Positions 1 to 64,000 of a DNA stretch of 64,000 nt are shown here, piece after piece (within the stretch, counting starts at the first letter, position 1; the number at the start of each line of letters is the position of its first letter). The notes under the pieces were generated by a model. The model was not told where the DNA came from and did no database searches. It was given only the letters and a program-made list of their open reading frames with translations. The position numbers and the translations under genes are program-made. Source of the stretch: Polyangium sp. 15x6 (lineage in GTDB: Bacteria; Myxococcota_A; Polyangia; Polyangiales; Polyangiaceae). The stretch is taken from the NCBI RefSeq assembly GCF_029960785.1, contig NZ_JASBQE010000041.1, forward strand, positions 1-64,000, in the 5' to 3' direction.

Positions 1-1299
1 GTCGGCGGCACGGGCGGCACGGGCGGCACGGGTGGAGTCGGCGGCGCCGGCGGTATCGGCGGCGAAGGCGGGGCCGGCGGCGCGGGTGGAGCCGGGGGCA
101 TCGGCGGCACGGGCGGCACGGGCGGCGCGGGCGGCGGCGGCGGTGAGGGCGGCGATCCGCTGGCCGTCGACAAGGACAAGGATGGCTGGACCGTTGGCGA
201 CGGCGACTGCTGCGACAACGACGTCAAGTGCGACATCCCGGGCAGCGTGAACCCCGGCGCGTTCGAGTACCTCGGCAACGGCATCGACGACGACTGCGAT
301 CCCTCGACGAAGGACGACGTCCCCGCGGCCGATTGCACCGATCCGCCGCTCGCCACGCCGACGAGCACGCTCGAGCTCGTGAAGGCGATGGACCTCTGCC
401 AGTTCACGACGGAGAACCCGCCGCTCCCGCAGAAGAAGTGGGGCGTGATCGCGAGCTACCTCCAGCTCGCCGACGGGACGAACGCGGTCGTGCCGAAGGA
501 CGTGCAGGTCGGCGTGCTCGCGAACTACGGCCCGAACGTCACGCCGAAGAAGGGCGCGACGATGGCCGCGCTCTCGACGGGCACGGCGCGCGACGAGGGC
601 GACCTCGGCTTCATCCACCCGCAAAACGGGCCCGATCCCGACATCCAGAAGGGCAACTACAAGGCGAACACGGTTTGCCCGATCCCGGGCCCCTACCTCG
701 CGGCGAACGGCGGCAAGCTCCCCTCGCCCCCGGAGTGCCCGGCGTGCGTCGGCGAGAACTGCACGAAGGCGTTCGACTCGGTCAACTTCAAGATGCGCAT
801 CCGCGTGCCGACGAACGCGCGGTCGTTCTCGTACCGGCTGAAGAGCTACACCTCGGAGTACCCCGAGTACAGCTGCGGCCAGTTCAACGACTTCTTCCTC
901 GCGCTCCTGAAGAGCAACTGGACGCCCGATCCGTTGGCGAACCCGCCGCAGGCTCCGCTCCCCGCGGATCGCAACATCGCCAAGGACTCGACCGGCAAGA
1001 CGATCACGGTCAACAACGCGTTCTACGAGGTCTGCTTCCCCTCGCCGATCGCGCCGCCGGGCGCCTGCCCGGCCGGCGTGCTCGAGCTCTTGGGCACGGG
1101 CATGGGCGGCTGGAGCGGCGACTACAAGGACGGCGGCGGCACGGTGTGGCTCGTGAACGATGCGCCCGTCGTGCCCGGCGAGACCATGGAGATCGAGTTC
1201 ATCATCGCCGATGCGGGCGACTCGAACGTCGATTCGACGGTGCTGCTCGACTACTTCCGGTGGGACATCAAGGCGGCGGCGGCCGGCGTCCACAAGTGA
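1..1299 (+). CDS. Gly-rich MopE-type / choice-of-anchor L-like surface protein (5' partial)
   Basis: The frame is open from the first base, so the start and any export signal lie upstream. The first ~52 residues are a low-complexity GGx linker. Next comes a Cys/Asp-rich stretch (res ~55-100) with the pattern DKDKDGW...GDCCDND...NPGAFEYLGNGIDDDCD, typical of the MopE-type putative metal-binding motif. The rest resembles the choice-of-anchor L domain, with a signature near res 275-305 (TSEYPEYSCGQFNDFFLALL). It is a paralogue of the next gene, sharing motif order and even post-stop bases. Inferred role: secreted or surface protein, function unknown. Confidence 0.85.
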   Translation, partial: VGGTGGTGGTGGVGGAGGIGGEGGAGGAGGAGGIGGTGGTGGAGGGGGEGGDPLAVDKDKDGWTVGDGDCCDNDVKCDIPGSVNPGAFEYLGNGIDDDCDPSTKDDVPAADCTDPPLATPTSTLELVKAMDLCQFTTENPPLPQKKWGVIASYLQLADGTNAVVPKDVQVGVLANYGPNVTPKKGATMAALSTGTARDEGDLGFIHPQNGPDPDIQKGNYKANTVCPIPGPYLAANGGKLPSPPECPACVGENCTKAFDSVNFKMRIRVPTNARSFSYRLKSYTSEYPEYSCGQFNDFFLALLKSNWTPDPLANPPQAPLPADRNIAKDSTGKTITVNNAFYEVCFPSPIAPPGACPAGVLELLGTGMGGWSGDYKDGGGTVWLVNDAPVVPGETMEIEFIIADAGDSNVDSTVLLDYFRWDIKAAAAGVHK

Positions 1300-1305
1300 T
1301 CCGCT

Positions 1306-1336
1306 GCGCGCCGCGGTCTTCGGGAGCGCGGCGCGC
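1306..1336 (+). terminator. stem-loop after the first paralogue
   Basis: A perfect 10-bp inverted repeat (1306-1315 with 1327-1336) has an 11-nt loop and begins 6 nt after the stop. No T-run follows, so it may be a weak terminator or a 3'-end stabiliser. Confidence 0.5.
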
Positions 1337-1399
1337 GGCCTCGGGCTTCGGATGGTGCGGGCTCGGCCCGCTCGCGATTTTACGAAGAGGTATTTCGAA

Positions 1400-3505
1400 A
1401 TGATGAAGCGTACGAGGCGGAACGACATGCGCTTTTCGCTTTCGACCCTGCTCGTCCCGGCGCTCGTCGCATACGCGGCTGCGGCCGGCTGCGCCGCCGA
1501 TGTCGGCGGCGGAGCGGGCGGTTCGGCTGGCACGTCGAACGTGAGCGACGGCGGGAGCGGCGGCACGGGCGGTGCACCCGGAGCCGGGGGCATGGCCGGC
1601 GCGGGCGGCACCGGCGGCACGGCCGGCGAGGGCGGCGCGGGCGCCGGGCCCACGAGCTGCGTGTCCGACGGCGATTGCGCGAACGATCCCGGCGGTACGA
1701 TCTGCAACGCCGACACGGGCAAGTGCGTCGAGTGCATCCCGAGCGGCGATCCGCTCGTCGATGACTGCGGCCTCGGGCAGTACTGCAACAAGGACGAGGG
1801 CAAGTGCAAGGTCGGGTGCACGCACAAGGCCGACTGCATGGGCGCGCAGGTCTGCGACACCATGAAGAACGCGTGCAGCGAAGGTTGCATCGTCGACACC
1901 GACTGCTTCCCGGGCTCGATCTGCATCTCGAAGACCTGCATCCCCGGCTGCTCGGCGACCCAGCCTTGCCAGGCCGGCTTCAGCTGCTGCGCCTCGAGCT
2001 GCTACGACTTCTCGAACGACGAGAACAACTGCGGCTTCTGCAACAACTCCTGCTCGCATGCGTGGGTCATCGACAACACGCAGACCCCGCCGCTCATGGG
2101 CGGCCCGCCGAACGGCACGGCGGTCTGCGACAACGGCCTCTGCTCGCTCGGCGCTTGCAAGGCCGGCTTCTCCGACTGCAACAAGGACCCGTCGGACGGC
2201 TGCGAGTGGAACACGCTGCAGGACGGCCCGTGCACCTGCGTGCCGGGCCAGACGCAGTCTTGCTACCAGGGCTTGCCGGGCACGCTCGGCGTCGGGCCGT
2301 GCAAGTCCGGCACGCAGACGTGCAAGGAAGACGGCTCGGGCTGGGGTGATTGCCTCGGCCAGGTCCTCCCGAAGTACGAGATCTGCGCGAACGCCATCGA
2401 CGACGACTGCAACGGCGCGGCGGACGACTCCTCCGGTGACTACGACGGCGACGGCTACAGCTCGTGCGGCGGCGGCGACTGCTGCGACTTCCTGAGCCCC
2501 GGCTGCCCGAACCCGAAGGCCGTCAACCCGGGCGCCTTCGAGTTCCCCAACGACGGCGTGGACAACGACTGCGACGCGGCGACGCCCGACAACGTCGAGG
2601 CGCCGCCCTGCAGCTCGTCGGCGAAGTTCGCCGCGGTCACGGCCGAGGACGTGGCGAAGGCCATGGAGCTCTGCCAGTTCGTGCCGGAGAACCCGCCGGC
2701 GGGGGAGTTCAAGAAGTGGGGCGTGCTCGGCGCCAAGCTCGTCCTCGCCGACGGCTCGACGCCGACCGCGGCCCAGTTGACGGTCCTGCAGGACAAGTCG
2801 ACCGCGATCATGACGGGGTACGGCTCGGTCGTGAAGCCGCAGAAGGGCCTCACGATGGCCGGCATCTCCAGTGGTGTCATGCGTGACCAGGACGACGTCG
2901 GGTACACCGGCACGAGCACGAGCCACAGCATCAACGGCAACCCGCCTGCCACGTACCTGCTCGCGAACGGCGGCAAGCTGCCTTCGTCGCAGGGCTGCAG
3001 CGGCAGTTGCAACTCGGGCACGGGCGCGAACGACTCGATCAACGTGCGGCTCGACATCCGCGTGCCCACGAACGCGAAGTCGTTCGAGTACCAGTTCCGG
3101 TTCTTCTCCTCGGAGTACAAGAGCTGGCAGTGCTCGTCGTACAACGACTTCTTCCTCGCGTTGCTCCAGTCGGGCGCCATGGGCCTGCCGACCGACAAGA
3201 ACATCGCGAAGGACGGAGGGGGTAATCCCGTCAGCGTCAACAACGGCTTGTTCCAGGTCTGCGTCGCCAAGGGCTGCAACACGTGCCCCTCGGGTGCGGG
3301 TGAGCTCGCGGGAACGGGCATGCAGCTCGACAACGTCGGTGGCGGCACGGACTGGCTCTTCAACACCGCCTCCGTCGTCCCCGGCGAGAAGATCACGCTC
3401 GAGCTCATGATCTTCGACGTGACCGACACCATCCTCGACTCGCTCGTCCTGCTCGACAACTTCCGGTGGAACGCGGCCGATCTCGGCACCGGCATCCACG
3501 AGTGA
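1400..3505 (+). CDS. MopE-type / choice-of-anchor L-like lipoprotein
   Basis: About 700 aa. An AAGAGG Shine-Dalgarno at ~1384-1389 supports ATG 1400 or 1403; ATG 1427 is a shorter option. The N-terminus is a lipoprotein signal ending in AAAAGC, followed by a GGx-rich linker (res ~35-85), a Cys-rich region with many CxxxxxxC-spaced pairs (res ~90-300), a MopE-like metal-binding motif (YDGDGYSSCGGGDCCDF ... NDGVDNDCD, res ~350-395) and a choice-of-anchor L-like domain (FFSSEYKSWQCSSYNDFFLA, res ~570-590). Probably an outer-membrane surface lipoprotein. It is a tandem paralogue of the preceding gene. Ligand and role cannot be deduced. Confidence 0.88.
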   Translation: MMKRTRRNDMRFSLSTLLVPALVAYAAAAGCAADVGGGAGGSAGTSNVSDGGSGGTGGAPGAGGMAGAGGTGGTAGEGGAGAGPTSCVSDGDCANDPGGTICNADTGKCVECIPSGDPLVDDCGLGQYCNKDEGKCKVGCTHKADCMGAQVCDTMKNACSEGCIVDTDCFPGSICISKTCIPGCSATQPCQAGFSCCASSCYDFSNDENNCGFCNNSCSHAWVIDNTQTPPLMGGPPNGTAVCDNGLCSLGACKAGFSDCNKDPSDGCEWNTLQDGPCTCVPGQTQSCYQGLPGTLGVGPCKSGTQTCKEDGSGWGDCLGQVLPKYEICANAIDDDCNGAADDSSGDYDGDGYSSCGGGDCCDFLSPGCPNPKAVNPGAFEFPNDGVDNDCDAATPDNVEAPPCSSSAKFAAVTAEDVAKAMELCQFVPENPPAGEFKKWGVLGAKLVLADGSTPTAAQLTVLQDKSTAIMTGYGSVVKPQKGLTMAGISSGVMRDQDDVGYTGTSTSHSINGNPPATYLLANGGKLPSSQGCSGSCNSGTGANDSINVRLDIRVPTNAKSFEYQFRFFSSEYKSWQCSSYNDFFLALLQSGAMGLPTDKNIAKDGGGNPVSVNNGLFQVCVAKGCNTCPSGAGELAGTGMQLDNVGGGTDWLFNTASVVPGEKITLELMIFDVTDTILDSLVLLDNFRWNAADLGTGIHE

Positions 3506-3520
3506 TCCGCTGATCCCGGG

Positions 3521-3557
3521 CCGCGAGGGCGCCTCCTCCGGGAGCGCCCCCTCGCGG
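3521..3557 (+). terminator. stem-loop after the second paralogue
   Basis: CCGCGAGGGCGC (3521-3532) pairs with GCGCCCCCTCGCGG (3544-3557) with a small bulge, 15 nt past the stop. No T-tract follows. It occupies the same relative place as the hairpin after the first paralogue. Confidence 0.5.
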
Positions 3558-3571
3558 ACAAACCCGTCCGT

Positions 3572-3588
3572 GGTCCAAAGGTTGGACC
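3572..3588. promoter_or_regulatory. short perfect inverted repeat
   Basis: GGTCCAA-agg-TTGGACC, 7-bp arms, lies upstream of the formylglycine-generating-enzyme-like lipoprotein gene and past the preceding terminator hairpin. It could be an operator or a second small hairpin; no binding protein can be named. Confidence 0.3.
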
Positions 3589-3633
3589 TCCAAGCATAGA
3601 CTTTCCGAAAAGCTTCCATCCCGCTGTCAAGCT

Positions 3634-4761
3634 TTGAAAGCGTGGGAAGACGACCCCGCCGGCGGGCGTTCGGATTTTCTCCATTGCGTCTCGGCGCGTC
3701 CGCAGGCATCTTCGACGCTCGTGGCGACGAAGGCGGACGACGCAGACTGGCGAGCGCCCAGCCCTCCTGGGCAACCCCTGCGATCCAGCCTCCACACGCG
3801 TCGTGTTGCACGGCACGTTTCCAGCCTCGCCGTGGCCACCGTCCTGGCATCGGGGGCCGTCGGCTGTGCTGCCCCGGGCAGCCTCTCGCAGCTCCACGCC
3901 GTGAAGGAGGCGAGCGCGAACACCCGCGTCGCGTCGGCCCTTCGGCAAGAGCCGATCGCGCCTGCGGAGCGGCCCATCGCGGTGCGGGCCACCGAGGCGC
4001 GCGTCGTCACGGTCGAGACGCGCCTCGCCGCGGCTGCGTGGCGCTCCATGTCCGAGGACGTGGACAGCGAGATCCTCGCGAACACCTCGCGTTGCCCGGC
4101 GGAGATGGCGCTCGTCGACAACCGCGTCTGCGTCGATCGCTGGGAGGCCTCGCTCGTCGAGCGTCTCACGAGCGGTGAGGTGCGCGGCTTTTCGCCGTTC
4201 TACCCCGTCGACGGACACGAAGCCTCCGTGCGCGCCGTCTCGCGGCCCGGCGTGATCCCGCAGGGCTACATCAGCGGGGAGCAAGCGCAGCGCGCCTGCC
4301 AGGCCTCGGGAAAGCGCCTCTGCGCCGCCGACGAGTGGGAGCGCGCTTGCCGCGGCCCGAAGCGCACCCGCTTCCCCTACGGCGACGAGCGAAAGCGCCG
4401 CGTCTGCAACGACGACATCCGCAGCGCGCACCCCGTCGTCGAGGTCGCCTTGCGCCTCGGCATCCCCGAGGAGCGCCGCTGGACGGACGGCATGAATCAG
4501 CCGCTCATCAACCAGCTCCCGGACTCGCTCTTCGAGACCGGCATGCGCGCCGAGTGTACGAACGAGTACGGCGTCTTCGACATGGTCGGCAACCTGCACG
4601 AGTGGATCGAGGATCGCGACGGCACGTTCCGCGGCGGCTTCTACATGGACACGTCGTTGAACGGCGAGGGCTGCTCCTACCAGACCACCGCGCACGACTT
4701 CCGCTACCACGATTACTCCACGGGCTTCCGCTGCTGCATGGATCCCGATCGAGTCGAGTGA
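3634..4761 (+). CDS. SUMF1/FGE-fold (formylglycine-generating enzyme-like) lipoprotein
   Basis: 375 aa from TTG 3634. The start is uncertain because no Shine-Dalgarno or N-terminal ATG is visible; a true start nearer the lipobox (LASGAVGC, res ~63-70) is possible. The C-terminal two-thirds has the SUMF1/PvdO fold marks: CVDRWEAS, ACQASGKRLCAADEWERAC, YGDE, DMVGNLHEWIED, FRGGFYMD and terminal GFRCC. Family members oxidise Cys to formylglycine or act as non-catalytic structural relatives. Exported placement favours an envelope protein rather than a sulfatase activator. The next gene starts 1 bp after the stop, so the two are probably co-transcribed. Confidence 0.8.
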   Translation: MKAWEDDPAGGRSDFLHCVSARPQASSTLVATKADDADWRAPSPPGQPLRSSLHTRRVARHVSSLAVATVLASGAVGCAAPGSLSQLHAVKEASANTRVASALRQEPIAPAERPIAVRATEARVVTVETRLAAAAWRSMSEDVDSEILANTSRCPAEMALVDNRVCVDRWEASLVERLTSGEVRGFSPFYPVDGHEASVRAVSRPGVIPQGYISGEQAQRACQASGKRLCAADEWERACRGPKRTRFPYGDERKRRVCNDDIRSAHPVVEVALRLGIPEERRWTDGMNQPLINQLPDSLFETGMRAECTNEYGVFDMVGNLHEWIEDRDGTFRGGFYMDTSLNGEGCSYQTTAHDFRYHDYSTGFRCCMDPDRVE

Positions 4762-4762
4762 G

Positions 4763-6220
4763 ATGTTCCGAACGACGATGGGCCCCTGGTCCCCGACGGC
4801 CTACGCGCTCACGCTCGCGCTGTCTCTCCTTCCGAGCTGCTCGAAGAAAAAGGAAGACGCCCCGATCGCGCCGCCCCCGCCTCCGCGCGGGGCCGCCTCG
4901 CTCGATCAGCTCTCCACCGGCCTCGGCACCGCCAAGGGCCTCGACGCGAGCCTCGCGCCGCCATCGATGAAGTTCGATCACGTCTACGTGCTCGACGACA
5001 AGCGGGCCATCCTGGCCGGCGGCGTCCCCGGCAGCGTGGCGATCGCGCTCATGACCGTGGACGCGGGCAAGACGTGGAAGGCCTTCCGCACCGACCGCGA
5101 TACCTGGTCGAGCTACACGTTCGGCGCTGAGGGCATGTTCGCGCTCGCCCTCGGCCCGAAAGAGACGACCGCGGAGGCGCCCCCGGCGGTCGGGAAGAAG
5201 GCGCCCCCGCCGCCGCCGTTCCAGTTCTTCTTCGCGGGCCTCGACGCGCCCTCGTTCGGCACGGCGACGATGGTCGATCAGCCGCCGCTCGCCCGAAAGC
5301 CCGACCCGAAGCTGCCGATCCCGAAGCCGCGCCTCGCGCTGCTCGACAAGGAGACGGCGTCGCTCGTCGTCGAGCCCACACCGAAAAAGTATGTCGCGCG
5401 GTATGTGACGCCGCCCGGGACCGATGCGCCGGCCGAGGTCGCGTTGCCGAAGCTCGAGACGTTCGCCACGGGGCCCGTCGGCCGGCCGCCGCGGCTCTTT
5501 TCGGTGAAGGGGCGCGAGGTCGTGTCGCGCAAGTGGCCCGCGCCCGGGCAGACCGTCGCGGCGCCTGCGGAGTCCGAGTACATCGACTTGAAGCTCCTGA
5601 AGCCGACGCCCACGCTCGTCGCCGAGCTATCTGCGCCCTCGGCGTGTGACGTCGGTTCGATCTCGTACCAGGCGATCACGCAACCGCCGACGAAGCAGAA
5701 TCCGAACAAGAACTTCTACCTCGTGGTGACGCCCGACAAGCTCACGCTGGTCCCGCGTCCGGCCGAGGCGCTTTCCGGCGCGGCTATCGGCTGCAACGAC
5801 ACGAAGTTCGTCGTCGAGGCGCCGGATGCCGACAAGCAGAGCATAACGCTCTTGCTGTGTGATCTGGAAGGCAAGTGCACGACGCCGTCGCGCCCCGTAT
5901 TCAAGCCCTGGATCGAGAAACACGAGCGCGAGATCGTCGCGGTGCCGACGTCCACGGGCGCGGCCGCCGTGATGAGCGCGCAGGCCGGTGAGCGCTGGGG
6001 GCTCTACTACGCGCAGTCGACGGACGGCGGGAAGTTTTACGAGCGCGCGCGCATCATCGGCGAAGGGACCGGCGCGCGCGGGCGTGTCGACTTCGGTGCG
6101 CTCGTTTCGTTTGGCAAGCGCACGCTGCTCATCGTGTCCGCCGATGTCACGGGTACTTCGAGGCGCGGCTTCTACGTGCTCGTATCCGACGACGACGGCG
6201 CCACCTGGAACCCGCCGTAA
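4763..6220 (+). CDS. lipoprotein with sialidase/BNR-like repeats
   Basis: 485 aa. ATG lies 1 bp after the previous stop. The N-terminus has a lipobox (ALSLLPSC, Cys ~28) followed by Lys and a Pro-rich linker. BNR/Asp-box-like strings (MTVDAGKTWKAF near res 95, QSTDGGKFY near res 415, VSDDDGATWNPP at the C-terminus) suggest a sialidase-type beta-propeller. Glycosidase residues are not evident, so this is best read as a structural or binding propeller on the outer membrane. Co-directional with the SUMF1-like lipoprotein. Confidence 0.72.
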   Translation: MFRTTMGPWSPTAYALTLALSLLPSCSKKKEDAPIAPPPPPRGAASLDQLSTGLGTAKGLDASLAPPSMKFDHVYVLDDKRAILAGGVPGSVAIALMTVDAGKTWKAFRTDRDTWSSYTFGAEGMFALALGPKETTAEAPPAVGKKAPPPPPFQFFFAGLDAPSFGTATMVDQPPLARKPDPKLPIPKPRLALLDKETASLVVEPTPKKYVARYVTPPGTDAPAEVALPKLETFATGPVGRPPRLFSVKGREVVSRKWPAPGQTVAAPAESEYIDLKLLKPTPTLVAELSAPSACDVGSISYQAITQPPTKQNPNKNFYLVVTPDKLTLVPRPAEALSGAAIGCNDTKFVVEAPDADKQSITLLLCDLEGKCTTPSRPVFKPWIEKHEREIVAVPTSTGAAAVMSAQAGERWGLYYAQSTDGGKFYERARIIGEGTGARGRVDFGALVSFGKRTLLIVSADVTGTSRRGFYVLVSDDDGATWNPP

Positions 6221-6924
6221 AACGATTGCCTCGCCTCCATGCCCGCGCCCTCCTTGGGCGAGCGTGAGAAGATGAAACGCGCGCAGGGGCACATCGTTCA
6301 AAATTGAAAGGTAAGACCGTTATAGGACTGCAAAAAGGCGTCGAAAGCGTGACGCCTGCGCCGTTTTGGCGACGCGCATAACGACGAGCGCGTGTTTGCG
6401 CAGCGTGGCGTGAGAGCGCATCCCACGGCCTTGCCGGCTGGGTTCGTCCGAGCGAGCGGCGGTGGAAGGATGCTCGGTCCGCCCGGACATACCGTGCGCG
6501 CGTTTCGCCGCGACACACGCTTGCCCGCCCCGCTGGGTTTGGCCGCCGACGACCAATCGAACCGGCGGCGCGATCCAGCGCGAAAAACGTTTTGGACGTC
6601 GCGACGACCCGGGACGCTCACGCGTCATTCGGGCGCGGCTGCGGGTCGGGCCATAACGATCGATCGTGGGCAGCCGCTCCGGTCGAGCAGAGCTGGAGGA
6701 CGCGTCATGTCGGCGACGTCGTTTTGACTTCGTCCGGACGATCGATCGTCCTTCGAAACGACCGCGCGGCCCGAATCGAGGGCGGGGAGTCATCTCCACC
6801 GCCTCCGCGTCGGGCCGCCAGGTTTGCGAGTCGTAACTCGCTGGCAGGCTGTTGATAAACGGCTACGCGCCCTGGACCTATGGTCTACGTCGAGCGCGCG
6901 CTCCGTTCCCCAACAGCCCGCAAC
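6221..6924. other. 704-bp intergenic region without a convincing gene
   Basis: No frame here shows the strong third-position G/C bias of the neighbours. It contains a perfect 16-bp palindrome (GGACGATCGATCGTCC, 6736-6751) just after a smaller GTCCGGAC palindrome (6733-6740), and a locally AT-richer patch at ~6296-6340. No RNA gene was recognised. Confidence 0.5.
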
Positions 6925-7557
6925 TCACTTCGCCGCAGGCTGCGCCGCGGGGGCCGCCGCGCGCTTGCGCGTGACCTTCGCCGCGGGGGCCGCCTTCTTC
7001 GCGGGGGCGCCGGCCGTCGAGGGGCCGCTCGCCGTCTTGCGCGCGTTCAGGCTCGCCTGCTCCGCCGTCTTGAGGTCGGCCGCATAGCGGGCGAAACGAC
7101 GGTCACCACCCTGGAAGATGCGCTTCGCGAGCTTCAGCTCCTTGAGCGCAGCCGCCGCGCGCGTCTGCGGAATGCCGGCCTGACGGGCCACGTCGCTCGC
7201 GCTCACGCCGTTCGACGCCTTCACGATGCGCTCCACCGAATTGAGGACCTCTTGCCGCTCCGCGGAGAGGGCCGCCGTCTTCTTCGGACGGCCGGGCTTG
7301 CGCTTCGCAGGTGCAGCAGGCGCCGCCGCGCGACCACGCTTTGCGGGAGCCGGGGCTTCCGGCGCAGCCACGAGCGCCTGCGGCACGCGGGCCGGACGAC
7401 CGCGACCCCGGGTCGCAGCCGCAGCCACGAGCGGAGCCGCCGCCGGAGCGGCGGTGACGGTCTGGCCGAGTTTATCCTTCACCAGTGCGAGAATCGCCGA
7501 GTCGGGCATCTTCCGCACCATGTCCACAATCTGCTGCTCGAAAGCGTCGGTTGCCAT
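6925..7557 (-). CDS. AT-hook, Ala/Lys-rich DNA-binding protein (histone H1-like)
   Basis: 210 aa. ATG 7557 is preceded by GGGAGAAG; a longer in-frame start is unlikely. Order: acidic/helical N-terminus (MATDAFEQQIVDMVRKMPDS), Ala-rich linker with two AT-hook cores (RGRGRPARVP near res 60 and KRKPGRPKKT near res 100), a predicted winged-helix/HTH segment (res ~115-165, ASDVARQAGIPQTRAAAALK) and an Ala/Lys/Arg C-tail like histone H1. It probably binds the minor groove of AT-rich DNA and acts as a nucleoid or regulatory protein. The AT-hook plus HTH layout recalls myxobacterial architectural proteins such as CarD, but it is not CarD. Confidence 0.78.
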   Translation of the reverse strand: MATDAFEQQIVDMVRKMPDSAILALVKDKLGQTVTAAPAAAPLVAAAATRGRGRPARVPQALVAAPEAPAPAKRGRAAAPAAPAKRKPGRPKKTAALSAERQEVLNSVERIVKASNGVSASDVARQAGIPQTRAAAALKELKLAKRIFQGGDRRFARYAADLKTAEQASLNARKTASGPSTAGAPAKKAAPAAKVTRKRAAAPAAQPAAK

Positions 7558-7597
7558 GTCTTCTCCCTCGCCGAATCCCGCTCGGCGGATGGTTACG

Positions 7598-7625
7598 ACT
7601 ATGCCTTTGGAGGCGGGCGGGTCAA
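7598..7625 (-). promoter_or_regulatory. candidate sigma70-type promoter for the AT-hook gene
   Basis: On the minus strand TTGACC (7625-7620) is separated by 16 bp from CATAGT (7603-7598). This would put the transcript start near 7590 and leave a 5' leader of ~33 nt with the GGGAGAAG Shine-Dalgarno. The call rests on hexamer match only. Confidence 0.4.
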
Positions 7626-7659
7626 GCGAATAAAGTGGCAGGACGGTCTTTTCGTTCAT

Positions 7660-8405
7660 TTTTTGGTTCGGCTCGCGCGCGCCTCCCAGGTTTTGCCTCC
7701 GCCGCCCGGTAGCGCCGGACGTTTACCGGACCGACCGACCGCTCGAAATCCCTCGCGAGGTCGCGCGATGCTTGCATTGTCCAGTCAGGCGCTCTCGTTT
7801 GGCGCGCGCGCGGTCGGCCAGTCGATCCAGGCTTTGCGACCCGGGCTTTGCCGTGCACGCAGCCATGTCCTCCCGGATTGGGGGGAGGGTCTCTCCCTAA
7901 AGACCGGCCCGACGTCGCTTCATTGCTGCTCCTTCTCTGCGCAGGCCACGCCCGGCGGTGACACCGGGATAGCCACTGGGGCGAGCTCGAGCCGCTTGCC
8001 AGTTCGACGAGGCATGCCGCGCGACGCGTCCGCGACGATTTGTGTCCGGCTCGCGCGCGCCCGCCGAGGCCCGCGCGGCGATAGCGGCGCCGGAGGACCC
8101 CATGACCCGCGAGGTACGTTGCAAAGCCTCGGGGAGGATGCGCCACGAAACCGACGAGGAGCAGGCGCCCGGGACTTCGGCCCTCCGGCGCTGCGCGTTG
8201 TCGCGCTCGTATAATATAAGGAGAGGAGGCGCGCCGCGGCAGCCTTCCGGCCGTGCAGCGACGGCCCTCACGAAGCAAGCCTGGCGCGCGGGCGCGCGTT
8301 GTCGTCTTTTCGAGGAGCCCGGCTCCGCCGAAGTCACGATGGTGCGTCGATCGAGATGAAGAGGAGTTGAAGACGAGATGTAGAGAGATGAAGAGGCGTG
8401 CGTTT
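7660..8405. other. long intergenic region without a convincing gene
   Basis: About 750 bp with no frame of coding quality. The only striking element is an AT-rich island, TATAATATAAGGAGAGGAGG (8210-8229): a -10-like hexamer running straight into a strong Shine-Dalgarno-like purine tract. The nearest downstream start codon (GTG 8253) is 23 nt away and opens an uncharacteristic frame. A purine-rich stretch with GATGAAGAG-like repeats lies at ~8353-8400. Confidence 0.45.
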
Positions 8406-8440
8406 CGACGCCGGAGCGCCCCCCGAGGGAGGGCGCGTCG
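8406..8440 (-). terminator. hairpin downstream of the sugar dehydrogenase gene
   Basis: GCGCCC (8416-8421) pairs with GGGCGC (8431-8436), reinforced by outer CGACG/CGTCG arms. It lies just past the minus-strand stop at 8444. No T-run follows. Confidence 0.4.
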
Positions 8441-8443
8441 ATG

Positions 8444-9805
8444 TCACTCCGGGTCGATGCGGTACAGCTTGCCGGGTGTCCCGCCCTGGCTGTTGTCCAC
8501 GATCACGTAGAGCTCGCCCGCGGTGTCCTCGCCGAACGAAGTGATGCCCGCGCTCAGCGACGTGCTTTCGAGATCGGCCGTGATCTCTCCCTCCTTGATG
8601 ATGTTGCCCTTCGACCACGCGAGCGTGTAGAAGCGCTTCGAGCAATAGTCGGCGTAGAGGTACGTCCCGACGAGCCCCGGGATCTTCGACCCGCGGTAGA
8701 CGTATCCGCCCGTCACCGAGCAGTCGTTCAAGCCGCTTGCATGCTCGTACTCCGTGACCGGCAAGGTGAGGCCCGCCGTGTCGCAGCCGTTTGCCGGCTG
8801 GAAGCAGAGCGTTCCTTCCATGGTGTTCCAGCCATAGTTCTTGTTGCCTTCCCCGGCCGGCTCGACGTTGATTTCTTCGACCACGTTCTGGCCGACGTCG
8901 GCGATGTAGAGATCGCCGTTGCATCGATCGAAGCTGAAGCGCCAGGGGTTGCGCAGGCCCCAGTCCCAGATGTCCTTGTCGCCGTTCTGGAGGTTTCCCG
9001 GCGGAGGCGTCGGGTACTTATCGACGTCGATGCGGAGAATCTTGCCGAGCTTGGCGTTGATGTCCTGCCCGTTCTGATCCGGATCGCCGCCGCCGCCGCC
9101 GTCGCCCGTGCCCACGTAGAGGTAACCATCGGGCCCGAACGCGAGCATGCCGCCGTTGTGGTTGGTGTGGCCCGGATGCGGGATGGTGAGAATCACCTTG
9201 CCCGAACCCTGGACCGCCGTGTCGGGCGAGGCGCCGCGAGCGTACTCGGCGATGGCGATCGCGCCGTTCGGGTTCGGCTTCTGCGTGTAGTAGACGAAGA
9301 ATCGGCCATTCTCGGCGTAGTTCGGGTGGAACGCGAGGCCGAGCAAGCCGCGCTCATTGGCCGCCGCCTCGACGATCGCGCTGATGTCGAGGAAGGGCTC
9401 CTGCACGAGATTGCCGCCGTTCACGATGCGGATGCGGCCCGGCTTCTCCAGCAAGAAGAGGCGGTTCGTATCGCCCGGCGCGCCCGTCACGAAGGTGGGG
9501 CGGTCGAGGCCCGTCACGAGCTCGGTGAGCGCGAGCTTGGGCAAGGCTTCGGACGTGCCGGGCGCGCATACCTGCATGCCGCCGCCACTGCCGCCCGCGC
9601 CACCGGCGCCGCCCGCGCCGCCTGCGCCGCCTGCGCCGCCCATTCCGCCAGTCCCGCCCACGCCCCCGTCACCGCCGGTGCCGCCGGTGCCGCCGCTGCC
9701 GCCCTTTCCATCGTCGCCGCAGCCGACGACCGACAGCGCGCTTGTGGCCGCGCCGACGAAGAAGAGAAATGCCAACCTGGTCCCGTTCGACTTCAAGAAA
9801 TCCAT
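8444..9805 (-). CDS. PQQ-dependent glucose/sorbosone dehydrogenase family lipoprotein
   Basis: 453 aa. ATG 9805 gives MDFLKSNGTRLAFLFFVG with lipobox SVVGC (Cys ~29), then a GGxGG linker (res ~32-65). The body is a six-bladed soluble quinoprotein glucose dehydrogenase (GSDH) propeller: GLDRPTFVTGAPGDTNRLF, ERGLLGLAFHPNY, HNGGMLAFGPDGYLYVGTGD, WDWGLRNPWRFSFD and YGWNTMEG. The catalytic-type His (HNGG) and the Arg of the NPWRFSFD motif are present. Family enzymes oxidise sugars with PQQ in the periplasm; the real substrate is unknown. Divergent from the small lipoprotein gene at 10071. Confidence 0.87.
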   Translation of the reverse strand: MDFLKSNGTRLAFLFFVGAATSALSVVGCGDDGKGGSGGTGGTGGDGGVGGTGGMGGAGGAGGAGGAGGAGGSGGGMQVCAPGTSEALPKLALTELVTGLDRPTFVTGAPGDTNRLFLLEKPGRIRIVNGGNLVQEPFLDISAIVEAAANERGLLGLAFHPNYAENGRFFVYYTQKPNPNGAIAIAEYARGASPDTAVQGSGKVILTIPHPGHTNHNGGMLAFGPDGYLYVGTGDGGGGGDPDQNGQDINAKLGKILRIDVDKYPTPPPGNLQNGDKDIWDWGLRNPWRFSFDRCNGDLYIADVGQNVVEEINVEPAGEGNKNYGWNTMEGTLCFQPANGCDTAGLTLPVTEYEHASGLNDCSVTGGYVYRGSKIPGLVGTYLYADYCSKRFYTLAWSKGNIIKEGEITADLESTSLSAGITSFGEDTAGELYVIVDNSQGGTPGKLYRIDPE

Positions 9806-10070
9806 GTCCGCAACGTACGCGGATCGACCCGCGACGTCGATCCCCTCGCTGGAAATGGCCGGACGGTCGCGCGCTCGGCCTCGCGGAGCAACCATCGGGG
9901 CGAAACATTGCGACGTCGCGGTGGATGACTCGTTTCGCTTCGAAGGGTCCTTCGGAACATCTCCCTCGCGCTCTTGCGCATCCTCTCGTCGCGCCGCGAA
10001 GATTGACGCGCGGCAGGAGACGCGCGAAGCACCTCGACGCCCGCGCCCCTGTGCGGGCGCCGAATCCCCG

Positions 10071-10661
10071 ATGCGACACCGCGTTTCCAAGGCCCTCTCC
10101 CTGATCGCCATCCTTTCCCTCGTCGCTTGTGAAAAGAGCGGCAGCGAGGGAGGCGCGCCGCCCGCTCCCTCCGTCGCCCCCGCGACAACCGTTCCGTCCG
10201 GAAAAACCGCCGAGGTCGCGCCGAGCGCCGCGGCGCCGAGCCCGAGCGCTTCCGCGGCTCTGCCCGCCGAGCCGCCGGGGCTCGTGGGGACGTGGGAAGG
10301 CCGCTACGACGCAAAGAAGGGCGAGGTCGAGATGCCGCCCAAAGTGAAGGACAAAGTCCGCACGAAGGACGACGGCAAGGTGGCGGTGGGCCCGGGGACG
10401 CTCACGCTCACCATCGGCCCGGACGGCGAGCTGAAAGGAAAAACCTCGGGCGCGCTCGGCGCCGCGGCGCTCAGCGGCAAAGTCGAGGGGGACGAGGTGC
10501 GCGCCACGTTCTTCCCGGAAGACGCGGTTTCCAAAGATGCGATGTTCGGCATCGTCCAGGGCAAGCGCAAAGACGACAAGATCGTCGGACGCATCCGCGT
10601 GGCGAGCGGGGACGCGTCGGTCGTGCGCGAGGCCGAAATCGAGCTGAAGAAGAAGGACTAG
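10071..10661 (+). CDS. small hypothetical lipoprotein
   Basis: 196 aa. MRHRVSKALSLIAILSLVAC is a lipoprotein signal with lipobox LVAC (Cys20). An Ala/Pro/Ser linker (res ~27-65) precedes a compact domain (res ~70-196) with GTWEGRYDAKKGEVEMPP, GTLTLTIGPDGELKGKTSG and a Lys-rich end. The alternating strands resemble small lipocalin/'YXWGXW'-like beta sandwiches, but no family is recognised. It converges on the HD-GYP gene with 10 bp between the stops. Confidence 0.8.
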   Translation: MRHRVSKALSLIAILSLVACEKSGSEGGAPPAPSVAPATTVPSGKTAEVAPSAAAPSPSASAALPAEPPGLVGTWEGRYDAKKGEVEMPPKVKDKVRTKDDGKVAVGPGTLTLTIGPDGELKGKTSGALGAAALSGKVEGDEVRATFFPEDAVSKDAMFGIVQGKRKDDKIVGRIRVASGDASVVREAEIELKKKD

Positions 10662-10671
10662 CGGCGCGATT

Positions 10672-12699
10672 TCATCGCGAAGACGCCGCGAGGGCCGAGT
10701 GCGGCGCGCCGGGCTGTTCGAGCACGGTCCACACCTTCGCTTCGATGAAGACGCGCACGAGGTCGGCGTCGACGTGCTGGTCTTTGACTTCGAGGCCGAG
10801 GATGTCGAGCGCGCGGTCGACGGGTACGGCCTTCTTGTAGGGCCTGTCGCTCGCGGTGAGCGCGTCGAAGATGTCGCTGACGCTCATCATCTTGGATTGC
10901 AGCGGGATTTCCTCGGCGCGCAGGCGATGCGGATACCCCGTGCCGTTCAAGCGTTCGTGATGCGAGCCCGCGATGACGGCGACGCGGCGGAACTGTTTGC
11001 CCCAGGGGATCTGTGAAAGGAACTGGTAGGTGTGGACCACGTGGTTGCGGATTTCTTCGATCTCCGCGGGCGTGAGCGATCCACGCGCCACCGACAAACA
11101 CGCGACCTCCTCGGAGCGGAGGAGCGGCACGACGTCACCCGAGAAGTCGGTGAACGTCTCGCGCGCGATGGCCTCGATGCGCGCGAAATCGCCGCCTTTG
11201 AGGACCGAGGGCTCGTTCGCCGCGACGATGGCGGCATACGCGGCTTCGAGCTCGGCCTTGCGCGCCGATAATTCCTGATCGAGCGCGGCGAGCTCGTCGG
11301 CGCGCGCGCCTCGTTGCACGAGCCGAAGCTTGCGTTCGAGGATCTCCACCTCGTACGAGCGCGACGCGATCTCGATACGATGACGGATGATCGCGAGCTC
11401 GTGCGGATAGAGCTTCTTCGCCTTCACGAGGACCTGCTCGCGTACGCCGATCTTGCCGAAATCGTGGAGCAGCGACGCGTACTCGAGCTCGCGCAGATCG
11501 TCCTTCGTCCACGTGACGCCGCGATACGGCCCGGCCTTGTCGCGCTCGAGCGCGCGCGCGAGGCCCACCGTCAGCAGCGCGACCCGGCGCGAGTGACCAC
11601 TCGTCGTGGGATCGCGCTGCTCGATGGCCTCGACGCTGGCGCGCACGAAGCCTTCGAGCATGTGGTGGATCTCGGTATAAAGAACCGCGTTCTCCAGCGC
11701 GATGCCGGCCTGCGATCCGAGCGTGCCGACGAGCTCTTCGCTGCGCGCGTCGAAGGGGACGACCTGGTCGTCGACGTCCTCGTCCGAGAGGAGTTTCCGA
11801 TCGCCCGCGCGTTTCTTGTTGAGCAGCTGGATGACGCCGATGACCTCGCCTTTGCGCGAGAGCAGCGGCATGCACAGCATCGACTTCGTGCGATAGCCGA
11901 TCTTCGCGTCGAACGATCGATCGAAGCCGTACGGCGATACCGCGGGCAGGTCGTAGACGTCGGCGATGTTGAGCGGCCGCTTGTGGAGAGCGACGTAGCC
12001 CGACATCGATCGGGGGCTCACGGGCAGGGTGAACTCGCGCGCGTCGAAGGGCACCGAGTCGTTTTGCGAGAGCTTGAAGCGCAGGGTGCGGCGGAGCGGA
12101 TCGGGATCGTCGCCTTCGACGACGTAGATGCTGCCGGCATCCGCGCCCGTGATGAAGCGGCTCTTCTCCAGGATGAGCGAGAGCAGCTTGTCGAGCTCGC
12201 GCTCGGTGGTGATGGCCTTGGCAATCTCGATGAGCTCGCCGAGCTCGTAACGATAGCGGTTCAGCCATTTGCCGCGCGCCTCGGCGCGGGCCTTCGACTC
12301 GAGAAGCTCGCAAACGTTGTGGATCGCGACGTAGAGCTCGTCGGCGCTCGGATCGGGGCTCACGAGCGCGCCGAGGCCGCGGTTCAAGGCTCCCGCGACA
12401 TCGCCGATGGCGGGGCTACCGACGAGGACGAGCATGGCCTCACCCGAAGCGAGCTTGTGCGCGAAGGGGCGCAGCACTTCGCGGCCGCGGTCCCAGAGCG
12501 AGCCCGGCGCGAGCACCGCGAAGAGCCGGTCACTCCGCACCGTGACGAGCAAAGGGTGCGGCCGGACGACGGTGCGATCGGACAGACGCGCGTCCGACGT
12601 GAGGCGCGCCTCGATGATGTTCATCGTGGTGAGGGCGTCCCTGCCGTATCGCGCCGAGCTTCGGGCGGCGTCACTCGCCCCGTCGATGAAAAGGCTCAC
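10672..12699 (-). CDS. GAF - HD-GYP domain protein (putative c-di-GMP phosphodiesterase) with a large insert
   Basis: 675 aa. The N-terminal ~140 residues are unassigned, followed by a GAF domain (res ~160-335, [20 protein letters not shown] ... [20 protein letters not shown]) and a C-terminal HD-GYP domain with [21 protein letters not shown] (H412 D413) and [11 protein letters not shown] (H580 H581, GYP 588-590). HD-GYP enzymes hydrolyse c-di-GMP at a di/tri-iron site. The gap between HD and HHE is ~165 residues, about 100 more than usual, and includes a charged coiled-coil-like stretch (res ~440-500). Its ATG overlaps the phoH stop (ATGA), so the genes are coupled. Confidence 0.88.
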
Positions 12700-13799
12700 G
12701 AGGCGGTCCCTTTTTCGCGCGGTTCGTTCGCGGGGTCGAGGTTCGTCGGGGTCGATTGCGCCGCGGCGGGGCCGTCGCGGCGATCTCGATCCCGGTCCCG
12801 CTCTTTTTCCGCGCGCCTCGCCGCGACTTCCTGATCACGCTTCTCGTACGCGACGATGATGCGTTGCACGAGCGGATGGCGGACGACATCGACCTCGGTG
12901 AAGTGACAAATCGCGATGCCCTCGATCCCCGTGAGCAACTCGCGCGCTTCTGCGAGGCCGCTTCGCGCGCCGTGCGGCAGATCGACCTGCGTCACGTCGC
13001 CCGTGACGACCGCGCGCGACGAGTAGCCGAGGCGTGTCAGGAACATGCGCATCTGATCACTCGTCGCGTTCTGCGCTTCGTCGAGGATGACGAAGGAATC
13101 GTTCAGCGTGCGGCCACGCATGAACGCGAGCGGCGCGACCTCGATCTGTCCGCGCGAGACCAGGCCCGAGGCTTTGTCGGCATCCATCATGTCGTGCAAA
13201 GCATCATAGAGCGGACGGAGGTACGGATTCACTTTCTCGGCGAGGTCGCCCGGCAGAAAGCCGAGCCGCTCGCCCGCTTCGACCGCCGGGCGCGTGAGGA
13301 TGATGCGTTTCACGCGCCGCTCGAGCAGCGCGTGCACGGCCATGGCCATGGCGAGGTAGGTCTTGCCCGTGCCCGCCGGCCCGATGCCGAACGTCATGTC
13401 GTGCGTGCGGATCGCCTGGATGTATCGCTTTTGCGCGATCGTCTTGGCGGTGACGGGCCTGCGCCGCGCGGTCACGAGCACGACGTCTTCGAAGAGCTCG
13501 CGCAGCGTGAGCGCGGGGTCTTCGCGGAGGGCCTGGACGGCGCGCACGTAATCCTGCGCGTCGAGCACGGCGCCGCTGCGCAGGAGCTGGGCCGCCTCGG
13601 CGAGGAATCGCTCGGCGAGCGCGACCGCGTCGGCGTCGCCGGCGAGGCGAATGATGTTGCCCCGCAGGCTCGCGTCGATGCCGAGCGTCCTCGCCACGGA
13701 CTTCAGGTGTTCACTCGCCGGACCGGCGAGCGAGACGAGCGTCGCGTTGTCGAGCACCTCGACGTCTGCCGTGATCCGAATGGGCGTGCTGCTGGTCAT
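12696..13799 (-). CDS. phoH: PhoH-family P-loop ATPase
   Basis: 367 aa, the usual size for PhoH/PhoL proteins. An N-terminal KH-like segment (res ~20-75) precedes the PhoH ATPase: Walker [13 protein letters not shown] (res ~140), [20 protein letters not shown], Walker [12 protein letters not shown] and [12 protein letters not shown]. The C-tail (res ~320-367) is very charged. PhoH proteins are RNA-associated ATPases often placed with ybeY and 7TM-HD genes. Here the downstream partner is an HD-GYP gene overlapping by 4 nt. Confidence 0.93.
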
Positions 13800-13912
13800 G
13801 GTTCGTTCTGTCGCTTGCTCGTGTTGCCCCGGCCGCGCGTGGCTTGACCCTCCGCGCGTCGCATGCGAGCGTCGTGCCCGCCCGTCGGGCGCGAAGCCGG
13901 AAACATTCGCGA

Positions 13913-15778
13913 ATGCTGCATACGAAAAGCGGGAACACGAAGCGCCTCGAAGGAGGCCTCCGCGGGAGCATAGCCAAGGCGGTGCTCTCCGGCGCGCTCG
14001 CGTGTGTTTTTTCTGTCCCGGCCGCGCTCGCGCAAGTAAGGCCGGCGCCGCCTGGTCCCAAACCTGCGGCCACAGGGGAAGGAAAAACCCAGGCGAAACC
14101 GCCTGCGCCGAAGGCCATGGGGACCGTGCCGCAGCCCTTCGAGCTGCGGAAGGTGGTGATTCCGCCGCCCACGCCTGCCGGCCCGCCGCCGCCGCCGCCC
14201 GCCGGCAAAACGCCGCCCGCAGTCACGCCGCCGCCCGCGCCCGTGCAGCCGTTTCCGATCGAGGTCGACGTGCCTTCGCGCACGGAGCCGCGGATGGCTC
14301 TGGCCGGTTTTCAAGGGGGAATTTTTCTACGTGATCCCTCGGACGACATACGCATGTATGTCCGGGGCCGTCTGCACCTCGATTTCCATTCCTTCCTCGG
14401 CGGCGGCGCGAGCGCGCTTCCGGCCGAGGATGGCGGCGCGCTGCTCGCGCCCCGTTTTTTTGCTCGCCGGGCGCGTATCGAGCTCGCGGCCGATCTCTTC
14501 CGCCGATGGTTTGCCCTGGTCGGCGTGGATTTCGGCGGGCAGCCCATAACGAACCCGATGGGCGAGGCGCAGCCGCCGACGCAGCCGCCCGGGCAAGCGC
14601 CCTTGCAGGCGTGGACGCGCTTCGCGCCGCCCCAGTCCGTGGGGGCGACGGCGCAGCTCGCGAACGTGTACATCGACTACACGCTCCTGCGTCAGTTTCA
14701 CGTGATGCTCGGGCAACACCAGGCGCCGTTTTCCCTGGAGAACCGCACGGGCAACGATCAGCACCCGTGGATGGAGCGCGTTCTGCCGATTCGAGCGTTC
14801 GTCCAGCCGAACGGCAAGGAAATCGGCATGACGATCTGGGGCGACCTCAACGAAGCGCAAACCCTGAGCTACGAGCTCGGCGTCTTCGTCGGCGACGGAC
14901 CGAATCGACCGCAGGTCGACGGTTACCCCGATTTCATCGGCCGCTTCGTGGTGCGCCCGTTCTCGCGGGGCACGCCGACGACGAAGGCCCCGCCTTCGGG
15001 GTTGTCGAGCATCATGCCCCGGGCGCACATCGGCGTGAGCATGCAGCGCGGCGCGCGTGATCCGGCGTTCGTCGCGTACGACTATCCCGCGATCACCACG
15101 GCGCAGGGGTTTGCATTGTGGGATCCGCGGTACCGCGACACACGCGGCAGGCTCGTGCGCGTCTTGCCATCGGGCGCGCAAAACCGCATCGGCGGCGAGC
15201 TGCGCGTGCCGATCGATCGGTACGAGCTGCGCGCCGAGGCGTACTGGGTCGACAACGGGACACGCGAGGCGATCGATGGACTCGCGTTCGAGCACACCGA
15301 GCGGATCGGGAATGTCGAGGGCGTGGGCTGGTACGTGCACGCCTCGGCGTGGCCCGTCGGGGATGCGTTCGTGAACGGCGAGCCGGGTTTTTCCCGGCCA
15401 CCCAGGCTCGATCTATCGGATCCGGCGGCCCAAAAGCGGAGCGACGATCGGCGCGGGCTCGAGGTGATGGCGATCGCGGCGGGCGTGCAAGCGCGATACG
15501 ACGGCGCCGCGCGTGGAGGCGACTACGATACGGCGACGCCGGGCGCGCCGGGCCGGACGTCGAAGATCTCGGTCTTCCAGGTCGGGCTCGGCGCGACCTA
15601 CTGGCACACGCGGTTCGTCCGGGTGACGGTGAACTGGCTCGCCTACCACACGCCGGGGAGCGGGGCGGGGGAGAACCTCGCGCTCGTGCCGGGAAATTTG
15701 CTCGGGGACACGGAGAATCCCGCGAAAAGCGCCACGTGGATGCACGAGATCGGCGCGCGCGCGGCCGTGAACTTCTGA
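13913..15778 (+). CDS. phosphate-selective porin-type outer-membrane protein
   Basis: 621 aa from ATG 13913, chosen because it leads into a signal peptide ([24 protein letters not shown]); TTG 13844 is the only longer option. A Pro-rich periplasmic linker (res ~45-125) is followed by a beta-barrel of alternating amphipathic strands: [68 protein letters not shown]. The terminal residue is Phe (GARAAVNF), the outer-membrane sorting signature. It resembles the porin O/P family. Substrate unknown. Confidence 0.82.
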
Positions 15779-15842
15779 GTCGTCGTCGTCGCACAACATT
15801 TTTGGCCCAGCCCCACGCCCCGCGTTAAGGCCCGAGGAGCCA

Positions 15843-17123
15843 ATGCGTCAGTGGATCGCCATCGGTGCCGCCGTGGGGCTCGTGGCCGTCACGCTCCCCA
15901 TGTTGCGCAAGCACGACGTGGAGCTCGCCGGCCTCCTCGCGAAAAGCAAAATCGAAACGAACGGAGGGCCCGTCGTCACGCGGGAGGTGACGCCACCCCC
16001 CCTGACCGACATCGACCTGACCCGGATCGACGATCGCGGAAATGTCGCGATCGCGCCGGCCCACGGCAATCGCAAGGCCGAGCTTTCGGTGGTGCCGAAG
16101 TACCAGCGCGCGGCGGTGGCGTTGCTCCGCGGCGGGCACGTGCCCGAGGGCGCCGTCGTGATGACCGACATCAAGACGGGTCGGGTGCTCGCGTGGGCGA
16201 GCTACGTGGATCAGGGCGCGATGCACGACGTCGCGGCGGAGGCGACAGCGCCTTCGGCGAGCGTGTTCAAGATCGTGACGGCGACGGCGCTCGTGGAGCA
16301 CGCCGGGCTCGGGCCCAACACGAAGCAGTGTTACTCGGGCGGCGAGCACGCGATCACCGCGAAGGACATGATCGACAACAAGAAGCGCGACAAGTGGTGC
16401 GCCACGCTCGCGCAGGCCATGGGCCGCAGCTTGAACACCGTGTTCGCGCGGCTCGCGGCCAAGCACCTCGATCGCGGCGAGCTCGAAGGGACGGCGCAGA
16501 AGCTCGGCTGGGGGCAGGACATCCCGTTCGACGTGAAGCTCGCGCAGAGCACGATTTCGCTGCCCGAGGACGAGCTCGGCTTCGCCCGCACGGCCGCGGG
16601 CTTCTGGAACACGACGCTCTCGCCGTTCCAGGGCGTGAACCTGGCGACGACGATCGCGAACGGCGGCGAAATGGTGCGCCTGTCGATCGTGTCGAGCGTG
16701 AAGGACGAGGACGGCGAGATCTACAAGGGTCCGACCGCCCGCATGCCGATCAAGCGCGTGATGAGCGAGCAGACGGCCCGAGCGATCACGTCGATGATGG
16801 AAGAGACCGTGGATTCGGGGACGAGCTACAAGTCGTTCCACGATCGCGCGGGCCGGTCCTACCTGCCGGACATTCGCATCGCGGGCAAGACGGGCACGCT
16901 GACGAAGCCGACGCCCGAGGGCCCGTTCTACACGTGGTGGGTCGGCTTCGCGCCCAGCGACAAACCCGAGGTCGCGCTGTCGGTGCTCGTGGCGAACGGC
17001 GCGAAGTGGCGCGTGAAGGCGACGCACGTGGCCTCCGACATGCTGCGCGTGTACTTCGCGGACAAGGACGCGCCGGGCGTGCGGAGCCCGTTCGATTCGG
17101 GGTCCGTGGCGCGGCGGGACTAA
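15843..17123 (+). CDS. penicillin-binding protein transpeptidase domain
   Basis: 426 aa with a GAGGAG Shine-Dalgarno ~9 nt upstream of ATG. An N-terminal membrane anchor (res 3-22) precedes a single transpeptidase domain. The three active-site motifs are intact: SVFK (S140, K143), SLN (S196-N198) and KTGT (K349). There is no glycosyltransferase or dimerisation domain, so it is a compact class B-like or PbpA-like D,D-transpeptidase. It should cross-link peptidoglycan in the periplasm. The 3' end overlaps the convergent tdk gene by 4 bp. Confidence 0.9.
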
Positions 17124-17701
17124 AACTCGGTGCGGGGCACGTCGCGGGGCTCGAAGCAGCCGCGGCAGCGCGCCTCGTAGCTCTCGGCGCCGCCGACGAG
17201 CACCGTGGTGGCCTTGGGGATGAGCCGCTGCGAGCGGCTCGCAGGGCCGCCGCAGACGGCGCAGACGGCGTGCACCTTCGTGACCTCCTCCGCGATGGCC
17301 ATGAGCTCGGGCATCGGCGGGAAGGGGCGGCCGAGGTAGTCCTGGTCGAGGCCGGCCGCGATGACGCGCAGGCCTCGATTGGCGAGTTTGTCGCAGACCT
17401 CGACGATGCCTCGATCGAAGAACTGCGCCTCGTCGATGGCGACGACGTCGGTCTCGTCGAGCACGCGCTCCTCGATACTCGTGCTCGTGCCGACGGCCAC
17501 GGCCTCGACGCTCACGGCCTCATGGCTGACGATGCGATGTGCGTCGTATCGATCGTCGATGCGCGGCTTGAACGCCTGGACGCGCTGGCGAGCGAGGATC
17601 GCGCGCTTGATGCGCCGGATGAGCTCCTCGGTTTTTCCACTGAACATCGAGCCCGTGATGACCTCGACGGACCCTGTCGGACGAGCAGGTACCCCGCGCA
17701 C
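17120..17701 (-). CDS. tdk: thymidine kinase (type II)
   Basis: 193 aa from GTG 17701, matching the family size; longer upstream frames have no homology-like content. Motifs: [19 protein letters not shown] (P-loop, res ~12-25), [11 protein letters not shown] (Walker B with catalytic Glu), [11 protein letters not shown] and the lasso region with zinc-binding CAVCGG and CRGC pairs. The enzyme phosphorylates thymidine with ATP in the salvage pathway. Convergent with the transpeptidase gene; divergent from the small gene at 17979. Confidence 0.93.
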
Positions 17702-17978
17702 GGGCGGAGACAGACCCCGGACGGCGGAAAGAGGCAAGGGGAAACGGCAGGCATCACGTCGCGCCGACCCCGGCCCGGCGCGCGGCGTGGTCCGGAATGG
17801 CTCGGATCTCGGGGAATTTCGGAGGTTTGTGGGAGCTCGGTCGCTCGATGAAAACCCTCCGAACGAGGAGCATGCGTCGCGTCGTTTCCGGAGCTTTCGC
17901 CGCGCGCGCTGGACGGACGCGTGGAAATCAGGCGTCGCTCTTGTGCAGCTTGTGCCCGTCTCGCGAGTGCATGCTAGG

Positions 17979-18242
17979 ATGACTGCTGTGCAAGTTGTGC
18001 TCCGCAAGCTCGGCCGTGGCTCCCGCGCCGTCGTCGGTCGACTGGTACGTGCTCCGCGGAAAGGCTCCGTCGTCGTGATCGAGTTTTCCGACGGGATGCA
18101 CGAATACGTGACGACGCCGGTCAAGCGGGTCCTGCGGCTCGCGGGGCGGGAAGTGTTTTACATCGAGACCGTGAACTCCCGGTATCGCCTCGAGGTCCGC
18201 GGCCGTGAGGTCGCCCTCGACGGAGCGGTCGGCGGGAGCTGA
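17979..18242 (+). CDS. 87-aa protein of unknown function
   Basis: ATG 17979 (GTG 17988 is also possible) opens a frame with the G/C third-position bias of a real gene. The protein is basic at the N-terminus ([23 protein letters not shown]) with short beta-like strands ([35 protein letters not shown]), suggesting a small SH3/OB-like fold. No family is recognised. A good intrinsic terminator follows 34 nt downstream, which supports a real transcript. Confidence 0.6.
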
Positions 18243-18276
18243 CGAGCCCACCTCGATCCCTTCCCCAAATCCTTGC

Positions 18277-18315
18277 GGGCGGGCCCAGTCTTGGGCAGAT
18301 TTGCCGCCCGTTTTT
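18277..18315 (+). terminator. intrinsic terminator
   Basis: CGGGCGG (18277-18283) pairs with CCGCCCG (18304-18310), an inner GCCCA/TGGGC stem lies in between, and TTTTT follows (18311-18315). It ends the transcript of the 87-aa gene. Confidence 0.75.
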
Positions 18316-18391
18316 CGAACCGAACGACGAGGCTCACGCAGCACACGCTGCGAGAGGGCCCGACGAAGCATCCCCCGAGGAGTCACACGCG

Positions 18392-18559
18392 ATGGGTTAC
18401 CGTGATCGCCGCAACTCGATCAAGATGAGGCGCCGCAAGGCACAAGCGAAGAAGAAGGCGCGCGCCAAGGCACCGAAGGTCGAGCAGACCACGCAGGAGA
18501 CCGCAGCGCCGAAGAAGTCGAAGAAGTCCGCGGCTGCGGCGCCCGCTGCGGCGAGCTGA
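18392..18559 (+). CDS. very small basic protein (55 aa)
   Basis: ATG 18392 lies ~9 nt after GAGGAG, an unusually clear Shine-Dalgarno. The product begins MGYRDRRNSIKMRRRKAQAK, continues with a Lys/Ala-rich stretch and ends in Ala-rich sequence. About a third of residues are Lys/Arg. This suggests an RNA-, ribosome- or nucleoid-associated protein, but no family is assigned. A hairpin and a strong bidirectional terminator follow. It has its own intergenic region upstream after a terminator, so it is probably monocistronic. Confidence 0.65.
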   Translation: MGYRDRRNSIKMRRRKAQAKKKARAKAPKVEQTTQETAAPKKSKKSAAAAPAAAS

Positions 18560-18576
18560 GAGACTCCCTCACCCCA

Positions 18577-18602
18577 TCCCCTCTCCCTCACGGGAGAGGG
18601 GA
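18577..18602. terminator. perfect 11-bp hairpin
   Basis: TCCCCTCTCCC (18577-18587) / GGGAGAGGGGA (18592-18602) with a TCAC loop, just after the 55-aa gene. No T-run follows directly; it acts together with the next hairpin. Confidence 0.55.
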
Positions 18603-18620
18603 CGTGAGAGGTCTGGAAAG

Positions 18621-18647
18621 AAAAGCAGCTCTAGAAGCTGCTTTTTT
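18621..18647. terminator. bidirectional intrinsic terminator
   Basis: AAAAGCAGCT (18621-18630) / AGCTGCTTTT (18636-18645), loop CTAGA, with six T on the plus strand and an A-run on the left arm giving U-richness on the minus transcript. It serves the 55-aa gene (+) and the convergent lipoprotein gene (-), whose stop codon at 18631-18633 sits in the loop. Confidence 0.8.
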
Positions 18648-19098
18648 CGTCCTTTGCGCTGCCGGTTTTGCCCTTGGGCGTGGCCGTGTCCGCGGGACGA
18701 TCGAGGAGCGCCGTGTCGCCCGCGGCGCACTCCTCCGTGTCGACGTGCCAGCCGCTCGCGTTGCGCCATCGCTGCACGAGCTCGGTCGTGCGGAGCTCGG
18801 CCTCGTCGACGCGTTGCCACTCGACACGCACGCGCACCTCGGCTTCGTCGCGGTTCTTCATGCGCACGTCCGAGAGCTCGAGGTCGACGACGCGCACACG
18901 GTCGCCCCAGGAGGCGTGACGCTTCGCCCACGCGTCACGCGCCGAGAGCGCGACGTGCTCGCGCGCGATGTCCATGCGGCCGAAGCGCAGCGCCGTGTTG
19001 TGGTCGTACGCCGCGTCCATGAGCTTGTCCGTCGGCGACTGCGGCATGACGCAGCCCGCAAAAGCGAGCGCGAGGAGGAGGGCGAGGGATCGGCGCAC
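18631..19098 (-). CDS. small hypothetical lipoprotein
   Basis: 155 aa from GTG 19098, giving VRRSLALLLALAFAGC, a compact lipoprotein signal (Cys16). The mature part contains SPTDKLMDAAYDHNTALRFG and VRVRVEWQRVDEAELRTTELVQRW, which looks like a small NTF2/DUF-type alpha+beta domain, then a Lys/Ser tail. Function unknown. It follows the Omp85 fusion gene by 53 bp on the same strand and may be its co-transcribed lipoprotein partner. The stop lies in a terminator loop. Confidence 0.72.
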   Translation of the reverse strand: MRRSLALLLALAFAGCVMPQSPTDKLMDAAYDHNTALRFGRMDIAREHVALSARDAWAKRHASWGDRVRVVDLELSDVRMKNRDEAEVRVRVEWQRVDEAELRTTELVQRWRNASGWHVDTEECAAGDTALLDRPADTATPKGKTGSAKDEKSSF

Positions 19099-19151
19099 GT
19101 GCCGAAGAGACGCCTTGCACGAGGATCGGGGCAAGTTCTTGGCCTTTCTCG

Positions 19152-22100
19152 TCAGAACGCGCTCGAGGCGAGGAAGTACGCCTGGCCGCCGGGGATCGCC
19201 TTCCCGCTGAAGCCGTAGGCGTACCCGACGCGAAGCTGCGTGTTGAGGTAGTAGCCGAGCGAGAGGCCGAGCCAGAGCTCGGCGCCGATCGAGGTGTGGA
19301 GCTTGGGCGCGTCGATGAGCGCGCCGTTCGAGAGGAACGAGACGTCGTCCCGCGTGAGCTTGTCGAACGCGCCGCCGTAGTCGACGAAGACGTTGCCGTC
19401 GAGGCGGCGTACGAAGAAGGGGAGCGTGGACAAACCCCAGTCGGGCTTGATGATCGGGAAGCGGTACTCGGCGTTCGTGAGCAGGTACGCGCGGCCGGCC
19501 GCGCTGCCGGGCGCGTAACCGCGCAAGACGAAGGAGCCGTCGTAGATGCCCGTCGTGACCGAGTCGACGATGCTGACGTTGTCGAGGTCGTAGCCGCCGA
19601 CGAAGAAGAAGCCGTCGCGCGGGTAGGTGCCCGCGGCGATGCCGCCCGCGACGCGCAAGGCGAGCGTGTGCAAGCCGCGCCAGGGCATGGGGACGTAGCC
19701 GATCACGGACGTCTCGGCCGTCTGGAGGGTGAAGTTGCTGCCGGTCGGCGGACCCGCGTATTCGACGGCGAAGCGCATCAAGTAGCCGCGGATCGCGCCG
19801 GCCGCGTCGAGCGAGCCTTCGACGTTGGAGAAGGTGTAGGCCGCGCGGACGGTGCCGATCGTGCCGCTGATGGGCAGGCGCGTGCGCGTGGCGTACGGAT
19901 CGGGCTGCGTTTGTCCGGGGAGCTCGCCGCGGAAGCCGGTGAACGAGTAGGAGAGGCTCACGCTCTGATCGGTGAACTCGCCGGGCATGCGGTAGACCAT
20001 GCTCGACGAGAGGCCGATGCCGCGTTCGTCGTAGGGGACGTCGCGGCCGTTGATGCGGTAGCCCTGGTAGCGCGGGGAGACGGCGTAGAAGAAGCGGAGA
20101 TTGAGATCGACGGGGAGACGGCGGTAGGCGTAGTCGAGGTTCAAGCGCGGCGCGGGCGCGGCGAAGTCGGCGATGAGCTCCGCCTGGAACTCGTGAAAGC
20201 CCGCGACGTCGGCGCCGAACGTGGTGAGCGTGAGCGCGTTCTGGCTGTAGTTGCCCGGGCCGAAGGAGACGCCGTAGTTGCGCGGCGCGAGCGTGGAGAG
20301 CGCCTGGTACGGGGTCTTCTGCATGCGCACGCGCTCGGGCTCGGTCGGCGGATCGGGGCGATCGGTGGGCGCCGGCGGCGCGTCGAGGAAGCGCGCCGGA
20401 TCGAGCGGCATCGCGTAGAGGTCGTAGCCCTTCGAGGTGTAGCCGACGTAGACGAGGGTCTTGTCGTCGGGGCTTATCGCGGGCTGGAGCGCGCCGATGC
20501 GCACGTTCGTGACTTGCTTGAGCGCGCGGCTCGCGACGTCGTAGGCGTAGATGTTCGGGATGCCGCTGCGATCCGAGGAGAAGTAGAGCGTCTTGCCGTC
20601 GCTCGACCAGGTGGGGTTCGCGTCGAGGGCGCGGTCGTGCGTGATGTTCTGGAAGGAGCCGGTGGCGGCGTCGACGATGCGGATGTCGCGGTAGCCACCC
20701 GTGGTCCACGCGCTGTAGGCGATGGAGCGACCGTCGGGCGAGAAGCGCGGCGTGTAGGCCTGCTCGAAGCGCGCGCTCGGGACGAGGTCGCGCCGGTTCT
20801 GGATGTGGCCCTCGGGGTCGAGGTCGGCGATCTCGAGGAAGGTCGTGCCCTTCGTGTTGACGGTGAACGTGATGCGACGGCCGTCGGGGCTCACGTCGGG
20901 CGCGCCGGCGCGTAGGCCCACGGTGAGGCGATGGCGCGCGGCTTCGTCGCCGCGCGGCGACATCTTGCCGTTCTCGACGCGGTAGAGGTCGTCGCGGCGG
21001 TAGACGAGCTTGAAGGGGCCGTTGCTCTGATGGAAGTGATCACCGGCCGGCGAGAACGACGAGGCCGAGGCGCCGCGGGTGCGGGCGACGAGCTTCGCGT
21101 CGTCCTCGAACGCGTCGTGGCGGGCGTTGAACCGCGCGCGGTAGATGCCCTCGCGGACGTTGTAGTCGTCGCGGTAGTAGACGAGCTCGTCGGCGTCGGT
21201 CGAGCGTGCGTTTCGTGGGACGAACCTCGGGTAGAGGACGTTCCGGCCGTGGCGGGTGAGGCGCACGCCTTCGCGCAGGCCCCGCGCTTCGACGGCGCGC
21301 ACCTGCGCGGCGTACTTGAGGCGCAGGTGATCCTTGAAGCCGTCGTAGAGCTCTTCGTACGTGCGGCCGGTGGCGCGTCGGATCGAGCGGTTGATGCCCC
21401 AGGGGATGAGGTTCTGGCCGTAGTCCGCGGCGACGGCCGTCATCGTGTGGCCGCCGTAGACGTCGGTGATCCAGCCGAGGAAACGCGAGCCGTAGAGGTA
21501 CCAGATGTTCCCCTGCGGCCAGCGCATCGAGGTCGACGACATCTGATCGAGCCGCGCGATGTTGTCGTCGAGCACATCGGCCCGCAGGAACATGTCGAAG
21601 AGCGCGGAGCGCAGGCGGCCCGCGCTCGACTGGTGCGACTCGTACACCGTCGCGAGGCCCTCGATGATCCATCGCGGCTGCACCTGGTTCGGCGCGTACG
21701 ACTTGCCGAGGATCGCGTTGGCGATCGCGGGCAGCCCCGAGATGTTGTCGAGGTGCAGGATGTGCGTGTGCTCGTGCGTGATGAGGTCGAAGAACCAGTC
21801 GTCGTAGTCGCCGAGCGGCGAGAGGTCCTCGGGCGCGGTCGCGTAGAGGCGGACCGTGTTGAAGGGCAGCGCCGTGGCCGAGCCGTTCGCCGAGTCGACG
21901 TCGTCGGTGATCACGATCTCGGTGCGGCCGCGCGGGCGGTTGTCGAGCGCGACCGTGAGCCGGGCGTGGATGAGCTCCGAGACGCGCGCCACGCGTTCGG
22001 CGAGCGGCGTGAGCGTGGTCGGGTAGTGGACGCGGAAGTGCGTCGTCTCGATCGTTTGCCAATCGAGATCCGGATCTCCGACGGCCTCGGCGGTGCGGGG

Positions 22101-22166
22101 CACGGCGAGGGCCAGGGAGAGCGCGGCGCCTACGAGGGCCGCGCGGCGTTTCGGAGAAGGCTTCAC
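19152..22166 (-). CDS. gluzincin peptidase-like - TolB-type propeller - Omp85/BamA-type barrel fusion
   Basis: 1004 aa from GTG 22166, which overlaps the upstream stop (GTGA). A signal peptide (ALVGAALSLALAVPRTAEA) is followed by a peptidase-MA-like domain with HEHTH (131-135) and downstream E169 in WIIEGLATVYE, i.e. HExxH...E of gluzincins. Residues ~400-660 hold PD40/TolB propeller repeats (SPDGRRITF, FSPDGRSIAYSAW, WSSDGKTLYFSSDRSG, SPDDKTLVYVG). Residues ~690-1004 form an Omp85/surface-antigen barrel (FFFVGGYDLDN, FVLRGYAPGS) ending in Phe. Probably a surface metallopeptidase or assembly protein in the outer membrane. Confidence 0.85.
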   Translation of the reverse strand: MKPSPKRRAALVGAALSLALAVPRTAEAVGDPDLDWQTIETTHFRVHYPTTLTPLAERVARVSELIHARLTVALDNRPRGRTEIVITDDVDSANGSATALPFNTVRLYATAPEDLSPLGDYDDWFFDLITHEHTHILHLDNISGLPAIANAILGKSYAPNQVQPRWIIEGLATVYESHQSSAGRLRSALFDMFLRADVLDDNIARLDQMSSTSMRWPQGNIWYLYGSRFLGWITDVYGGHTMTAVAADYGQNLIPWGINRSIRRATGRTYEELYDGFKDHLRLKYAAQVRAVEARGLREGVRLTRHGRNVLYPRFVPRNARSTDADELVYYRDDYNVREGIYRARFNARHDAFEDDAKLVARTRGASASSFSPAGDHFHQSNGPFKLVYRRDDLYRVENGKMSPRGDEAARHRLTVGLRAGAPDVSPDGRRITFTVNTKGTTFLEIADLDPEGHIQNRRDLVPSARFEQAYTPRFSPDGRSIAYSAWTTGGYRDIRIVDAATGSFQNITHDRALDANPTWSSDGKTLYFSSDRSGIPNIYAYDVASRALKQVTNVRIGALQPAISPDDKTLVYVGYTSKGYDLYAMPLDPARFLDAPPAPTDRPDPPTEPERVRMQKTPYQALSTLAPRNYGVSFGPGNYSQNALTLTTFGADVAGFHEFQAELIADFAAPAPRLNLDYAYRRLPVDLNLRFFYAVSPRYQGYRINGRDVPYDERGIGLSSSMVYRMPGEFTDQSVSLSYSFTGFRGELPGQTQPDPYATRTRLPISGTIGTVRAAYTFSNVEGSLDAAGAIRGYLMRFAVEYAGPPTGSNFTLQTAETSVIGYVPMPWRGLHTLALRVAGGIAAGTYPRDGFFFVGGYDLDNVSIVDSVTTGIYDGSFVLRGYAPGSAAGRAYLLTNAEYRFPIIKPDWGLSTLPFFVRRLDGNVFVDYGGAFDKLTRDDVSFLSNGALIDAPKLHTSIGAELWLGLSLGYYLNTQLRVGYAYGFSGKAIPGGQAYFLASSAF

Positions 22167-23470
22167 AGGTCGTCGTAGAACATCGGCTCGCGGTTCCGCG
22201 CGTAGCGGTAGACGAGCTGCCTGCCCTCGTTGCCGATCTGGGTGAATCGCGCGCCGAAGCCGGGCTCGGAGGAGCCGCTCGCTTCGCGCGTCCATTGCAC
22301 GACGCCCCTCGCGTAGAACTCGTAGTCGCCGGGGAGAAGGACGCGGAGCTGCACCTCGGCGCCGAGCTTCGGGATGCGGTAGGTCGAGACGAAGATGCCG
22401 CCGTGCTCGACAACGTCGTTGCCGGAGAGGCCCTTGTAGAAGTTCGAGGAGCTGTGCGTGCCGAGCTCGACGTCGACGGCGCGCGTGCCGGGCGGCGGCG
22501 CGTGCTCCTTGGACCGCGTAGGCGCGGGCGCAGGCGTGGCCTTGGCGGGCGCGGGCGTGGGCTGCGGATCCCTGCGCGGCTCGGCCTTCGCGGGCGCGGG
22601 CGTGGGCGCGGGCTCCTTGGCCTTCGCGGGCGCGGGGGCCGGCGTGGGCGCGGGCGCGACGGGTTGCGGCGCGGGCGTGGCCTTGACCTCGACGACGGGC
22701 TGCGGCGCGAGGATCGGCGCGGGCTTGATCTCCGCGATGGGCGCGGGCGCAGGCTCGGGGGCGATCTGGAGGACCGGCGCGGGTTTGATGATCTCGACGG
22801 GCTCGGGAGCGGGTGCAGGCTTCGCTTGCGCCAACGGTTCGGGCGCGGGAATGGGTGCAAGTCTCGCCTCCGACACAACCGGTTGAGGCGCGGGAAGGGG
22901 TGCAGGCTTCGCTTGCGCCAAAGGTTCGGGCGCGGGAACCGGTGCAGCCTTCGGTTCTGCGAAAGTTTGAGGCGCGGGAAGGGTTGCAGGCTTCGCTTGC
23001 GCCAACGGTTCGGGCGCGGGAACCGGTTCAGCCTTCGGTTCTGCGAAAGTTTGGGGCGCGGCAACGGGTGCAGGCTTCGGTTCCGCCACCGGTTGGGGTG
23101 CGGGAACGGGCGCAGGCTTCGGTTCCGCGACGGGTTGAGGCGCGGGCCCACCCGTGCCCTTGTACTTCGCGAGCGCGTTCACCTTGGCGAGCGACGCGGC
23201 GACGGCTTCGAGCACCGTGTCGACCGCGGGGTGATCCACGTCGAGCGCCTGCACGTCCGCGAGGACCTTGCGCACGTTCTTGAGGGCGACGTCGCGGCCG
23301 TCGAGCACGGCGCCGTTGCTGCGCTCGATCTTGTGCAGGATGCCCATCGTCTTCGCGATGGGCTCGGCGGCTTCGAGGAGCTCGTCCGGCGCGTCGTCGG
23401 CACTCTGCAGGGCACCGAGCGCCTCGGCGAGAGATGCGCGCGCGGTCTTTGCGAGCTGAGCGGGTTCCAC
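22163..23470 (-). CDS. PilZ domain protein (Myxococcus type) with long Pro/Ala repeat linker
   Basis: 435 aa from GTG 23470, directly after GGAGGAGGACC. A helical N-terminal domain (res 1-105) is joined by a ~215-residue repetitive linker to a C-terminal PilZ-like domain (res ~330-435: GGIFVSTYRIPKLGAEVQLR, YEFYARGVVQWTREAS, GFGARF). PilZ domains bind c-di-GMP, but the N-terminal RxxxR motif is not obvious here, so binding is uncertain. Myxobacteria carry many such TIGR02266-type proteins in motility and signalling. Its stop overlaps the start of the Omp85 fusion gene. Confidence 0.82.
   Translation of the reverse strand: MEPAQLAKTARASLAEALGALQSADDAPDELLEAAEPIAKTMGILHKIERSNGAVLDGRDVALKNVRKVLADVQALDVDHPAVDTVLEAVAASLAKVNALAKYKGTGGPAPQPVAEPKPAPVPAPQPVAEPKPAPVAAPQTFAEPKAEPVPAPEPLAQAKPATLPAPQTFAEPKAAPVPAPEPLAQAKPAPLPAPQPVVSEARLAPIPAPEPLAQAKPAPAPEPVEIIKPAPVLQIAPEPAPAPIAEIKPAPILAPQPVVEVKATPAPQPVAPAPTPAPAPAKAKEPAPTPAPAKAEPRRDPQPTPAPAKATPAPAPTRSKEHAPPPGTRAVDVELGTHSSSNFYKGLSGNDVVEHGGIFVSTYRIPKLGAEVQLRVLLPGDYEFYARGVVQWTREASGSSEPGFGARFTQIGNEGRQLVYRYARNREPMFYDDL
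22800..23140 (-). repeat. in-frame 42-bp repeats in the PilZ protein linker
   Basis: The linker alternates two 14-residue units, APEPLAQAKPA(P/T)LP and APQTFAEPKA(A/E)PVP. The DNA copies are near-identical at 84-bp spacing (GCAGGCTTCGCTTGCGCC at ~22902 and ~22986, with a third at ~22815). Proline-rich spacer; length variation by slippage is expected. Confidence 0.8.
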
Positions 23471-23512
23471 GGTCCTCCTCCAAGAAAGGCGCGCCTGTCG
23501 CGGAGCGCGGCG

Positions 23513-24406
23513 TCAGCCTAGCAAAGGCTCCGGCGCAAGAAAGAGGCGGGCGAGGGCTTCTGCCGGGGCAGGCGCGCCGTCGATCTCACCGCGGACCAGG
23601 ATCACCGCGCCGTCCCCCGTGCGAATCACGGCGAAGCCCCCCTCCGCGTACCCCTCTCCAGGCTCCAGCGCTTCAGGAAAACGCGGCGCTTTGCGGGCCT
23701 CGAGCACGGTGACGAGCGTGCCCGCGATCTCGGTGAAGGCCCCGGGCGTAGGCGCGAGGGCGCGGATGTGCCGAAGGACGCGATCGGTGGGCCAGGACCA
23801 GCGGATCGCATGCTCGTCCTCGCCGAGGGCCGGCGCGTGGGTGACGAGGTCTTCGTCCTGCGGGATCTCGGCGATCGTCTCGCCGCGGGAGAAGCGCATG
23901 CAGGTGCGGCGCAGGGCGCGGAGCGAGGGACGATCGAGGGCGCGCGCGAGGTCCCAGCCGGTCCAGCGCGGATCGATCGCGAGCTCTTCCTGTTCGAGGA
24001 TCGCGCCCGTGTCGTACTCCTCGGCGATGCGATGCACGGACACGCCGGTCACCGCGTCGCCGCTCAGGATCGCCCACGTCGTCGGATCCGGGCCGCGATG
24101 GCGAGGCAGGAGCGAGGGGTGCACGCCGATGCCGCCGAGTCGCGCGGCCTCGACGAGGCGCACGGGCAGGCGCGTCGTCCAGAACCAGCTCACGACGAGA
24201 TCGGGCGCGAGGCGCCTCACCCGATCGACGAGCGCGGGATCGGTCACCTTGGGCCGGACGAGGACACGCTCGCCGAAGACGCGCCGCGCGCGACGTACGC
24301 CGAGCGCGTCCTTGCGACAGACGGCGCAGAGCTCGATCGAGTGCCCGTCCTTCGCGAGCAGGAGCGCGGCGAGCGGCAGGCCGAAAAAGGCGATGCGGAG
24401 CGGCAT
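23513..24406 (-). CDS. formyltransferase-fold protein (Fmt-like) lacking the catalytic Asn
   Basis: 297 aa, close to methionyl-tRNA formyltransferase size. The N-terminal formyltransferase domain has the signature HPSLLPRHRG (H96) and IAEEYDTGAIL (D132), followed by a smaller C-terminal domain (res ~205-297). In Fmt/PurN the loop reads IN-x-H-x-SLLP with catalytic Asn; here it reads IGVHPSLLP, so Gly94 replaces the Asn. It may use another carbonyl donor, form part of a sugar or amino-sugar formylation path, or be inactive. Whether a canonical fmt lies elsewhere cannot be seen. Divergent from ftsE. Confidence 0.75.
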   Translation of the reverse strand: MPLRIAFFGLPLAALLLAKDGHSIELCAVCRKDALGVRRARRVFGERVLVRPKVTDPALVDRVRRLAPDLVVSWFWTTRLPVRLVEAARLGGIGVHPSLLPRHRGPDPTTWAILSGDAVTGVSVHRIAEEYDTGAILEQEELAIDPRWTGWDLARALDRPSLRALRRTCMRFSRGETIAEIPQDEDLVTHAPALGEDEHAIRWSWPTDRVLRHIRALAPTPGAFTEIAGTLVTVLEARKAPRFPEALEPGEGYAEGGFAVIRTGDGAVILVRGEIDGAPAPAEALARLFLAPEPLLG

Positions 24407-24468
24407 GGCCTCTCTCCCTTACCCCAAAAATTTTCCCGCTCCGTAGGGCCCTGGTAGCAATCGCGGCC

Positions 24469-25257
24469 ATGGCGTCTTCCCCGCGCCCTTCGTTTCACCC
24501 GGCCCTCCGGCCCGGGCATCGGTTCGACCCGGCTACAGCGCGGCGACCGATCCTGGTGTTCGAGGACGTGCACAAGGCCTACCGGGCCGACCAGCCCGTC
24601 CTGCGGGGGATGTCGCTCGCGATCGAGCGGGGAGAGTTCGTGTTCATCACGGGGCCCTCGGGCGCGGGCAAGAGCACGCTCCTGCGCCTCGTGCATCGCA
24701 CCGAGCGCGTCGACGAGGGGCGGATCCTCTTCCTCGGCCGCGACGTGGGGCGCCTGCGCGAGGAGTCGATCCCGGCCTTGCGCCGGAACATCGGGTACGT
24801 GTTCCAGGACTTCAAGCTCGTGCCGAGCTGGACTGTGTTCGACAACGTCGCCGTGGCGCTCGAAGTGGTGGGCCTGCCGCCGCGGCTCGTGCGCAGCCGC
24901 GTGGGCGAGGCGCTCGAGCGCGTGGGGCTCGCGGGGCGCGGCGACGAGGAGGCCAAGCGGCTCTCGGGCGGCGAGCAGCAGAGGGTCGCGATCGCGCGGG
25001 CGATCGTGGGCGAGCCGGCGCTCATCCTCGCGGACGAGCCGACGGGCAACCTCGATCCGCAGCTCGCGATCGACATCCTCGGCCTGTTCGAGGACATCCA
25101 CGAGACCGGGGCCACGGTGCTCTTCGCGACGCACGATCGGACGCTGCTCGACGTGCGTCCGCGGCGCGTGGTGGTGCTCGACGCCGGCAAGGCGACGGAC
25201 GCGCCGAACGGGCTCGACGGGGCCTCTGCGGAAGCCCCGATGAACCTCGTGGCGTAG
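24469..25257 (+). CDS. ftsE: cell-division ATP-binding protein FtsE
   Basis: 262 aa. ABC ATPase with Walker A GPSGAGKST (res 62-70), Q-loop FQDFKLVPSWTV, signature LSGGEQQRVAIARA, Walker B LILADEPTGNLD and H-loop FATHDR. The 27-residue N-terminal extension before VFEDVHKAY is longer than in E. coli. FtsE powers FtsX conformational change at the septum to switch on peptidoglycan hydrolysis. It heads the ftsE-ftsX-envC operon. Confidence 0.93.
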   Translation: MASSPRPSFHPALRPGHRFDPATARRPILVFEDVHKAYRADQPVLRGMSLAIERGEFVFITGPSGAGKSTLLRLVHRTERVDEGRILFLGRDVGRLREESIPALRRNIGYVFQDFKLVPSWTVFDNVAVALEVVGLPPRLVRSRVGEALERVGLAGRGDEEAKRLSGGEQQRVAIARAIVGEPALILADEPTGNLDPQLAIDILGLFEDIHETGATVLFATHDRTLLDVRPRRVVVLDAGKATDAPNGLDGASAEAPMNLVA

Positions 25258-25272
25258 GGGGAGGAGTTTCGG

Positions 25273-26163
25273 ATGGCGAGCGAACGGTACGGCGTGCGAG
25301 TGCCCATGAAGGCCTGGAGACCCGGGCGAGGGGACATGCGCGTGCACGTGCAGTCGATCTTCTCCCTCGCCGTCGCGTTCGTGTGCCTGGCGGCGTCGCT
25401 GCTCGTGGTGACGAACCTCTCGGCGGTGCGTGATCGCTGGTCGCGGGCCGGGCGCGCAACGGTGTATCTGCGCGACGGCGTGGCCGATCCCGAGGTGAAC
25501 GAGCTCGTCCGTGCGCTCGAACGTACGCCCGGCGTCAAGCGCGTGCGGCACGTGACGAGCGTGGAGGCGCGGCGCGAGATCGTGGTCGACGAGTCCGACG
25601 CGGCGCTCGCCTCGCTGCCGCCGGCGGCGTTTCCGGCCTCGCTCGAGCTCGGCTTCACGGACGACATCGGCGAGAGCGATCTGCAGTCGATCGCGCTCAA
25701 GCTGCGCGCGCTGCCGGCGGTGGAGACGGTCGAGACCTACCAGCGCTGGACCGAGCGCCTCTCGTCGCTGCTCGGCGGCGGCGTGTCGGCGAGCGCGGCG
25801 CTCGCGGTGGTCGTGATGTGCGCGGTCTTCAGCGTGATCAGCTCGACCATGCGCCTCTTGCTGAGCCGAAGGCGCATCGAGGTCGAGGTCTTGAAGCTCG
25901 TGGGCGCGACGAACGAGTTCGTGCGGCGTCCCTTCGTGATCGAGGGCGCGATGCAAGGCGCGGCGGGCGCGGCGGCGGCGATCGCGCTGCTCGGCGGGCT
26001 GTTTTTCCTGGTGCGCGGGCGCTTCGATCACGAGCTCGCGAACCTGCTCGGGCTCTCGCCCTCGTTCTTGCCCTGGACCGTCTCGCTCGGGCTCGTGCTC
26101 CTCGGCGGCGCGCTCGGCGCGACGACGGCGCTCGTGAGCCTGCGCCGGATGGCTGCGATCTGA
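25273..26163 (+). CDS. ftsX: cell-division permease FtsX
   Basis: 296 aa. GGGGGAGGAG precedes ATG. Four membrane segments are seen: res ~33-55 (FSLAVAFVCLAASLLVV), ~176-198, ~222-245 and ~263-285. The extracytoplasmic loop between TM1 and TM2 (res ~57-170) carries the usual VYLRDGVADPEVNEL and FTDDIGESDLQSIALKL patterns. FtsX couples FtsE ATP hydrolysis to the periplasmic activator encoded next. Confidence 0.92.
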   Translation: MASERYGVRVPMKAWRPGRGDMRVHVQSIFSLAVAFVCLAASLLVVTNLSAVRDRWSRAGRATVYLRDGVADPEVNELVRALERTPGVKRVRHVTSVEARREIVVDESDAALASLPPAAFPASLELGFTDDIGESDLQSIALKLRALPAVETVETYQRWTERLSSLLGGGVSASAALAVVVMCAVFSVISSTMRLLLSRRRIEVEVLKLVGATNEFVRRPFVIEGAMQGAAGAAAAIALLGGLFFLVRGRFDHELANLLGLSPSFLPWTVSLGLVLLGGALGATTALVSLRRMAAI

Positions 26164-26164
26164 C

Positions 26165-27133
26165 ATGAGGCGCCGGACGTCGCTCCTGCCGGTCCTGCTC
26201 CTCGCGCTCGTCTCGGGCGCGGCGCGAGGCGGTACGCCCGTGGAGTCGCTGCCCGCCCAGGCGCCGAGCGCGCTCTCGTCCGTCGCGGATTTCGAGCGGC
26301 TGCTCAAGCGGATCGACGACGAGCAACGCGCCGTCGAGGCCGAGCTCGCTGGTGTCGATCCGCGCATCGAGACCCTGCGCAAGCGCATGCTGGCGCGCGG
26401 CCGAGCCTACTATCGCCACGTGCACGCGGGCCTCTTGCCCGTGGGCGAGGGCTTCGACGCGCTCGTCGATCACGCGGCGCGGGTCGAGCGGGTTCGTCGC
26501 GCGCTCGAGCGCGACATCGCTGACGAGAAGGCGCTGCTCGAGCGTCGCACCGAGCTCGAAGGCCGCGTGTTGCGGCTCCGCGCCGAGCGCGCGCCGCTCG
26601 AACTGCAGCGCGAGGCCATGATGCGGGCCAAGCGCGCGCTCGAAGCCGAGGACGAGCGCAGGGCGGCGTTCGCGCGCGCCTTCGAGTCGTCGTCACGCCC
26701 GGATTACGTGGCGATCTACGGCGCCGACAGCGGGCCGCGGGACGCGGACGGGCGCATCGGGTTCGAGGCGCAGAAGGGACGCCTGCTCTTCCCGGTCGCG
26801 GGGCGCGCCGAGGTGCGGCGCTCGTCGAAGCACGGCGTGAGCGGCGTCGAGCTCTTCACGCAGCCCGGCGCGGCCGTTCGCAGCGTCGCCGCGGGTCGCG
26901 TGGTGTTCGCGGATCGGTACGACGGCTACGCGCTCACGGTGATCGTCGATCACGGCGATCGTTACTACAGCGTGTACGCGAGCCTCGGCGGCACGGAGCT
27001 CCGCGCGGGTGATCCCGTGGCCGCGGGCGCGCGCGTGGGCACGGCGCCGACCGCAGGGCAGGGCGACACCGTGTACTTCGAGATCCGCCACGGCGCGACG
27101 CCGCTCGATCCCGGCCCCTGGCTCGGGCTCTAG
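26165..27133 (+). CDS. envC: EnvC-like murein hydrolase activator (degenerate LytM)
   Basis: 322 aa, starting 1 bp after ftsX. Signal peptide, two-part coiled coil (res ~33-80 and ~105-175, Arg/Glu-rich heptads), then an M23/LytM-fold domain (res ~205-322, LFPVAGRAEVRRSS ... VDHGDRYYSVYASLGG ... YFEIRHG). The metal-binding HxxxD and HxH of active LytM enzymes are not conserved (YSVYASL where HxH is expected). It is therefore probably an EnvC/NlpD-type activator of an amidase, recruited by FtsEX at division. Confidence 0.85.
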   Translation: MRRRTSLLPVLLLALVSGAARGGTPVESLPAQAPSALSSVADFERLLKRIDDEQRAVEAELAGVDPRIETLRKRMLARGRAYYRHVHAGLLPVGEGFDALVDHAARVERVRRALERDIADEKALLERRTELEGRVLRLRAERAPLELQREAMMRAKRALEAEDERRAAFARAFESSSRPDYVAIYGADSGPRDADGRIGFEAQKGRLLFPVAGRAEVRRSSKHGVSGVELFTQPGAAVRSVAAGRVVFADRYDGYALTVIVDHGDRYYSVYASLGGTELRAGDPVAAGARVGTAPTAGQGDTVYFEIRHGATPLDPGPWLGL

Positions 27134-27137
27134 CGGA

Positions 27138-29186
27138 TCAGGCAACCTCGGACGCGAGCGCGACGCCCCAGCGCGGCAGCGTCACGGTGAACGTCGAGCC
27201 CTCGCCGGGCTGGCTCTTCGCCTCGATCCTCCCGCCGTGCGCCTCCACGATCTGCCGCGCGATGAAGAGGCCGAGCCCGAGCCCTCCGTAGTGCTTGAGC
27301 GAGACGGCGCGCTCGAACCGCTCGAAGATCCGCGCGCACGCCTCGGGCGCGATCCCCATCCCGTGATCCGTGACGGAGATCCGCGCCGCGTCGCCGTCGT
27401 CCGCGATCGTGATCTCGATGGGCCGGCCGCTCCCGTACTTCACCGCGTTCTCGAGCAGATTCGAGAGGACCTGATCGAGGCGCGACGGATCCCAGCGGCC
27501 GACGAGCGACGTACACGAACGCAGCTCGATCTTGGTGCCCGTTTCGCTCGCCTCCGCGGCGAAGCGCTCGGTCACGTCGCGGGCGAGCGCGCAGAGGTCC
27601 ACGGTTTCAGGCTCGATCGCGAGCTGACCAGCCGTGATGCGTGTGACGTCGAGCAGGCTCTCCACGAGCCGCGTGAGCCGGAAGATCTGCCGCGAGCAGC
27701 GCTCGACGCGCCCCGTGAGTTGCTCGTTCAGGAGCCCGGCGCGCTTCAACGTTCGTTCGAGCGCTTCGAGCTGGAGCTGCAGCGGCGTGAGCGGGGTCCG
27801 AAGCTCGTGCGAGGCGATCATGAAGAACTCGTCGCGCGCGCGGATCGCCTCCTGCGCCTCGCGGTAGAGGCGGGCGTTGTCGAGCGCGATGCCGAACCTG
27901 CGCCCGAGCTCCTGGGCCACGGCGAGGTCCGCCGGCGTATACCGACCTCGCGGCGCGCGACGCACGAGCTCGACCACGCCGAGCCTGCGCCCGCGTAGCT
28001 CGATCGGGACGCAGATGTACGAGATCGGCCCGAGCGAGCGCAAAAGCTCGGGGCTCGCCCCGAGCACGCGCGCCATGCAAGGGAGGCTCTCGATCTCCTC
28101 GTGGAGGACCTTGCCGCCGCAGCGGAACGTGTAGTCGGCCCCCTCGCGGCGCCCGATCGCCCGCGCGAGCTCCTTCGTGAGCTCTTCGTGCCCGGTCCCG
28201 TTCGCGGCAGCGCAGACGACGAGGGACCCCTGCTCGTTCGCGAGGTCCACCAAGCAGAGATCGCCGAGCAGCGGGATCGCGCGCTCCGCCGCCTTCTGCA
28301 GCGTGCCTTCGGTCTCGAGCGAGCTCGTGAGCAGGAGCGTGGTCTCGTCGAGGAACGCCTGGATCTCCTCGGCGCGCTTCTGCTCGGTGAGGTCTCGCAT
28401 CACGGTGGCGAAGCCCCGCAGCTCGCCGTGCTCGTCGTGCACGGCCGAGAGCCTTAGCTCTGCGCGGAGCTCGGAGCCGTCCTTGCGCACGAGAAAGCCT
28501 TCGCCGAGGAAGTGACCGTCGCGCTTGGACGCGGCGAGCGCCTCCGCCGGCGCGCCCTGCTCGACGTCGCCCTTCGTGTAGAACGCCGACACGTGCGTGC
28601 CGAGGATCGTGCTCGGCTCGTAGCCCATGATCCGCGTCGCGCCGGCGTTCCAGCTCGCGACGCGCCCGTCGGGGTCGAGCATGAAGATCGCGTAGTCCTT
28701 CACGGACTCGACGAGCAGCCGGAAGCGCTTCTCGGCCTCCTCGGAGGCGCGCCGCCGCGCTTCCTCCTCGGCCAGCATCACCAGCCGCGCGTGGAGAAGC
28801 CGATCGGTCTCGTGCTTGTAGAGCGCGATCTCGATCGCGCCGCGCAGCTCGCGCTCGTTGAAGGGTTTGACCAGGTACCCGAAGGGGCTCGTCGTCTTCG
28901 CGCGGACGATCGTCTCCTCGTCGGCGTAGGCCGTGAGGTAGACGATCGGGATGTCGAGCTCCGCGCGGATTCGCTCGGCGGCCTGGATCCCGTCCATCGG
29001 CCCTTCGAGGCGGATGTCCATCAGGACGAGATCGGGTCTCCGCGCGAGCACTTTTTCGATCGCCTGCTCACCGGACGCAGCCGTGCCCGAGACCGCGTAT
29101 CCCAGGGATCGCAGCGTGTTTTCGAGGTCCGCGGCCACGATCCGCTGGTCCTCGACGATGAAGATCGTTCGCTTCGCGTCGCTCAT
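27138..29186 (-). CDS. receiver-PAS-GAF hybrid histidine kinase
   Basis: 682 aa. ATG 29186 overlaps the previous stop (ATGA). Order: REC (res 1-125, [18 protein letters not shown], phosphoacceptor in [10 protein letters not shown]), PAS (~155-275, [20 protein letters not shown]), GAF (~290-430), HisKA ([20 protein letters not shown], His ~455) and HATPase ([24 protein letters not shown]). No transmembrane segment, so it is cytoplasmic. The N-terminal receiver is likely to accept phosphate from the coupled kinase upstream. Its stop lies 4 bp from envC, convergent. Confidence 0.92.
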
Positions 29187-30637
29187 GCTTGCGTCGGGGT
29201 CAGGGGGAAACGCACCACGAACTTCGTGCCGGCGCCTCGCTGGAGCTCGATCGTCCCGTGGATCTGCTCGGCCAGGATGCTCACGAGCTTGAGGCCCAGC
29301 GTGCCCGCGTCGCGGAAGTCGACGTCGGGCGGAAAGCCGATCCCATCGTCCTCGACCTCGAGGATCACCTCGTCGCCGCGTCGCTTCAGCCCAACCCGCA
29401 CCGTTCCATTCCGGCCGTCCGGGAACGCGTGCTTGACCGCGTTCGACACGAGCTCGTTCACCACGAGCCCGCACGTGATCGCCGCGTCGACGCCGAGCGG
29501 CACGCCCTCGGCGTCGAGGGCGAGCGCGACGTGATCGGGGCGTACGCCGTACGTGTAGAGCAAGGCCGTCGCGAGGCTCCGCAGGTACTCGGCGATCTCG
29601 ACGCGCGCGAGGTCCTTCGACTGGTAGAGCTTCTCGTGAAAGAGCGCGATCGATCGGACGCGCGTCTGGCTCTCCTGAAAGAGCTGGAGCGCATGCGGGT
29701 CCGTGATCTGCCCCATCTGCAGGTTGAGCATGCTGGAGACGATCTGGAGGTTGTTCTTGACCCGATGGTGGATCTCCTTGAGCAAGACCTCCTTCTCCTG
29801 GAGCGAGGCGCGGAGCTTCTTCTCGACCAGCTTGCGCTCGGTGATGTCGCGGATCGCGGCCGCGACGAGCAGGCCCTCCTCCGTTTCGATGGGGCTCAAG
29901 CTGATCTCGACGGGGAACTCGCTGCCGTGCTTGCGACAGCCGTAGAGCTCGAGGCCGGAGCCCATCGGACGCACGCGCGGATCGGAGAAGAAGCTCGCGC
30001 GGTGCTGGACGTGCCGTTCGTGGAAGCGCTCGGGGACGAGGACCTCGATGGGCTTGCCGAGGAGCTCGGCGCGCGGGAAGCCGAAGACGCGTTCGGTCTG
30101 CGAGTTGCAAAGGAGGATCTTGCCCGCAGCGTTGACGATGACGATCGCGTCGGGCGCGGCTTCGAGGAAGCTCCGGAACTTCGCCTGCACGCGGTTGCGT
30201 TCGGTGACGTCGCGGATCGCCGCGGTGACGAGTATCTGGTCGCGCGTGCGGATCGGCGAGAGGCTGATCTCGACGGGGAACTCGGTGCCATCCTTGCGGC
30301 GGCCGTGCAGCTCGAGGCCCGCGCCCATCGGCCGCGGACGCGGCTCTTCGGCGTACAGCGTGCGGTGCTGGACGTGCTCGGTCCGCAGGCGCTCGGGCAC
30401 GAGGATGTCGATCGGCTGTCCGACGAGCTCGTCGCGCTCGTAGCCGAACATGCGTACGAGCTGGGCGTTGACGAGCATGATCGAGCCTGCGGCATCGACG
30501 ATCACCATGGCGTCGGGCGCGGCCTCGAGGAGCTCGCGAAAGCCCTCCTGCGTGGCCGTCCTCGCCTCGTCTTCGGGCAATGCGCTGCCCTTCGCGCTCG
30601 GATGCACGAGTTGCACGGTTCCTGGTCTCCCCACCAT
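29183..30637 (-). CDS. PAS-PAS sensor histidine kinase (HisKA_2/HWE-like)
   Basis: 484 aa from ATG 30637; the Shine-Dalgarno is weak and a longer frame exists upstream. Two PAS domains are near duplicates of each other ([19 protein letters not shown] and [19 protein letters not shown], each with [10 protein letters not shown]). The kinase has [20 protein letters not shown], the HisKA_2-type phospho-His box, and [18 protein letters not shown] for ATP binding. Soluble and cytoplasmic. It is translationally coupled to the downstream REC-hybrid kinase, which suggests a phosphorelay. Confidence 0.9.
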
Positions 30638-30900
30638 GAACAGAAGGCCGTCGGGCTCGACCAGGGCACATCCTAAACGGGCGAATACCGCAGGATCTCC
30701 AGCCCGGCCGTCGCTGGTGTTTCGGCGCCGTACTACTTTGGATCCATAGCGTGACGAGCGCCAAACGCTACCGCGCAGCACGGCGGAGCCTGTCGGATTG
30801 CGGCTCTGATGCGCGGGGCGCGTGGTGGTGGGGCGTGGATGGTCCGCCCTGCACGCTCATGCCTGTCGTGGGCAGATGCGAGCTTGTCGGACCTGCTCGG

Positions 30901-31120
30901 AAGGGGTGAGGGGTGGGTGTTCGAGGAGGTTGGAGCAGTTCGGAAGGGGGAAGGGGTGGGTGGTACGAGCAGGTCGGAGCAGCTCGGAAGGGCGAGGGCG
31001 AGGCACGACGAGCAGGGTCGAGGAGCTCGGAGGTGGTGCGGGGCGGCCGTGGGAGAAGGACGAGGAAGCGGGGGAGAGGCTCGGGGTGGGTGTTCGAGCA
31101 GGGTCGAGGAGGTCGTCAGG
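30901..31120 (+). repeat. G-rich degenerate tandem repeats, ~43-bp period (array 1)
   Basis: Five units begin near 30901, 30944, 30988, 31031 and 31074, with lengths of 43-47 bp. A typical unit starts AAGGGG, contains GGGTGGGTG and GTTCGAG(C/G)AGG, and ends GGAGCAG(C/T)TCGG. Plus-strand G-runs make it G-quadruplex-prone. It ends ~120 bp before the ptuA ATG. Confidence 0.7.
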
Positions 31121-31197
31121 GGGATGATTCGGGGGGGAGGGCAGGGCGGATGAGGACGGCGCGCGACGGGGACAAGGGCGCCGCAAGCTTGACGCGC

Positions 31198-31205
31198 GGA
31201 GGTGA
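31198..31205 (+). promoter_or_regulatory. consensus Shine-Dalgarno GGAGGTGA ahead of ptuA
   Basis: The perfect anti-SD complement lies 35 nt before ATG 31241 but only 5 nt (from the GGAGG core) before an in-frame TTG at 31208. Either ptuA starts at TTG 31208, adding 11 residues, or a short leader is translated here. Confidence 0.45.
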
Positions 31206-31240
31206 TCTTGCTTGTCCTCTGGCAGCGAGCTCCGCCGATC

Positions 31241-32560
31241 ATGCGAATTACGCACCTGTCCCTCCGTGGCTACTACGGCTTTCGCGAGCTCGAACTGCCC
31301 TTCCCAGAACACGGACCGACGGTGCTCATCGGCAAGAACGGGGCGGGCAAGTCGACGGTGCTCGACGCGATCGCGATGTTCCTCGCGCACTTCGCCGCGC
31401 TCGCGACGAGCCCGCCGAAGCGGCACAAGCGTGGCATGAGCCTCGACCTGCCGATCGCCCTCGAAGAGGTGAACGACAACGAGGTGCACAGCCGGGACAC
31501 TGCGGCGCGCGTTCTCGCGCTCTTTCAGAGCGGCGATGAGCGGTACGTCGCTCGTGCGGTTTTCGGAAACCCACGACAGGACCTGGATCCGCTGCTTGCG
31601 AACACGCCTCTCGATGAGCTCGTTTACGAGGGCCTGCTGTCGCCTCTTCTCGACGATCGAAACGCCCCTGTCCCGGTCCTCGCCTACTACCGCCCCAATC
31701 GCGGCGTCGGCCTCGAACTCGGCAAGCAAGCGAAGGCGCCTCTGTATCCGCAGCTCGCGGCTTACAGACGCGCTTTCGACGTGCAGGTCGGCCCGTTCCA
31801 GGAGTTCGTCCGCTGGTTCCGCGTGATGGAGGACCAGGAGAACGAGGAGCGCTTGCGCTCGGACCCCAGGTTCCGGAACCCGCGTTTGTCGGCAGTGCGC
31901 TCGGCGATCGAGCGGTTCCTCTCCGCGCTCGGCCCCAGCGACTTCCACGACCTGCGGGTCGTCCGACGGGTCGACCTAAACACGGGCGACGAGCGCGCCG
32001 CTCAGATCGTCATCGGCAAGGACGATTCGAGTCTGCCGCTGGATCACCTCTCGGACGGGGAACGAGCCGTGCTGCTCCTCGTCGCCGATCTTGCGATGCG
32101 TTTCGTGGTGGCCAATCCAGGCGCAGCAGAGCCGCTTCATGGTGAGGGCGTCGTCCTCATCGACGAGCTGGAACTGCACCTGCATCCGGCATGGCAACGC
32201 AGGCTCTTGCCCAGCCTCGGCGAGGTCTTCCCAGGCTGTCAGTTCATCGCGACCACGCACTCGCCGCAGGTGTTGAGCACGCTCAAGCCAGAGTCCGTCG
32301 TCATCCTGGAGAGCTTCCGACGTGTCGAGGTGACGCCGCCAATCTACGGGCGAGATACGAACGCCATCCTGCGTGACGCGATGGGCACGTCCCCACGTCC
32401 ACAGCAGGCCGCGGAGAAGCTCGACGCAGTTGCACGTCTCATTGATGCAGAGAACTTCGCAGAGGCGAGGAAAGCCCTCGACGAGCTGTCTTCGTGGCTC
32501 GGAGAAGAGGATCCGGAGATCGTCCGGCTTCGCACGCTCACGCACTTCCTCGAGGGATGA
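31241..32560 (+). CDS. ptuA: PtuA-like AAA ATPase of a Septu-type defence system
   Basis: 439 aa from ATG 31241 (MRITHLSLRGYYGF, the usual family start); TTG 31208 has the better Shine-Dalgarno. ABC/OLD-like ATPase: Walker A GKNGAGKST (31-39), signature LSDGE (270-274), Walker B VLIDELELHLHP (D308 E309) and H-loop TTHSPQ (H340). The central region carries the helical insert typical of SMC-like defence ATPases. The HNH nuclease follows 3 nt after the stop, the gene order of Septu. In that family PtuA senses infection and controls PtuB. No reverse transcriptase is adjacent, so it is not a retron. Confidence 0.82.
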   Translation: MRITHLSLRGYYGFRELELPFPEHGPTVLIGKNGAGKSTVLDAIAMFLAHFAALATSPPKRHKRGMSLDLPIALEEVNDNEVHSRDTAARVLALFQSGDERYVARAVFGNPRQDLDPLLANTPLDELVYEGLLSPLLDDRNAPVPVLAYYRPNRGVGLELGKQAKAPLYPQLAAYRRAFDVQVGPFQEFVRWFRVMEDQENEERLRSDPRFRNPRLSAVRSAIERFLSALGPSDFHDLRVVRRVDLNTGDERAAQIVIGKDDSSLPLDHLSDGERAVLLLVADLAMRFVVANPGAAEPLHGEGVVLIDELELHLHPAWQRRLLPSLGEVFPGCQFIATTHSPQVLSTLKPESVVILESFRRVEVTPPIYGRDTNAILRDAMGTSPRPQQAAEKLDAVARLIDAENFAEARKALDELSSWLGEEDPEIVRLRTLTHFLEG

Positions 32561-32563
32561 GAC

Positions 32564-33226
32564 ATGCGGGTCATCCACAAGGGGAAACCGCCCACCACTC
32601 TCACGAAGCATCGCGCCGAGCCGGTGGGTGCCAGCTACGAAAACCTTCCGAAACAAGAGGTGAGGGACGCGCTTGCCAAGGAGCAAGGTTACCTCTGCGC
32701 CTACTGCATGGGCCGTATGAAGGCCGATGAGGCGCACATGAAGATCGATCACCGCACCGCGCAAAACCCGAACGTCGGTGAAGGCGCAACCACGGCGCTC
32801 GACTATCGGAACATGCTCGGCGTGTGCAAAGGAGGCGAAGGTCTCCCTCGCGACCAGCAGCACTGCGACACGTACAAGGGTAATCGCGCCCTGCGGATCG
32901 ACCCAACGGACACGCGCAGCGGGTGGGAGCGGACGATCTACTACGGCGCAAACGGCAGTATTGTCTCCACGAGGAAGGACTTCGACGAGGACCTGAACAA
33001 GGCCGTCCTGAATCTCAACGTCGATTCCCTGTTGGAAGCGCGCAAGGCAGCCGTGCAGAGCGTCGTGGAGCAGATGGCTCGCGAGAGCCCGGGAGCCTGG
33101 ACCGAGGCCGTGGTTCGTAAGGGCATCAAGCGCTTCGAGGCGCGCGACACGCAGGGGCGCTACGCCCCGTACTGCGAAGCCGTCTTGTTCTTCCTTCGCA
33201 AGCGCCTCGCTCGATTGGCGCGCTGA
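32564..33226 (+). CDS. ptuB: PtuB-like HNH endonuclease (TIGR02646 type)
   Basis: 220 aa; GAGGGA lies ~8 nt before ATG. The HNH core has CAYC (C45, C48), IDH (D62 H63), DYRN (N83), then C88 and C101 with CDTYKGNR, matching the retron/Septu HNH effectors. It should cut DNA (or tRNA, in some relatives) once released or activated by the ATPase partner. Codon use is more AT-tolerant than in adjacent housekeeping genes, consistent with accessory origin. The next gene starts 10 bp downstream. Confidence 0.83.
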   Translation: MRVIHKGKPPTTLTKHRAEPVGASYENLPKQEVRDALAKEQGYLCAYCMGRMKADEAHMKIDHRTAQNPNVGEGATTALDYRNMLGVCKGGEGLPRDQQHCDTYKGNRALRIDPTDTRSGWERTIYYGANGSIVSTRKDFDEDLNKAVLNLNVDSLLEARKAAVQSVVEQMARESPGAWTEAVVRKGIKRFEARDTQGRYAPYCEAVLFFLRKRLARLAR

Positions 33227-33236
33227 CGTACCCGTC

Positions 33237-34136
33237 ATGCCCGACCATCAACCTGCCTTCACCCGCCGCCGCGCCCTCCTCGGCCTCGCCGCGTTCTCGC
33301 TCGGCGCCTGTCGCAGCAAGCAGACGCCGCCGTCGCCGGTGGACGGACTTCGCTGGAAAGACCTCCCTTTCCCGTCGGAAGAGCAACGCGCTCTCGTGCT
33401 CGCCGCGCCCTCCACGCGACCTCTGCCCGTGCTCGTCGCGCTGCATGGTCGTGGGGAATCGGGGCGCGGGCTCGAGGTCGGCGCGTTTGCGTGGCGGGAT
33501 GATTATGGCCTCGATCGGACCGATCGAAGACTTCACGCGCCGCCGCTGACGGATGTCGACCTCGAAGGGTTCGTCCGGCCCGAGCGGCTCGCGCAGATGA
33601 ACGACTCGCTCGCGAAACACCCGTACGAGGGCCTCGTCGTCGCGTGCCCGTACACGCCCGTCGTCGCGGATCGATCCGAGAAAGGCGCCGTGCCCTTCGG
33701 CCGGTTCGTGACCGACGTGCTCCTGCCGCGCGTGCGCGCCGAAGCGAAGGCGTCCTCGGATCGCGCGGCGACGGGCATCGACGGCGTCAGCATGGGCGGA
33801 CGGCTCGCGCTCTTCGTCGGGTTCGCGCATCCGGAGATCTTCGGCGCGGTCGGCGCGCTCCAGCCGGCGTTGAAGCCCGAGGAGGCCCCGGTCTTCGCCA
33901 AGCTCGCTCGTGCGGCCTGGGACCGGCAGCCGTTCGCGCTGAGGCTCGTGTCGAGCGACGACGATCCGTTCCTGCCAGCCGTGCGGGCGCTCTCCGCGGC
34001 GCTCGCGGAGGTGAAGGTCCCGCACCAGCTCGTCGTGACACCGGGGCCGCACGATTACGCCTGGAACCGAGGGCCCGGCGGGGCCGAGATGCTCCTCTGG
34101 CACGAGCGTGTCCTGCGCGGCTTGTCCGCCCCTTGA
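33237..34136 (+). CDS. lipoprotein alpha/beta hydrolase (esterase-like)
   Basis: 299 aa. TRRRALLGLAAFSLGAC is a lipoprotein signal with a twin Arg, so Tat export is possible (Cys ~25). Hydrolase features: VLVALHGRGESG (oxyanion region), nucleophile elbow GVSMGG (Ser ~184), an acidic candidate in SSDDDPF (~240) and His in GPHDYAW (~273). It resembles the esterase-D/feruloyl-esterase group. It follows ptuB by 10 bp, but its high-GC style is that of the host chromosome, so the link to defence is probably accidental. Confidence 0.8.
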   Translation: MPDHQPAFTRRRALLGLAAFSLGACRSKQTPPSPVDGLRWKDLPFPSEEQRALVLAAPSTRPLPVLVALHGRGESGRGLEVGAFAWRDDYGLDRTDRRLHAPPLTDVDLEGFVRPERLAQMNDSLAKHPYEGLVVACPYTPVVADRSEKGAVPFGRFVTDVLLPRVRAEAKASSDRAATGIDGVSMGGRLALFVGFAHPEIFGAVGALQPALKPEEAPVFAKLARAAWDRQPFALRLVSSDDDPFLPAVRALSAALAEVKVPHQLVVTPGPHDYAWNRGPGGAEMLLWHERVLRGLSAP

Positions 34137-34171
34137 GCGCCGCCGCGCACAAAGCATGGTAAGGCGTCGGC

Positions 34172-36973
34172 GTGGTCGACCCTTCGGCGCGAGCAGCGAG
34201 AACGCCCGGCGGCACGGACACGCCGAGCAGCTACGAGAACACCCTCCGTCCGCTCGCGCTCGCCTTTGGCCGCAGGCGCGGCGACGCCCGGCGCTTCGGC
34301 GGCAAGGCCACGAGCCTCGGGCGCCTCGTACGTGAAGGCCTGCCCGTCCCGCGCGGCTGGGTCCTTCCGGCCGATCACTTCGACGCGCTCGCCGAGACCA
34401 CGCTCCCGCGCGGCCACGACCTGCCCACGCTGATCAAGCTCGCCGGTAGCCGCACGGGGATCGATCGTGCCGCGCGCGCTCGCGATCGCATCCAGCAGGC
34501 GCCGCTCGCCACGCCGCTCTCGGCCGCGCTCGAGGCGCTCTGGGCGGACGTCGGCGAAAGCGCGCCGTGGGGCCTCGCCGTGCGATCGAGCGCGACGTGC
34601 GAGGACGGCGAGGAGACGAGTTTTGCCGGGCTCGCGACCACGGTGCTCGGCGTGCGTGGGCCCGAGGGGCTCGCCGCGGCGATCAAGCAGGTGTGGGCGA
34701 GCGCGTTCTTGCCGCGCGCGATCGACTACCTCGCGCACCACGGCGTGCGTGACGTGGCCATGGCCGTGCTCGTGCAGGTGATGGCGCGCGCCGAGGCCGC
34801 GGGCGTCCTGTTCACCGCGCCGCCGCCGGGGCTCGCGGGCGAGCACTGGGGCGAGGACGAGCGGCTCGTCAACGTCACGTTCGGGCTCGGCGCGCCCGTC
34901 GTGGAGGGCGCGATGCCGACGGACTCGGTGCGCTTCGCGAAGGCGGGCGGCGTGGTCGCGACGATCGTCGCCGAGAAGCGGCGCGCGCTCGTCGTCGGCC
35001 CGCGTGGCATCGAGGAGGTCGCGATCCCCGAGGATCGCACGAGGATGCCCGCGCTCTCGCCCGAGGCGACCGGGCAGCTCGGCGAGCTCGCGAGCCGCCT
35101 CGAACAAGGCGGCACCGGGCCCTTCGACGTCGAGTTCGCCGTCGAGCGGACACCCGAGGGCAAGGATCAGGTGCTCCTCCTGCAGGTGCGTCCGATCGGC
35201 GGCGGAGGTTTTCCCGAGGGCGGCGATGCGCAGACGGTCTGGTCGCGCGCGAACGTCGGCGAGGCCTTGCCCGGCGCGGCGACGCCGCTCACGTGGTCGA
35301 TCGCGCGGAGCTTCAGCGAGAAGGGTTTCCGTGAAGCGTTCGCCGCGCTCGGTTGTCGTATTCCACGCGGCGCGCACCTCGTCACCAACGTGCACGGACG
35401 CTTCTACTTGAACCTCACCGCGTTCATGCAGATCGCCGCGCAGGTCCCGCTGCTCTCGCCGCGCGCGCTCCTGCAAGCGTCCGGCGGCGCGGGCGAGGCT
35501 GCGATCGCGCTCCTCGAACGACAAACCGAGGACGTCTCGAAGCGCGGCTTCCTCGCGCGCCTGCCGCTCGTGGCCCCGCGCGTGCTCGCGAGCCAGGCGC
35601 GGCTCGAACGTGACGTCGCGAGTTACGAGATCGAAGCCGAACGCGCGCGCCGCTCTCTCGCCGAGATGGACCTCGGCCTCCTGCCCGACGACGCGCTCGC
35701 CACCACGCTGCGCACGGCGAGCGCGCTGCTCGATCGCACGGGCACGTTGATGCTCTCGTGCGCCTCGGCCTCGCTCGCGAGCCACCTCGCGCTCGCGCGC
35801 CTGCTCGATCGTGTCGCCGCGCGTCGCTCCTCCGCGCGCGACGACGATGACGACGCGCTCGCCATGGACCCGCTCATGCCTCGGCCCCTCTCGAGCGGCG
35901 CGTCCCTCGCGCATGCCCTCGTCGGCGGCGTTCGCGAGCTCGAAAGCGCGGGCCCCGGCGTTGCCCTCGCCCGCATCGCCGTGCGCGCGCGCGAAGAACC
36001 CGAGGCCCGCGAACGCCTCCTCGCCGGAAAGGTTCGCACCCTGAACGATCTTCCCGACGGCCCCACGCGCCGCGAGCTCGAGTCGTTCCTCGACACCTTC
36101 GGCGATCGCGCCGTCCGCGAGGCCGAGCTCGAAACGCCGCGCTGGCGTGAAGATCCCTCCGCGGTCCTCGCCATGCTCGTCGCCGCCCTCCGCGCGCCCG
36201 ACAGCGACCCCGATCGCGCTCTCGCTCGTGCCCGCGCCCTCGCCGATCGCGAGATGGCCCAGCTCGAAACGCGCATCGGCCCGGCGGTGCTCTACGCCGT
36301 CCGCGCCCTCGTCACCCGCACGCAGCGCTTCACCCGCCTCCGCGAGCGCATGCGCATGTGGGTCACGCGTGTCCTCGGCATGCTCCGCACCATCGCGCTC
36401 GACGTCGATCGACGCCTCCGCCGCATCGATCCCACCCTCCCCACGGGCGCCGTCTTTTTCTGCACCTACGACGAGCTCATCCTCGCGCTCCGCAGTGGCC
36501 GCGCCGAGATCGGCCACGTCGCGCGCCTCCGCCGCGCCGAGCACCTGCGCGACGCCCAGCGCCCCGATCCTCCGCCCACGTTCATCGGTCGCCCGCCGCC
36601 CGTCCAGCTCCCGCCCGCGTTTGGCCGCCGCCTCGTCGGCCTGCCGGCGTCGAGCGGCGTCGTCGAGGGCCGCGCCCGTGTCCTCGCGCCCGGCACGAGC
36701 GGCCTCGACGCCGTCAGCGTCGGCGAAATCCTCATCACGCGCACGACGGACGTCGGCCTCTCGCCGCTCTTCCTCGTCGCCGCTGCGGTCGTCACCGAGC
36801 TCGGCGGCCCGCTCTCGCATGCGGCGATCGTCGCGCGCGAGTACGGCGTCCCGGCCGTCGTCAACGTCCCGGGCGCCACCGTCGCGATCCGCACCGGTGA
36901 TCGTGTCCGCGTCGACGGCGACCGCGGGACGATTGAAATCTTCGGCGACGATGTCAGGTCCAAGGACACGTGA
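34172..36973 (+). CDS. PEP-synthase / rifampicin phosphotransferase-like phosphotransferase
   Basis: 933 aa from GTG 34172. The N-terminal ATP-grasp PPDK_N domain has FGGKATSLGRLVREGLPVPRGW, AVRSSATCEDGEETSFAG and VLVQVMARAEAAGVLFT. A long helical linker (res ~370-790) leads to a C-terminal swivel domain with phospho-His motif GGPLSHAAIVAREYGVPAVV (His ~889). No PEP/pyruvate TIM-barrel is apparent, so the architecture fits rifampicin phosphotransferase-type enzymes, which transfer the beta-phosphate of ATP via His to a small molecule. Substrate unknown. Overlaps the next gene by 4 nt. Confidence 0.82.
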   Translation: MVDPSARAARTPGGTDTPSSYENTLRPLALAFGRRRGDARRFGGKATSLGRLVREGLPVPRGWVLPADHFDALAETTLPRGHDLPTLIKLAGSRTGIDRAARARDRIQQAPLATPLSAALEALWADVGESAPWGLAVRSSATCEDGEETSFAGLATTVLGVRGPEGLAAAIKQVWASAFLPRAIDYLAHHGVRDVAMAVLVQVMARAEAAGVLFTAPPPGLAGEHWGEDERLVNVTFGLGAPVVEGAMPTDSVRFAKAGGVVATIVAEKRRALVVGPRGIEEVAIPEDRTRMPALSPEATGQLGELASRLEQGGTGPFDVEFAVERTPEGKDQVLLLQVRPIGGGGFPEGGDAQTVWSRANVGEALPGAATPLTWSIARSFSEKGFREAFAALGCRIPRGAHLVTNVHGRFYLNLTAFMQIAAQVPLLSPRALLQASGGAGEAAIALLERQTEDVSKRGFLARLPLVAPRVLASQARLERDVASYEIEAERARRSLAEMDLGLLPDDALATTLRTASALLDRTGTLMLSCASASLASHLALARLLDRVAARRSSARDDDDDALAMDPLMPRPLSSGASLAHALVGGVRELESAGPGVALARIAVRAREEPEARERLLAGKVRTLNDLPDGPTRRELESFLDTFGDRAVREAELETPRWREDPSAVLAMLVAALRAPDSDPDRALARARALADREMAQLETRIGPAVLYAVRALVTRTQRFTRLRERMRMWVTRVLGMLRTIALDVDRRLRRIDPTLPTGAVFFCTYDELILALRSGRAEIGHVARLRRAEHLRDAQRPDPPPTFIGRPPPVQLPPAFGRRLVGLPASSGVVEGRARVLAPGTSGLDAVSVGEILITRTTDVGLSPLFLVAAAVVTELGGPLSHAAIVAREYGVPAVVNVPGATVAIRTGDRVRVDGDRGTIEIFGDDVRSKDT

Positions 36974-37608
36974 AGAACCGTCGCCTCTTCCTCGCGCTCG
37001 GCCTCGGCGCTGCCCTCGGCGCTGCCGCTGCGCTCTCGCTCGCCGAGCCCTCCCGCGCGAAGGCGCCCGCCGCGCCCGAGCCTCCCCGGGGCGGTTTTCC
37101 CCCGGACCCGCCGGGCAACGCGTCGAAGAAGCAGTGGGTCTTCGACATCCAGGTCCAGGGCGGCAGGGCCTCGCTCCCGCGTGTTTCCTCGGTCCTCGTG
37201 AACACGCCGGCGCCCACGGTGCGCATGATGGGCCGGTTCGCGGTCGAGTTCTGGGTCGGCAAGGAGCTGCTCGATCGGATCCGCTTCGACGTGCCGATGC
37301 TCGATCGCGACCCGAAGGATCGGCGTCGCGGCCCCTTGCGCGGACCGGACTTCACGAACGTCTCGACGCGCCTCAAGGTGCGCATGGCCGACAGCCCGCG
37401 CGCTGCGTTCGTCGCGCTCGTCGACCGCGCGACGGGCGACGTGCAGCGCTTCGCCTGGCCGCCCGACGCCGAGGGTCGGCTCGCCCCGCTCGGCGCGTCG
37501 GCGGCGCCCGCGCAGGCCAAGGCGACGGCGTCGGACGCGGGACCGCCGGTGGATTCCGGGGGTCTTGGGGATGCGGGGCCGAGCGACGCGTTGGTGGACG
37601 GCCGGTAG
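36970..37608 (+). CDS. exported protein of unknown function
   Basis: 212 aa. GTG 36970 overlaps the previous stop (GTGA). An N-terminal hydrophobic helix (LFLALGLGAALGAAAALSLA) acts as a signal or anchor. Then come a Pro-rich linker, a beta-rich domain (res ~50-165: WVFDIQVQGG, RFAVEFWVGKELLDRIRFDV) and a low-complexity acidic C-tail. No family is recognised. Coupling to the phosphotransferase suggests co-expression only. Confidence 0.68.
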   Translation: MKNRRLFLALGLGAALGAAAALSLAEPSRAKAPAAPEPPRGGFPPDPPGNASKKQWVFDIQVQGGRASLPRVSSVLVNTPAPTVRMMGRFAVEFWVGKELLDRIRFDVPMLDRDPKDRRRGPLRGPDFTNVSTRLKVRMADSPRAAFVALVDRATGDVQRFAWPPDAEGRLAPLGASAAPAQAKATASDAGPPVDSGGLGDAGPSDALVDGR

Positions 37609-37665
37609 GGTTTCTTTTCGGCAGAAGTTCCATGCCGTCCGGGGCTGAGGTAGGCTGCTCGAGCC

Positions 37666-38373
37666 ATGGCAAGCCGTCTGCTCGTTGCCTCCCTCGTGAT
37701 CTCTTCGCTCGCGCTCGCCGGAACGGCGCTCGGCCAGGGCGCGGCGCCTGCGAAGCCCGACGCGGCCAAGCCCGACGCGGCCAAGCCTGCCCCGGCCAAG
37801 CCTGCTGCGGGCGCGGCGGCTCCGACGGCCCCGACGGCGCCCGCGGGCCCGCTCAAGGATCCCGCGAACAAGATGGGGATCAGCCCCTACATGGAGGCGA
37901 TCAAGAAGGGCGAGGATGCGTTCGTCGCGCGTGATTTCCCGAGCGCGGTGACGGCGTTCCAGGACGCGATCAAGGTCGACTCGACGAAGATGCTCGCCTT
38001 CTACCGGCTCGGCGAGGCGCAGCTCGCCTCGGGCAAACCCGAGGAGGCCGAGGCCGTGTGGAGCGCCGCGCTGAACAAGGACGGCCCCGCGGATCTCAAG
38101 TCCAAGGTGCTCTTCGTCCTGGCCGACCTTCGCGAGCGTCAACGCAAGCTCGACGTGGGCAAGGAGGCGTGGGCGAAGTACGCCCAGTTCCTCAAGGACC
38201 AGGCCGACGCGAAGGGATACGCGGGCACGCCCGAGGAGCGGCAGAAGGTCATCGACCGCCGCGTGAAGGACGAGAAGGACTACGCCGCCGTGAAGGAGCG
38301 CATCCAGAAGCGCCAGGCCGAGCGTGAAAAAGAGGCGGAAGAGAACGCCAAGAAGGACAAGCTCAACAAGTAA
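37666..38373 (+). CDS. exported TPR-like protein
   Basis: 235 aa. Signal peptide (LVASLVISSLALAGTALGQ), then KPDAAKPDAAKPAPAKP-type repeats and a TPR-like pair (res ~90-165: AIKKGEDAFVARDFPSAVTA, AFYRLGEAQLASGKPEEAEA). It ends in a highly charged helix (res ~195-235, ERIQKRQAEREKEAEENAKK). Likely a periplasmic scaffold. A bidirectional terminator follows 23 bp downstream. Confidence 0.75.
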   Translation: MASRLLVASLVISSLALAGTALGQGAAPAKPDAAKPDAAKPAPAKPAAGAAAPTAPTAPAGPLKDPANKMGISPYMEAIKKGEDAFVARDFPSAVTAFQDAIKVDSTKMLAFYRLGEAQLASGKPEEAEAVWSAALNKDGPADLKSKVLFVLADLRERQRKLDVGKEAWAKYAQFLKDQADAKGYAGTPEERQKVIDRRVKDEKDYAAVKERIQKRQAEREKEAEENAKKDKLNK

Positions 38374-38396
38374 CGATCCGTTTGAGCCCAAAACGA

Positions 38397-38428
38397 AAGG
38401 CCCGCCGGCGTGAGAGCCAGCGGGCCTT
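38397..38428. terminator. bidirectional terminator
   Basis: AAGGCCCGC (38397-38405) / GCGGGCCTT (38420-38428) with an inner GGC/GCC pair, followed by TGTTTTG on the plus strand and TCGTTTTG on the minus strand. It separates the convergent TPR and dehydrogenase genes. Confidence 0.72.
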
Positions 38429-38448
38429 CGTGTTTTGTCCGCGTCGGG

Positions 38449-39354
38449 TCAGCGCTTGTGCGCGATCGCCACCGGGCCCGACTCGGTCCAGCGGTAAAAC
38501 CCTTCGCCGCTCTTCTTGCCGAGCCTGCCTGCGCGCACCATCTGCCGCAGGATCGCGGGCGGCCGGAACTGCTCGCCGATCTCGCGGTGCAGGTGCTCGA
38601 GGATCAGGAGCCGCACGTCGAGGCCGACGAGGTCCGTCAGCTTGAGCGGGCCCATCGGGTGCCGGTAGCCGAGCTCCATCGCCCGATCGATGTCCTCCGC
38701 CGAGGCCACGCCGCTCTCCAGCATGCGCATCGCCTCCGCGCCGATCACCACGCCGAGCCGGCTCGTCGCGAACCCGGGCATGTCGTTCACGACGATCGGC
38801 GTCTTGCCGATGCGCTTGGCGATCGCGAGGCACGTCGCGACGACGCCCTCGTCCGTGCCGAGCCCCCGCACCACCTCGAGCAGCTCCATCACGGGCGGCG
38901 GGTTGAAGAAGTGCAGGCCGATCGTGCGCGCCGCCGCCGCGGTGCGCGTGCCGATCTCCGTGATCGACAGGCTCGACGTGTTCGTCCCGAGGATCGCGCG
39001 CTCCGGCGCGAGCGCCTTCACCTCGCGGAGGAGCCCGACCTTGAGGTCCATCTGCTCGGGCGCGGACTCGATCACGAGGTCCACGTCCTTGCAGGCCTGC
39101 GCGAGATCCGGCGTGGGCACGAGCGCGCCGATGAGCTCGCTGCGCGCCTCGTTCAGCATCTTGCCCTTCTGCACGAGCCGATCCGTCGCCTGCTTGATCG
39201 ACTCGATCGCGCGCCCGATCCGCGCCGCATCCACGTCGTAGAGGTGCGTCACGTACCCGGCCTGCGCCGTCACCTGCGCGATGCCCTGGCCCATCGTGCC
39301 CGCGCCGAGGACCACGACGCGACGCACGTCCGCAGCCTGGATCACCTCGCTCAT
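38449..39354 (-). CDS. 3-hydroxyacyl-CoA (3-hydroxybutyryl-CoA) dehydrogenase
   Basis: 301 aa, a single-domain enzyme of standard length. NAD site VVVLGAGTMGQGIAQVTAQAG (res ~13-33), LVIESAPEQMDLK, NTSSLSITEI and the catalytic region TIGLHFFNPPPVMELLEVV with the conserved His (~160) and Glu. The C-terminal helical dimerisation domain has DLVGLDVRL and KSGEGFYRW. It oxidises 3-hydroxyacyl-CoA to 3-ketoacyl-CoA in beta-oxidation or butyrate metabolism. ATG overlaps the previous stop by 4 nt. Confidence 0.93.
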   Translation of the reverse strand: MSEVIQAADVRRVVVLGAGTMGQGIAQVTAQAGYVTHLYDVDAARIGRAIESIKQATDRLVQKGKMLNEARSELIGALVPTPDLAQACKDVDLVIESAPEQMDLKVGLLREVKALAPERAILGTNTSSLSITEIGTRTAAAARTIGLHFFNPPPVMELLEVVRGLGTDEGVVATCLAIAKRIGKTPIVVNDMPGFATSRLGVVIGAEAMRMLESGVASAEDIDRAMELGYRHPMGPLKLTDLVGLDVRLLILEHLHREIGEQFRPPAILRQMVRAGRLGKKSGEGFYRWTESGPVAIAHKR

Positions 39355-39818
39355 CGCGGCACCGGCGGCGCGGGCTGCGGCTGCGGCGCGCCACCCTGCT
39401 GCTGCCGCGCGCGGAGCGCCTCGATCTGCTGCTGGATCTGCTTCGCCTGCTCCGGCGTGAGCTGACGCAGGCCACCCGAGCCGACCGGCGCCGGGGTCGG
39501 ACGCGCCTGCGGCGCCGCAGGCAGCGCGCGCGCGGGAAGCGCTTGCGGCTGCTGCGCCTGGGGCTGCGGCGCGGCTTGCGGCGCGACCTGTGCGGGCGCG
39601 CTGTCGGTCTTCGGCTGGGCCTCGTCGCCGCTGCCGGAGAGCAGCCACGCGGTGCCCGCGAAGAAGAAGAGCAAGAGCCCCACGATCGGGATCCACGTGG
39701 GCGTGCGCGGCTCGTCGGCCGGCAGCTCCTGCACCGGATCGTTGTCGAAGTGGTCGTGATCGTGGGAGGCGTGGTGGCCCGCGGCGTGATCTCCGTGGGC
39801 GTCGTGCGCTGCGCTCAT
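39351..39818 (-). CDS. single-pass membrane protein with Gln/Pro-rich tail
   Basis: 155 aa from ATG 39818 (MSAAHDAHGDHAAGHHASHD); ATG 39857 is an alternative but would begin in a terminator hairpin. A His/Asp-rich N-terminus (res 4-28) could bind metal. One transmembrane helix (res ~42-60, WIPIVGLLLFFFAGTAWLL) is followed by a Pro/Gln/Ala-rich exposed region and a helix QLTPEQAKQIQQQIEALRAR. Function unknown. Translationally coupled to the dehydrogenase. Confidence 0.68.
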   Translation of the reverse strand: MSAAHDAHGDHAAGHHASHDHDHFDNDPVQELPADEPRTPTWIPIVGLLLFFFAGTAWLLSGSGDEAQPKTDSAPAQVAPQAAPQPQAQQPQALPARALPAAPQARPTPAPVGSGGLRQLTPEQAKQIQQQIEALRARQQQGGAPQPQPAPPVPR

Positions 39819-39862
39819 GGTGGGGAGGGAATGCCCCACTTCCGGCCCGAAGTCCATGGGAA

Positions 39863-39892
39863 GCCCCCCGGCCGATGCGCGCTCCGGGGGGC
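39863..39892 (-). terminator. G/C hairpin after the anti-sigma fusion gene
   Basis: A 9-bp stem, GCCCCCCGG (39863-39871) / CCGGGGGGC (39884-39892), lies 9 bp past the minus-strand stop at 39901. There is no U-tract, so it could also attenuate read-through into the membrane-protein gene. Confidence 0.5.
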
Positions 39893-39900
39893 CGGCCCTT

Positions 39901-42900
39901 TCACGGACCCCAGGGATTGAACGGCGCGTCCGTGACCGGGACCAGGCGAGAGGTGAAGAACACCCGCATCGTCCCGACCTCCGCGCGCGGACCCGTGAGC
40001 ACGAACGGCACCTTCCGCGTCTCGCCCGCGAGCTTGAGGGTCAGCTCGCCGCGCACCGGGATGTTCTGGTCCGCGCCCGACGCGCGGGCGATCTCGACCA
40101 CGTAGCTGCCCGAAGGCGTGTTCACGAGCCCGAGCGCCTCGGTCCGCGTGCTCGTCACGTCCCGCGCGCTGAGGAGCGCCTTGCCAGGCGAGCCGAGCCA
40201 CGAGGTGCGGCGGCCCTGCGCGTCGATGAGCCCGATGTCGAGGTCCACGCCGCCCGTCCACTCGGCCGAGACCTGGATGTCGCCGGTGAGCAAGGACGAG
40301 GGCGGGGTTCCGGGCAGCGCGAGGAGCTTGTCGATCGAGGCGCGCACCGTCTCGCTCGCGTCGAGCTTGAGCAGGCTCGCGAGCTCCGTCATGCCGAGCG
40401 TGTTCGCGCAGCGCACCGCGTCCGCGACGAGCTTCGCCTCGCCGGGCGCCATGTCCGCGAGCGCGATGCGGTGCTCGCAGGCGAGGGCGTGGTTGCCCGA
40501 GGCCTCGTGCATCTTCGCGAGCCGCGTCTGCGTGGCGCGATCGCCCGGACGAACGTCCGCGAGGCCGCCGAGGATCCGGATCGCGCGCTCTCGATCGCCC
40601 TGCCGCGCCGCGAGATCCGCGCGCGCCGTCAGCGCGTCCGGATCGAGCGCGTCGCGCCCGCTCCACTTCGCCGTGAGCTCCTGCGCCTCGCCGAGGCGCC
40701 CGGCCGTCGCGTAGAGCGCGAAGAGATCCACGGTCTTGTCGCGGCTGTCGGGCGTGCTCGCGAGCGCGCTCTCGGCGGCGAGGAGCTTCGAGGCGTTCTG
40801 CGAGGCGAGCGTGTTCAGCGCCTCGAACGATCCTTTGCGCTCAAAGATTCGACGCATCGGGACCAGCCGTTGCGGCGGGCGCCGCTCTCGCCAGCCGCCG
40901 GGCCTGCCGATGCCGCTGTCTCCCCGGCCGCCCCCGCCCCAGCCTTCGCCGCTGGTGGCCCTCGACGCGGGCTTCGGCGCCGGCGCTGCCGTCACCGGTG
41001 CCGCCGTCGCGGTCGCTGCGGGCGCGGCAGGCGGCGGAGGCGCCGCTGCGGTGTCGTCGTTGAACGCATCGAACGGGGCCTCGGCAGCAGGTGCGCTCGC
41101 CCCGCCCTTCTTCGACTTCTCAGGGCCCCGCGTGTCGAGCTCCCCGCTGGCCTCGGCCTCTTCCTTCGCCGGGTCGGCGGCCTTCTCCTCGCCTTCGGCG
41201 TCCGCGTTCGAGCTCTGCGCGAGCTCCTCGCCCGTGAACGTCGGCGCGACGCGCGTTCGTTCGAGGCCGAACGCGTTCATCATCGCCTCGCTCTCCAGCA
41301 CGAGCAGCGAGGTGAAGCGGCTCGCCACCGCGAAGCGCTTCGACAGCTCGATCGCCGCGAGCTTGCTCGCCGCGCCGCCCGTGTTCTCGAGCTCCGCGAT
41401 CTTCGCGGCGGCGTAGAGCCGCGGCACGAACGCGTTGCCCGCGCTCGACGTCGCGAGGATCTTGATCGGGTACGTCTGCTCGAAGCGCTCGCTCGCGACG
41501 CGGCCGCGCAGCCGGATCGCCCCTTCGATCGCGTCGCCGCTCGACATGCGCGCCACGACGAACGTCTCGCCGCCGGCGCGGATCGGATCGAGCCGCCCGG
41601 GCGTGACCTGCGTGAGCCCCGAAGGCAGCTCGATCTCCGGATCCCGCAGCGTCACGCCGTACGCCGCGGAGAGCACGTCGAGCGCCGCGGACGAGACCTT
41701 TTGCCCAGGCACGTACGGCACCACCACGCCGCCGCCGCCGCGCGCGAGCGCCGCGAGCGAGGTCAGATCCGCGTCGGCGCCCATCGCCACCGCCACGACC
41801 GATCCATCGCTGCCCGGCAGCGAGCTGCGCACCGCCGCCTCGATGTGCGACGGCCGCGTCGGGCCCACGGTCGGCGTGCCGTCGCCGAGGTAGAGGATGC
41901 GCATCTCCTTGCCGCCGAGCGAGCCTGCCGCGCTCCGCGCCGCGCTCACGGCCGCGGCCATGTCGCTGCCGCCGTCCGGCTCGACGCTCCCGAGGAAACG
42001 CTCCACCTCGCCCGCGGCCGCTGCGCCCGGCGCGCTCGGCGTGGGCAAACCGCTGCGGCCGTCCTGCGTCATCGGCCGGCACACCGTGTCGCATGCGAGC
42101 AGCACGAACGAGTCGCGCCGATCCATCTCGCGCACGATCGTCGAGGCGAGCCGCGTCGCGCGCGCGAAACGCTCGCCCACCATCGACCGACTCGTGTCCA
42201 CGACGATCGCGTGTACGCGCTCCTTCGCCTCCTGCCATCGCGGCAGCTTCGGCCGGAGCGCGATCGCCACGTACGGCGACGCATCGAACGCGATGGCCCG
42301 CGCCGCCGCGGCCGCGTCCTTCTCCTCTGTCGTCTTCGCCTTCGTCGCGGCCGGCCCGTCCTTCGGCTCCTCCGGCAGCGGCGCGCTCGTCGGCTCCATG
42401 CGGTAGGCCCACGCGGTCGCCTCGCGATCTCGATCCGGGAGCGCGTACTCGACCGTCAGATCACCGGCCGGAACGAACCCCGTCGCGTTCATCGTGCGCC
42501 GCTCGGCCGACGCGTCGCCGCCCGAGGGCGAGAGCTCGTAGCCGCGCGTCTGCACGCCGAACTCCTTGTCGTGACCGAGCACCTGCAGGTCGAGGTCGAA
42601 CGCGTCGATCTTCGTCGTCCCGCTCGGATCGTGCGCGAGCGGGTAGGTGAAGCGCCGGACGCCCGCCGCCTGATCCACGGTCTGCGTGTACGTCAGCACC
42701 ACGCGCCGCGACCCGCGCTTCGGGATCGGAAAAATTTTGAGCTCGAACCGTCCGCCGCGCTGCCACTCGAGCAGCGCCGGATCGCGCCATGGCCCCGGCA
42801 CCCAGATGATCTCCTCGCGCGGCTTCGGCGTCTTCGGCGCCGCGTTCTGGATGACGCCGCGCCAGATCGCCGCGCCCTTGTCGCGGTCGACGAACGCGCC

Positions 42901-44445
42901 CTCCATCATCTTGCCGTCCACCTCCAGCGCGAGCTTTTCGATCTGCGCGCCTGGTGGCAGCGGGAACCGGAAGATGCCTTCGAGCTCCTCGTCCGTGTCG
43001 TTCGTGAACGTCTCGTCGACCTCGGTCCGCGCCACGACGTCCACGATGCGCACCTTCACCGAGTGCTTCGCGAGCCGCACCGCGTGGTCCTTCTCCTTGG
43101 TTTGTCCGGGCTTGCGCGCCCGGAGCTCCCCGAGCCCGCGCAGCACCGGCGCGTCGAGCTCCTCCGGCGATCGATCGCTCCATTCGAGCGAATCCGCGAC
43201 GCTCGACGAGCTCGCCACGAGCGGCTCACGACCCTTCTCGATCGTCGCCTCCTCGCCTGCGCGCACGGCGACCGGCTTGCCCGACGCCGCCGAACGCACG
43301 AGGACCACGCCCCGCGCCACCTCGACGCTCGCGCGGCCCTTGCTGGCCGTCATGACGAGCTTCGTGCCGACCACCTCGACCTCGCCGTCATCGACGCTGA
43401 TCTTCGCCGACGGCCCGTGCTTCAGGCTCGCCACGTCCGCGACGATCGTCCCAAAGGCGAGCTTCGCCTGACGCACCTTGCCGCCCTCGAGCGAGATCGA
43501 CGAGCCTCGATCGATCGCGAGCTGCGAGCCATCCGCGAGCGACACGTACGCCCGCGTGCGCGCGTCCGTGCGCAGCGTCGTGTCGCTCTTCCACGCCCAT
43601 CCCGGCTTGACCGGCTTGCACGCGCCGTTCGGATCACACGCTTCGAGCCCGCCTTCCTTGTCGGCGGACGCGCGTGAAATCGAGTCGATCTTCCCCGACC
43701 ACGCAGCTTCGAACCTCAGCTCCTCCGGCCCTTGCTTCGGGCCCTTCAGGTAGAACCCGACGGCGGCCGCCGCGGCCATCGCGCCGAGAAGCCCCGCGAC
43801 GAACTTCGGGCGGCGAAAGAGCGAGACGACCTTGCCCCCCTCGCTCCCCTTCGTCGTCCGCGGCGGCGCCGTGCGCGCGGCTCCCGTCGTCCCGCTCTTC
43901 GCCTCGGGCTCGCGCGAGCGCGGCGCTTCACGCTCGGTGATCGCCTGCGCGGGCTGCGCCGCCTTGACCTCCTCGTTCACCGCCTCCGAAGGCTGCGTCG
44001 AACCGAGTCCATTCTCCGAAACTTTGGACACCAACGTGTTCGTCCGCGTCCGCGGCGGCTCGGTCGCGATCTCGGTCTTCGCCGTCGCGATGTCCGTCGC
44101 CCTCGGCTCGGAGCCCCGATCCTCGGCGACCACGCTCTTCGCCGTACGCGGCGCCGACACCGCGGCCTCGACGCTCTTCGGCGCCACGCCGGCCGGCGGC
44201 TTCAGGTTCTCCACGTCGAGCCGCGCGAGCACCTTGTCCGCGAAGCCCGCGTCCGCGCGAAAGTCTCCGCCCGCGTGCCCCACGAACTCCGCCGCGCGCT
44301 CCGCGTCGTACTTGAGATCCCGGCACGCGTCGCAGTCGGCGATGTGATCGAAGAGCTCCTTCGGCGCCGAACCATCCAGCACCTCGGCGATTCGCTCCTC
44401 GACCTCGCGGCAGAGCCCACCCACGTTCGTCTCGCTCGTGCTCAT
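39901..44445 (-). CDS. giant anti-sigma / FecR / VIT / von Willebrand A protein
   Basis: 1514 aa. Order: zf-HC2 anti-sigma zinc motif (H34-x3-C38-x2-C41), Ala/Pro linker, one transmembrane helix (res ~217-236), FecR-like domain (res ~295-420, TRAYVSLADGSQLAIDRGSS), VIT domain (res ~455-590), vWA domain with MIDAS DTSRSM (D750) and ILYLGDGTPTVGP, a Gly/Ala/Pro linker (res ~1130-1215), TPR-like repeats (res ~1225-1375) and a C-terminal YfaP-like beta domain (VSAEWTGGVDLDIGLID). It starts 4 bp after the ECF sigma gene, so it should be that sigma factor's membrane anti-sigma. The periplasmic side carries protein-interaction modules. Confidence 0.88.
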   Translation of the reverse strand: MSTSETNVGGLCREVEERIAEVLDGSAPKELFDHIADCDACRDLKYDAERAAEFVGHAGGDFRADAGFADKVLARLDVENLKPPAGVAPKSVEAAVSAPRTAKSVVAEDRGSEPRATDIATAKTEIATEPPRTRTNTLVSKVSENGLGSTQPSEAVNEEVKAAQPAQAITEREAPRSREPEAKSGTTGAARTAPPRTTKGSEGGKVVSLFRRPKFVAGLLGAMAAAAAVGFYLKGPKQGPEELRFEAAWSGKIDSISRASADKEGGLEACDPNGACKPVKPGWAWKSDTTLRTDARTRAYVSLADGSQLAIDRGSSISLEGGKVRQAKLAFGTIVADVASLKHGPSAKISVDDGEVEVVGTKLVMTASKGRASVEVARGVVLVRSAASGKPVAVRAGEEATIEKGREPLVASSSSVADSLEWSDRSPEELDAPVLRGLGELRARKPGQTKEKDHAVRLAKHSVKVRIVDVVARTEVDETFTNDTDEELEGIFRFPLPPGAQIEKLALEVDGKMMEGAFVDRDKGAAIWRGVIQNAAPKTPKPREEIIWVPGPWRDPALLEWQRGGRFELKIFPIPKRGSRRVVLTYTQTVDQAAGVRRFTYPLAHDPSGTTKIDAFDLDLQVLGHDKEFGVQTRGYELSPSGGDASAERRTMNATGFVPAGDLTVEYALPDRDREATAWAYRMEPTSAPLPEEPKDGPAATKAKTTEEKDAAAAARAIAFDASPYVAIALRPKLPRWQEAKERVHAIVVDTSRSMVGERFARATRLASTIVREMDRRDSFVLLACDTVCRPMTQDGRSGLPTPSAPGAAAAGEVERFLGSVEPDGGSDMAAAVSAARSAAGSLGGKEMRILYLGDGTPTVGPTRPSHIEAAVRSSLPGSDGSVVAVAMGADADLTSLAALARGGGGVVVPYVPGQKVSSAALDVLSAAYGVTLRDPEIELPSGLTQVTPGRLDPIRAGGETFVVARMSSGDAIEGAIRLRGRVASERFEQTYPIKILATSSAGNAFVPRLYAAAKIAELENTGGAASKLAAIELSKRFAVASRFTSLLVLESEAMMNAFGLERTRVAPTFTGEELAQSSNADAEGEEKAADPAKEEAEASGELDTRGPEKSKKGGASAPAAEAPFDAFNDDTAAAPPPPAAPAATATAAPVTAAPAPKPASRATSGEGWGGGGRGDSGIGRPGGWRERRPPQRLVPMRRIFERKGSFEALNTLASQNASKLLAAESALASTPDSRDKTVDLFALYATAGRLGEAQELTAKWSGRDALDPDALTARADLAARQGDRERAIRILGGLADVRPGDRATQTRLAKMHEASGNHALACEHRIALADMAPGEAKLVADAVRCANTLGMTELASLLKLDASETVRASIDKLLALPGTPPSSLLTGDIQVSAEWTGGVDLDIGLIDAQGRRTSWLGSPGKALLSARDVTSTRTEALGLVNTPSGSYVVEIARASGADQNIPVRGELTLKLAGETRKVPFVLTGPRAEVGTMRVFFTSRLVPVTDAPFNPWGP

Positions 44446-44449
44446 CGCT

Positions 44450-45055
44450 TCACTCCTCGCCGATCTCCGCCCGCATCTTCCCGAGCGCGCGGCTCACGCG
44501 TTTCCGCGCCGCCGCCTCGTCGATCCCGCACGCCTGGGCCACCTCTCGGAAGCTGAGCCCCGCGTCGTACCGAAGCACCAGGGCCTCCCGCTCGCTCGGC
44601 TTGAGCTTCGAGAGCGCCTCGCGCGTGCGAGACGCTCTCTCCTTCTCCAGCGCGAGCTCGCCCGCGTCCGCCCGCCCCGACGACGTGTCGTGCACCAGCC
44701 GGAGCCGCGCCTTCTGCCGCGCCTGCGTCTCGGAGAACCGACCGCAGATGCGACGCGCGATCCCGAACAGGAACGCCCGCACGCTTCCTTCCGCTCGGTA
44801 CGTCGGGAACGCGTCGTACGCGGCCAGCAAGGTCTCTTGCACGAGCTCCTCGCTGTCCGCCTGCGAGCCCGTGAAGGCCATGCAAAGCCGACCGATCGGC
44901 GCTGCATAAACCCGGGCGCACCGCGCGAGCGCCTCGCGATGGTTGCCCGCCGCGAGGAGCTCCTCGATGTCGCTCGCCTCTTCGGCGTGCGATCGGCCTT
45001 CCTTCATCTCTGCACGTGCCAGACCCGGGGCCATGGTTGCCTCTTCGCCTGCCAT
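44450..45055 (-). CDS. ECF-family RNA polymerase sigma factor
   Basis: 201 aa; GAGGAG lies ~11 nt before ATG 45055 (ATG 45034 also possible). Sigma-2 region AFTGSQADSEELVQETLLAA with FLFGIARRICGRF (res ~75-120), sigma-4 LKPSEREALVLRYDAGLSFR and helix-turn-helix EVAQACGIDEAAARKRVSRA (res ~150-195). Controlled by the adjacent zf-HC2 anti-sigma, probably responding to an envelope signal. It is probably autoregulated, but no promoter motif was confirmed. Confidence 0.93.
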   Translation of the reverse strand: MAGEEATMAPGLARAEMKEGRSHAEEASDIEELLAAGNHREALARCARVYAAPIGRLCMAFTGSQADSEELVQETLLAAYDAFPTYRAEGSVRAFLFGIARRICGRFSETQARQKARLRLVHDTSSGRADAGELALEKERASRTREALSKLKPSEREALVLRYDAGLSFREVAQACGIDEAAARKRVSRALGKMRAEIGEE

Positions 45056-45288
45056 GTTGCTCGGAGCTCCTCTTTTGTGACCGCGACCGAAGCGATTCCC
45101 CCAAATCCCCGTCCAACGCCTCGCGTGGACCCGAGGCGCTCCGCCCCTCGCCGTGGTAGGATCGATCGAGATCGCCGGCCCCTGCCGGCGGCCCAGCCGC
45201 CCACGGCGCGACCTTTGCAGCGCCCCCGTCCACGCTACATCATCGCGCGAGCGCCGATCTCGCCGACGAGCTTCGAGGAGCGCCTCCC

Positions 45289-46608
45289 ATGACGAATTTC
45301 CCCGCCTCGCCCGAAAAGTTCCCCGCGTTCGGTCACACCTCCGGCGTGAAGAATCGTCAACGCTGGTCGATCGCGAGCTCTCTCGCCGTCCTCGCGCTCA
45401 TGGCCCCCGCCGCGGTCTTCGCCCAGCCGGCGCCCGCGGTCGCGCCGGTCGACGTCGCCGCCCCGCCGGTCGCACGGCCTCAGCCGAACGCGCCGCCCCG
45501 CCGCATCGCGCCGCCGCCGCAACTGCCCGCGCTGCAAGCCGCTCCGCCCGCCGCCATCCCGCCCGCGCCCGCCGCGGATCCCAACGCGCCCGCCGATCCC
45601 AACGCGAAGAAAGAACCCTCCGTCGAGGAGAAGGCGCTCCGCGGTGTCGTCGCGATCGAGCGCGCCGGCCAGCCTCTCTCGCTCGGCGCCACGCTCGCGG
45701 GCGATGGCCGCATCCTCGCGGCTCTCTCGCCGCTCGGCTCGGGCAACGACCTCGAAGCGCGCTTCGCCGACGGCTCCGTCGTTCGCGTCAAGCTCGGCCA
45801 CCACGATCGCACCTGGGACCTCGCGCTCCTCGTCCCGCAGTCGGGTCGCTGGACCGAAGGGCTCGTCGCTTCCACGCGCGACCCGCTCCGCACCGACGCG
45901 ACCATCCGCGGCTTCGCGATGGGCGCCAAGGGCAAACCCTCGGTCTCGCAGATGGTGATCCGCGGCCGGAAAAACCTCCTCGGCGCCGACGACGCCACGC
46001 TCGCGAACGCCTTCGAGCTCGGCTCGCGCATCTCGCCGCTCGACCTTGGCGCGCCGATCATCGACGAGGACGGGCGCGTCGTCGCCCTCCTCGGCCGCGG
46101 CTGCTCCCCGAACGAGGGTCGCCCCTGCACCCCCGTCGCGTTCGGCATCCCGATCAACGCGATCCGCTCGTTCCTGCGCACGGTCCCGCCGACCGCGGTC
46201 CCGCCTGCGGCTTGGCTCGGCATCCAGGGTTCGTCCGAGGTCGGCATGTTCGCCAAGGGCGTCCGTGTGCAGAGCATCCACCCGGACAGCCCCGCGGCCG
46301 AGGCCAAGCTCAAGGGCGGCGACGCTTCCGTCAGCGACATGATCGTCGCCGTCGACGGCGTGCCCGTGACGAGCCCCGAGCAGCTCGCGGAGGTCATCCG
46401 GACGCACGCGGTCGGCGAGAAGGTGCCGCTCACGGTGTTTGGCCAGGGCAAGTATCGTCAGGTGACGGTCGTGCTTCGTCAGGCGCCCGATCCGCGCGCC
46501 GCACCCAAGGCGCCGCCTGCGCATCCGGCCGAGTTGCCGACGCTCGGCGATGCGGCTCCCCCCACGCAAGCCCGTCCCAGAGCGGACGCACTCGACCGCA
46601 GGAGGTAA
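45289..46608 (+). CDS. HtrA/DegP-like trypsin-fold + PDZ protein, catalytically dead
   Basis: 439 aa. Signal peptide (WSIASSLAVLALMAPAAVFA|Q), long Pro-rich linker (res ~45-108), trypsin-like fold (res ~115-285), PDZ (res ~300-400, GVRVQSIHPDSPAAEAKLKG) and a Pro-rich tail. Family pattern GSGviid..ilTNnHV is replaced by LGATLAGDGRILAALSPLG (no His), the Asp region survives (TWDLALLVPQ), and GNSGGPL is replaced by LGAPIIDEDGR (no Ser). It should be a periplasmic adaptor or sensor, not a protease. Divergent from the ECF operon. Confidence 0.82.
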   Translation: MTNFPASPEKFPAFGHTSGVKNRQRWSIASSLAVLALMAPAAVFAQPAPAVAPVDVAAPPVARPQPNAPPRRIAPPPQLPALQAAPPAAIPPAPAADPNAPADPNAKKEPSVEEKALRGVVAIERAGQPLSLGATLAGDGRILAALSPLGSGNDLEARFADGSVVRVKLGHHDRTWDLALLVPQSGRWTEGLVASTRDPLRTDATIRGFAMGAKGKPSVSQMVIRGRKNLLGADDATLANAFELGSRISPLDLGAPIIDEDGRVVALLGRGCSPNEGRPCTPVAFGIPINAIRSFLRTVPPTAVPPAAWLGIQGSSEVGMFAKGVRVQSIHPDSPAAEAKLKGGDASVSDMIVAVDGVPVTSPEQLAEVIRTHAVGEKVPLTVFGQGKYRQVTVVLRQAPDPRAAPKAPPAHPAELPTLGDAAPPTQARPRADALDRRR

Positions 46609-46667
46609 GATCGGTCCCATCTGATCCCGTGGAAACGAACTCGCGACGACCCGCTCGCGGGATCTCG

Positions 46668-46696
46668 TTGACACCCCGCCGAACGATCCCGACCAT
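46668..46696 (+). promoter_or_regulatory. candidate promoter of the PP2C gene
   Basis: A perfect -35 hexamer TTGACA (46668-46673) and, 17 bp on, GACCAT (46691-46696, three matches to the -10 consensus). The GTG start is 75 bp downstream. Confidence 0.35.
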
Positions 46697-46770
46697 GACG
46701 AGCGCGGCTCTCGGCTACCCATCGGTACCGAGAAAAGGCGAGCCGCTCCGTCCCCCACATTCGGTGAACC

Positions 46771-47544
46771 GTGGCTCAACAGCTCCGCATCGAGGTTGCC
46801 GGCGAGACGAACGTCGGCCGCAAGCGTAATCACAACGAAGACAACTTCGCGATCATGGCGGAGTACGGCCTCTTCATCGTGGCCGACGGCATGGGTGGTC
46901 ATGCATCGGGCGAGGTCGCCTCGAAGATGGCCGTCGACGCGATGCAAGAATTCTTCGCGCAGACGCAAGAGGATCCCGAGCGCACGTGGCCCTACAAGAT
47001 GGACCGCACGAAGGGCTACGAGGAAAACCGTCTCATCACGGGCATCAAGCTCGCGAACCTGCGCATCTACGAGACCGCGCAGCGCGAGTCGAAGAAGCGC
47101 GGCATGGGGACGACGTTCGTCGGCATCTTCACGGCGAACGACGGCGTGTACATCGCGCACGTCGGTGACAGTCGCGTCTACCGGCATCGCGACGGCAAGC
47201 TCGAGTGCCTCACCGAGGACCACTCGCTGCTCAACGACTACATCAAGATGAAGCGCCTCACGCCCGAGGAGATCGCGAACTTCCCGCACAAGAACGTCAT
47301 CGTGCGCGCGCTCGGGATGAAGGAGACCGTCAAGGTCGACACGCGCTTCGAGGTGCCCGCCGTCAACGACACCTACTTGCTCTGCTCCGACGGCCTCTCC
47401 GGCCCCGTGAGCGACCCCGAGATCGCCGACATCCTCTCGCGCCACGGCGACATCAAGACCGCGACCGCGAAGCTCATCGAGCGCGCCAACGAGAACGGCG
47501 GACCGGACAACGTCACGTGCGTCCTCGTCCGCTGGACGCTCTGA
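46771..47544 (+). CDS. PP2C-type Ser/Thr protein phosphatase
   Basis: 257 aa from GTG 46771. Metal-binding motifs: NEDNF, FIVADGMGGHASGEVAS, MGTTFVGIF, VGDSRVYRHRDG, LLCSDGLSGPVSD and GGPDNVTCVLVRW. Complete Stp/PppA-like fold, soluble. It dephosphorylates targets of Hanks-type kinases. It is convergent with one such kinase gene, suggesting a matched writer/eraser pair. Confidence 0.93.
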   Translation: MAQQLRIEVAGETNVGRKRNHNEDNFAIMAEYGLFIVADGMGGHASGEVASKMAVDAMQEFFAQTQEDPERTWPYKMDRTKGYEENRLITGIKLANLRIYETAQRESKKRGMGTTFVGIFTANDGVYIAHVGDSRVYRHRDGKLECLTEDHSLLNDYIKMKRLTPEEIANFPHKNVIVRALGMKETVKVDTRFEVPAVNDTYLLCSDGLSGPVSDPEIADILSRHGDIKTATAKLIERANENGGPDNVTCVLVRWTL

Positions 47545-47563
47545 TCCAAGGCGAACCCGACCT

Positions 47564-47599
47564 ACGTTTCACGCGCCGCATCCACGGCGCGTGAAACGT
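47564..47599. terminator. perfect 15-bp bidirectional hairpin
   Basis: Arms 47564-47578 and 47585-47599 are exactly complementary with a 6-nt loop (CATCCA). It sits between the convergent phosphatase (+) and kinase (-) genes. No T-run. Confidence 0.68.
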
Positions 47600-47624
47600 C
47601 TCGTGCGCGCGACGCGCGCGGCGA

Positions 47625-49178
47625 TCACTTGCCCGTCGAGAGCATGATCGCCGCGACGATGCCGAAGCCGATCAGCGCGAACAGAACGCCGCCGAGCAGG
47701 AAGGGCCACACGCGACGCGGCGCTTGCTGCGGCGCGAAGTCGGTCGCGATGGGCTGCATGCCCGTTTGCTGCTGCCACGGGGCCTGCTGCGCCGGCACGT
47801 TCATCGACGATTGCCCGTAGGACCGCGAGCCGTCCGGGTACGCCGCGTTCGGCATCGGCGTCTGCATCGGCGTGCCGTACCCCGGCGGCACGCTCGGCGA
47901 CGCAGGCACGGGCGGCTGCACCGCGCCGTACGTCCCCGAGCTCGACAGGCCCGGGTAACTGTTGGAGGTCGAACCATATCCCGAGGGGCTCGGCCGCGCC
48001 GCGCTCGATCCCGACGGCTGCGGCAGCGGCGGCCACTGCGGGCTCCCTCCGGTCTGGTTCGGCATGAGCCGCGCGATCGGCATCGCCAGCGTCGCGGCCG
48101 CGTCGTCGGTCGTGTTCTCCGCCTCGATCGGTGGAGGCTCGGGGCGACGGACGTGCGGCTCATGGCGCGTCACGTTGTCGTAGGGCATCGTCCCGCGTGG
48201 ACCGCCGCTCGAGGGCGCCTGCGCGTGCGAGGGCGTGCGCGACATCGACAGGGCCGTCTGCGGCGCGGGCTGCGTGTGCGCCGTCGCGAGCGCGTTCGGC
48301 TGCACGTACGGCACGCCCGACGAGCGCGGGCAGAGCTCGCGCCACGCGGCGAGCGCCTCCGTCGCCGTCTGGAACCGCTGATCCGGATCACGCGCGAGCC
48401 CTCGCGCGACGAACGCTTCGAGCCGTGGATCGATGGGGCCATCCATCGCGTCGCCGATCCTGCGCGGCGGCGCCTTCGCCTTCATCTCCACCATCACGAG
48501 CACGTTCTTTGCGAGGTAGGGGAGCTGCCCCGTGAGCGACTGGTAGATCATCGTCGTGCACGCGTAGATGTCCGCGCGCTCGTCGACCATCTTCGCCTTG
48601 CCGATCTGCTCGGGCGGCATGAACGAGAACGTCCCGAGGCTCTGGCCCATCTCGGTGAGCGTCTCGCCCTCCATCTCCTTCGGCAGCTTCGAGATGCCGA
48701 AGTCGAGAATTTTTACGCGCGTGGAGCCATCCGGGCGGCGTTCGAGGAAGATGTTCGAGGGCTTGAGGTCGCGGTGGATGATCTTCACGCGATGCGCGTC
48801 CGCGAGGCCCATCCAGACCTGCTCGAGGATGAAGTAGAGCTCGTCGAAGTGGATCGGCCCCGTGCGCTTCAGCCGATCGATGAGGCTCTCGCCTTCGAGC
48901 AGCTCGAAGACGAGCACGATCCCGAAGTTCGCGTCCTCCTCGACGTCGAGGACCTGCGTGACGTAGTCGCTGTTGATCGAGCCCGCCGCGCGTGCCTCGC
49001 GCCGGAAGCGCTCGACGGCCGAGTGCTTCGTCTTCGCGTCGGCGTGCAGCACCTTGATCGCCACCTGGCGCCCGGTGCGCGTGTTCTCCGCGGCGAACAC
49101 CTCGCCCATCCCGCCGCGCCCGAGCGGGCGGATCACGCGGTAGCGATTCGCGATGAGGGTGCCGGCTTCGATCTCCAA
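47625..49178 (-). CDS. Hanks-type Ser/Thr kinase with C-terminal membrane anchor
   Basis: 517 aa. Kinase domain at res ~10-275: LGRGGMGEVFAAE, VAIKVLH (Lys), HRDLKPSNIFLE (catalytic Asp), ILDFGISK (DFG) and MPPEQ. A ~215-residue Pro/Ser/Gly/Gln-rich linker leads to a single transmembrane helix at the C-terminus (WPFLLGGVLFALIGFGIVAA). No periplasmic sensor domain follows, so input is likely from the cytoplasm or the linker. Convergent with PP2C; downstream of a TPR protein gene by 22 bp. Confidence 0.93.
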   Translation of the reverse strand: MEIEAGTLIANRYRVIRPLGRGGMGEVFAAENTRTGRQVAIKVLHADAKTKHSAVERFRREARAAGSINSDYVTQVLDVEEDANFGIVLVFELLEGESLIDRLKRTGPIHFDELYFILEQVWMGLADAHRVKIIHRDLKPSNIFLERRPDGSTRVKILDFGISKLPKEMEGETLTEMGQSLGTFSFMPPEQIGKAKMVDERADIYACTTMIYQSLTGQLPYLAKNVLVMVEMKAKAPPRRIGDAMDGPIDPRLEAFVARGLARDPDQRFQTATEALAAWRELCPRSSGVPYVQPNALATAHTQPAPQTALSMSRTPSHAQAPSSGGPRGTMPYDNVTRHEPHVRRPEPPPIEAENTTDDAAATLAMPIARLMPNQTGGSPQWPPLPQPSGSSAARPSPSGYGSTSNSYPGLSSSGTYGAVQPPVPASPSVPPGYGTPMQTPMPNAAYPDGSRSYGQSSMNVPAQQAPWQQQTGMQPIATDFAPQQAPRRVWPFLLGGVLFALIGFGIVAAIMLSTGK

Positions 49179-49200
49179 ACGCGCGCCTCGTCCCTTCGGA

Positions 49201-50292
49201 CTAGAACGTCCCGACGGCCATCATGCCGCCGCCCTGCGGTGTGGCCCATGGAGCGAAGGCGAACGACTCCTTCGGCGGCTCGGTCGGCTTCTTCTCGGGC
49301 CGCATGACGAAGAGGACCGTCGCCGCCACCGCGCCCGCCGCGGCCAGGCCGAAGCACACGTCCGCGACCGCGTTCAGCGTGACGACCTTCGAGCGCATGT
49401 CCTCGAGGGTCGCGACCTCCGATGCGGTGTTCGCCTTCCCGTTCGACGCGTCGTAGTCGGCCTTCGCGCCCGTCGCGAGCACGCCTCCGATCACCGCGCC
49501 CGCGACGCCCGCCGCGATCGCCGCGCCGCCCACGATGAACACCGTCATCGGCACGGGGCGCGAGGGCCCTTCCGCGGGTTTGTCCCCGGGGCCGGTCTGG
49601 AAGTCCTTCTCGGTAAAACCCTCGGCCGTCACGGGTTTGCCCTTGTCGAACTCGAACTCGCGCTCGAACTTGCCGCCGTTCGGGATGTCGACCTTCCAGA
49701 TCTGATCGGGCGCGCCGTCGACGCTCGCCTTGAACTCGTGCGAGCCGGGGTGGATGCCGATGCGCGTGCCCGTGAGGCCGATCGTGTAGCGGTTCGTGAT
49801 CGGAAAGCCGCGCGCCGGCGTGCGCACGTCGGTGATCGTCACGCCCGGACGATCCGACTTCAGCGTCACCCATGCGACCACGGACCGGAGCGCCTTGAGG
49901 TCCGTCTCCATCTGCTGCTTGTCCGCGGGGTCGAGCTGATCGCCCTTCGCTTCGAGGAATTTTTCGAGCAGGGAGATCGCCTCGCCGTCGCGCTCGAGCT
50001 CCATCGCGCAGAGGCCCATGCCCTTGACCGCGTTCATGGAGCCCGAGAGCTCGTAGGCCTTCTTGAACTCGCGATACGCCTCCTCGCACTTGTGCCCGGA
50101 GGGATCGTTGTAGAAGGCCGCGCCCGCCTCCATGTGCTTCTTCGCTTCGACGAGCTTCGGATCCTCGGGCGCTGCGGGCTCGGCCGGCGGCTTCTTGCCG
50201 GCGCCTTTGCCCTGCGCGAGGGCCGGGCACGCAGCGGCGAGCATGGCGAGAGCCGTGATCGCGGAGAACGTACGCGTCAGCGCGGACCGCAT
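49201..50292 (-). CDS. exported TPR/PEGA-like protein with C-terminal membrane helices
   Basis: 363 aa. Signal peptide (ALTRTFSAITALAMLAAACPALA|Q), TPR-like region (res ~45-125: FYNDPSGHKCEEAYREFKKA), a PEGA-like beta segment (res ~135-225: VTLKSDRPGVTITDV, IHPGSHEFKASVDG) and two hydrophobic helices (res ~248-275 and ~315-335). A common myxobacterial architecture of unknown function, often near Ser/Thr kinases as here. Same strand as the kinase gene that follows. Confidence 0.78.
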   Translation of the reverse strand: MRSALTRTFSAITALAMLAAACPALAQGKGAGKKPPAEPAAPEDPKLVEAKKHMEAGAAFYNDPSGHKCEEAYREFKKAYELSGSMNAVKGMGLCAMELERDGEAISLLEKFLEAKGDQLDPADKQQMETDLKALRSVVAWVTLKSDRPGVTITDVRTPARGFPITNRYTIGLTGTRIGIHPGSHEFKASVDGAPDQIWKVDIPNGGKFEREFEFDKGKPVTAEGFTEKDFQTGPGDKPAEGPSRPVPMTVFIVGGAAIAAGVAGAVIGGVLATGAKADYDASNGKANTASEVATLEDMRSKVVTLNAVADVCFGLAAAGAVAATVLFVMRPEKKPTEPPKESFAFAPWATPQGGGMMAVGTF

Positions 50293-50346
50293 GCCCCAAA
50301 GGGTACCGCGGGTCGCGCTGGATCGGAAAGAGAACCGCAGGGGTTC

Positions 50347-50379
50347 GGGGCGTAGCTCCGCTCGCGGAGCGAGAGCCCC
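50347..50379 (-). terminator. compound hairpin downstream of acs
   Basis: Outer GGGGC/GCCCC arms (50347-50351, 50375-50379) enclose an inner GCTCCG/CGGAGC stem (50355-50360, 50365-50370). It is similar in plan to the hairpin at 55409-55447, suggesting a shared terminator/palindrome family. Confidence 0.5.
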
Positions 50380-50413
50380 GAGCGTCGAACGACGCAGTTC
50401 GAGGGAGGGCGTC

Positions 50414-52381
50414 TTACTCCTCGTTCGTGCGGAGCTTGGCGAGCACGCTGAGGTCTTCGAGGGTCGAGGTGTCGCCGGTGGTCTCGCGCCCCGTGGCCAC
50501 GTCCTTCAAGAGGCGCCGCATGATCTTGCCGCTCCTCGTCTTCGGCAGCGCGTCGGCAAAGCGGACCTGATCGGGCCGGGCGAACTTGCCGATCTCCTGG
50601 CCGACGTGGTTCGCGAGCTTGGCCGCGAGCTCCGAGCTCGCTGAAAACCCGGGGCGGAGCGAAACGAAGACCACGAGCGCCTGGCCCTTGAGGTCGTCCG
50701 GCCGACCGACCGCGGCCGCCTCGGCCACGGCCGGGTGCGAGACGAGCGTGCTCTCGATCTCCGCGGTGCCGATGCGATGACCCGCGACGTTCAGGACATC
50801 GTCGATGCGGCCGACGACCCAGTAGTAGCCGTCCTCGTCGCGGCGCGCGCCGTCGCCCGTGAAGTAGCAGCCCTCGACATCGCTGAAGTACTGCTTGCGG
50901 AAGCGCTCGTCGTCGCCCCACACGGTGCGCAGGATCGAGGGCCACGGGCGCCGCAGGACGAGCATGCCGCCCGCGTTCGCCCCGACGCTCGTGCCGTCCT
51001 TGTTCACCACGTCCGGCACCACGCCGAACATCGGCAGGCCCGTCGATCCGGGCTTCGCCGACGCGGCGCCGGGCAAGGTCGTCATGAGGATCGAGCCCGT
51101 CTCCGTTTGCCACCACGTGTCGACGATGGGGCAACGCTCGCCGCCGATGTTCTTGTGGTACCAGATCCACGCCTCGGGGTTGATCGGCTCGCCGACGGAG
51201 CCGAGCAGGCGCAGGCTCGAAAGATCGCTCTTCTTCGGCCAGTCGTCGCCCTGGCGCATGAAGGCGCGGATCGCGGTCGGCGCGGTGTAGAGGATCGTCA
51301 CGCCGTGCCGCTCGATGAGGCGCCAGAAGCGGCCCCAGTCGGGGAAGTTCGGCGCGCCTTCGTAGAGCAGGCACGTCGCGCCGTTCGAGAGCGGGCCGTA
51401 GACGATGTAGCTGTGCCCGGTCACCCAACCGACGTCGGCCGTGCACCAGTAGACGTCGTCGTCCCGCAGGTCGAAGACGTACTTCGTCGTCACGTGCGCG
51501 CCGACGAGGTAGCCCGCGGTCGTGTGCAGCACGCCCTTGGGTTTGCCCGTGGAGCCCGAGGTGTAGAGGATGAACAGCGGGTGCTCGGCGTCGACGATCG
51601 TGGCCTCGCGGCGCGCGTGGCCGTTCGGATCGACGATCTCGTGCCACCACACGTCGCGGCCCTCGGTCATCTGCACGGGACACTTCTCGCTGCCGAGGTG
51701 GCGCAAGACCACGGTCTTCTGCACGCTCGCCGACTGCGGCTGCGCGAGCGCCTTGTCGACGGTCGACTTCAACTCGAGCACGTTGCCGCGCCGGTAGCCG
51801 CCGTCCTGCGTGATGACGACCTTCGCCTGGCTGTCGTGCACGCGGTCGCGGATCGCGTCCGCCGCGAAGCCGCCGAAGATCACGGTGTGCACCGCGCCGA
51901 GCCGCGCGCACGCGAGCATCGCCACCGCGACCTCGGGCACCATGCCCATGTAGATCGCCACGCGGTCGCCCTTCTCCACACCGAGCTTCGCGAGCGCGTC
52001 GGCGAAGAGCACGGTCTCGCGGTAGAGCTGCGCGTACGTCAGCGTGCGCGTCTCGCCGTACTCGCCTTCCCAGATGATCGCCGCCTTGTTCCGCGTCGGC
52101 GTCGACATGTGCCGATCGAGGCAGCTCTCCGAGATGTTGAGGGTCGCGCCCTCGAACCACTTCGCGTGCGGGAGGTTCCACTCGACCGTCTGCGTCCACG
52201 GCGTGCGGAACACGAGGTCCTTCACCTCGCGACGCCAGAACGTGTCCGGATCGTCGAGGCTCTCGCGGTAGAGCGCGTCGTAGGCTTCACGCGAGCCGAT
52301 GCGCGCGCGCGCGGCGAACTCGGCCGGCGGATCGAACCGACGCGTCTCCTTCAGCAGGCTTTCGATGGGTTCCTTCGACAT
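50414..52381 (-). CDS. acs: acetyl-CoA synthetase
   Basis: 655 aa, the standard Acs length. ANL motifs: [20 protein letters not shown] (P-loop), [27 protein letters not shown] (hinge Asp) and the C-terminal [15 protein letters not shown] with the catalytic Lys that is regulated by acetylation. It converts acetate, ATP and CoA to acetyl-CoA in the cytoplasm. Regulation by a Pat/CobB-type system is plausible, but neither gene is in this window. Confidence 0.96.
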
Positions 52382-52429
52382 GGGCCCTCCCGAGGCGGAC
52401 GCGGAGGATACCGCTCCGGGAGAACATCG

Positions 52430-53790
52430 TCACCAGCCGCCGAGACCAACGCGCGCCCCGAGGCCCAGGGTCACCCGGGGGTCGGCGAGCTCGACGTCGG
52501 CGGTGTCGGTCCCGCCGAGCAGGAGCGTCTGCTGCGCGGCGAGACCGACCAGGACGCCGCTCCAGTCGAGCTCGACGCCCGTGTCGAGGTTGATGAAGGC
52601 CACGCCGCCGGGGCTCTCGCCGCTGCCGAGCCAGTTGTACGCGAGGCCGCCGCCGATCGTGGCGACGAACCGCGCCTTCCTGCCGGGGCTCATGAGCCGC
52701 ACGCCGCCGCCGAACCGCGCAGAGCTCAGCCGGACCGTGCTGTCGCCGCTCTTCGTGGCGATGGGGTTGTTCGCGTAGTCGAACAAGAACTCGATCCCGA
52801 TCGGCGTCGAGATCCGGTAGCCGAGCCGCGCGCCGACCATTCCGCCTGCGCCCTCCTCGCCGAGCATCAGGAAGACGCCGCCCGTCGCGGTCGCGTACGC
52901 GCCGCGGAGGGGCGGATCCGGCGGCTTCGCGATCTTGGGCGGAGGCGGCGGCGGGGTCGGGAGCGAGCGCGGCACCGCGATGGGCACGCCGCCGACGTCG
53001 GGACGAACCTCCTGCGCTTTGCCCGCCACGACGAGCACCTGGAACGCGTACTCGGGGCCGCCTTGCTTGTACATCTGCACGAGGTGCGTCCCCGGCTCGA
53101 CGAGCCCGGCCCACTGGCCGAGCGCGAGCGGCACTTGATCGATCGCGATGGCCATCTCGGGGTCGTCCGTCTTCACGACGACCCAGCCCTTGTTCGGCAC
53201 GAGCGCGAGCTTGACGAGCTTGTCCTGATCCTTGCTCGTGACCGTGACGATCTCCTCGGCGTCCTCGTAGCCCTCGGCGCGCGCGCCGATGCGGTGGCGG
53301 CCCGGTCCGAGCGGCAGGGGTTTGTCCGCGGTGCCGGGGGGCTGCGGCTCGTCGTCGACGAGCAGCACGGCGTGCGTGGGCGAGACTTCGACCTTCACGT
53401 ATCCGATGAGCGCGCGCATCTCGGCGATCGCGCTCTCGGCGGCGGTTTTGTCCTCGGGCTCCATCGTGTCCGCGTGCTTGCGGAGCGCGAGCTCGAGGGC
53501 GGCGATGGCCTGCGGGTACTGGAAGAGGCTCTTGTGCGCGAGCGCGATGTTGACGAGGGGGTTCGCGCGCGGGCGCTCGGCGTAGGCGGCCTGGAACTCC
53601 ACGATGGCGGCGGCGAAGTTGCCGTCGCCGTAGAGCTTCACGCCGTTCGCCATGTGCTGCTTGTACGAGTCGGGAAGGGGCGCGCTCTCGGCCTTCGGAT
53701 CGCCGGCCGCGAGCGCGCCGTTCGCGACCGTGGCGAACGCGAGCGTGAGAGCGAGGGCCGCGCGGGGCCGGAATCGACCGAGGAGCGAGC

Positions 53791-53794
<4 letters not shown>
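52430..53794 (-). CDS. TPR - PEGA - outer-membrane barrel-like protein
   Basis: 454 aa. Signal peptide (ALALTLAFATVANGALA|AG), two or three TPR repeats (res ~45-130: GVKLYGDGNFAAAIVEFQAA), PEGA-like beta domain (res ~135-215: VKVEVSPTHAVLLVDDEPQP), a Pro-rich spacer and a C-terminal region of amphipathic strands (res ~305-454: GARLGYRISTPIGIEFLFDY) ending GLGARVGLGGW, which suggests an outer-membrane beta-barrel. Coupled by ATGA overlap to the upstream Ser/Thr kinase. Function unknown. Confidence 0.8.
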
Positions 53795-55275
<1,481 letters not shown>

Positions 55276-55408
55276 GCGGGATCATCGAGGCCGGGTCGAC
55301 CTCGTCCCCCCATGGACGAGCGAACGAGAGAAAACCTTCGGCCGATCGGACCGAGCTTATCACCGCTCCCCCGGGGCGTGCACGATCTCGACGAAACGAC
55401 GCGGGGGC

Positions 55409-55447
55409 ATGGGGGCAGAGCTCGGCTCGTCCGAGCGGAGCCCCCAT
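55409..55447 (-). terminator. compound hairpin downstream of grxC
   Basis: ATGGGGGC (55409-55416) / GCCCCCAT (55440-55447) encloses GCTCGG/CCGAGC (55420-55425, 55431-55436). It lies 7 bp past the grxC stop and resembles the structure at 50347-50379. Confidence 0.6.
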
Positions 55448-55453
55448 CGTCGA

Positions 55454-55756
55454 TCAACGCGGCAGCGGCGGCAGGTCGGGCGGGGGGGCCTCGCTGAGGA
55501 GCGCGTCGAGCTCGCCCTTTTGTTCGAGCGCCGCGATGTCCGTGAATCCGCCCACGGGGCGGTTGTTGATGAACACCTGCGGCACGGTTCGCTGGCGCGT
55601 GGCCTCCGAGAGCCAGCGGCGGAGGTCGGGACGCGTGTCGACGTCGATCTCTTCGAAGCGAATTTTCTTCCCGGAAAGCAAGGCTTTCGCGCGGTGGCAG
55701 TAGGGGCACCAGGGGGTCGTGTAGATGGCGACGTCGGCGGGCATGATGCTGGACAT
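55454..55756 (-). CDS. grxC: glutaredoxin (GrxC type)
   Basis: 100 aa from ATG 55756 (MSSIMPADVAIYTTPWCPYC); ATG 55744 is an alternative. Dithiol active site CPYC (C17, C20), cis-Pro loop TVPQVFI and glutathione-binding GGFTD. The C-terminus has a short Pro-rich extension. It reduces protein disulfides or glutathione mixed disulfides in the cytoplasm. Divergent from the kinase/nuclease module across a G-rich repeat array. Confidence 0.93.
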   Translation of the reverse strand: MSSIMPADVAIYTTPWCPYCHRAKALLSGKKIRFEEIDVDTRPDLRRWLSEATRQRTVPQVFINNRPVGGFTDIAALEQKGELDALLSEAPPPDLPPLPR

Positions 55757-56071
55757 TTCGGTTCTGCCAGCGGCGAACGCAAGGGGTGGATGCGTGCTTG
55801 GGAGGTTGCTGGAGGGACGGAGGGAGGGGGAGGAGGTTCGAGGTGTTGCTGGGGGGAGCGAGGGGGCGGGGGTGGGAGGGCTCGGGGCGTGGCTGGGGGA
55901 AGTGAAGGAGGGAGGGGGAGGCGCGGCGGCATGTTGGTACATCGAGCGGCGCGGGCAGGCAGAGGCTTCGCTCGTGTTGCTTCACCAAGCGAGGTCGAGA
56001 GCATCTCCCGCGGGGAGCTTGTCTACGATGCGGGCCCTCGGTACGTGTGGGCTGGGAAGTGAGAAGGCATC
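55757..56071. other. divergent spacer between grxC and the kinase/nuclease module
   Basis: 315 bp. About half is the G-rich tandem array (55781-55925). The kinase Shine-Dalgarno GAGAAGG is at ~56061-56067. No -10/-35 pair can be called with confidence. Confidence 0.5.
55781..55925 (+). repeat. G-rich degenerate tandem repeats, ~40-44-bp period (array 2)
   Basis: Units start near 55781, 55821, 55861 and 55905 (last partial). Each opens with AAGGGG or AGGG(A/G)G and carries TTGCTGG or TGGCTGG near the end. 55851-55880 has four G-runs separated by very short loops, a strong G-quadruplex candidate. The plan matches array 1 at 30901-31120. Confidence 0.68.
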
Positions 56072-58141
56072 ATGGGGCCGACGGAAGACGAGCTGAGCGC
56101 GGAAGGAGATCCGCAGGAGAAGGTTGCGCAGATCTTCCGCGCCGCCGGCTTCGAGGTCGAGCGCCGCGTTGGAGCTGCGCCCGGCACGGTCGAGTGGTTC
56201 GCGGTGGCGTCCACGGGGTTTCCCCGCGTGCGCACCTGCTTTCGGGTCTTGCCGACGGTACCCGAGGATATCGCGCGCGAGCTTTCGGAGCTCTCGGCGA
56301 TCTGCCAGAACACCGGCTCCGACCGCGCAATCGGGATCGTGATGGAGGGTGAGCTGCCCGAGGGCTACGAGCCGGATCTCGGCACGGCAAGCTCCTCGGC
56401 CCTGTTTACCTTCCGACACTGGGCGCTGGAAGTCTGGGGTATCGCGGATAAGGCACGAGAGCTTGTCCGTAACACCGAGCCCGCTGCGGCAGATCTTTAT
56501 CTACCCCGAAGAGCGCAACTCGCATCCGGCGAAGAGGTGGACGCAGACGCATTCATCGAACGCTGGGCGGACGATCCGAACGGCCCCACGCTCGTGCTTT
56601 TGGGCCCCGGGAAGTGGACGACGGCCTCCCATGCTGTATGGCGGGCAGCTCGCCGTTTTGCAGGGAAACCTAACTCGGCAACGCCTCTCTTACGGCCGTC
56701 CGGTAACCGACTGGAACACCGAACCGACTTCGCAGTGGTCGTGGACGATGCTGGTCGTTACGACCAACCTCCTCTTACGCGCAGGCTCCTGGTCTGGAGC
56801 TTCGGGAGCAACACGAACCTCCTTGCGGCGCCGAGCGTCATCACCTTGCAGTTGCTCGCGCCCCAAATCGACGAGATCGAGCGATGGTTCGAGCGGCATC
56901 TCGAGCGTCGTCCCTCCTTTGAGCGCCTCATGGCGGCGCGAAAAGCGAACAAGGATTTCGCAGCGCTCTCGAACGTCCTCGACAACCTTGTGCCCATCCT
57001 CGAGGGTATCGATTCGTTGTCAGCATCCTATACAGACACCGAGCCCGTGGAGGCGTGGATCTCGGCTGTCGTGGGCGCTTATGGCAGGAACGTGGAGGCA
57101 ACCCTCCGGCGATCGATGCAAGCGCAACCAAAGGACATTTCGGCACTGGAGGATGCCGCTCTGGAGCAGTTTGCGCTCGGGAAAGTGACTTCGATGGTCA
57201 CCTTCCTGAGTGACTGGAGTGACTACGAGTGGTGGCACAGTGATGACGACGGTGACGTGTTCACGAACGAGCTCGTCATGCACTACTTCCTCGCGCGAAA
57301 AATCATCCGCGAGATCCGCGCCGGTCACGACGACGTGCTTCTTCGCTACCAGTTTCCGCGCGAGGTCTTCTTCTTCCTGACGGTGATCGCCCCCGACGTC
57401 GCCGCACGTCTTACGGACAGCGCCGTCACCGGCATGGAGCAGCGGATCCGCGAAGAGGCCGAGCGCATCGCGCAGCTCGGGTTCGCGCATCGGCTCAATC
57501 GTCCGGTGGGCGCGATGCGCCAGCACCTCGGCGAGATCCGCGACGCGCTCGACAAGGAGCAACGAGCATCCCTTGCGCGTCCGTTCGCGCGACTCGAAGA
57601 AGAGATCGACTACATCGAGCGGCTCACCGAGAAGACGCGCATCTGGGAGACAGGGCCCACAGGCCCCAAGTCGCACGTCGCGCTCCGGCCCCTCGTCGAG
57701 GACGAGCTTGCTCCACTCATGCAACGACATCCCGATGTGATCACGGCCGTCGAGGTTCCGAGCGGGCTTTATGTCGAGGCGATCTCAGACGCACTCCATG
57801 AAACGCTGCACTGCCTCCTCGAAAACGCTTTTCACGCAGTCGTGTCCAATACGCGGTCGATCGGTCGAAGGATCGTGGTCTCGGGCAGCCGCACGGGCGA
57901 TGTCGTCCGTCTCGACATCCGCGACAGCGGCGACGGCGTGAATCCAGGCGACCGCGATCGCATCTTCGAACCGTTCAACACGAACAAGACGGGCGGCGCC
58001 GGCAAGCCTCGCGGCACGGGCCTCGGTCTTGCGATCGCCAAGCGCTTCGTGGAAAGGATGGGAGGCCGGATCGGCCTCGATCCCGCACAGGAAGAGACCT
58101 GCTTCTTCGTCGAGCTGGTCGCGGGCAAGGAGGACGGATGA
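56072..58141 (+). CDS. cytoplasmic histidine kinase with unusual N-terminal sensor
   Basis: 689 aa, ATG after GAGAAGG. No membrane helix. Res ~15-95 resemble a degenerate restriction-endonuclease-like fold (QIFRAAGFEVERRVG). Res ~150-310 recall a STAND/NACHT NTPase in layout, but the P-loop is broken (LLGPGKWTT, res 176-184, Trp after the Lys). Res ~310-450 are helical. The kinase core follows: phospho-His box FAHRLNRPVGAM (H473), N-box LLENAFHAV (N585), DSGDG (D618) and GTGLGLAIAKRFVERMGG. It is coupled by ATGA overlap to the receiver-nuclease gene, its obvious phosphotransfer partner. Sensor assignments are inference; the kinase core is clear. Confidence 0.85.
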   Translation: MGPTEDELSAEGDPQEKVAQIFRAAGFEVERRVGAAPGTVEWFAVASTGFPRVRTCFRVLPTVPEDIARELSELSAICQNTGSDRAIGIVMEGELPEGYEPDLGTASSSALFTFRHWALEVWGIADKARELVRNTEPAAADLYLPRRAQLASGEEVDADAFIERWADDPNGPTLVLLGPGKWTTASHAVWRAARRFAGKPNSATPLLRPSGNRLEHRTDFAVVVDDAGRYDQPPLTRRLLVWSFGSNTNLLAAPSVITLQLLAPQIDEIERWFERHLERRPSFERLMAARKANKDFAALSNVLDNLVPILEGIDSLSASYTDTEPVEAWISAVVGAYGRNVEATLRRSMQAQPKDISALEDAALEQFALGKVTSMVTFLSDWSDYEWWHSDDDGDVFTNELVMHYFLARKIIREIRAGHDDVLLRYQFPREVFFFLTVIAPDVAARLTDSAVTGMEQRIREEAERIAQLGFAHRLNRPVGAMRQHLGEIRDALDKEQRASLARPFARLEEEIDYIERLTEKTRIWETGPTGPKSHVALRPLVEDELAPLMQRHPDVITAVEVPSGLYVEAISDALHETLHCLLENAFHAVVSNTRSIGRRIVVSGSRTGDVVRLDIRDSGDGVNPGDRDRIFEPFNTNKTGGAGKPRGTGLGLAIAKRFVERMGGRIGLDPAQEETCFFVELVAGKEDG

Positions 58142-59112
58142 GTGACGCTGCGAAGCGGATCCTGCTCGTCGAGGACGACGATCAGAACGCGGAAGACTAC
58201 ACGGACTGGCTGAAGACCGCCGGCTACGAGGTCGAGCGCGCGCGCGCCGCCGAGGACGGCCTCACGCTCGCCGACTCGTTCCGCCCGGACGTCGTCGTCC
58301 TCGATCTCCAGATCCCGTCTCAGCCGGGGCGAACCGACGAGGACACGCGGTTCGGGCTCGCCACGCTCGAAGGGCTCATCCGCGCCGATCCGTTCCGGCC
58401 AGTCGTGATCGCCACCGCGCACAAGAACAACCCCGAGCTCATGCGCGAGATCATGCAGCGTACGCGGGGCGGCCAGTTTCTCTTCAAGAGCGAGCGCGAT
58501 CTGAGGGGCGCTTTGCTCCGCTCGGTCGTGCTCGCACTCGCGAGCCCTGTCTACGTCGGGAGCCGCGCGGTTCGTGCCTTCGAGGCCCTCGTCGAAAAGA
58601 ACGAGAAGGAAGACAAGTACCGCGACTTCCTGAAGAAGAACTGGCGCATCCTGCTCGGCCCGAAATATCGCGACTGCCGCTCCCCACACGAGGTCGGTCG
58701 CGGCGCCGAGGTGGATCTGCTCTTCGTCCGGCACGACGGGTTTCCGGACCTCTGGGAGCTGAAGCGTCCCGATCAGCCGGTCTTCAAGGAGTACAACAAG
58801 GGCCGACTCCACCAGAGCGAGGAGTGCTCTCGCGCGGTCGGTCAGGTCATCGAGTACCTCGATCTGGCCGAGAAGCAGCCTACGGGTCCGAACAGCTACG
58901 AGGCGCAGCGCGGGATCCGTGTCGACCTGAACCGACCGCGCGGATACGTGGTCATCGGCCGTCGCAAGGATGACCGCGAGCGCGATCGGTTGGCCCTCGA
59001 GAACAGCTTCCTCGCTGGGATCACGATCCTCACGTACGACGACCTCATCGAGGGCGCGCGGGAAGTTCTCACTTTCCTGCGCGACTACCGTAACGGGGAC
59101 GCTGGCACCTGA
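58138..59112 (+). CDS. response regulator with Shedu (DUF4263)-type nuclease output
   Basis: 324 aa. The receiver domain (res 1-135) is complete: acidic pocket E12 D13 D14, phosphoacceptor D56 (VVVLDLQIP), T93 and K117. After a helical linker (res ~137-160), res ~160-315 form a PD-(D/E)XK-like domain: FLKKNWRILLGPKYRD, GRGAEVDLLFV (D193), WELKRP (E207, K209) and SRAVGQVIEYLD (Q236). This matches the SduA/DUF4263 pattern of Shedu anti-phage nucleases. Phosphorylation by the upstream kinase would gate nucleic-acid cleavage. There is no DNA-binding output domain, so it is not a transcription factor. Confidence 0.82.
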   Translation: MSDAAKRILLVEDDDQNAEDYTDWLKTAGYEVERARAAEDGLTLADSFRPDVVVLDLQIPSQPGRTDEDTRFGLATLEGLIRADPFRPVVIATAHKNNPELMREIMQRTRGGQFLFKSERDLRGALLRSVVLALASPVYVGSRAVRAFEALVEKNEKEDKYRDFLKKNWRILLGPKYRDCRSPHEVGRGAEVDLLFVRHDGFPDLWELKRPDQPVFKEYNKGRLHQSEECSRAVGQVIEYLDLAEKQPTGPNSYEAQRGIRVDLNRPRGYVVIGRRKDDRERDRLALENSFLAGITILTYDDLIEGAREVLTFLRDYRNGDAGT

Positions 59113-59179
59113 CGACACCGAGCGCGCGGGGCGAAATTCGCTCCTCGTGGCCGCCAGGAGTCCATTACCCTTCGGCGCC

Positions 59180-59965
59180 ATGCCGAGCGAACTCGAGAAC
59201 AACGCCCCCGAGCCCTTCGAGACCACCGACGCGCAAGCCGCGTTCGATCACTTCGTGCCGCTCGTCGCGTCGATCCCCGCGGAGGAGGTCGAGGTGTGTA
59301 CGGCCGATCCGGAGATCGTCCGGATCAACGCGCGTCGCGGCGTGGACGCGATCCGGCCTCACCTCGTGCGGATCGAGAAGGCGCTTCCGCTCGTCTCGAT
59401 CGCTGGGCTTCTGGAGATTCCATCGCTCGCCCTCGCGCTCGCCTTCGCGGCGGATCGGGTGATCGTGCCTGCGAGCCCGCAGGAGATCCGCGCTCGGCAG
59501 GCGAGCCTCCGGCCCGCCCGAAAGCTCACCTTGCTCCAGCTCGAAATCCTCGCCGAGCTCGGCCTCGTGCCGGCGGAGCAGGTGCGCAAGATCCGCTCGG
59601 ACAAGGGCCCGGTCGACGAGGCGCGCGACGCGGTCGCGATCGTCGCGCTCTTCCGCGAGCACGCAGTGGCGCTCGCGAACAAGCATCCCTTTGACGAGGC
59701 GTACCTGCAGAAGCTGTCCGATGACGGGAACTGGCTGCTCGCCGAGCTCTTGCCGAAGGGCGCGAAGCCGGAGAAGTCGGAGCGCGCCGCGGACGCAGTG
59801 CTCCGCGATCGTCTCTGGACCGAGCTCAACCGCCGTTACGACGAGCTCTACAAGGCCGGCGTCGAGGTCTGGGGACGGCGGAAGGTGGACGAGCACCTGC
59901 CTTCCCTGCACGCCAGGCAGACGCAGCCTGCTCCCGCGCCCACGAACGCGCCTGCGGGCGCTTGA
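59180..59965 (+). CDS. protein of unknown function (261 aa)
   Basis: Starts at ATG 59180 (MPSELENNAPEPFETTDAQA), 67 bp after the nuclease gene; only a distant AGGAG is present. Largely alpha-helical, soluble, no signal peptide. Recurring Leu/Ala-rich helices (LPLVSIAGLLEIPSLALALA, KLTLLQLEILAELGLV) and WTELNRRYDELYKAGVEVWG near the C-terminus, then an Ala/Pro tail. No family is recognised. Its high-GC style resembles the host chromosome, so it probably marks the right edge of the accessory module. Confidence 0.68.
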   Translation: MPSELENNAPEPFETTDAQAAFDHFVPLVASIPAEEVEVCTADPEIVRINARRGVDAIRPHLVRIEKALPLVSIAGLLEIPSLALALAFAADRVIVPASPQEIRARQASLRPARKLTLLQLEILAELGLVPAEQVRKIRSDKGPVDEARDAVAIVALFREHAVALANKHPFDEAYLQKLSDDGNWLLAELLPKGAKPEKSERAADAVLRDRLWTELNRRYDELYKAGVEVWGRRKVDEHLPSLHARQTQPAPAPTNAPAGA

Positions 59966-60016
59966 GCGAAAGCCTCGCACCGTCTACTCGTCTCCAATCA
60001 GGAGTAGGATCCCGCC

Positions 60017-62650
60017 ATGGCCGACACCGAGGGCACAATCCACCTCGAACGCTTCACGAACGACGCCCGGCAGATCGTCGCGGGCGCGCAAGCGCTCGCC
60101 GACGACCGGAAGCATGCCGAGGTCTCGCCTTTGCACCTGCTCGTGCGCTTGCTCGAGCGGGATCGCGGCGTCCTCGAGGTCTTCCGGCGCGCCGGCGCCG
60201 ACCCGAACGAGACGATGAACCTCGCGGAGGCGGCCCTGCGGCGTCAGTCGAAATCGACGGGCGGCGTCGCGTACGTGGATGCTCGGCTGCTCGATCTGCT
60301 CGGGCGGGCCGAGCGCGAGGCGACGCGGGACAAGTCCCCGAACGTGGGCATCGAACACCTCCTGCACGCGCTGGCGCAGGAGATCCGCGGGCCGGCGGGG
60401 GAGATTCTCTCGTCGTTCAGCATCGGTCCGGGCGCGTTCCGTCCGCACCTCGGCGCGCTCGCGGAGGGGGAAGCGAAGGCACCGGCACCGCGGGATTCGG
60501 CCGCGGCGATCGTCACGAACGCGGCCGGCAGCGCCGAAGCGAGCGGCTACACGCGCGACCTCGTCGCCGACGCGCGCAAGGACCTGTTCGATCCGGTGAT
60601 CGGCCGCGACGGCGAGGCGCGGCGGCTCCTGCAGATCCTCGAGCGCCGGTTCAAGAACCATCCGCTCGTCGTGGGCGAGCCGGGCGTCGGCAAGTCCGCG
60701 CTGATCCGCGGGCTCGCCGATCGCATCGCGCGCGGCGACGTGCCGAGCAACCTCGCCGGCGCGCGCCTCTACGAGCTCGACACGGGCGCGCTCGTCGCGG
60801 GCGCCAAGCTCCGCGGCGAGATCGAGCAACGCCTCAAGGCCCTCATCGACAAGCTCCGCAGCGTTCAGGACGCCGAGACGATCCTCGTCGTCGAGGACAT
60901 CGACTCGCTCTTCGGCCAGGGCGTGCAGGGCTCGGGCGTCGGCGATCTCTTGAAGCCGCTGCTCGCGCGGAGCGAGATCCGTATCCTCGCGACGACCACG
61001 CCCGAGGGCATTCGCAAGCTGAACGAGCGGGATGCTTCGATCCTGCGGCGCTTCGCCGTGGTGAACATGGATCCGCCGTCGATCGATCAGGCGACCGAGA
61101 TCCTGCGCGGCGTCGCCACGAAGTACGAGGCGCACCACCGCGTGCGCATCGGCGAGAGCGCGATCCTCTCGGCCGTGAGCCTCGCCAAGCGGTACCTCTC
61201 CGATCGCGCGCTACCGGACACCGCGGTCGATCTCCTCGACGAGACGAGCGCGCGCAAGCGCGTCGAGGTCGACGGCGTGCCCGCGGAGGTCGACGCGCTC
61301 AGCCGCCGCGTGGACGCGCTCAAGGCGCAGATCGCGGCGCTCGCGGACGACGAGGATCGGCTGAGCGTGCAGGCGCGGCAGCGGCTGGAGAAGGAGCTCG
61401 CCGAGGTCGAGCCGCGCGCGAAGGAGCTGCGCACGAACATCGCGGCGCGGCGCGGCGTCGTCGCGGCAGTGCAGTCGATCCGCAAGGAGCTCGCGGCGGC
61501 GAACGAGGCGCTCGCGACCGCGCAGCGCGAGAAGAACTACGCGCGGATCGGCGAGCTCGAGCACGTGACCTTGCCCGAGATCCGCCGCCGCCTGGAGACG
61601 GCCGAGCAGGCCGCGAAGCGCGAGGGCGCCGAGGCCGGCTCGAACATGGTCACGGAGAACGACGTGGCCGGCACGCTCGCCGAGTGGACGGGCATCCCGG
61701 TCGCGAAGATGCTCGAAGGCGAGTCGGAGAAGCTCCTCAAGATGGAAGAGCGCCTCGCCCGCCGCGTGGTCGGCCAGGACGAGGCCGTGCGCGCGATCGC
61801 CCGCGCCGTGCGTCGCGGCCGCGTGGGCCTGCGTGATCCGGGCAAGCCCATCGGCTCGTTCCTCTTCCTCGGCCCGAGCGGCGTCGGCAAGACCGAGCTC
61901 GCCAAGGCCCTCGCCGAGTTCCTGTTCGACGACGAGCAGGCGCTCACGCGGCTCGACATGAGCGAGTTCATGGAGCGGCACATGGCGCAGCGCCTCATCG
62001 GCGCGCCGCCCGGCTACGCCGACAGCGAGCAAGGCGGCTTCTTGACCGAGGCGGCGCGCCGCAGGCCCTACAGCGTCCTGCTCTTCGACGAGGTCGAGAA
62101 GGCGCACGCGGACGTGTTCAACCTGCTGCTCCAGATCCTCGACGACGGCCGCTTGACCGACGGTCGCGGCAGGACCGCGGACTTTTCCAACACGGTCGTG
62201 ATCATGACCTCGAACATCGGTTCGAAGCGGATCCTGGAGACGGACGTGAAGCTCTTCGGCACCGAGGATGGGCGCGACGCGATCCGCGACGTGCTCTTCG
62301 AGGAGCTCAAGGCCTTCTTCCGGCCGGAGTTCTTGAACCGGATCGATGACATCGTCGTGTTCAAGGCCCTCAGCAAGCAGGACCTGCGCGGGGTCGTGGA
62401 CATCCAGCTCCGGCGCCTCGAGCGGCTCCTCGCGGACCGCGAGATCAAGGTGCAGCTCGACGACGCGGCGAAGGACCTGCTCGTCGACATCGGCTACGAG
62501 CCCTCGCTCGGCGCGCGTCCGCTCAAGCGCGCCATCCTGAAAGAGCTGCAAAACCCGCTCGCCGAGGCGATCCTCGCGGGCGGCTACGGCCCCGGACAGA
62601 TCGTGCACGTCCGCGCCGCCGACGGCTCGTTCACGTTCACCAAGGCCTGA
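60017..62650 (+). CDS. ClpB-type AAA+ ATPase, divergent
   Basis: 877 aa, ClpB architecture: Clp N-domain (res ~8-150), NBD1 with VVGEPGVGKS (G220-S227) and VVEDIDSLFG, a coiled-coil M domain (res ~415-535, DEDRLSVQARQRLEKELAEV), NBD2 with LGPSGVGKTELAKAL and LLFDEVEKAH, and a C-terminal lid. Differences from housekeeping ClpB: pore loop 1 reads AGAKLRGEIE with Leu265 for the usual Tyr; pore loop 2 reads GYADSEQGG rather than GYVGYEEGG; Walker B1 is VVEDIDS rather than FIDELH. Probably a specialised unfoldase or disaggregase paralogue; it could also be ClpV-like. Confidence 0.85.
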   Translation: MADTEGTIHLERFTNDARQIVAGAQALADDRKHAEVSPLHLLVRLLERDRGVLEVFRRAGADPNETMNLAEAALRRQSKSTGGVAYVDARLLDLLGRAEREATRDKSPNVGIEHLLHALAQEIRGPAGEILSSFSIGPGAFRPHLGALAEGEAKAPAPRDSAAAIVTNAAGSAEASGYTRDLVADARKDLFDPVIGRDGEARRLLQILERRFKNHPLVVGEPGVGKSALIRGLADRIARGDVPSNLAGARLYELDTGALVAGAKLRGEIEQRLKALIDKLRSVQDAETILVVEDIDSLFGQGVQGSGVGDLLKPLLARSEIRILATTTPEGIRKLNERDASILRRFAVVNMDPPSIDQATEILRGVATKYEAHHRVRIGESAILSAVSLAKRYLSDRALPDTAVDLLDETSARKRVEVDGVPAEVDALSRRVDALKAQIAALADDEDRLSVQARQRLEKELAEVEPRAKELRTNIAARRGVVAAVQSIRKELAAANEALATAQREKNYARIGELEHVTLPEIRRRLETAEQAAKREGAEAGSNMVTENDVAGTLAEWTGIPVAKMLEGESEKLLKMEERLARRVVGQDEAVRAIARAVRRGRVGLRDPGKPIGSFLFLGPSGVGKTELAKALAEFLFDDEQALTRLDMSEFMERHMAQRLIGAPPGYADSEQGGFLTEAARRRPYSVLLFDEVEKAHADVFNLLLQILDDGRLTDGRGRTADFSNTVVIMTSNIGSKRILETDVKLFGTEDGRDAIRDVLFEELKAFFRPEFLNRIDDIVVFKALSKQDLRGVVDIQLRRLERLLADREIKVQLDDAAKDLLVDIGYEPSLGARPLKRAILKELQNPLAEAILAGGYGPGQIVHVRAADGSFTFTKA

Positions 62651-62651
62651 G

Positions 62652-62677
62652 CGCGACGCGTCGGCTGACGCGTCGCG
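62652..62677 (+). terminator. perfect 11-bp hairpin after the ClpB-like gene
   Basis: CGCGACGCGTC (62652-62662) / GACGCGTCGCG (62667-62677) with a GGCT loop, beginning 2 nt past the stop; followed by TTG but no T-run. Confidence 0.6.
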
Positions 62678-62785
62678 TTGCCAACGCCCCTCCTTGCTCG
62701 CTTCGAGGACGACGGATCGGGACACCGCGCAAACATTGACGCCGCCGTGACGACCGTAGATCCTGCGAGTGTAGGAGGCTCCGGC

Positions 62786-63331
62786 ATGCCTGGCAGGAAC
62801 GTATCGCGGCGGTTGTTCGTGGGAGTGGTGGGGGGAGGTGTGCTTGCCGCACCGGTGATCGCCTCCGCGCGCCCGGAGACCACGCCCGCTGCAAAAGACG
62901 CGGCGCACAGCGAAAAACCGCTCGACACGCCGACGCGCGAGAACGTCGCCAAGCTGCTCTCCCCGCTCGCCGCGGGCTCGCGCCTCGCGCGATGGACGAT
63001 CGTCCAGATCGATCCCGTCGTGAACGGGTGTGTGTGCGTCAAGGTTCGGACGGACGATGGGCACACGTTCGACCTCGAATTGCTCGCGCGCGACCGCACC
63101 GCGCTCGCGCAGCGGCCGCCCGCGGAGACGGAGCGGCACGCGATCTTCGTGGTGAACGGCGGCAACGGCTGGGCGCCCACGCAGGAGGAGCAGGGGCTCG
63201 CGGCCATGACGCTCGCGCAGATCGTCGCGAAGAACGAGCGCGAGGTGCGCCTGTCCGGGCTGCTCACGCACGCCGAGCGCATCCACAAGCACGGCGATGC
63301 GCTGCTCGTTCCGGCGGAGGGACCGGGCTGA
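62786..63331 (+). CDS. Tat-exported protein of unknown function
   Basis: 181 aa from ATG 62786, 8 nt after AGGAGG. Twin-arginine signal SRRLFVGVVGGGVLAAP then cleavage near ASA. The mature domain (res ~40-181) starts with a helix (TRENVAKLLSPLAAGSRL), then strands WTIVQIDPVVNGCVCVKVR and HTFDLELLARD and a C-terminal helix with HAERIHKHGD. No family is recognised. The CVC pair and Tat route hint at a cofactor or metal, but this is speculative. The radical SAM gene starts 4 bp after the stop, so the two are probably co-expressed. Confidence 0.72.
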   Translation: MPGRNVSRRLFVGVVGGGVLAAPVIASARPETTPAAKDAAHSEKPLDTPTRENVAKLLSPLAAGSRLARWTIVQIDPVVNGCVCVKVRTDDGHTFDLELLARDRTALAQRPPAETERHAIFVVNGGNGWAPTQEEQGLAAMTLAQIVAKNEREVRLSGLLTHAERIHKHGDALLVPAEGPG

Positions 63332-63335
63332 CGGC

Positions 63336-64000
63336 ATGGCGGCGGTCCTCTCCCTCGGTTCGACTTGCAACAATGCGTGCGTCTTCTGCGCGCAAGGGGA
63401 GAGGTCTGCCTTCTTGCCGCGCGGGCGCGAGGCCAAAGGGCTCGATCTCGCGATGGGCCTGCGCGTCGAGCCGGGCGACGTCGTGTTCGTGCAGGGCGGA
63501 GAGCCGACGCTCGCCGAGGATCTTCCGGCGGTCGTCCGCGCGCTCGACGAGCGCGGCGCGCGCCGCATCGTGGTCCAGACGAACGGCCGGCGGCTCGCGT
63601 ATCGCGCCTATGCGCGCGCGCTTCGCGAGGCTTCGAGCAAGCTCTCGCTCGACGTCTCGCTGCACGGCTCGACCGAGCCGATGCACGACTACCACACGCA
63701 GACGCCGGGCAGCTTCAAGCAGACCGCCCTCGGCGTGCGGCATGCGCGGGCCGAGGGGATCGAGGTCGGGACGACCACGGTGATCACGCGGTCGAACTAT
63801 CGTCACCTCGCGGAGATCGTGCAGCTCTCGCGTGCGCTCGGGGCGCGCGCGGCGCACCTCGCGAGGGCTTCACGGTTTGGCCGCGCGGCGCGCGCGGCGG
63901 ATCGGATCGTCGCGCCGGAGGATCTCGTGCGGCCGCAGCTCACGCGCGCGCTCGCGGAGGCGGCGCGGCTCGGGATGGGCTGGCTCGCGGGCGAGAAGGC
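63336..64000 (+). CDS. radical SAM enzyme (3' partial)
   Basis: ATG 63336; the frame is open to the window end (221+ residues). Cluster motif CNNACVFC (Cx3Cx2C, res ~11-18), the GGEP-like SAM motif QGGEPTL (res ~54-60), then IVVQTNGRRL and LDVSLHGSTEPMHD, typical of a radical SAM TIM-barrel. It carries a [4Fe-4S] cluster and cleaves SAM. The reaction is unknown without the C-terminus; a SPASM/twitch domain may follow. Coupled to the Tat-exported protein upstream. Confidence 0.85.
   Translation, partial: MAAVLSLGSTCNNACVFCAQGERSAFLPRGREAKGLDLAMGLRVEPGDVVFVQGGEPTLAEDLPAVVRALDERGARRIVVQTNGRRLAYRAYARALREASSKLSLDVSLHGSTEPMHDYHTQTPGSFKQTALGVRHARAEGIEVGTTTVITRSNYRHLAEIVQLSRALGARAAHLARASRFGRAARAADRIVAPEDLVRPQLTRALAEAARLGMGWLAGEK

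What the first reader, a model, noticed from the sequence alone, without database searches (positions are those of the whole stretch)
56072..59112. Two-component system with a Shedu-type nuclease as the response-regulator output
Seen: a soluble histidine kinase (H473, N585, DSGDG, GTGLGLAI) overlaps by ATGA a protein made of a full receiver (D56, T93, K117) fused to a domain with D193, ELK 207-209 and Q236. Known: D...ExK plus a downstream Q in this spacing matches DUF4263/SduA of Shedu defence nucleases; Shedu is normally stand-alone and response regulators usually drive transcription. Inference: phosphorelay directly switches a defence nuclease. This is the best candidate in the window for an undescribed system.
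Basis: partly seen in the sequence, partly recalled or inferred. Interest (0 to 1): 0.92.

Follow-up and report, generated by a model that had tools for sequence, protein, structure and literature searches.

The report
Kinase-controlled Shedu-type nuclease in myxobacteria
A myxobacterium carries a two-gene cassette in which a sensor kinase sits beside a phosphate-switchable receiver fused to an anti-phage type DNA-cutting enzyme, which suggests that a classic bacterial signalling circuit may arm an immune nuclease directly.

Summary
Residues 156-304 of the 324-aa protein match Pfam SduA_C (E 2.7e-26), behind a receiver domain. The upstream 689-aa protein has a histidine-kinase core.

In Myxococcota I found 11 such loci in 10 genomes. 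A kinase of this family lies directly upstream in 11 of 11. The phospho-acceptor and nuclease residues checked are kept in 11 of 11 receiver-SduA proteins. Of 11 SduA_C places in 230 class genomes, 6 have both receiver and this kinase and 5 have neither.

The cassette is an insertion absent from 3 of 6 Polyangium genomes, with lowered G+C. Its sensor half is far more diverged than the rest, also at synonymous sites, which fits an exchanged recognition module.

Two things temper novelty. PADLOC already holds a full-length receiver-SduA profile under Shedu. Detocs is a described defensive two-component system, though with another effector and a buffer gene, for which I found no counterpart. I rate it a new variant of a known kind. 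Anti-phage function, phosphotransfer and nuclease activity are inferred, not shown.

The parts
55746..60013 (.). Inserted cassette between the glutaredoxin gene and the Clp-ATPase gene; approximate ends
   Evidence: In G197 and G214 homology stops at 55745 and resumes at 60014, with 78 bases between; in G178 it stops at 55785 and resumes at 60015, with 508 bases between. G+C 0.654 against 0.70 in the left flank and the Clp gene.
56072..58141 (+). Histidine kinase, 689 aa
   Evidence: HATPase_c E 4e-17; residues 456-685 align to HK853 (6rgy_B), Z 20.7, rmsd 4.8, 224 residues
56093..56455 (+). Kinase residues 8-128: putative Mrr/PD-(D/E)XK-like input domain without a conserved catalytic lysine
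   Evidence: Predicted order helix, three strands, helix, strand at 14-92; hhalign to a Mrr_cat alignment score 27.8, prob 40.6, 0 of 100 column shuffles reach it
56456..57421 (+). Kinase residues 129-450: strongly diverged middle region, possibly a degenerate STAND/NACHT-like module
   Evidence: Residues 146-450 are 56-60% identical to sister alleles where the kinase core has 88-89%; weak NACHT similarity, prob 1.4, but 0 of 60 shuffles reach the score
57422..58138 (+). Kinase residues 451-689: phosphoacceptor helix (H473, bases 57488-57490) and ATP-binding domain
   Evidence: H473 and N585 in 10 of 10 readable kinases
58138..58141 (+). ATGA overlap of the two genes (translational coupling likely)
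   Evidence: the same 4-base overlap in 10 of 11 loci
58138..59112 (+). Receiver-SduA fusion, 324 aa
   Evidence: Response_reg and SduA_C; PADLOC PDLC00405 SduA over residues 4-322, E 3.3e-164
58138..58545 (+). Receiver domain, residues 1-136; phosphoacceptor D56 at 58303-58305
   Evidence: Response_reg E 4.4e-11; model residues 5-141 align to the VicR receiver, Z 19.5, rmsd 1.5, 121 residues; E12, D13, D56, T93, K117 in 11 of 11
58585..59109 (+). SduA (DUF4263) nuclease domain, residues 150-324; D193 58714-58716, E207 58756-58758, K209 58762-58764, Q236 58843-58845
   Evidence: SduA_C residues 156-304 E 2.7e-26; weak but in-register match to Shedu SduA 8ti8, E 0.013; D193, E207, K209, Q236 in 11 of 11
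59180..59965 (+). Accessory gene of unknown function inside the insert (261 aa), present in this genome but not behind the cassette in G212 or G187
   Evidence: No hit in Pfam, NCBIfam or PADLOC; homology to G212 and G187 is interrupted at about 59115-60015
55454..55942 (-). Flanking glutaredoxin gene (left border; the ORF as listed probably starts too early)
   Evidence: Glutaredoxin E 1.2e-22
60017..62650 (+). Flanking Clp-type AAA+ ATPase gene (right border)
   Evidence: AAA_2, ClpB_D2-small, Clp_N; found in 6 of 6 Polyangium genomes, 93-98% identical in the five others

Best explanation
A two-gene, two-component effector cassette, most likely anti-phage or anti-plasmid. SHOWN (sequence, families, genomes): a soluble-looking histidine kinase with a variable N-terminal sensor is fixed next to a receiver fused to an intact-looking Shedu nuclease domain; the pair is present or absent as a unit at one chromosomal site in Polyangium, and its sensor half differs sharply between alleles. 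INFERRED: the sensor (a Mrr-like domain without catalytic residues plus a degenerate STAND-like region) recognises an invader's DNA or protein; the kinase then autophosphorylates on H473 from ATP and passes the phosphate to D56 of the receiver; this changes the receiver's packing or dimerisation and releases the SduA active site (D193/E207/K209/Q236), which cuts DNA. Without the signal the receiver keeps the nuclease off. This replaces the built-in N-terminal sensors of other Shedu proteins by a sensor on a separate protein.
For: SduA_C E 2.7e-26 and receiver E 4.4e-11 in one ORF; full-length PADLOC SduA model. Kinase directly upstream in 11 of 11 loci in 10 genomes (7 of the 11 kinases were in the profile used, 4 were not); in one (G533) the kinase is broken over two frames. 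ATGA overlap in 10 of 11. E12, D13, D56, T93, K117, D193, E207, K209, Q236 in 11 of 11; H473 and N585 in 10 of 10 readable kinases. SduA_C rings at 11 places in 10 of 230 class genomes: in the stretches around them, 6 of 6 with the receiver also have this kinase, and 5 of 5 others have neither. The sensor profile rang at 6 places in 5 of 230 genomes, all beside receiver-SduA. Empty sites in 3 of 6 Polyangium. Sensor residues 1-450 only 56-75% identical with dS 0.62-1.02, against 88-89% for the kinase core (dS 0.33-0.37), 93-98% for receiver and nuclease (dS 0.08-0.40) and 97% (dS 0.19) for the flanking Clp gene. Third-position G+C 0.74 in the sensor against 0.94 in Clp. In Polyangium fumosum a HEC-01-like AAA + DUF4276 pair lies directly behind the cassette, and in G168 a GmrSD_N gene lies about 1.7 kb downstream.
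Against: No experiment. The H-box is unusual: H473-R-L-N-R477, position +1 is never acidic (R, I, Q or L) and +4 is Arg in 10 of 10; that a +1 acid and a +4 Thr/Asn serve kinase and phosphatase in HisKA kinases is recalled, so autokinase activity is less certain. D618 of the ATP lid region is Asn in 1 of 10. The nuclease part of the model is low confidence, so the fold rests on HMMs. A candidate defence neighbour was seen at 2 of 11 loci, and only one to three neighbours at 5 of 11 loci were scanned. No full-length homologue in phages, viral contigs or plasmids. Pairwise dN/dS is below 1 everywhere (at most 0.37 per block, 0.60 in one 50-residue slice), so there is no positive-selection signal. 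Sensor exchange rests on three Polyangium alleles; over 9 diverse kinases the sensor's identities do track the nuclease's (Spearman 0.65-0.69), and the receiver's only loosely (0.45).
Confidence: 0.6

Rival explanations
1. It is a member of Detocs (or of its nuclease-effector relatives): the same kind of defensive two-component system with a nuclease instead of the ATP-cleaving PNP effector.
For: Detocs is a described defence system made of histidine kinase DtcA, phosphate buffer DtcB and response regulator DtcC, the best-known form with a PNP effector. I recall nuclease-bearing Detocs subtypes in DefenseFinder lists; a search for four such names found no paper.
Against: Two genes only: no second receiver around any of 11 loci by a profile that does detect one unrelated receiver elsewhere in the window. 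No DtcA sequence was at hand, so homology of the kinases is untested.
Confidence: 0.2
2. A stress- or development-linked nuclease: the kinase senses a cellular state (DNA damage, starvation), and the nuclease cuts the cell's own DNA in programmed lysis; not immunity.
For: Found so far only in Myxococcota, the only phylum whose whole genomes were searched; many of these have lytic development (recalled). Flanking genes are ordinary chromosomal genes.
Against: Patchy: 3 of 6 Polyangium genomes lack it; found in 6 of 240, 3 of 282 and 8 of 183 genomes. The sensor varies between alleles. A developmental function would predict fixation and a stable sensor.
Confidence: 0.12
3. The receiver is only a dimerisation or docking module and is not switched by this kinase; the nuclease is constitutive or DNA-end-activated as in other Shedu proteins, and the kinase has another partner.
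For: Unusual H-box; receivers that act without phosphorylation exist (recalled); receiver identities track those of the nuclease only loosely (Spearman 0.45).
Against: The phosphorylation residues of the receiver are invariant in 11 of 11, the kinase is adjacent in 11 of 11, and kinase-core identities track those of the nuclease (Spearman 0.75 over 36 pairs).
Confidence: 0.1

Closest known systems
Shedu (SduA, DUF4263/PF14082)
   Same: Nuclease domain with D, ExK and Q; PADLOC places the whole protein under SduA. [quoted passage not shown]
   Different: The N-terminal domain is a phosphorylatable receiver, and a gene for a sensor kinase accompanies it in 11 of 11 loci. Whether Gu et al. 2025 (Mol Cell) lists receiver-type Shedu could not be checked: the paper is not held.
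Detocs (defensive two-component system, DtcABC)
   Same: Histidine kinase plus response regulator as a phage defence system (passages in PMC11728103 and PMC11249213).
   Different: Three genes with the buffer DtcB and, in the best-described form, an ATP-cleaving PNP effector; here two genes, a Shedu nuclease, no second receiver nearby.
VcSduA / GHKL-SduA (Shedu type I-D)
   Same: Also combines a GHKL ATPase with an SduA nuclease; one such protein was met in the class (L064, G029: HATPase_c_3 E 2.7e-26, SduA_C 26.7 bits, just under the cut-off of 27).
   Different: There the GHKL domain is fused in cis; here kinase and nuclease are separate proteins linked by a receiver.
PorX/PorY
   Same: A receiver fused to an enzyme domain (PorX, receiver plus PglZ-type phosphodiesterase; passage in PMC12839542); PorX is also the top Foldseek hit of the model by E-value, at TM 0.34 and rmsd 18.5, so probably through the receiver only.
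   Different: PglZ domain, type 9 secretion signalling; not a Shedu nuclease.

Membership tests
Shedu / SduA_C (PF14082) | Match to the family profile above the curated cut-off | tested here: met
   93.1 bits against 27, residues 156-304, profile 2-159 of 159
Shedu / SduA_C (PF14082) | Active-site residues D, ExK, Q | tested here: met
   D193, E207, K209, Q236 in 11 of 11; the same letters stand at these places in SduA 8ti8 (E 0.013). A second deposited SduA sequence (8ti9) has Ala at the E207 position.
Shedu / SduA_C (PF14082) | PD-(D/E)XK fold of the nuclease domain | tested here: inconclusive
   Model has pLDDT under 50 at residues 178-268; the listed matches span mainly the receiver
Shedu / SduA_C (PF14082) | Nuclease activity and anti-phage protection | not testable with these tools
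   needs experiment
Two-component system | Kinase core with phospho-acceptor His in a helical dimerisation domain and an ATP-binding domain | tested here: met
   HATPase_c E 4e-17; residues 456-685 to HK853 Z 20.7; H473 in 10 of 10. No Pfam HisKA hit; H-box +1 not acidic, +4 Arg.
Two-component system | Receiver with acidic pair, Asp, Thr/Ser, Lys | tested here: met
   E12, D13, D56, T93, K117 in 11 of 11
Two-component system | Phosphotransfer from this kinase to this receiver | not testable with these tools
   needs experiment
Detocs | Three genes including the buffer DtcB (a receiver protein, recalled) | tested here: not met
   No second receiver in open stretches of 60 aa or more around 11 of 11 loci (6-19 kb each, and the window's 64 kb), apart from one hybrid kinase at 27141-30767; the profile came from 7 receivers of this family, so very different receivers could be missed
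Detocs | PNP effector on the response regulator (best-described form) | tested here: not met
   Effector is SduA_C
Detocs | Kinase homologous to DtcA | not tested
   No DtcA sequence was fetched

The most novel reading that the evidence does not exclude
A two-component immune system whose recognition module is exchangeable: a soluble kinase carrying a dead Mrr-like domain and a degenerate STAND-like region is swapped between strains, while the transmitter, receiver and Shedu nuclease stay constant, and phosphorylation of the receiver arms the nuclease in trans. It would be Shedu with its sensor moved to a separate phospho-signalling protein, perhaps with a non-canonical phospho-acceptor box in place of the usual kinase/phosphatase residues.
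Probability: 0.4. Interest if true: 0.78.

Novelty: new variant of a known kind. Interest (0 to 1): 0.62.

Why it matters
If true, it shows that a Shedu nuclease can be placed under a phosphorelay, so that recognition and cutting are done by different proteins that can evolve apart. That makes questions about Shedu regulation directly testable: D56A and phosphomimetic changes would give defined off and on states without knowing the trigger. It would also widen the idea, known to me from Detocs, that two-component signalling can serve as immune wiring. The allelic sensors offer natural pairs for mapping what the kinase recognises.

Tried and rejected
Kinase model: mean pLDDT 67, pTM 0.33; the VIA rows span 456-686, so the sensor's fold was barely tested.

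Sensor in family libraries: no Pfam hit outside the ATPase domain in 7 kinases beyond DUF7531 (one member, E 0.022), none for the Sorangium sensor alone, no credible PDB sequence match for the sensor profile (best E 0.087). The profile comparison to Mrr_cat is suggestive; it used 16 of the 20 loci that one search returned (of 32 places). SduA against Mrr (prob 0.3) and sensor against SduA (prob 1.1) showed nothing. The NACHT comparison used only 3 NACHT sequences. A full P-loop (GPPGSGKQ) is seen only in the Sorangium copy G531 among the 8 sensors aligned (by eye).

Spread: plasmids gave 8 records, none covering 80% of the query; phages none; viral contigs 35 pattern matches, none confirmed. 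The single genome-contig scan used two narrow patterns and gave 5 loci. So absence elsewhere is not shown. In some searches only 4 to 12 candidates per genome were scored after the tool's first look, so a genome without a match may still hold one; nearly all or all candidates were scored.

Papers: searches were searches of one library; I saw listings, some of them capped (20 of 1,109 papers, 15 of 475), and opened only four papers. No title or abstract start there described receiver-SduA; most listed papers were not opened. Gu et al. 2025, its preprint and Rousset et al. 2023 are not held.

Rows dropped: G533 was left out of the kinase residue counts because its kinase frame is broken (10 of 11 used); G062, with a short kinase ORF, was also left out of the identity statistics (9 kinases, 36 pairs). 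The script missed one of 11 receiver-SduA genes (second copy in G212); its overlap was read. The small stretches used reach about 1.0-1.5 kb to each side of the SduA_C match, so a kinase further away from the 5 other SduA genes would not be seen there.

Full report
What is there. The window carries two overlapping genes: 56072-58141 (689 aa) and 58138-59112 (324 aa), sharing ATGA. Pfam finds a receiver at residues 8-106 (E 4.4e-11) and SduA_C at 156-304 (E 2.7e-26) in the second protein, and only HATPase_c (E 4e-17) in the first. PADLOC's model PDLC00405, named SduA, matches the second protein from residue 4 to 322 of 324, E 3.3e-164, so a receiver-SduA protein family is already catalogued as Shedu; the kinase has no PADLOC hit. 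The genome has one SduA_C match.

Structure evidence. The kinase core, residues 456-685, aligns with HK853 (Z 20.7, rmsd 4.8, 224 residues), and the receiver with VicR (Z 19.5, rmsd 1.5, 121 residues). The nuclease part of the model is not confident (pLDDT under 50 at 178-268). Sequence comparison instead puts D193, E207-x-K209 and Q236 in register with the same letters of solved Shedu SduA 8ti8, though weakly (E 0.013); in a second deposited SduA sequence, 8ti9, Ala stands at the E207 position.

Relatives. A protein search of 240 class genomes found receiver-SduA in 6 genomes at 7 places; profile searches found it in 3 of 282 phylum genomes, 3 of 6 Polyangium genomes and 8 of 183 order genomes, and the PADLOC profile in 2 of 282 phylum genomes. 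These sets overlap, and in most of them the tool scored only some candidates per genome. Together they give 11 loci in 10 genomes: G000 (window), G187, G212 (two), G238, G168, G062, G409, G531, G533, G535. A profile of the kinase core, built from 7 of these loci, finds a kinase directly upstream in 11 of 11; in G533 it is spread over two frames, and in G062 its ORF is short (428 aa from the first listed start). The genes overlap by ATGA in 10 of 11; in G168 three bases lie between them if the ATG is the start.

Conservation. E12, D13, D56, T93, K117, D193, E207, K209 and Q236 are identical in 11 of 11. H473, N585, G620, G622, G648, G650 and G652 are identical in 10 of 10 readable kinases; D618 is Asn and E584 Gln in one each. 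The residue after H473 is R, I, Q or L, never acidic, and the residue at +4 is Arg in 10 of 10. In HisKA kinases these places are usually acidic and Thr/Asn and serve kinase and phosphatase activity (recalled); other kinase groups differ (recalled). The chemistry may therefore be unusual, and this counts against an easy reading.

Pairing test. SduA_C rang at 11 places in 10 of 230 class genomes. In the stretches around these places, a receiver profile and a kinase-core profile both ring at 6 of 11 and neither at the other 5 (most of the 6 were in the profiles). Of those 5, Pfam finds an SduA_N domain in one (L059), a GHKL ATPase in one (L064), nothing but SduA_C above cut-off in two (L061, L062), and one gave no readable ORF over the match (L063). 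Conversely the sensor profile (kinase residues 1-452) rang at 6 places in 5 of 230 genomes, every one a receiver-SduA locus (at most 7 candidates per genome were scored). So the sensor was not seen without the nuclease, nor the receiver-nuclease without the kinase.

Presence, absence and composition. In Polyangium genomes G197, G214 and G178 the glutaredoxin gene lies next to the Clp-ATPase gene with no cassette; the Clp gene is found in 6 of 6 genomes, 93-98% identical in the five other than the window's own. In the window the insert is about 4.3 kb. G+C is 0.654 in the insert and about 0.70 in the left flank and Clp; third-position G+C is 0.74 for the sensor, 0.79 for the kinase core, 0.86 for receiver-SduA, 0.88 for the accessory gene and 0.94 for Clp. 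Behind the cassette the content differs: an unknown 261-aa gene in the window, an AAA_21 ATPase plus DUF4276 pair that matches PADLOC HEC-01A/B in P. fumosum, and only about 0.5 kb in G187. In G168 a GmrSD_N gene lies nearby and two SEC-C genes flank the pair. Neighbours of the other loci were not scanned, except single genes at G238 (a WYL regulator, among others) and G212's second copy.

Sensor divergence. Between the window and G212 or G187, kinase residues 1-145, 146-300 and 301-450 are 74-75, 56-57 and 59-60% identical with dS 0.62-1.02. The kinase core is 88-89% (dS 0.33-0.37), the receiver 93-98% (dS 0.08-0.36), the nuclease 94-97% (dS 0.31-0.40) and Clp 97% (dS 0.19). G212 and G187 share nearly the same sensor allele (98-99%). 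Raised dS in the sensor shows that it has a different history from its surroundings, as expected from exchange between alleles; the rest of the cassette is also somewhat above Clp. dN/dS is at most 0.37 for these blocks and at most 0.60 in single 50-residue slices, so no positive selection is claimed. Over 9 kinases, mean identities are 26% for sensor residues 129-400, 40% for 1-128, 45% for the kinase core, 57% for the receiver and 62% for the nuclease. At that depth the sensor's identities still track the nuclease's (Spearman 0.65-0.69; kinase core 0.75; receiver 0.45), so exchange is indicated only among the three Polyangium alleles.

What the sensor may be. Residues 14-92 are predicted as helix, three strands, helix, strand, the order of a PD-(D/E)XK core (recalled). 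hhalign with an alignment of 16 Mrr_cat stretches gives probability 40.6 and score 27.8; 0 of 100 column-shuffled versions reach it (best 18.0), and the reversed alignment scores 9.5. The catalytic lysine is not conserved (by eye). Residues 124-452 resemble NACHT weakly (prob 1.4, score 23.9, best of 60 shuffles 19.8), and one relative keeps a P-loop. These are leads, not assignments.

Mechanism. Shown: a fixed gene pair, intact signalling and nuclease residues, presence or absence at one site, a variable sensor. Inferred: invader sensing by the N-terminus, autophosphorylation of H473, transfer to D56, release of the nuclease, DNA cleavage that protects or kills the cell. I give this 0.6 as a defence system. 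Rivals are Detocs membership, a developmental or stress nuclease, and an unswitched receiver.

Known relatives. [quoted passage not shown] passages). Detocs is a three-gene defensive two-component system with DtcA kinase, DtcB buffer and DtcC regulator (PMC11728103, passages), the best-described form using a PNP effector (PMC11249213, passages). Two of the Detocs features are not met here: no second receiver near any of 11 loci, and no PNP effector. The passages that I saw of the BREX survey PMC12839542 mention Shedu's variable sensors and PorX only in general terms. Library searches for the combination listed no paper whose title or abstract start describes it (listings only), and the main Shedu and Detocs papers are not held, so I do not claim that receiver-Shedu is unpublished.

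Verdict. Observation confirmed; interpretation partly supported; new variant of a known kind; interest 0.62.

Noticed in passing
window 27141-30767 (-): An ORF that matches both a receiver profile and a histidine-kinase-core profile, probably a hybrid kinase unrelated to this cassette.
   Followed up: no
window 59180-59965 (+): A 261-aa gene without family match, behind the cassette in this genome but not in G212 or G187; it could be a third component or a passenger.
   Followed up: partly
L009 8788-10041 and 10017-10706: In Polyangium fumosum, an AAA_21 ATPase plus DUF4276 pair (PADLOC HEC-01A/B) sits directly behind the cassette: a possible stacking spot for defence genes.
   Followed up: partly
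L012 6108-7604 and 10781-12220; 4429-6057: In G168 two similar SEC-C genes flank the pair on both sides, which looks like an insertion between duplicated copies, and a GmrSD_N (DUF262) gene lies nearby.
   Followed up: no
L014 8169-11242 (-): Polyangium fumosum holds a second, diverged copy of the kinase plus receiver-SduA pair (54% identical receiver-SduA) at another locus.
   Followed up: partly
L016 and L048: In Sorangium cellulosum So ceGT47 the kinase is interrupted over two frames while receiver-SduA stays open: decay or a sequencing error.
   Followed up: no
L064 1282-3060 (-): A GHKL-ATPase (HATPase_c_3) fused to a weakly scoring SduA_C in another genome of the class (G029), like the VcSduA type.
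   Followed up: partly
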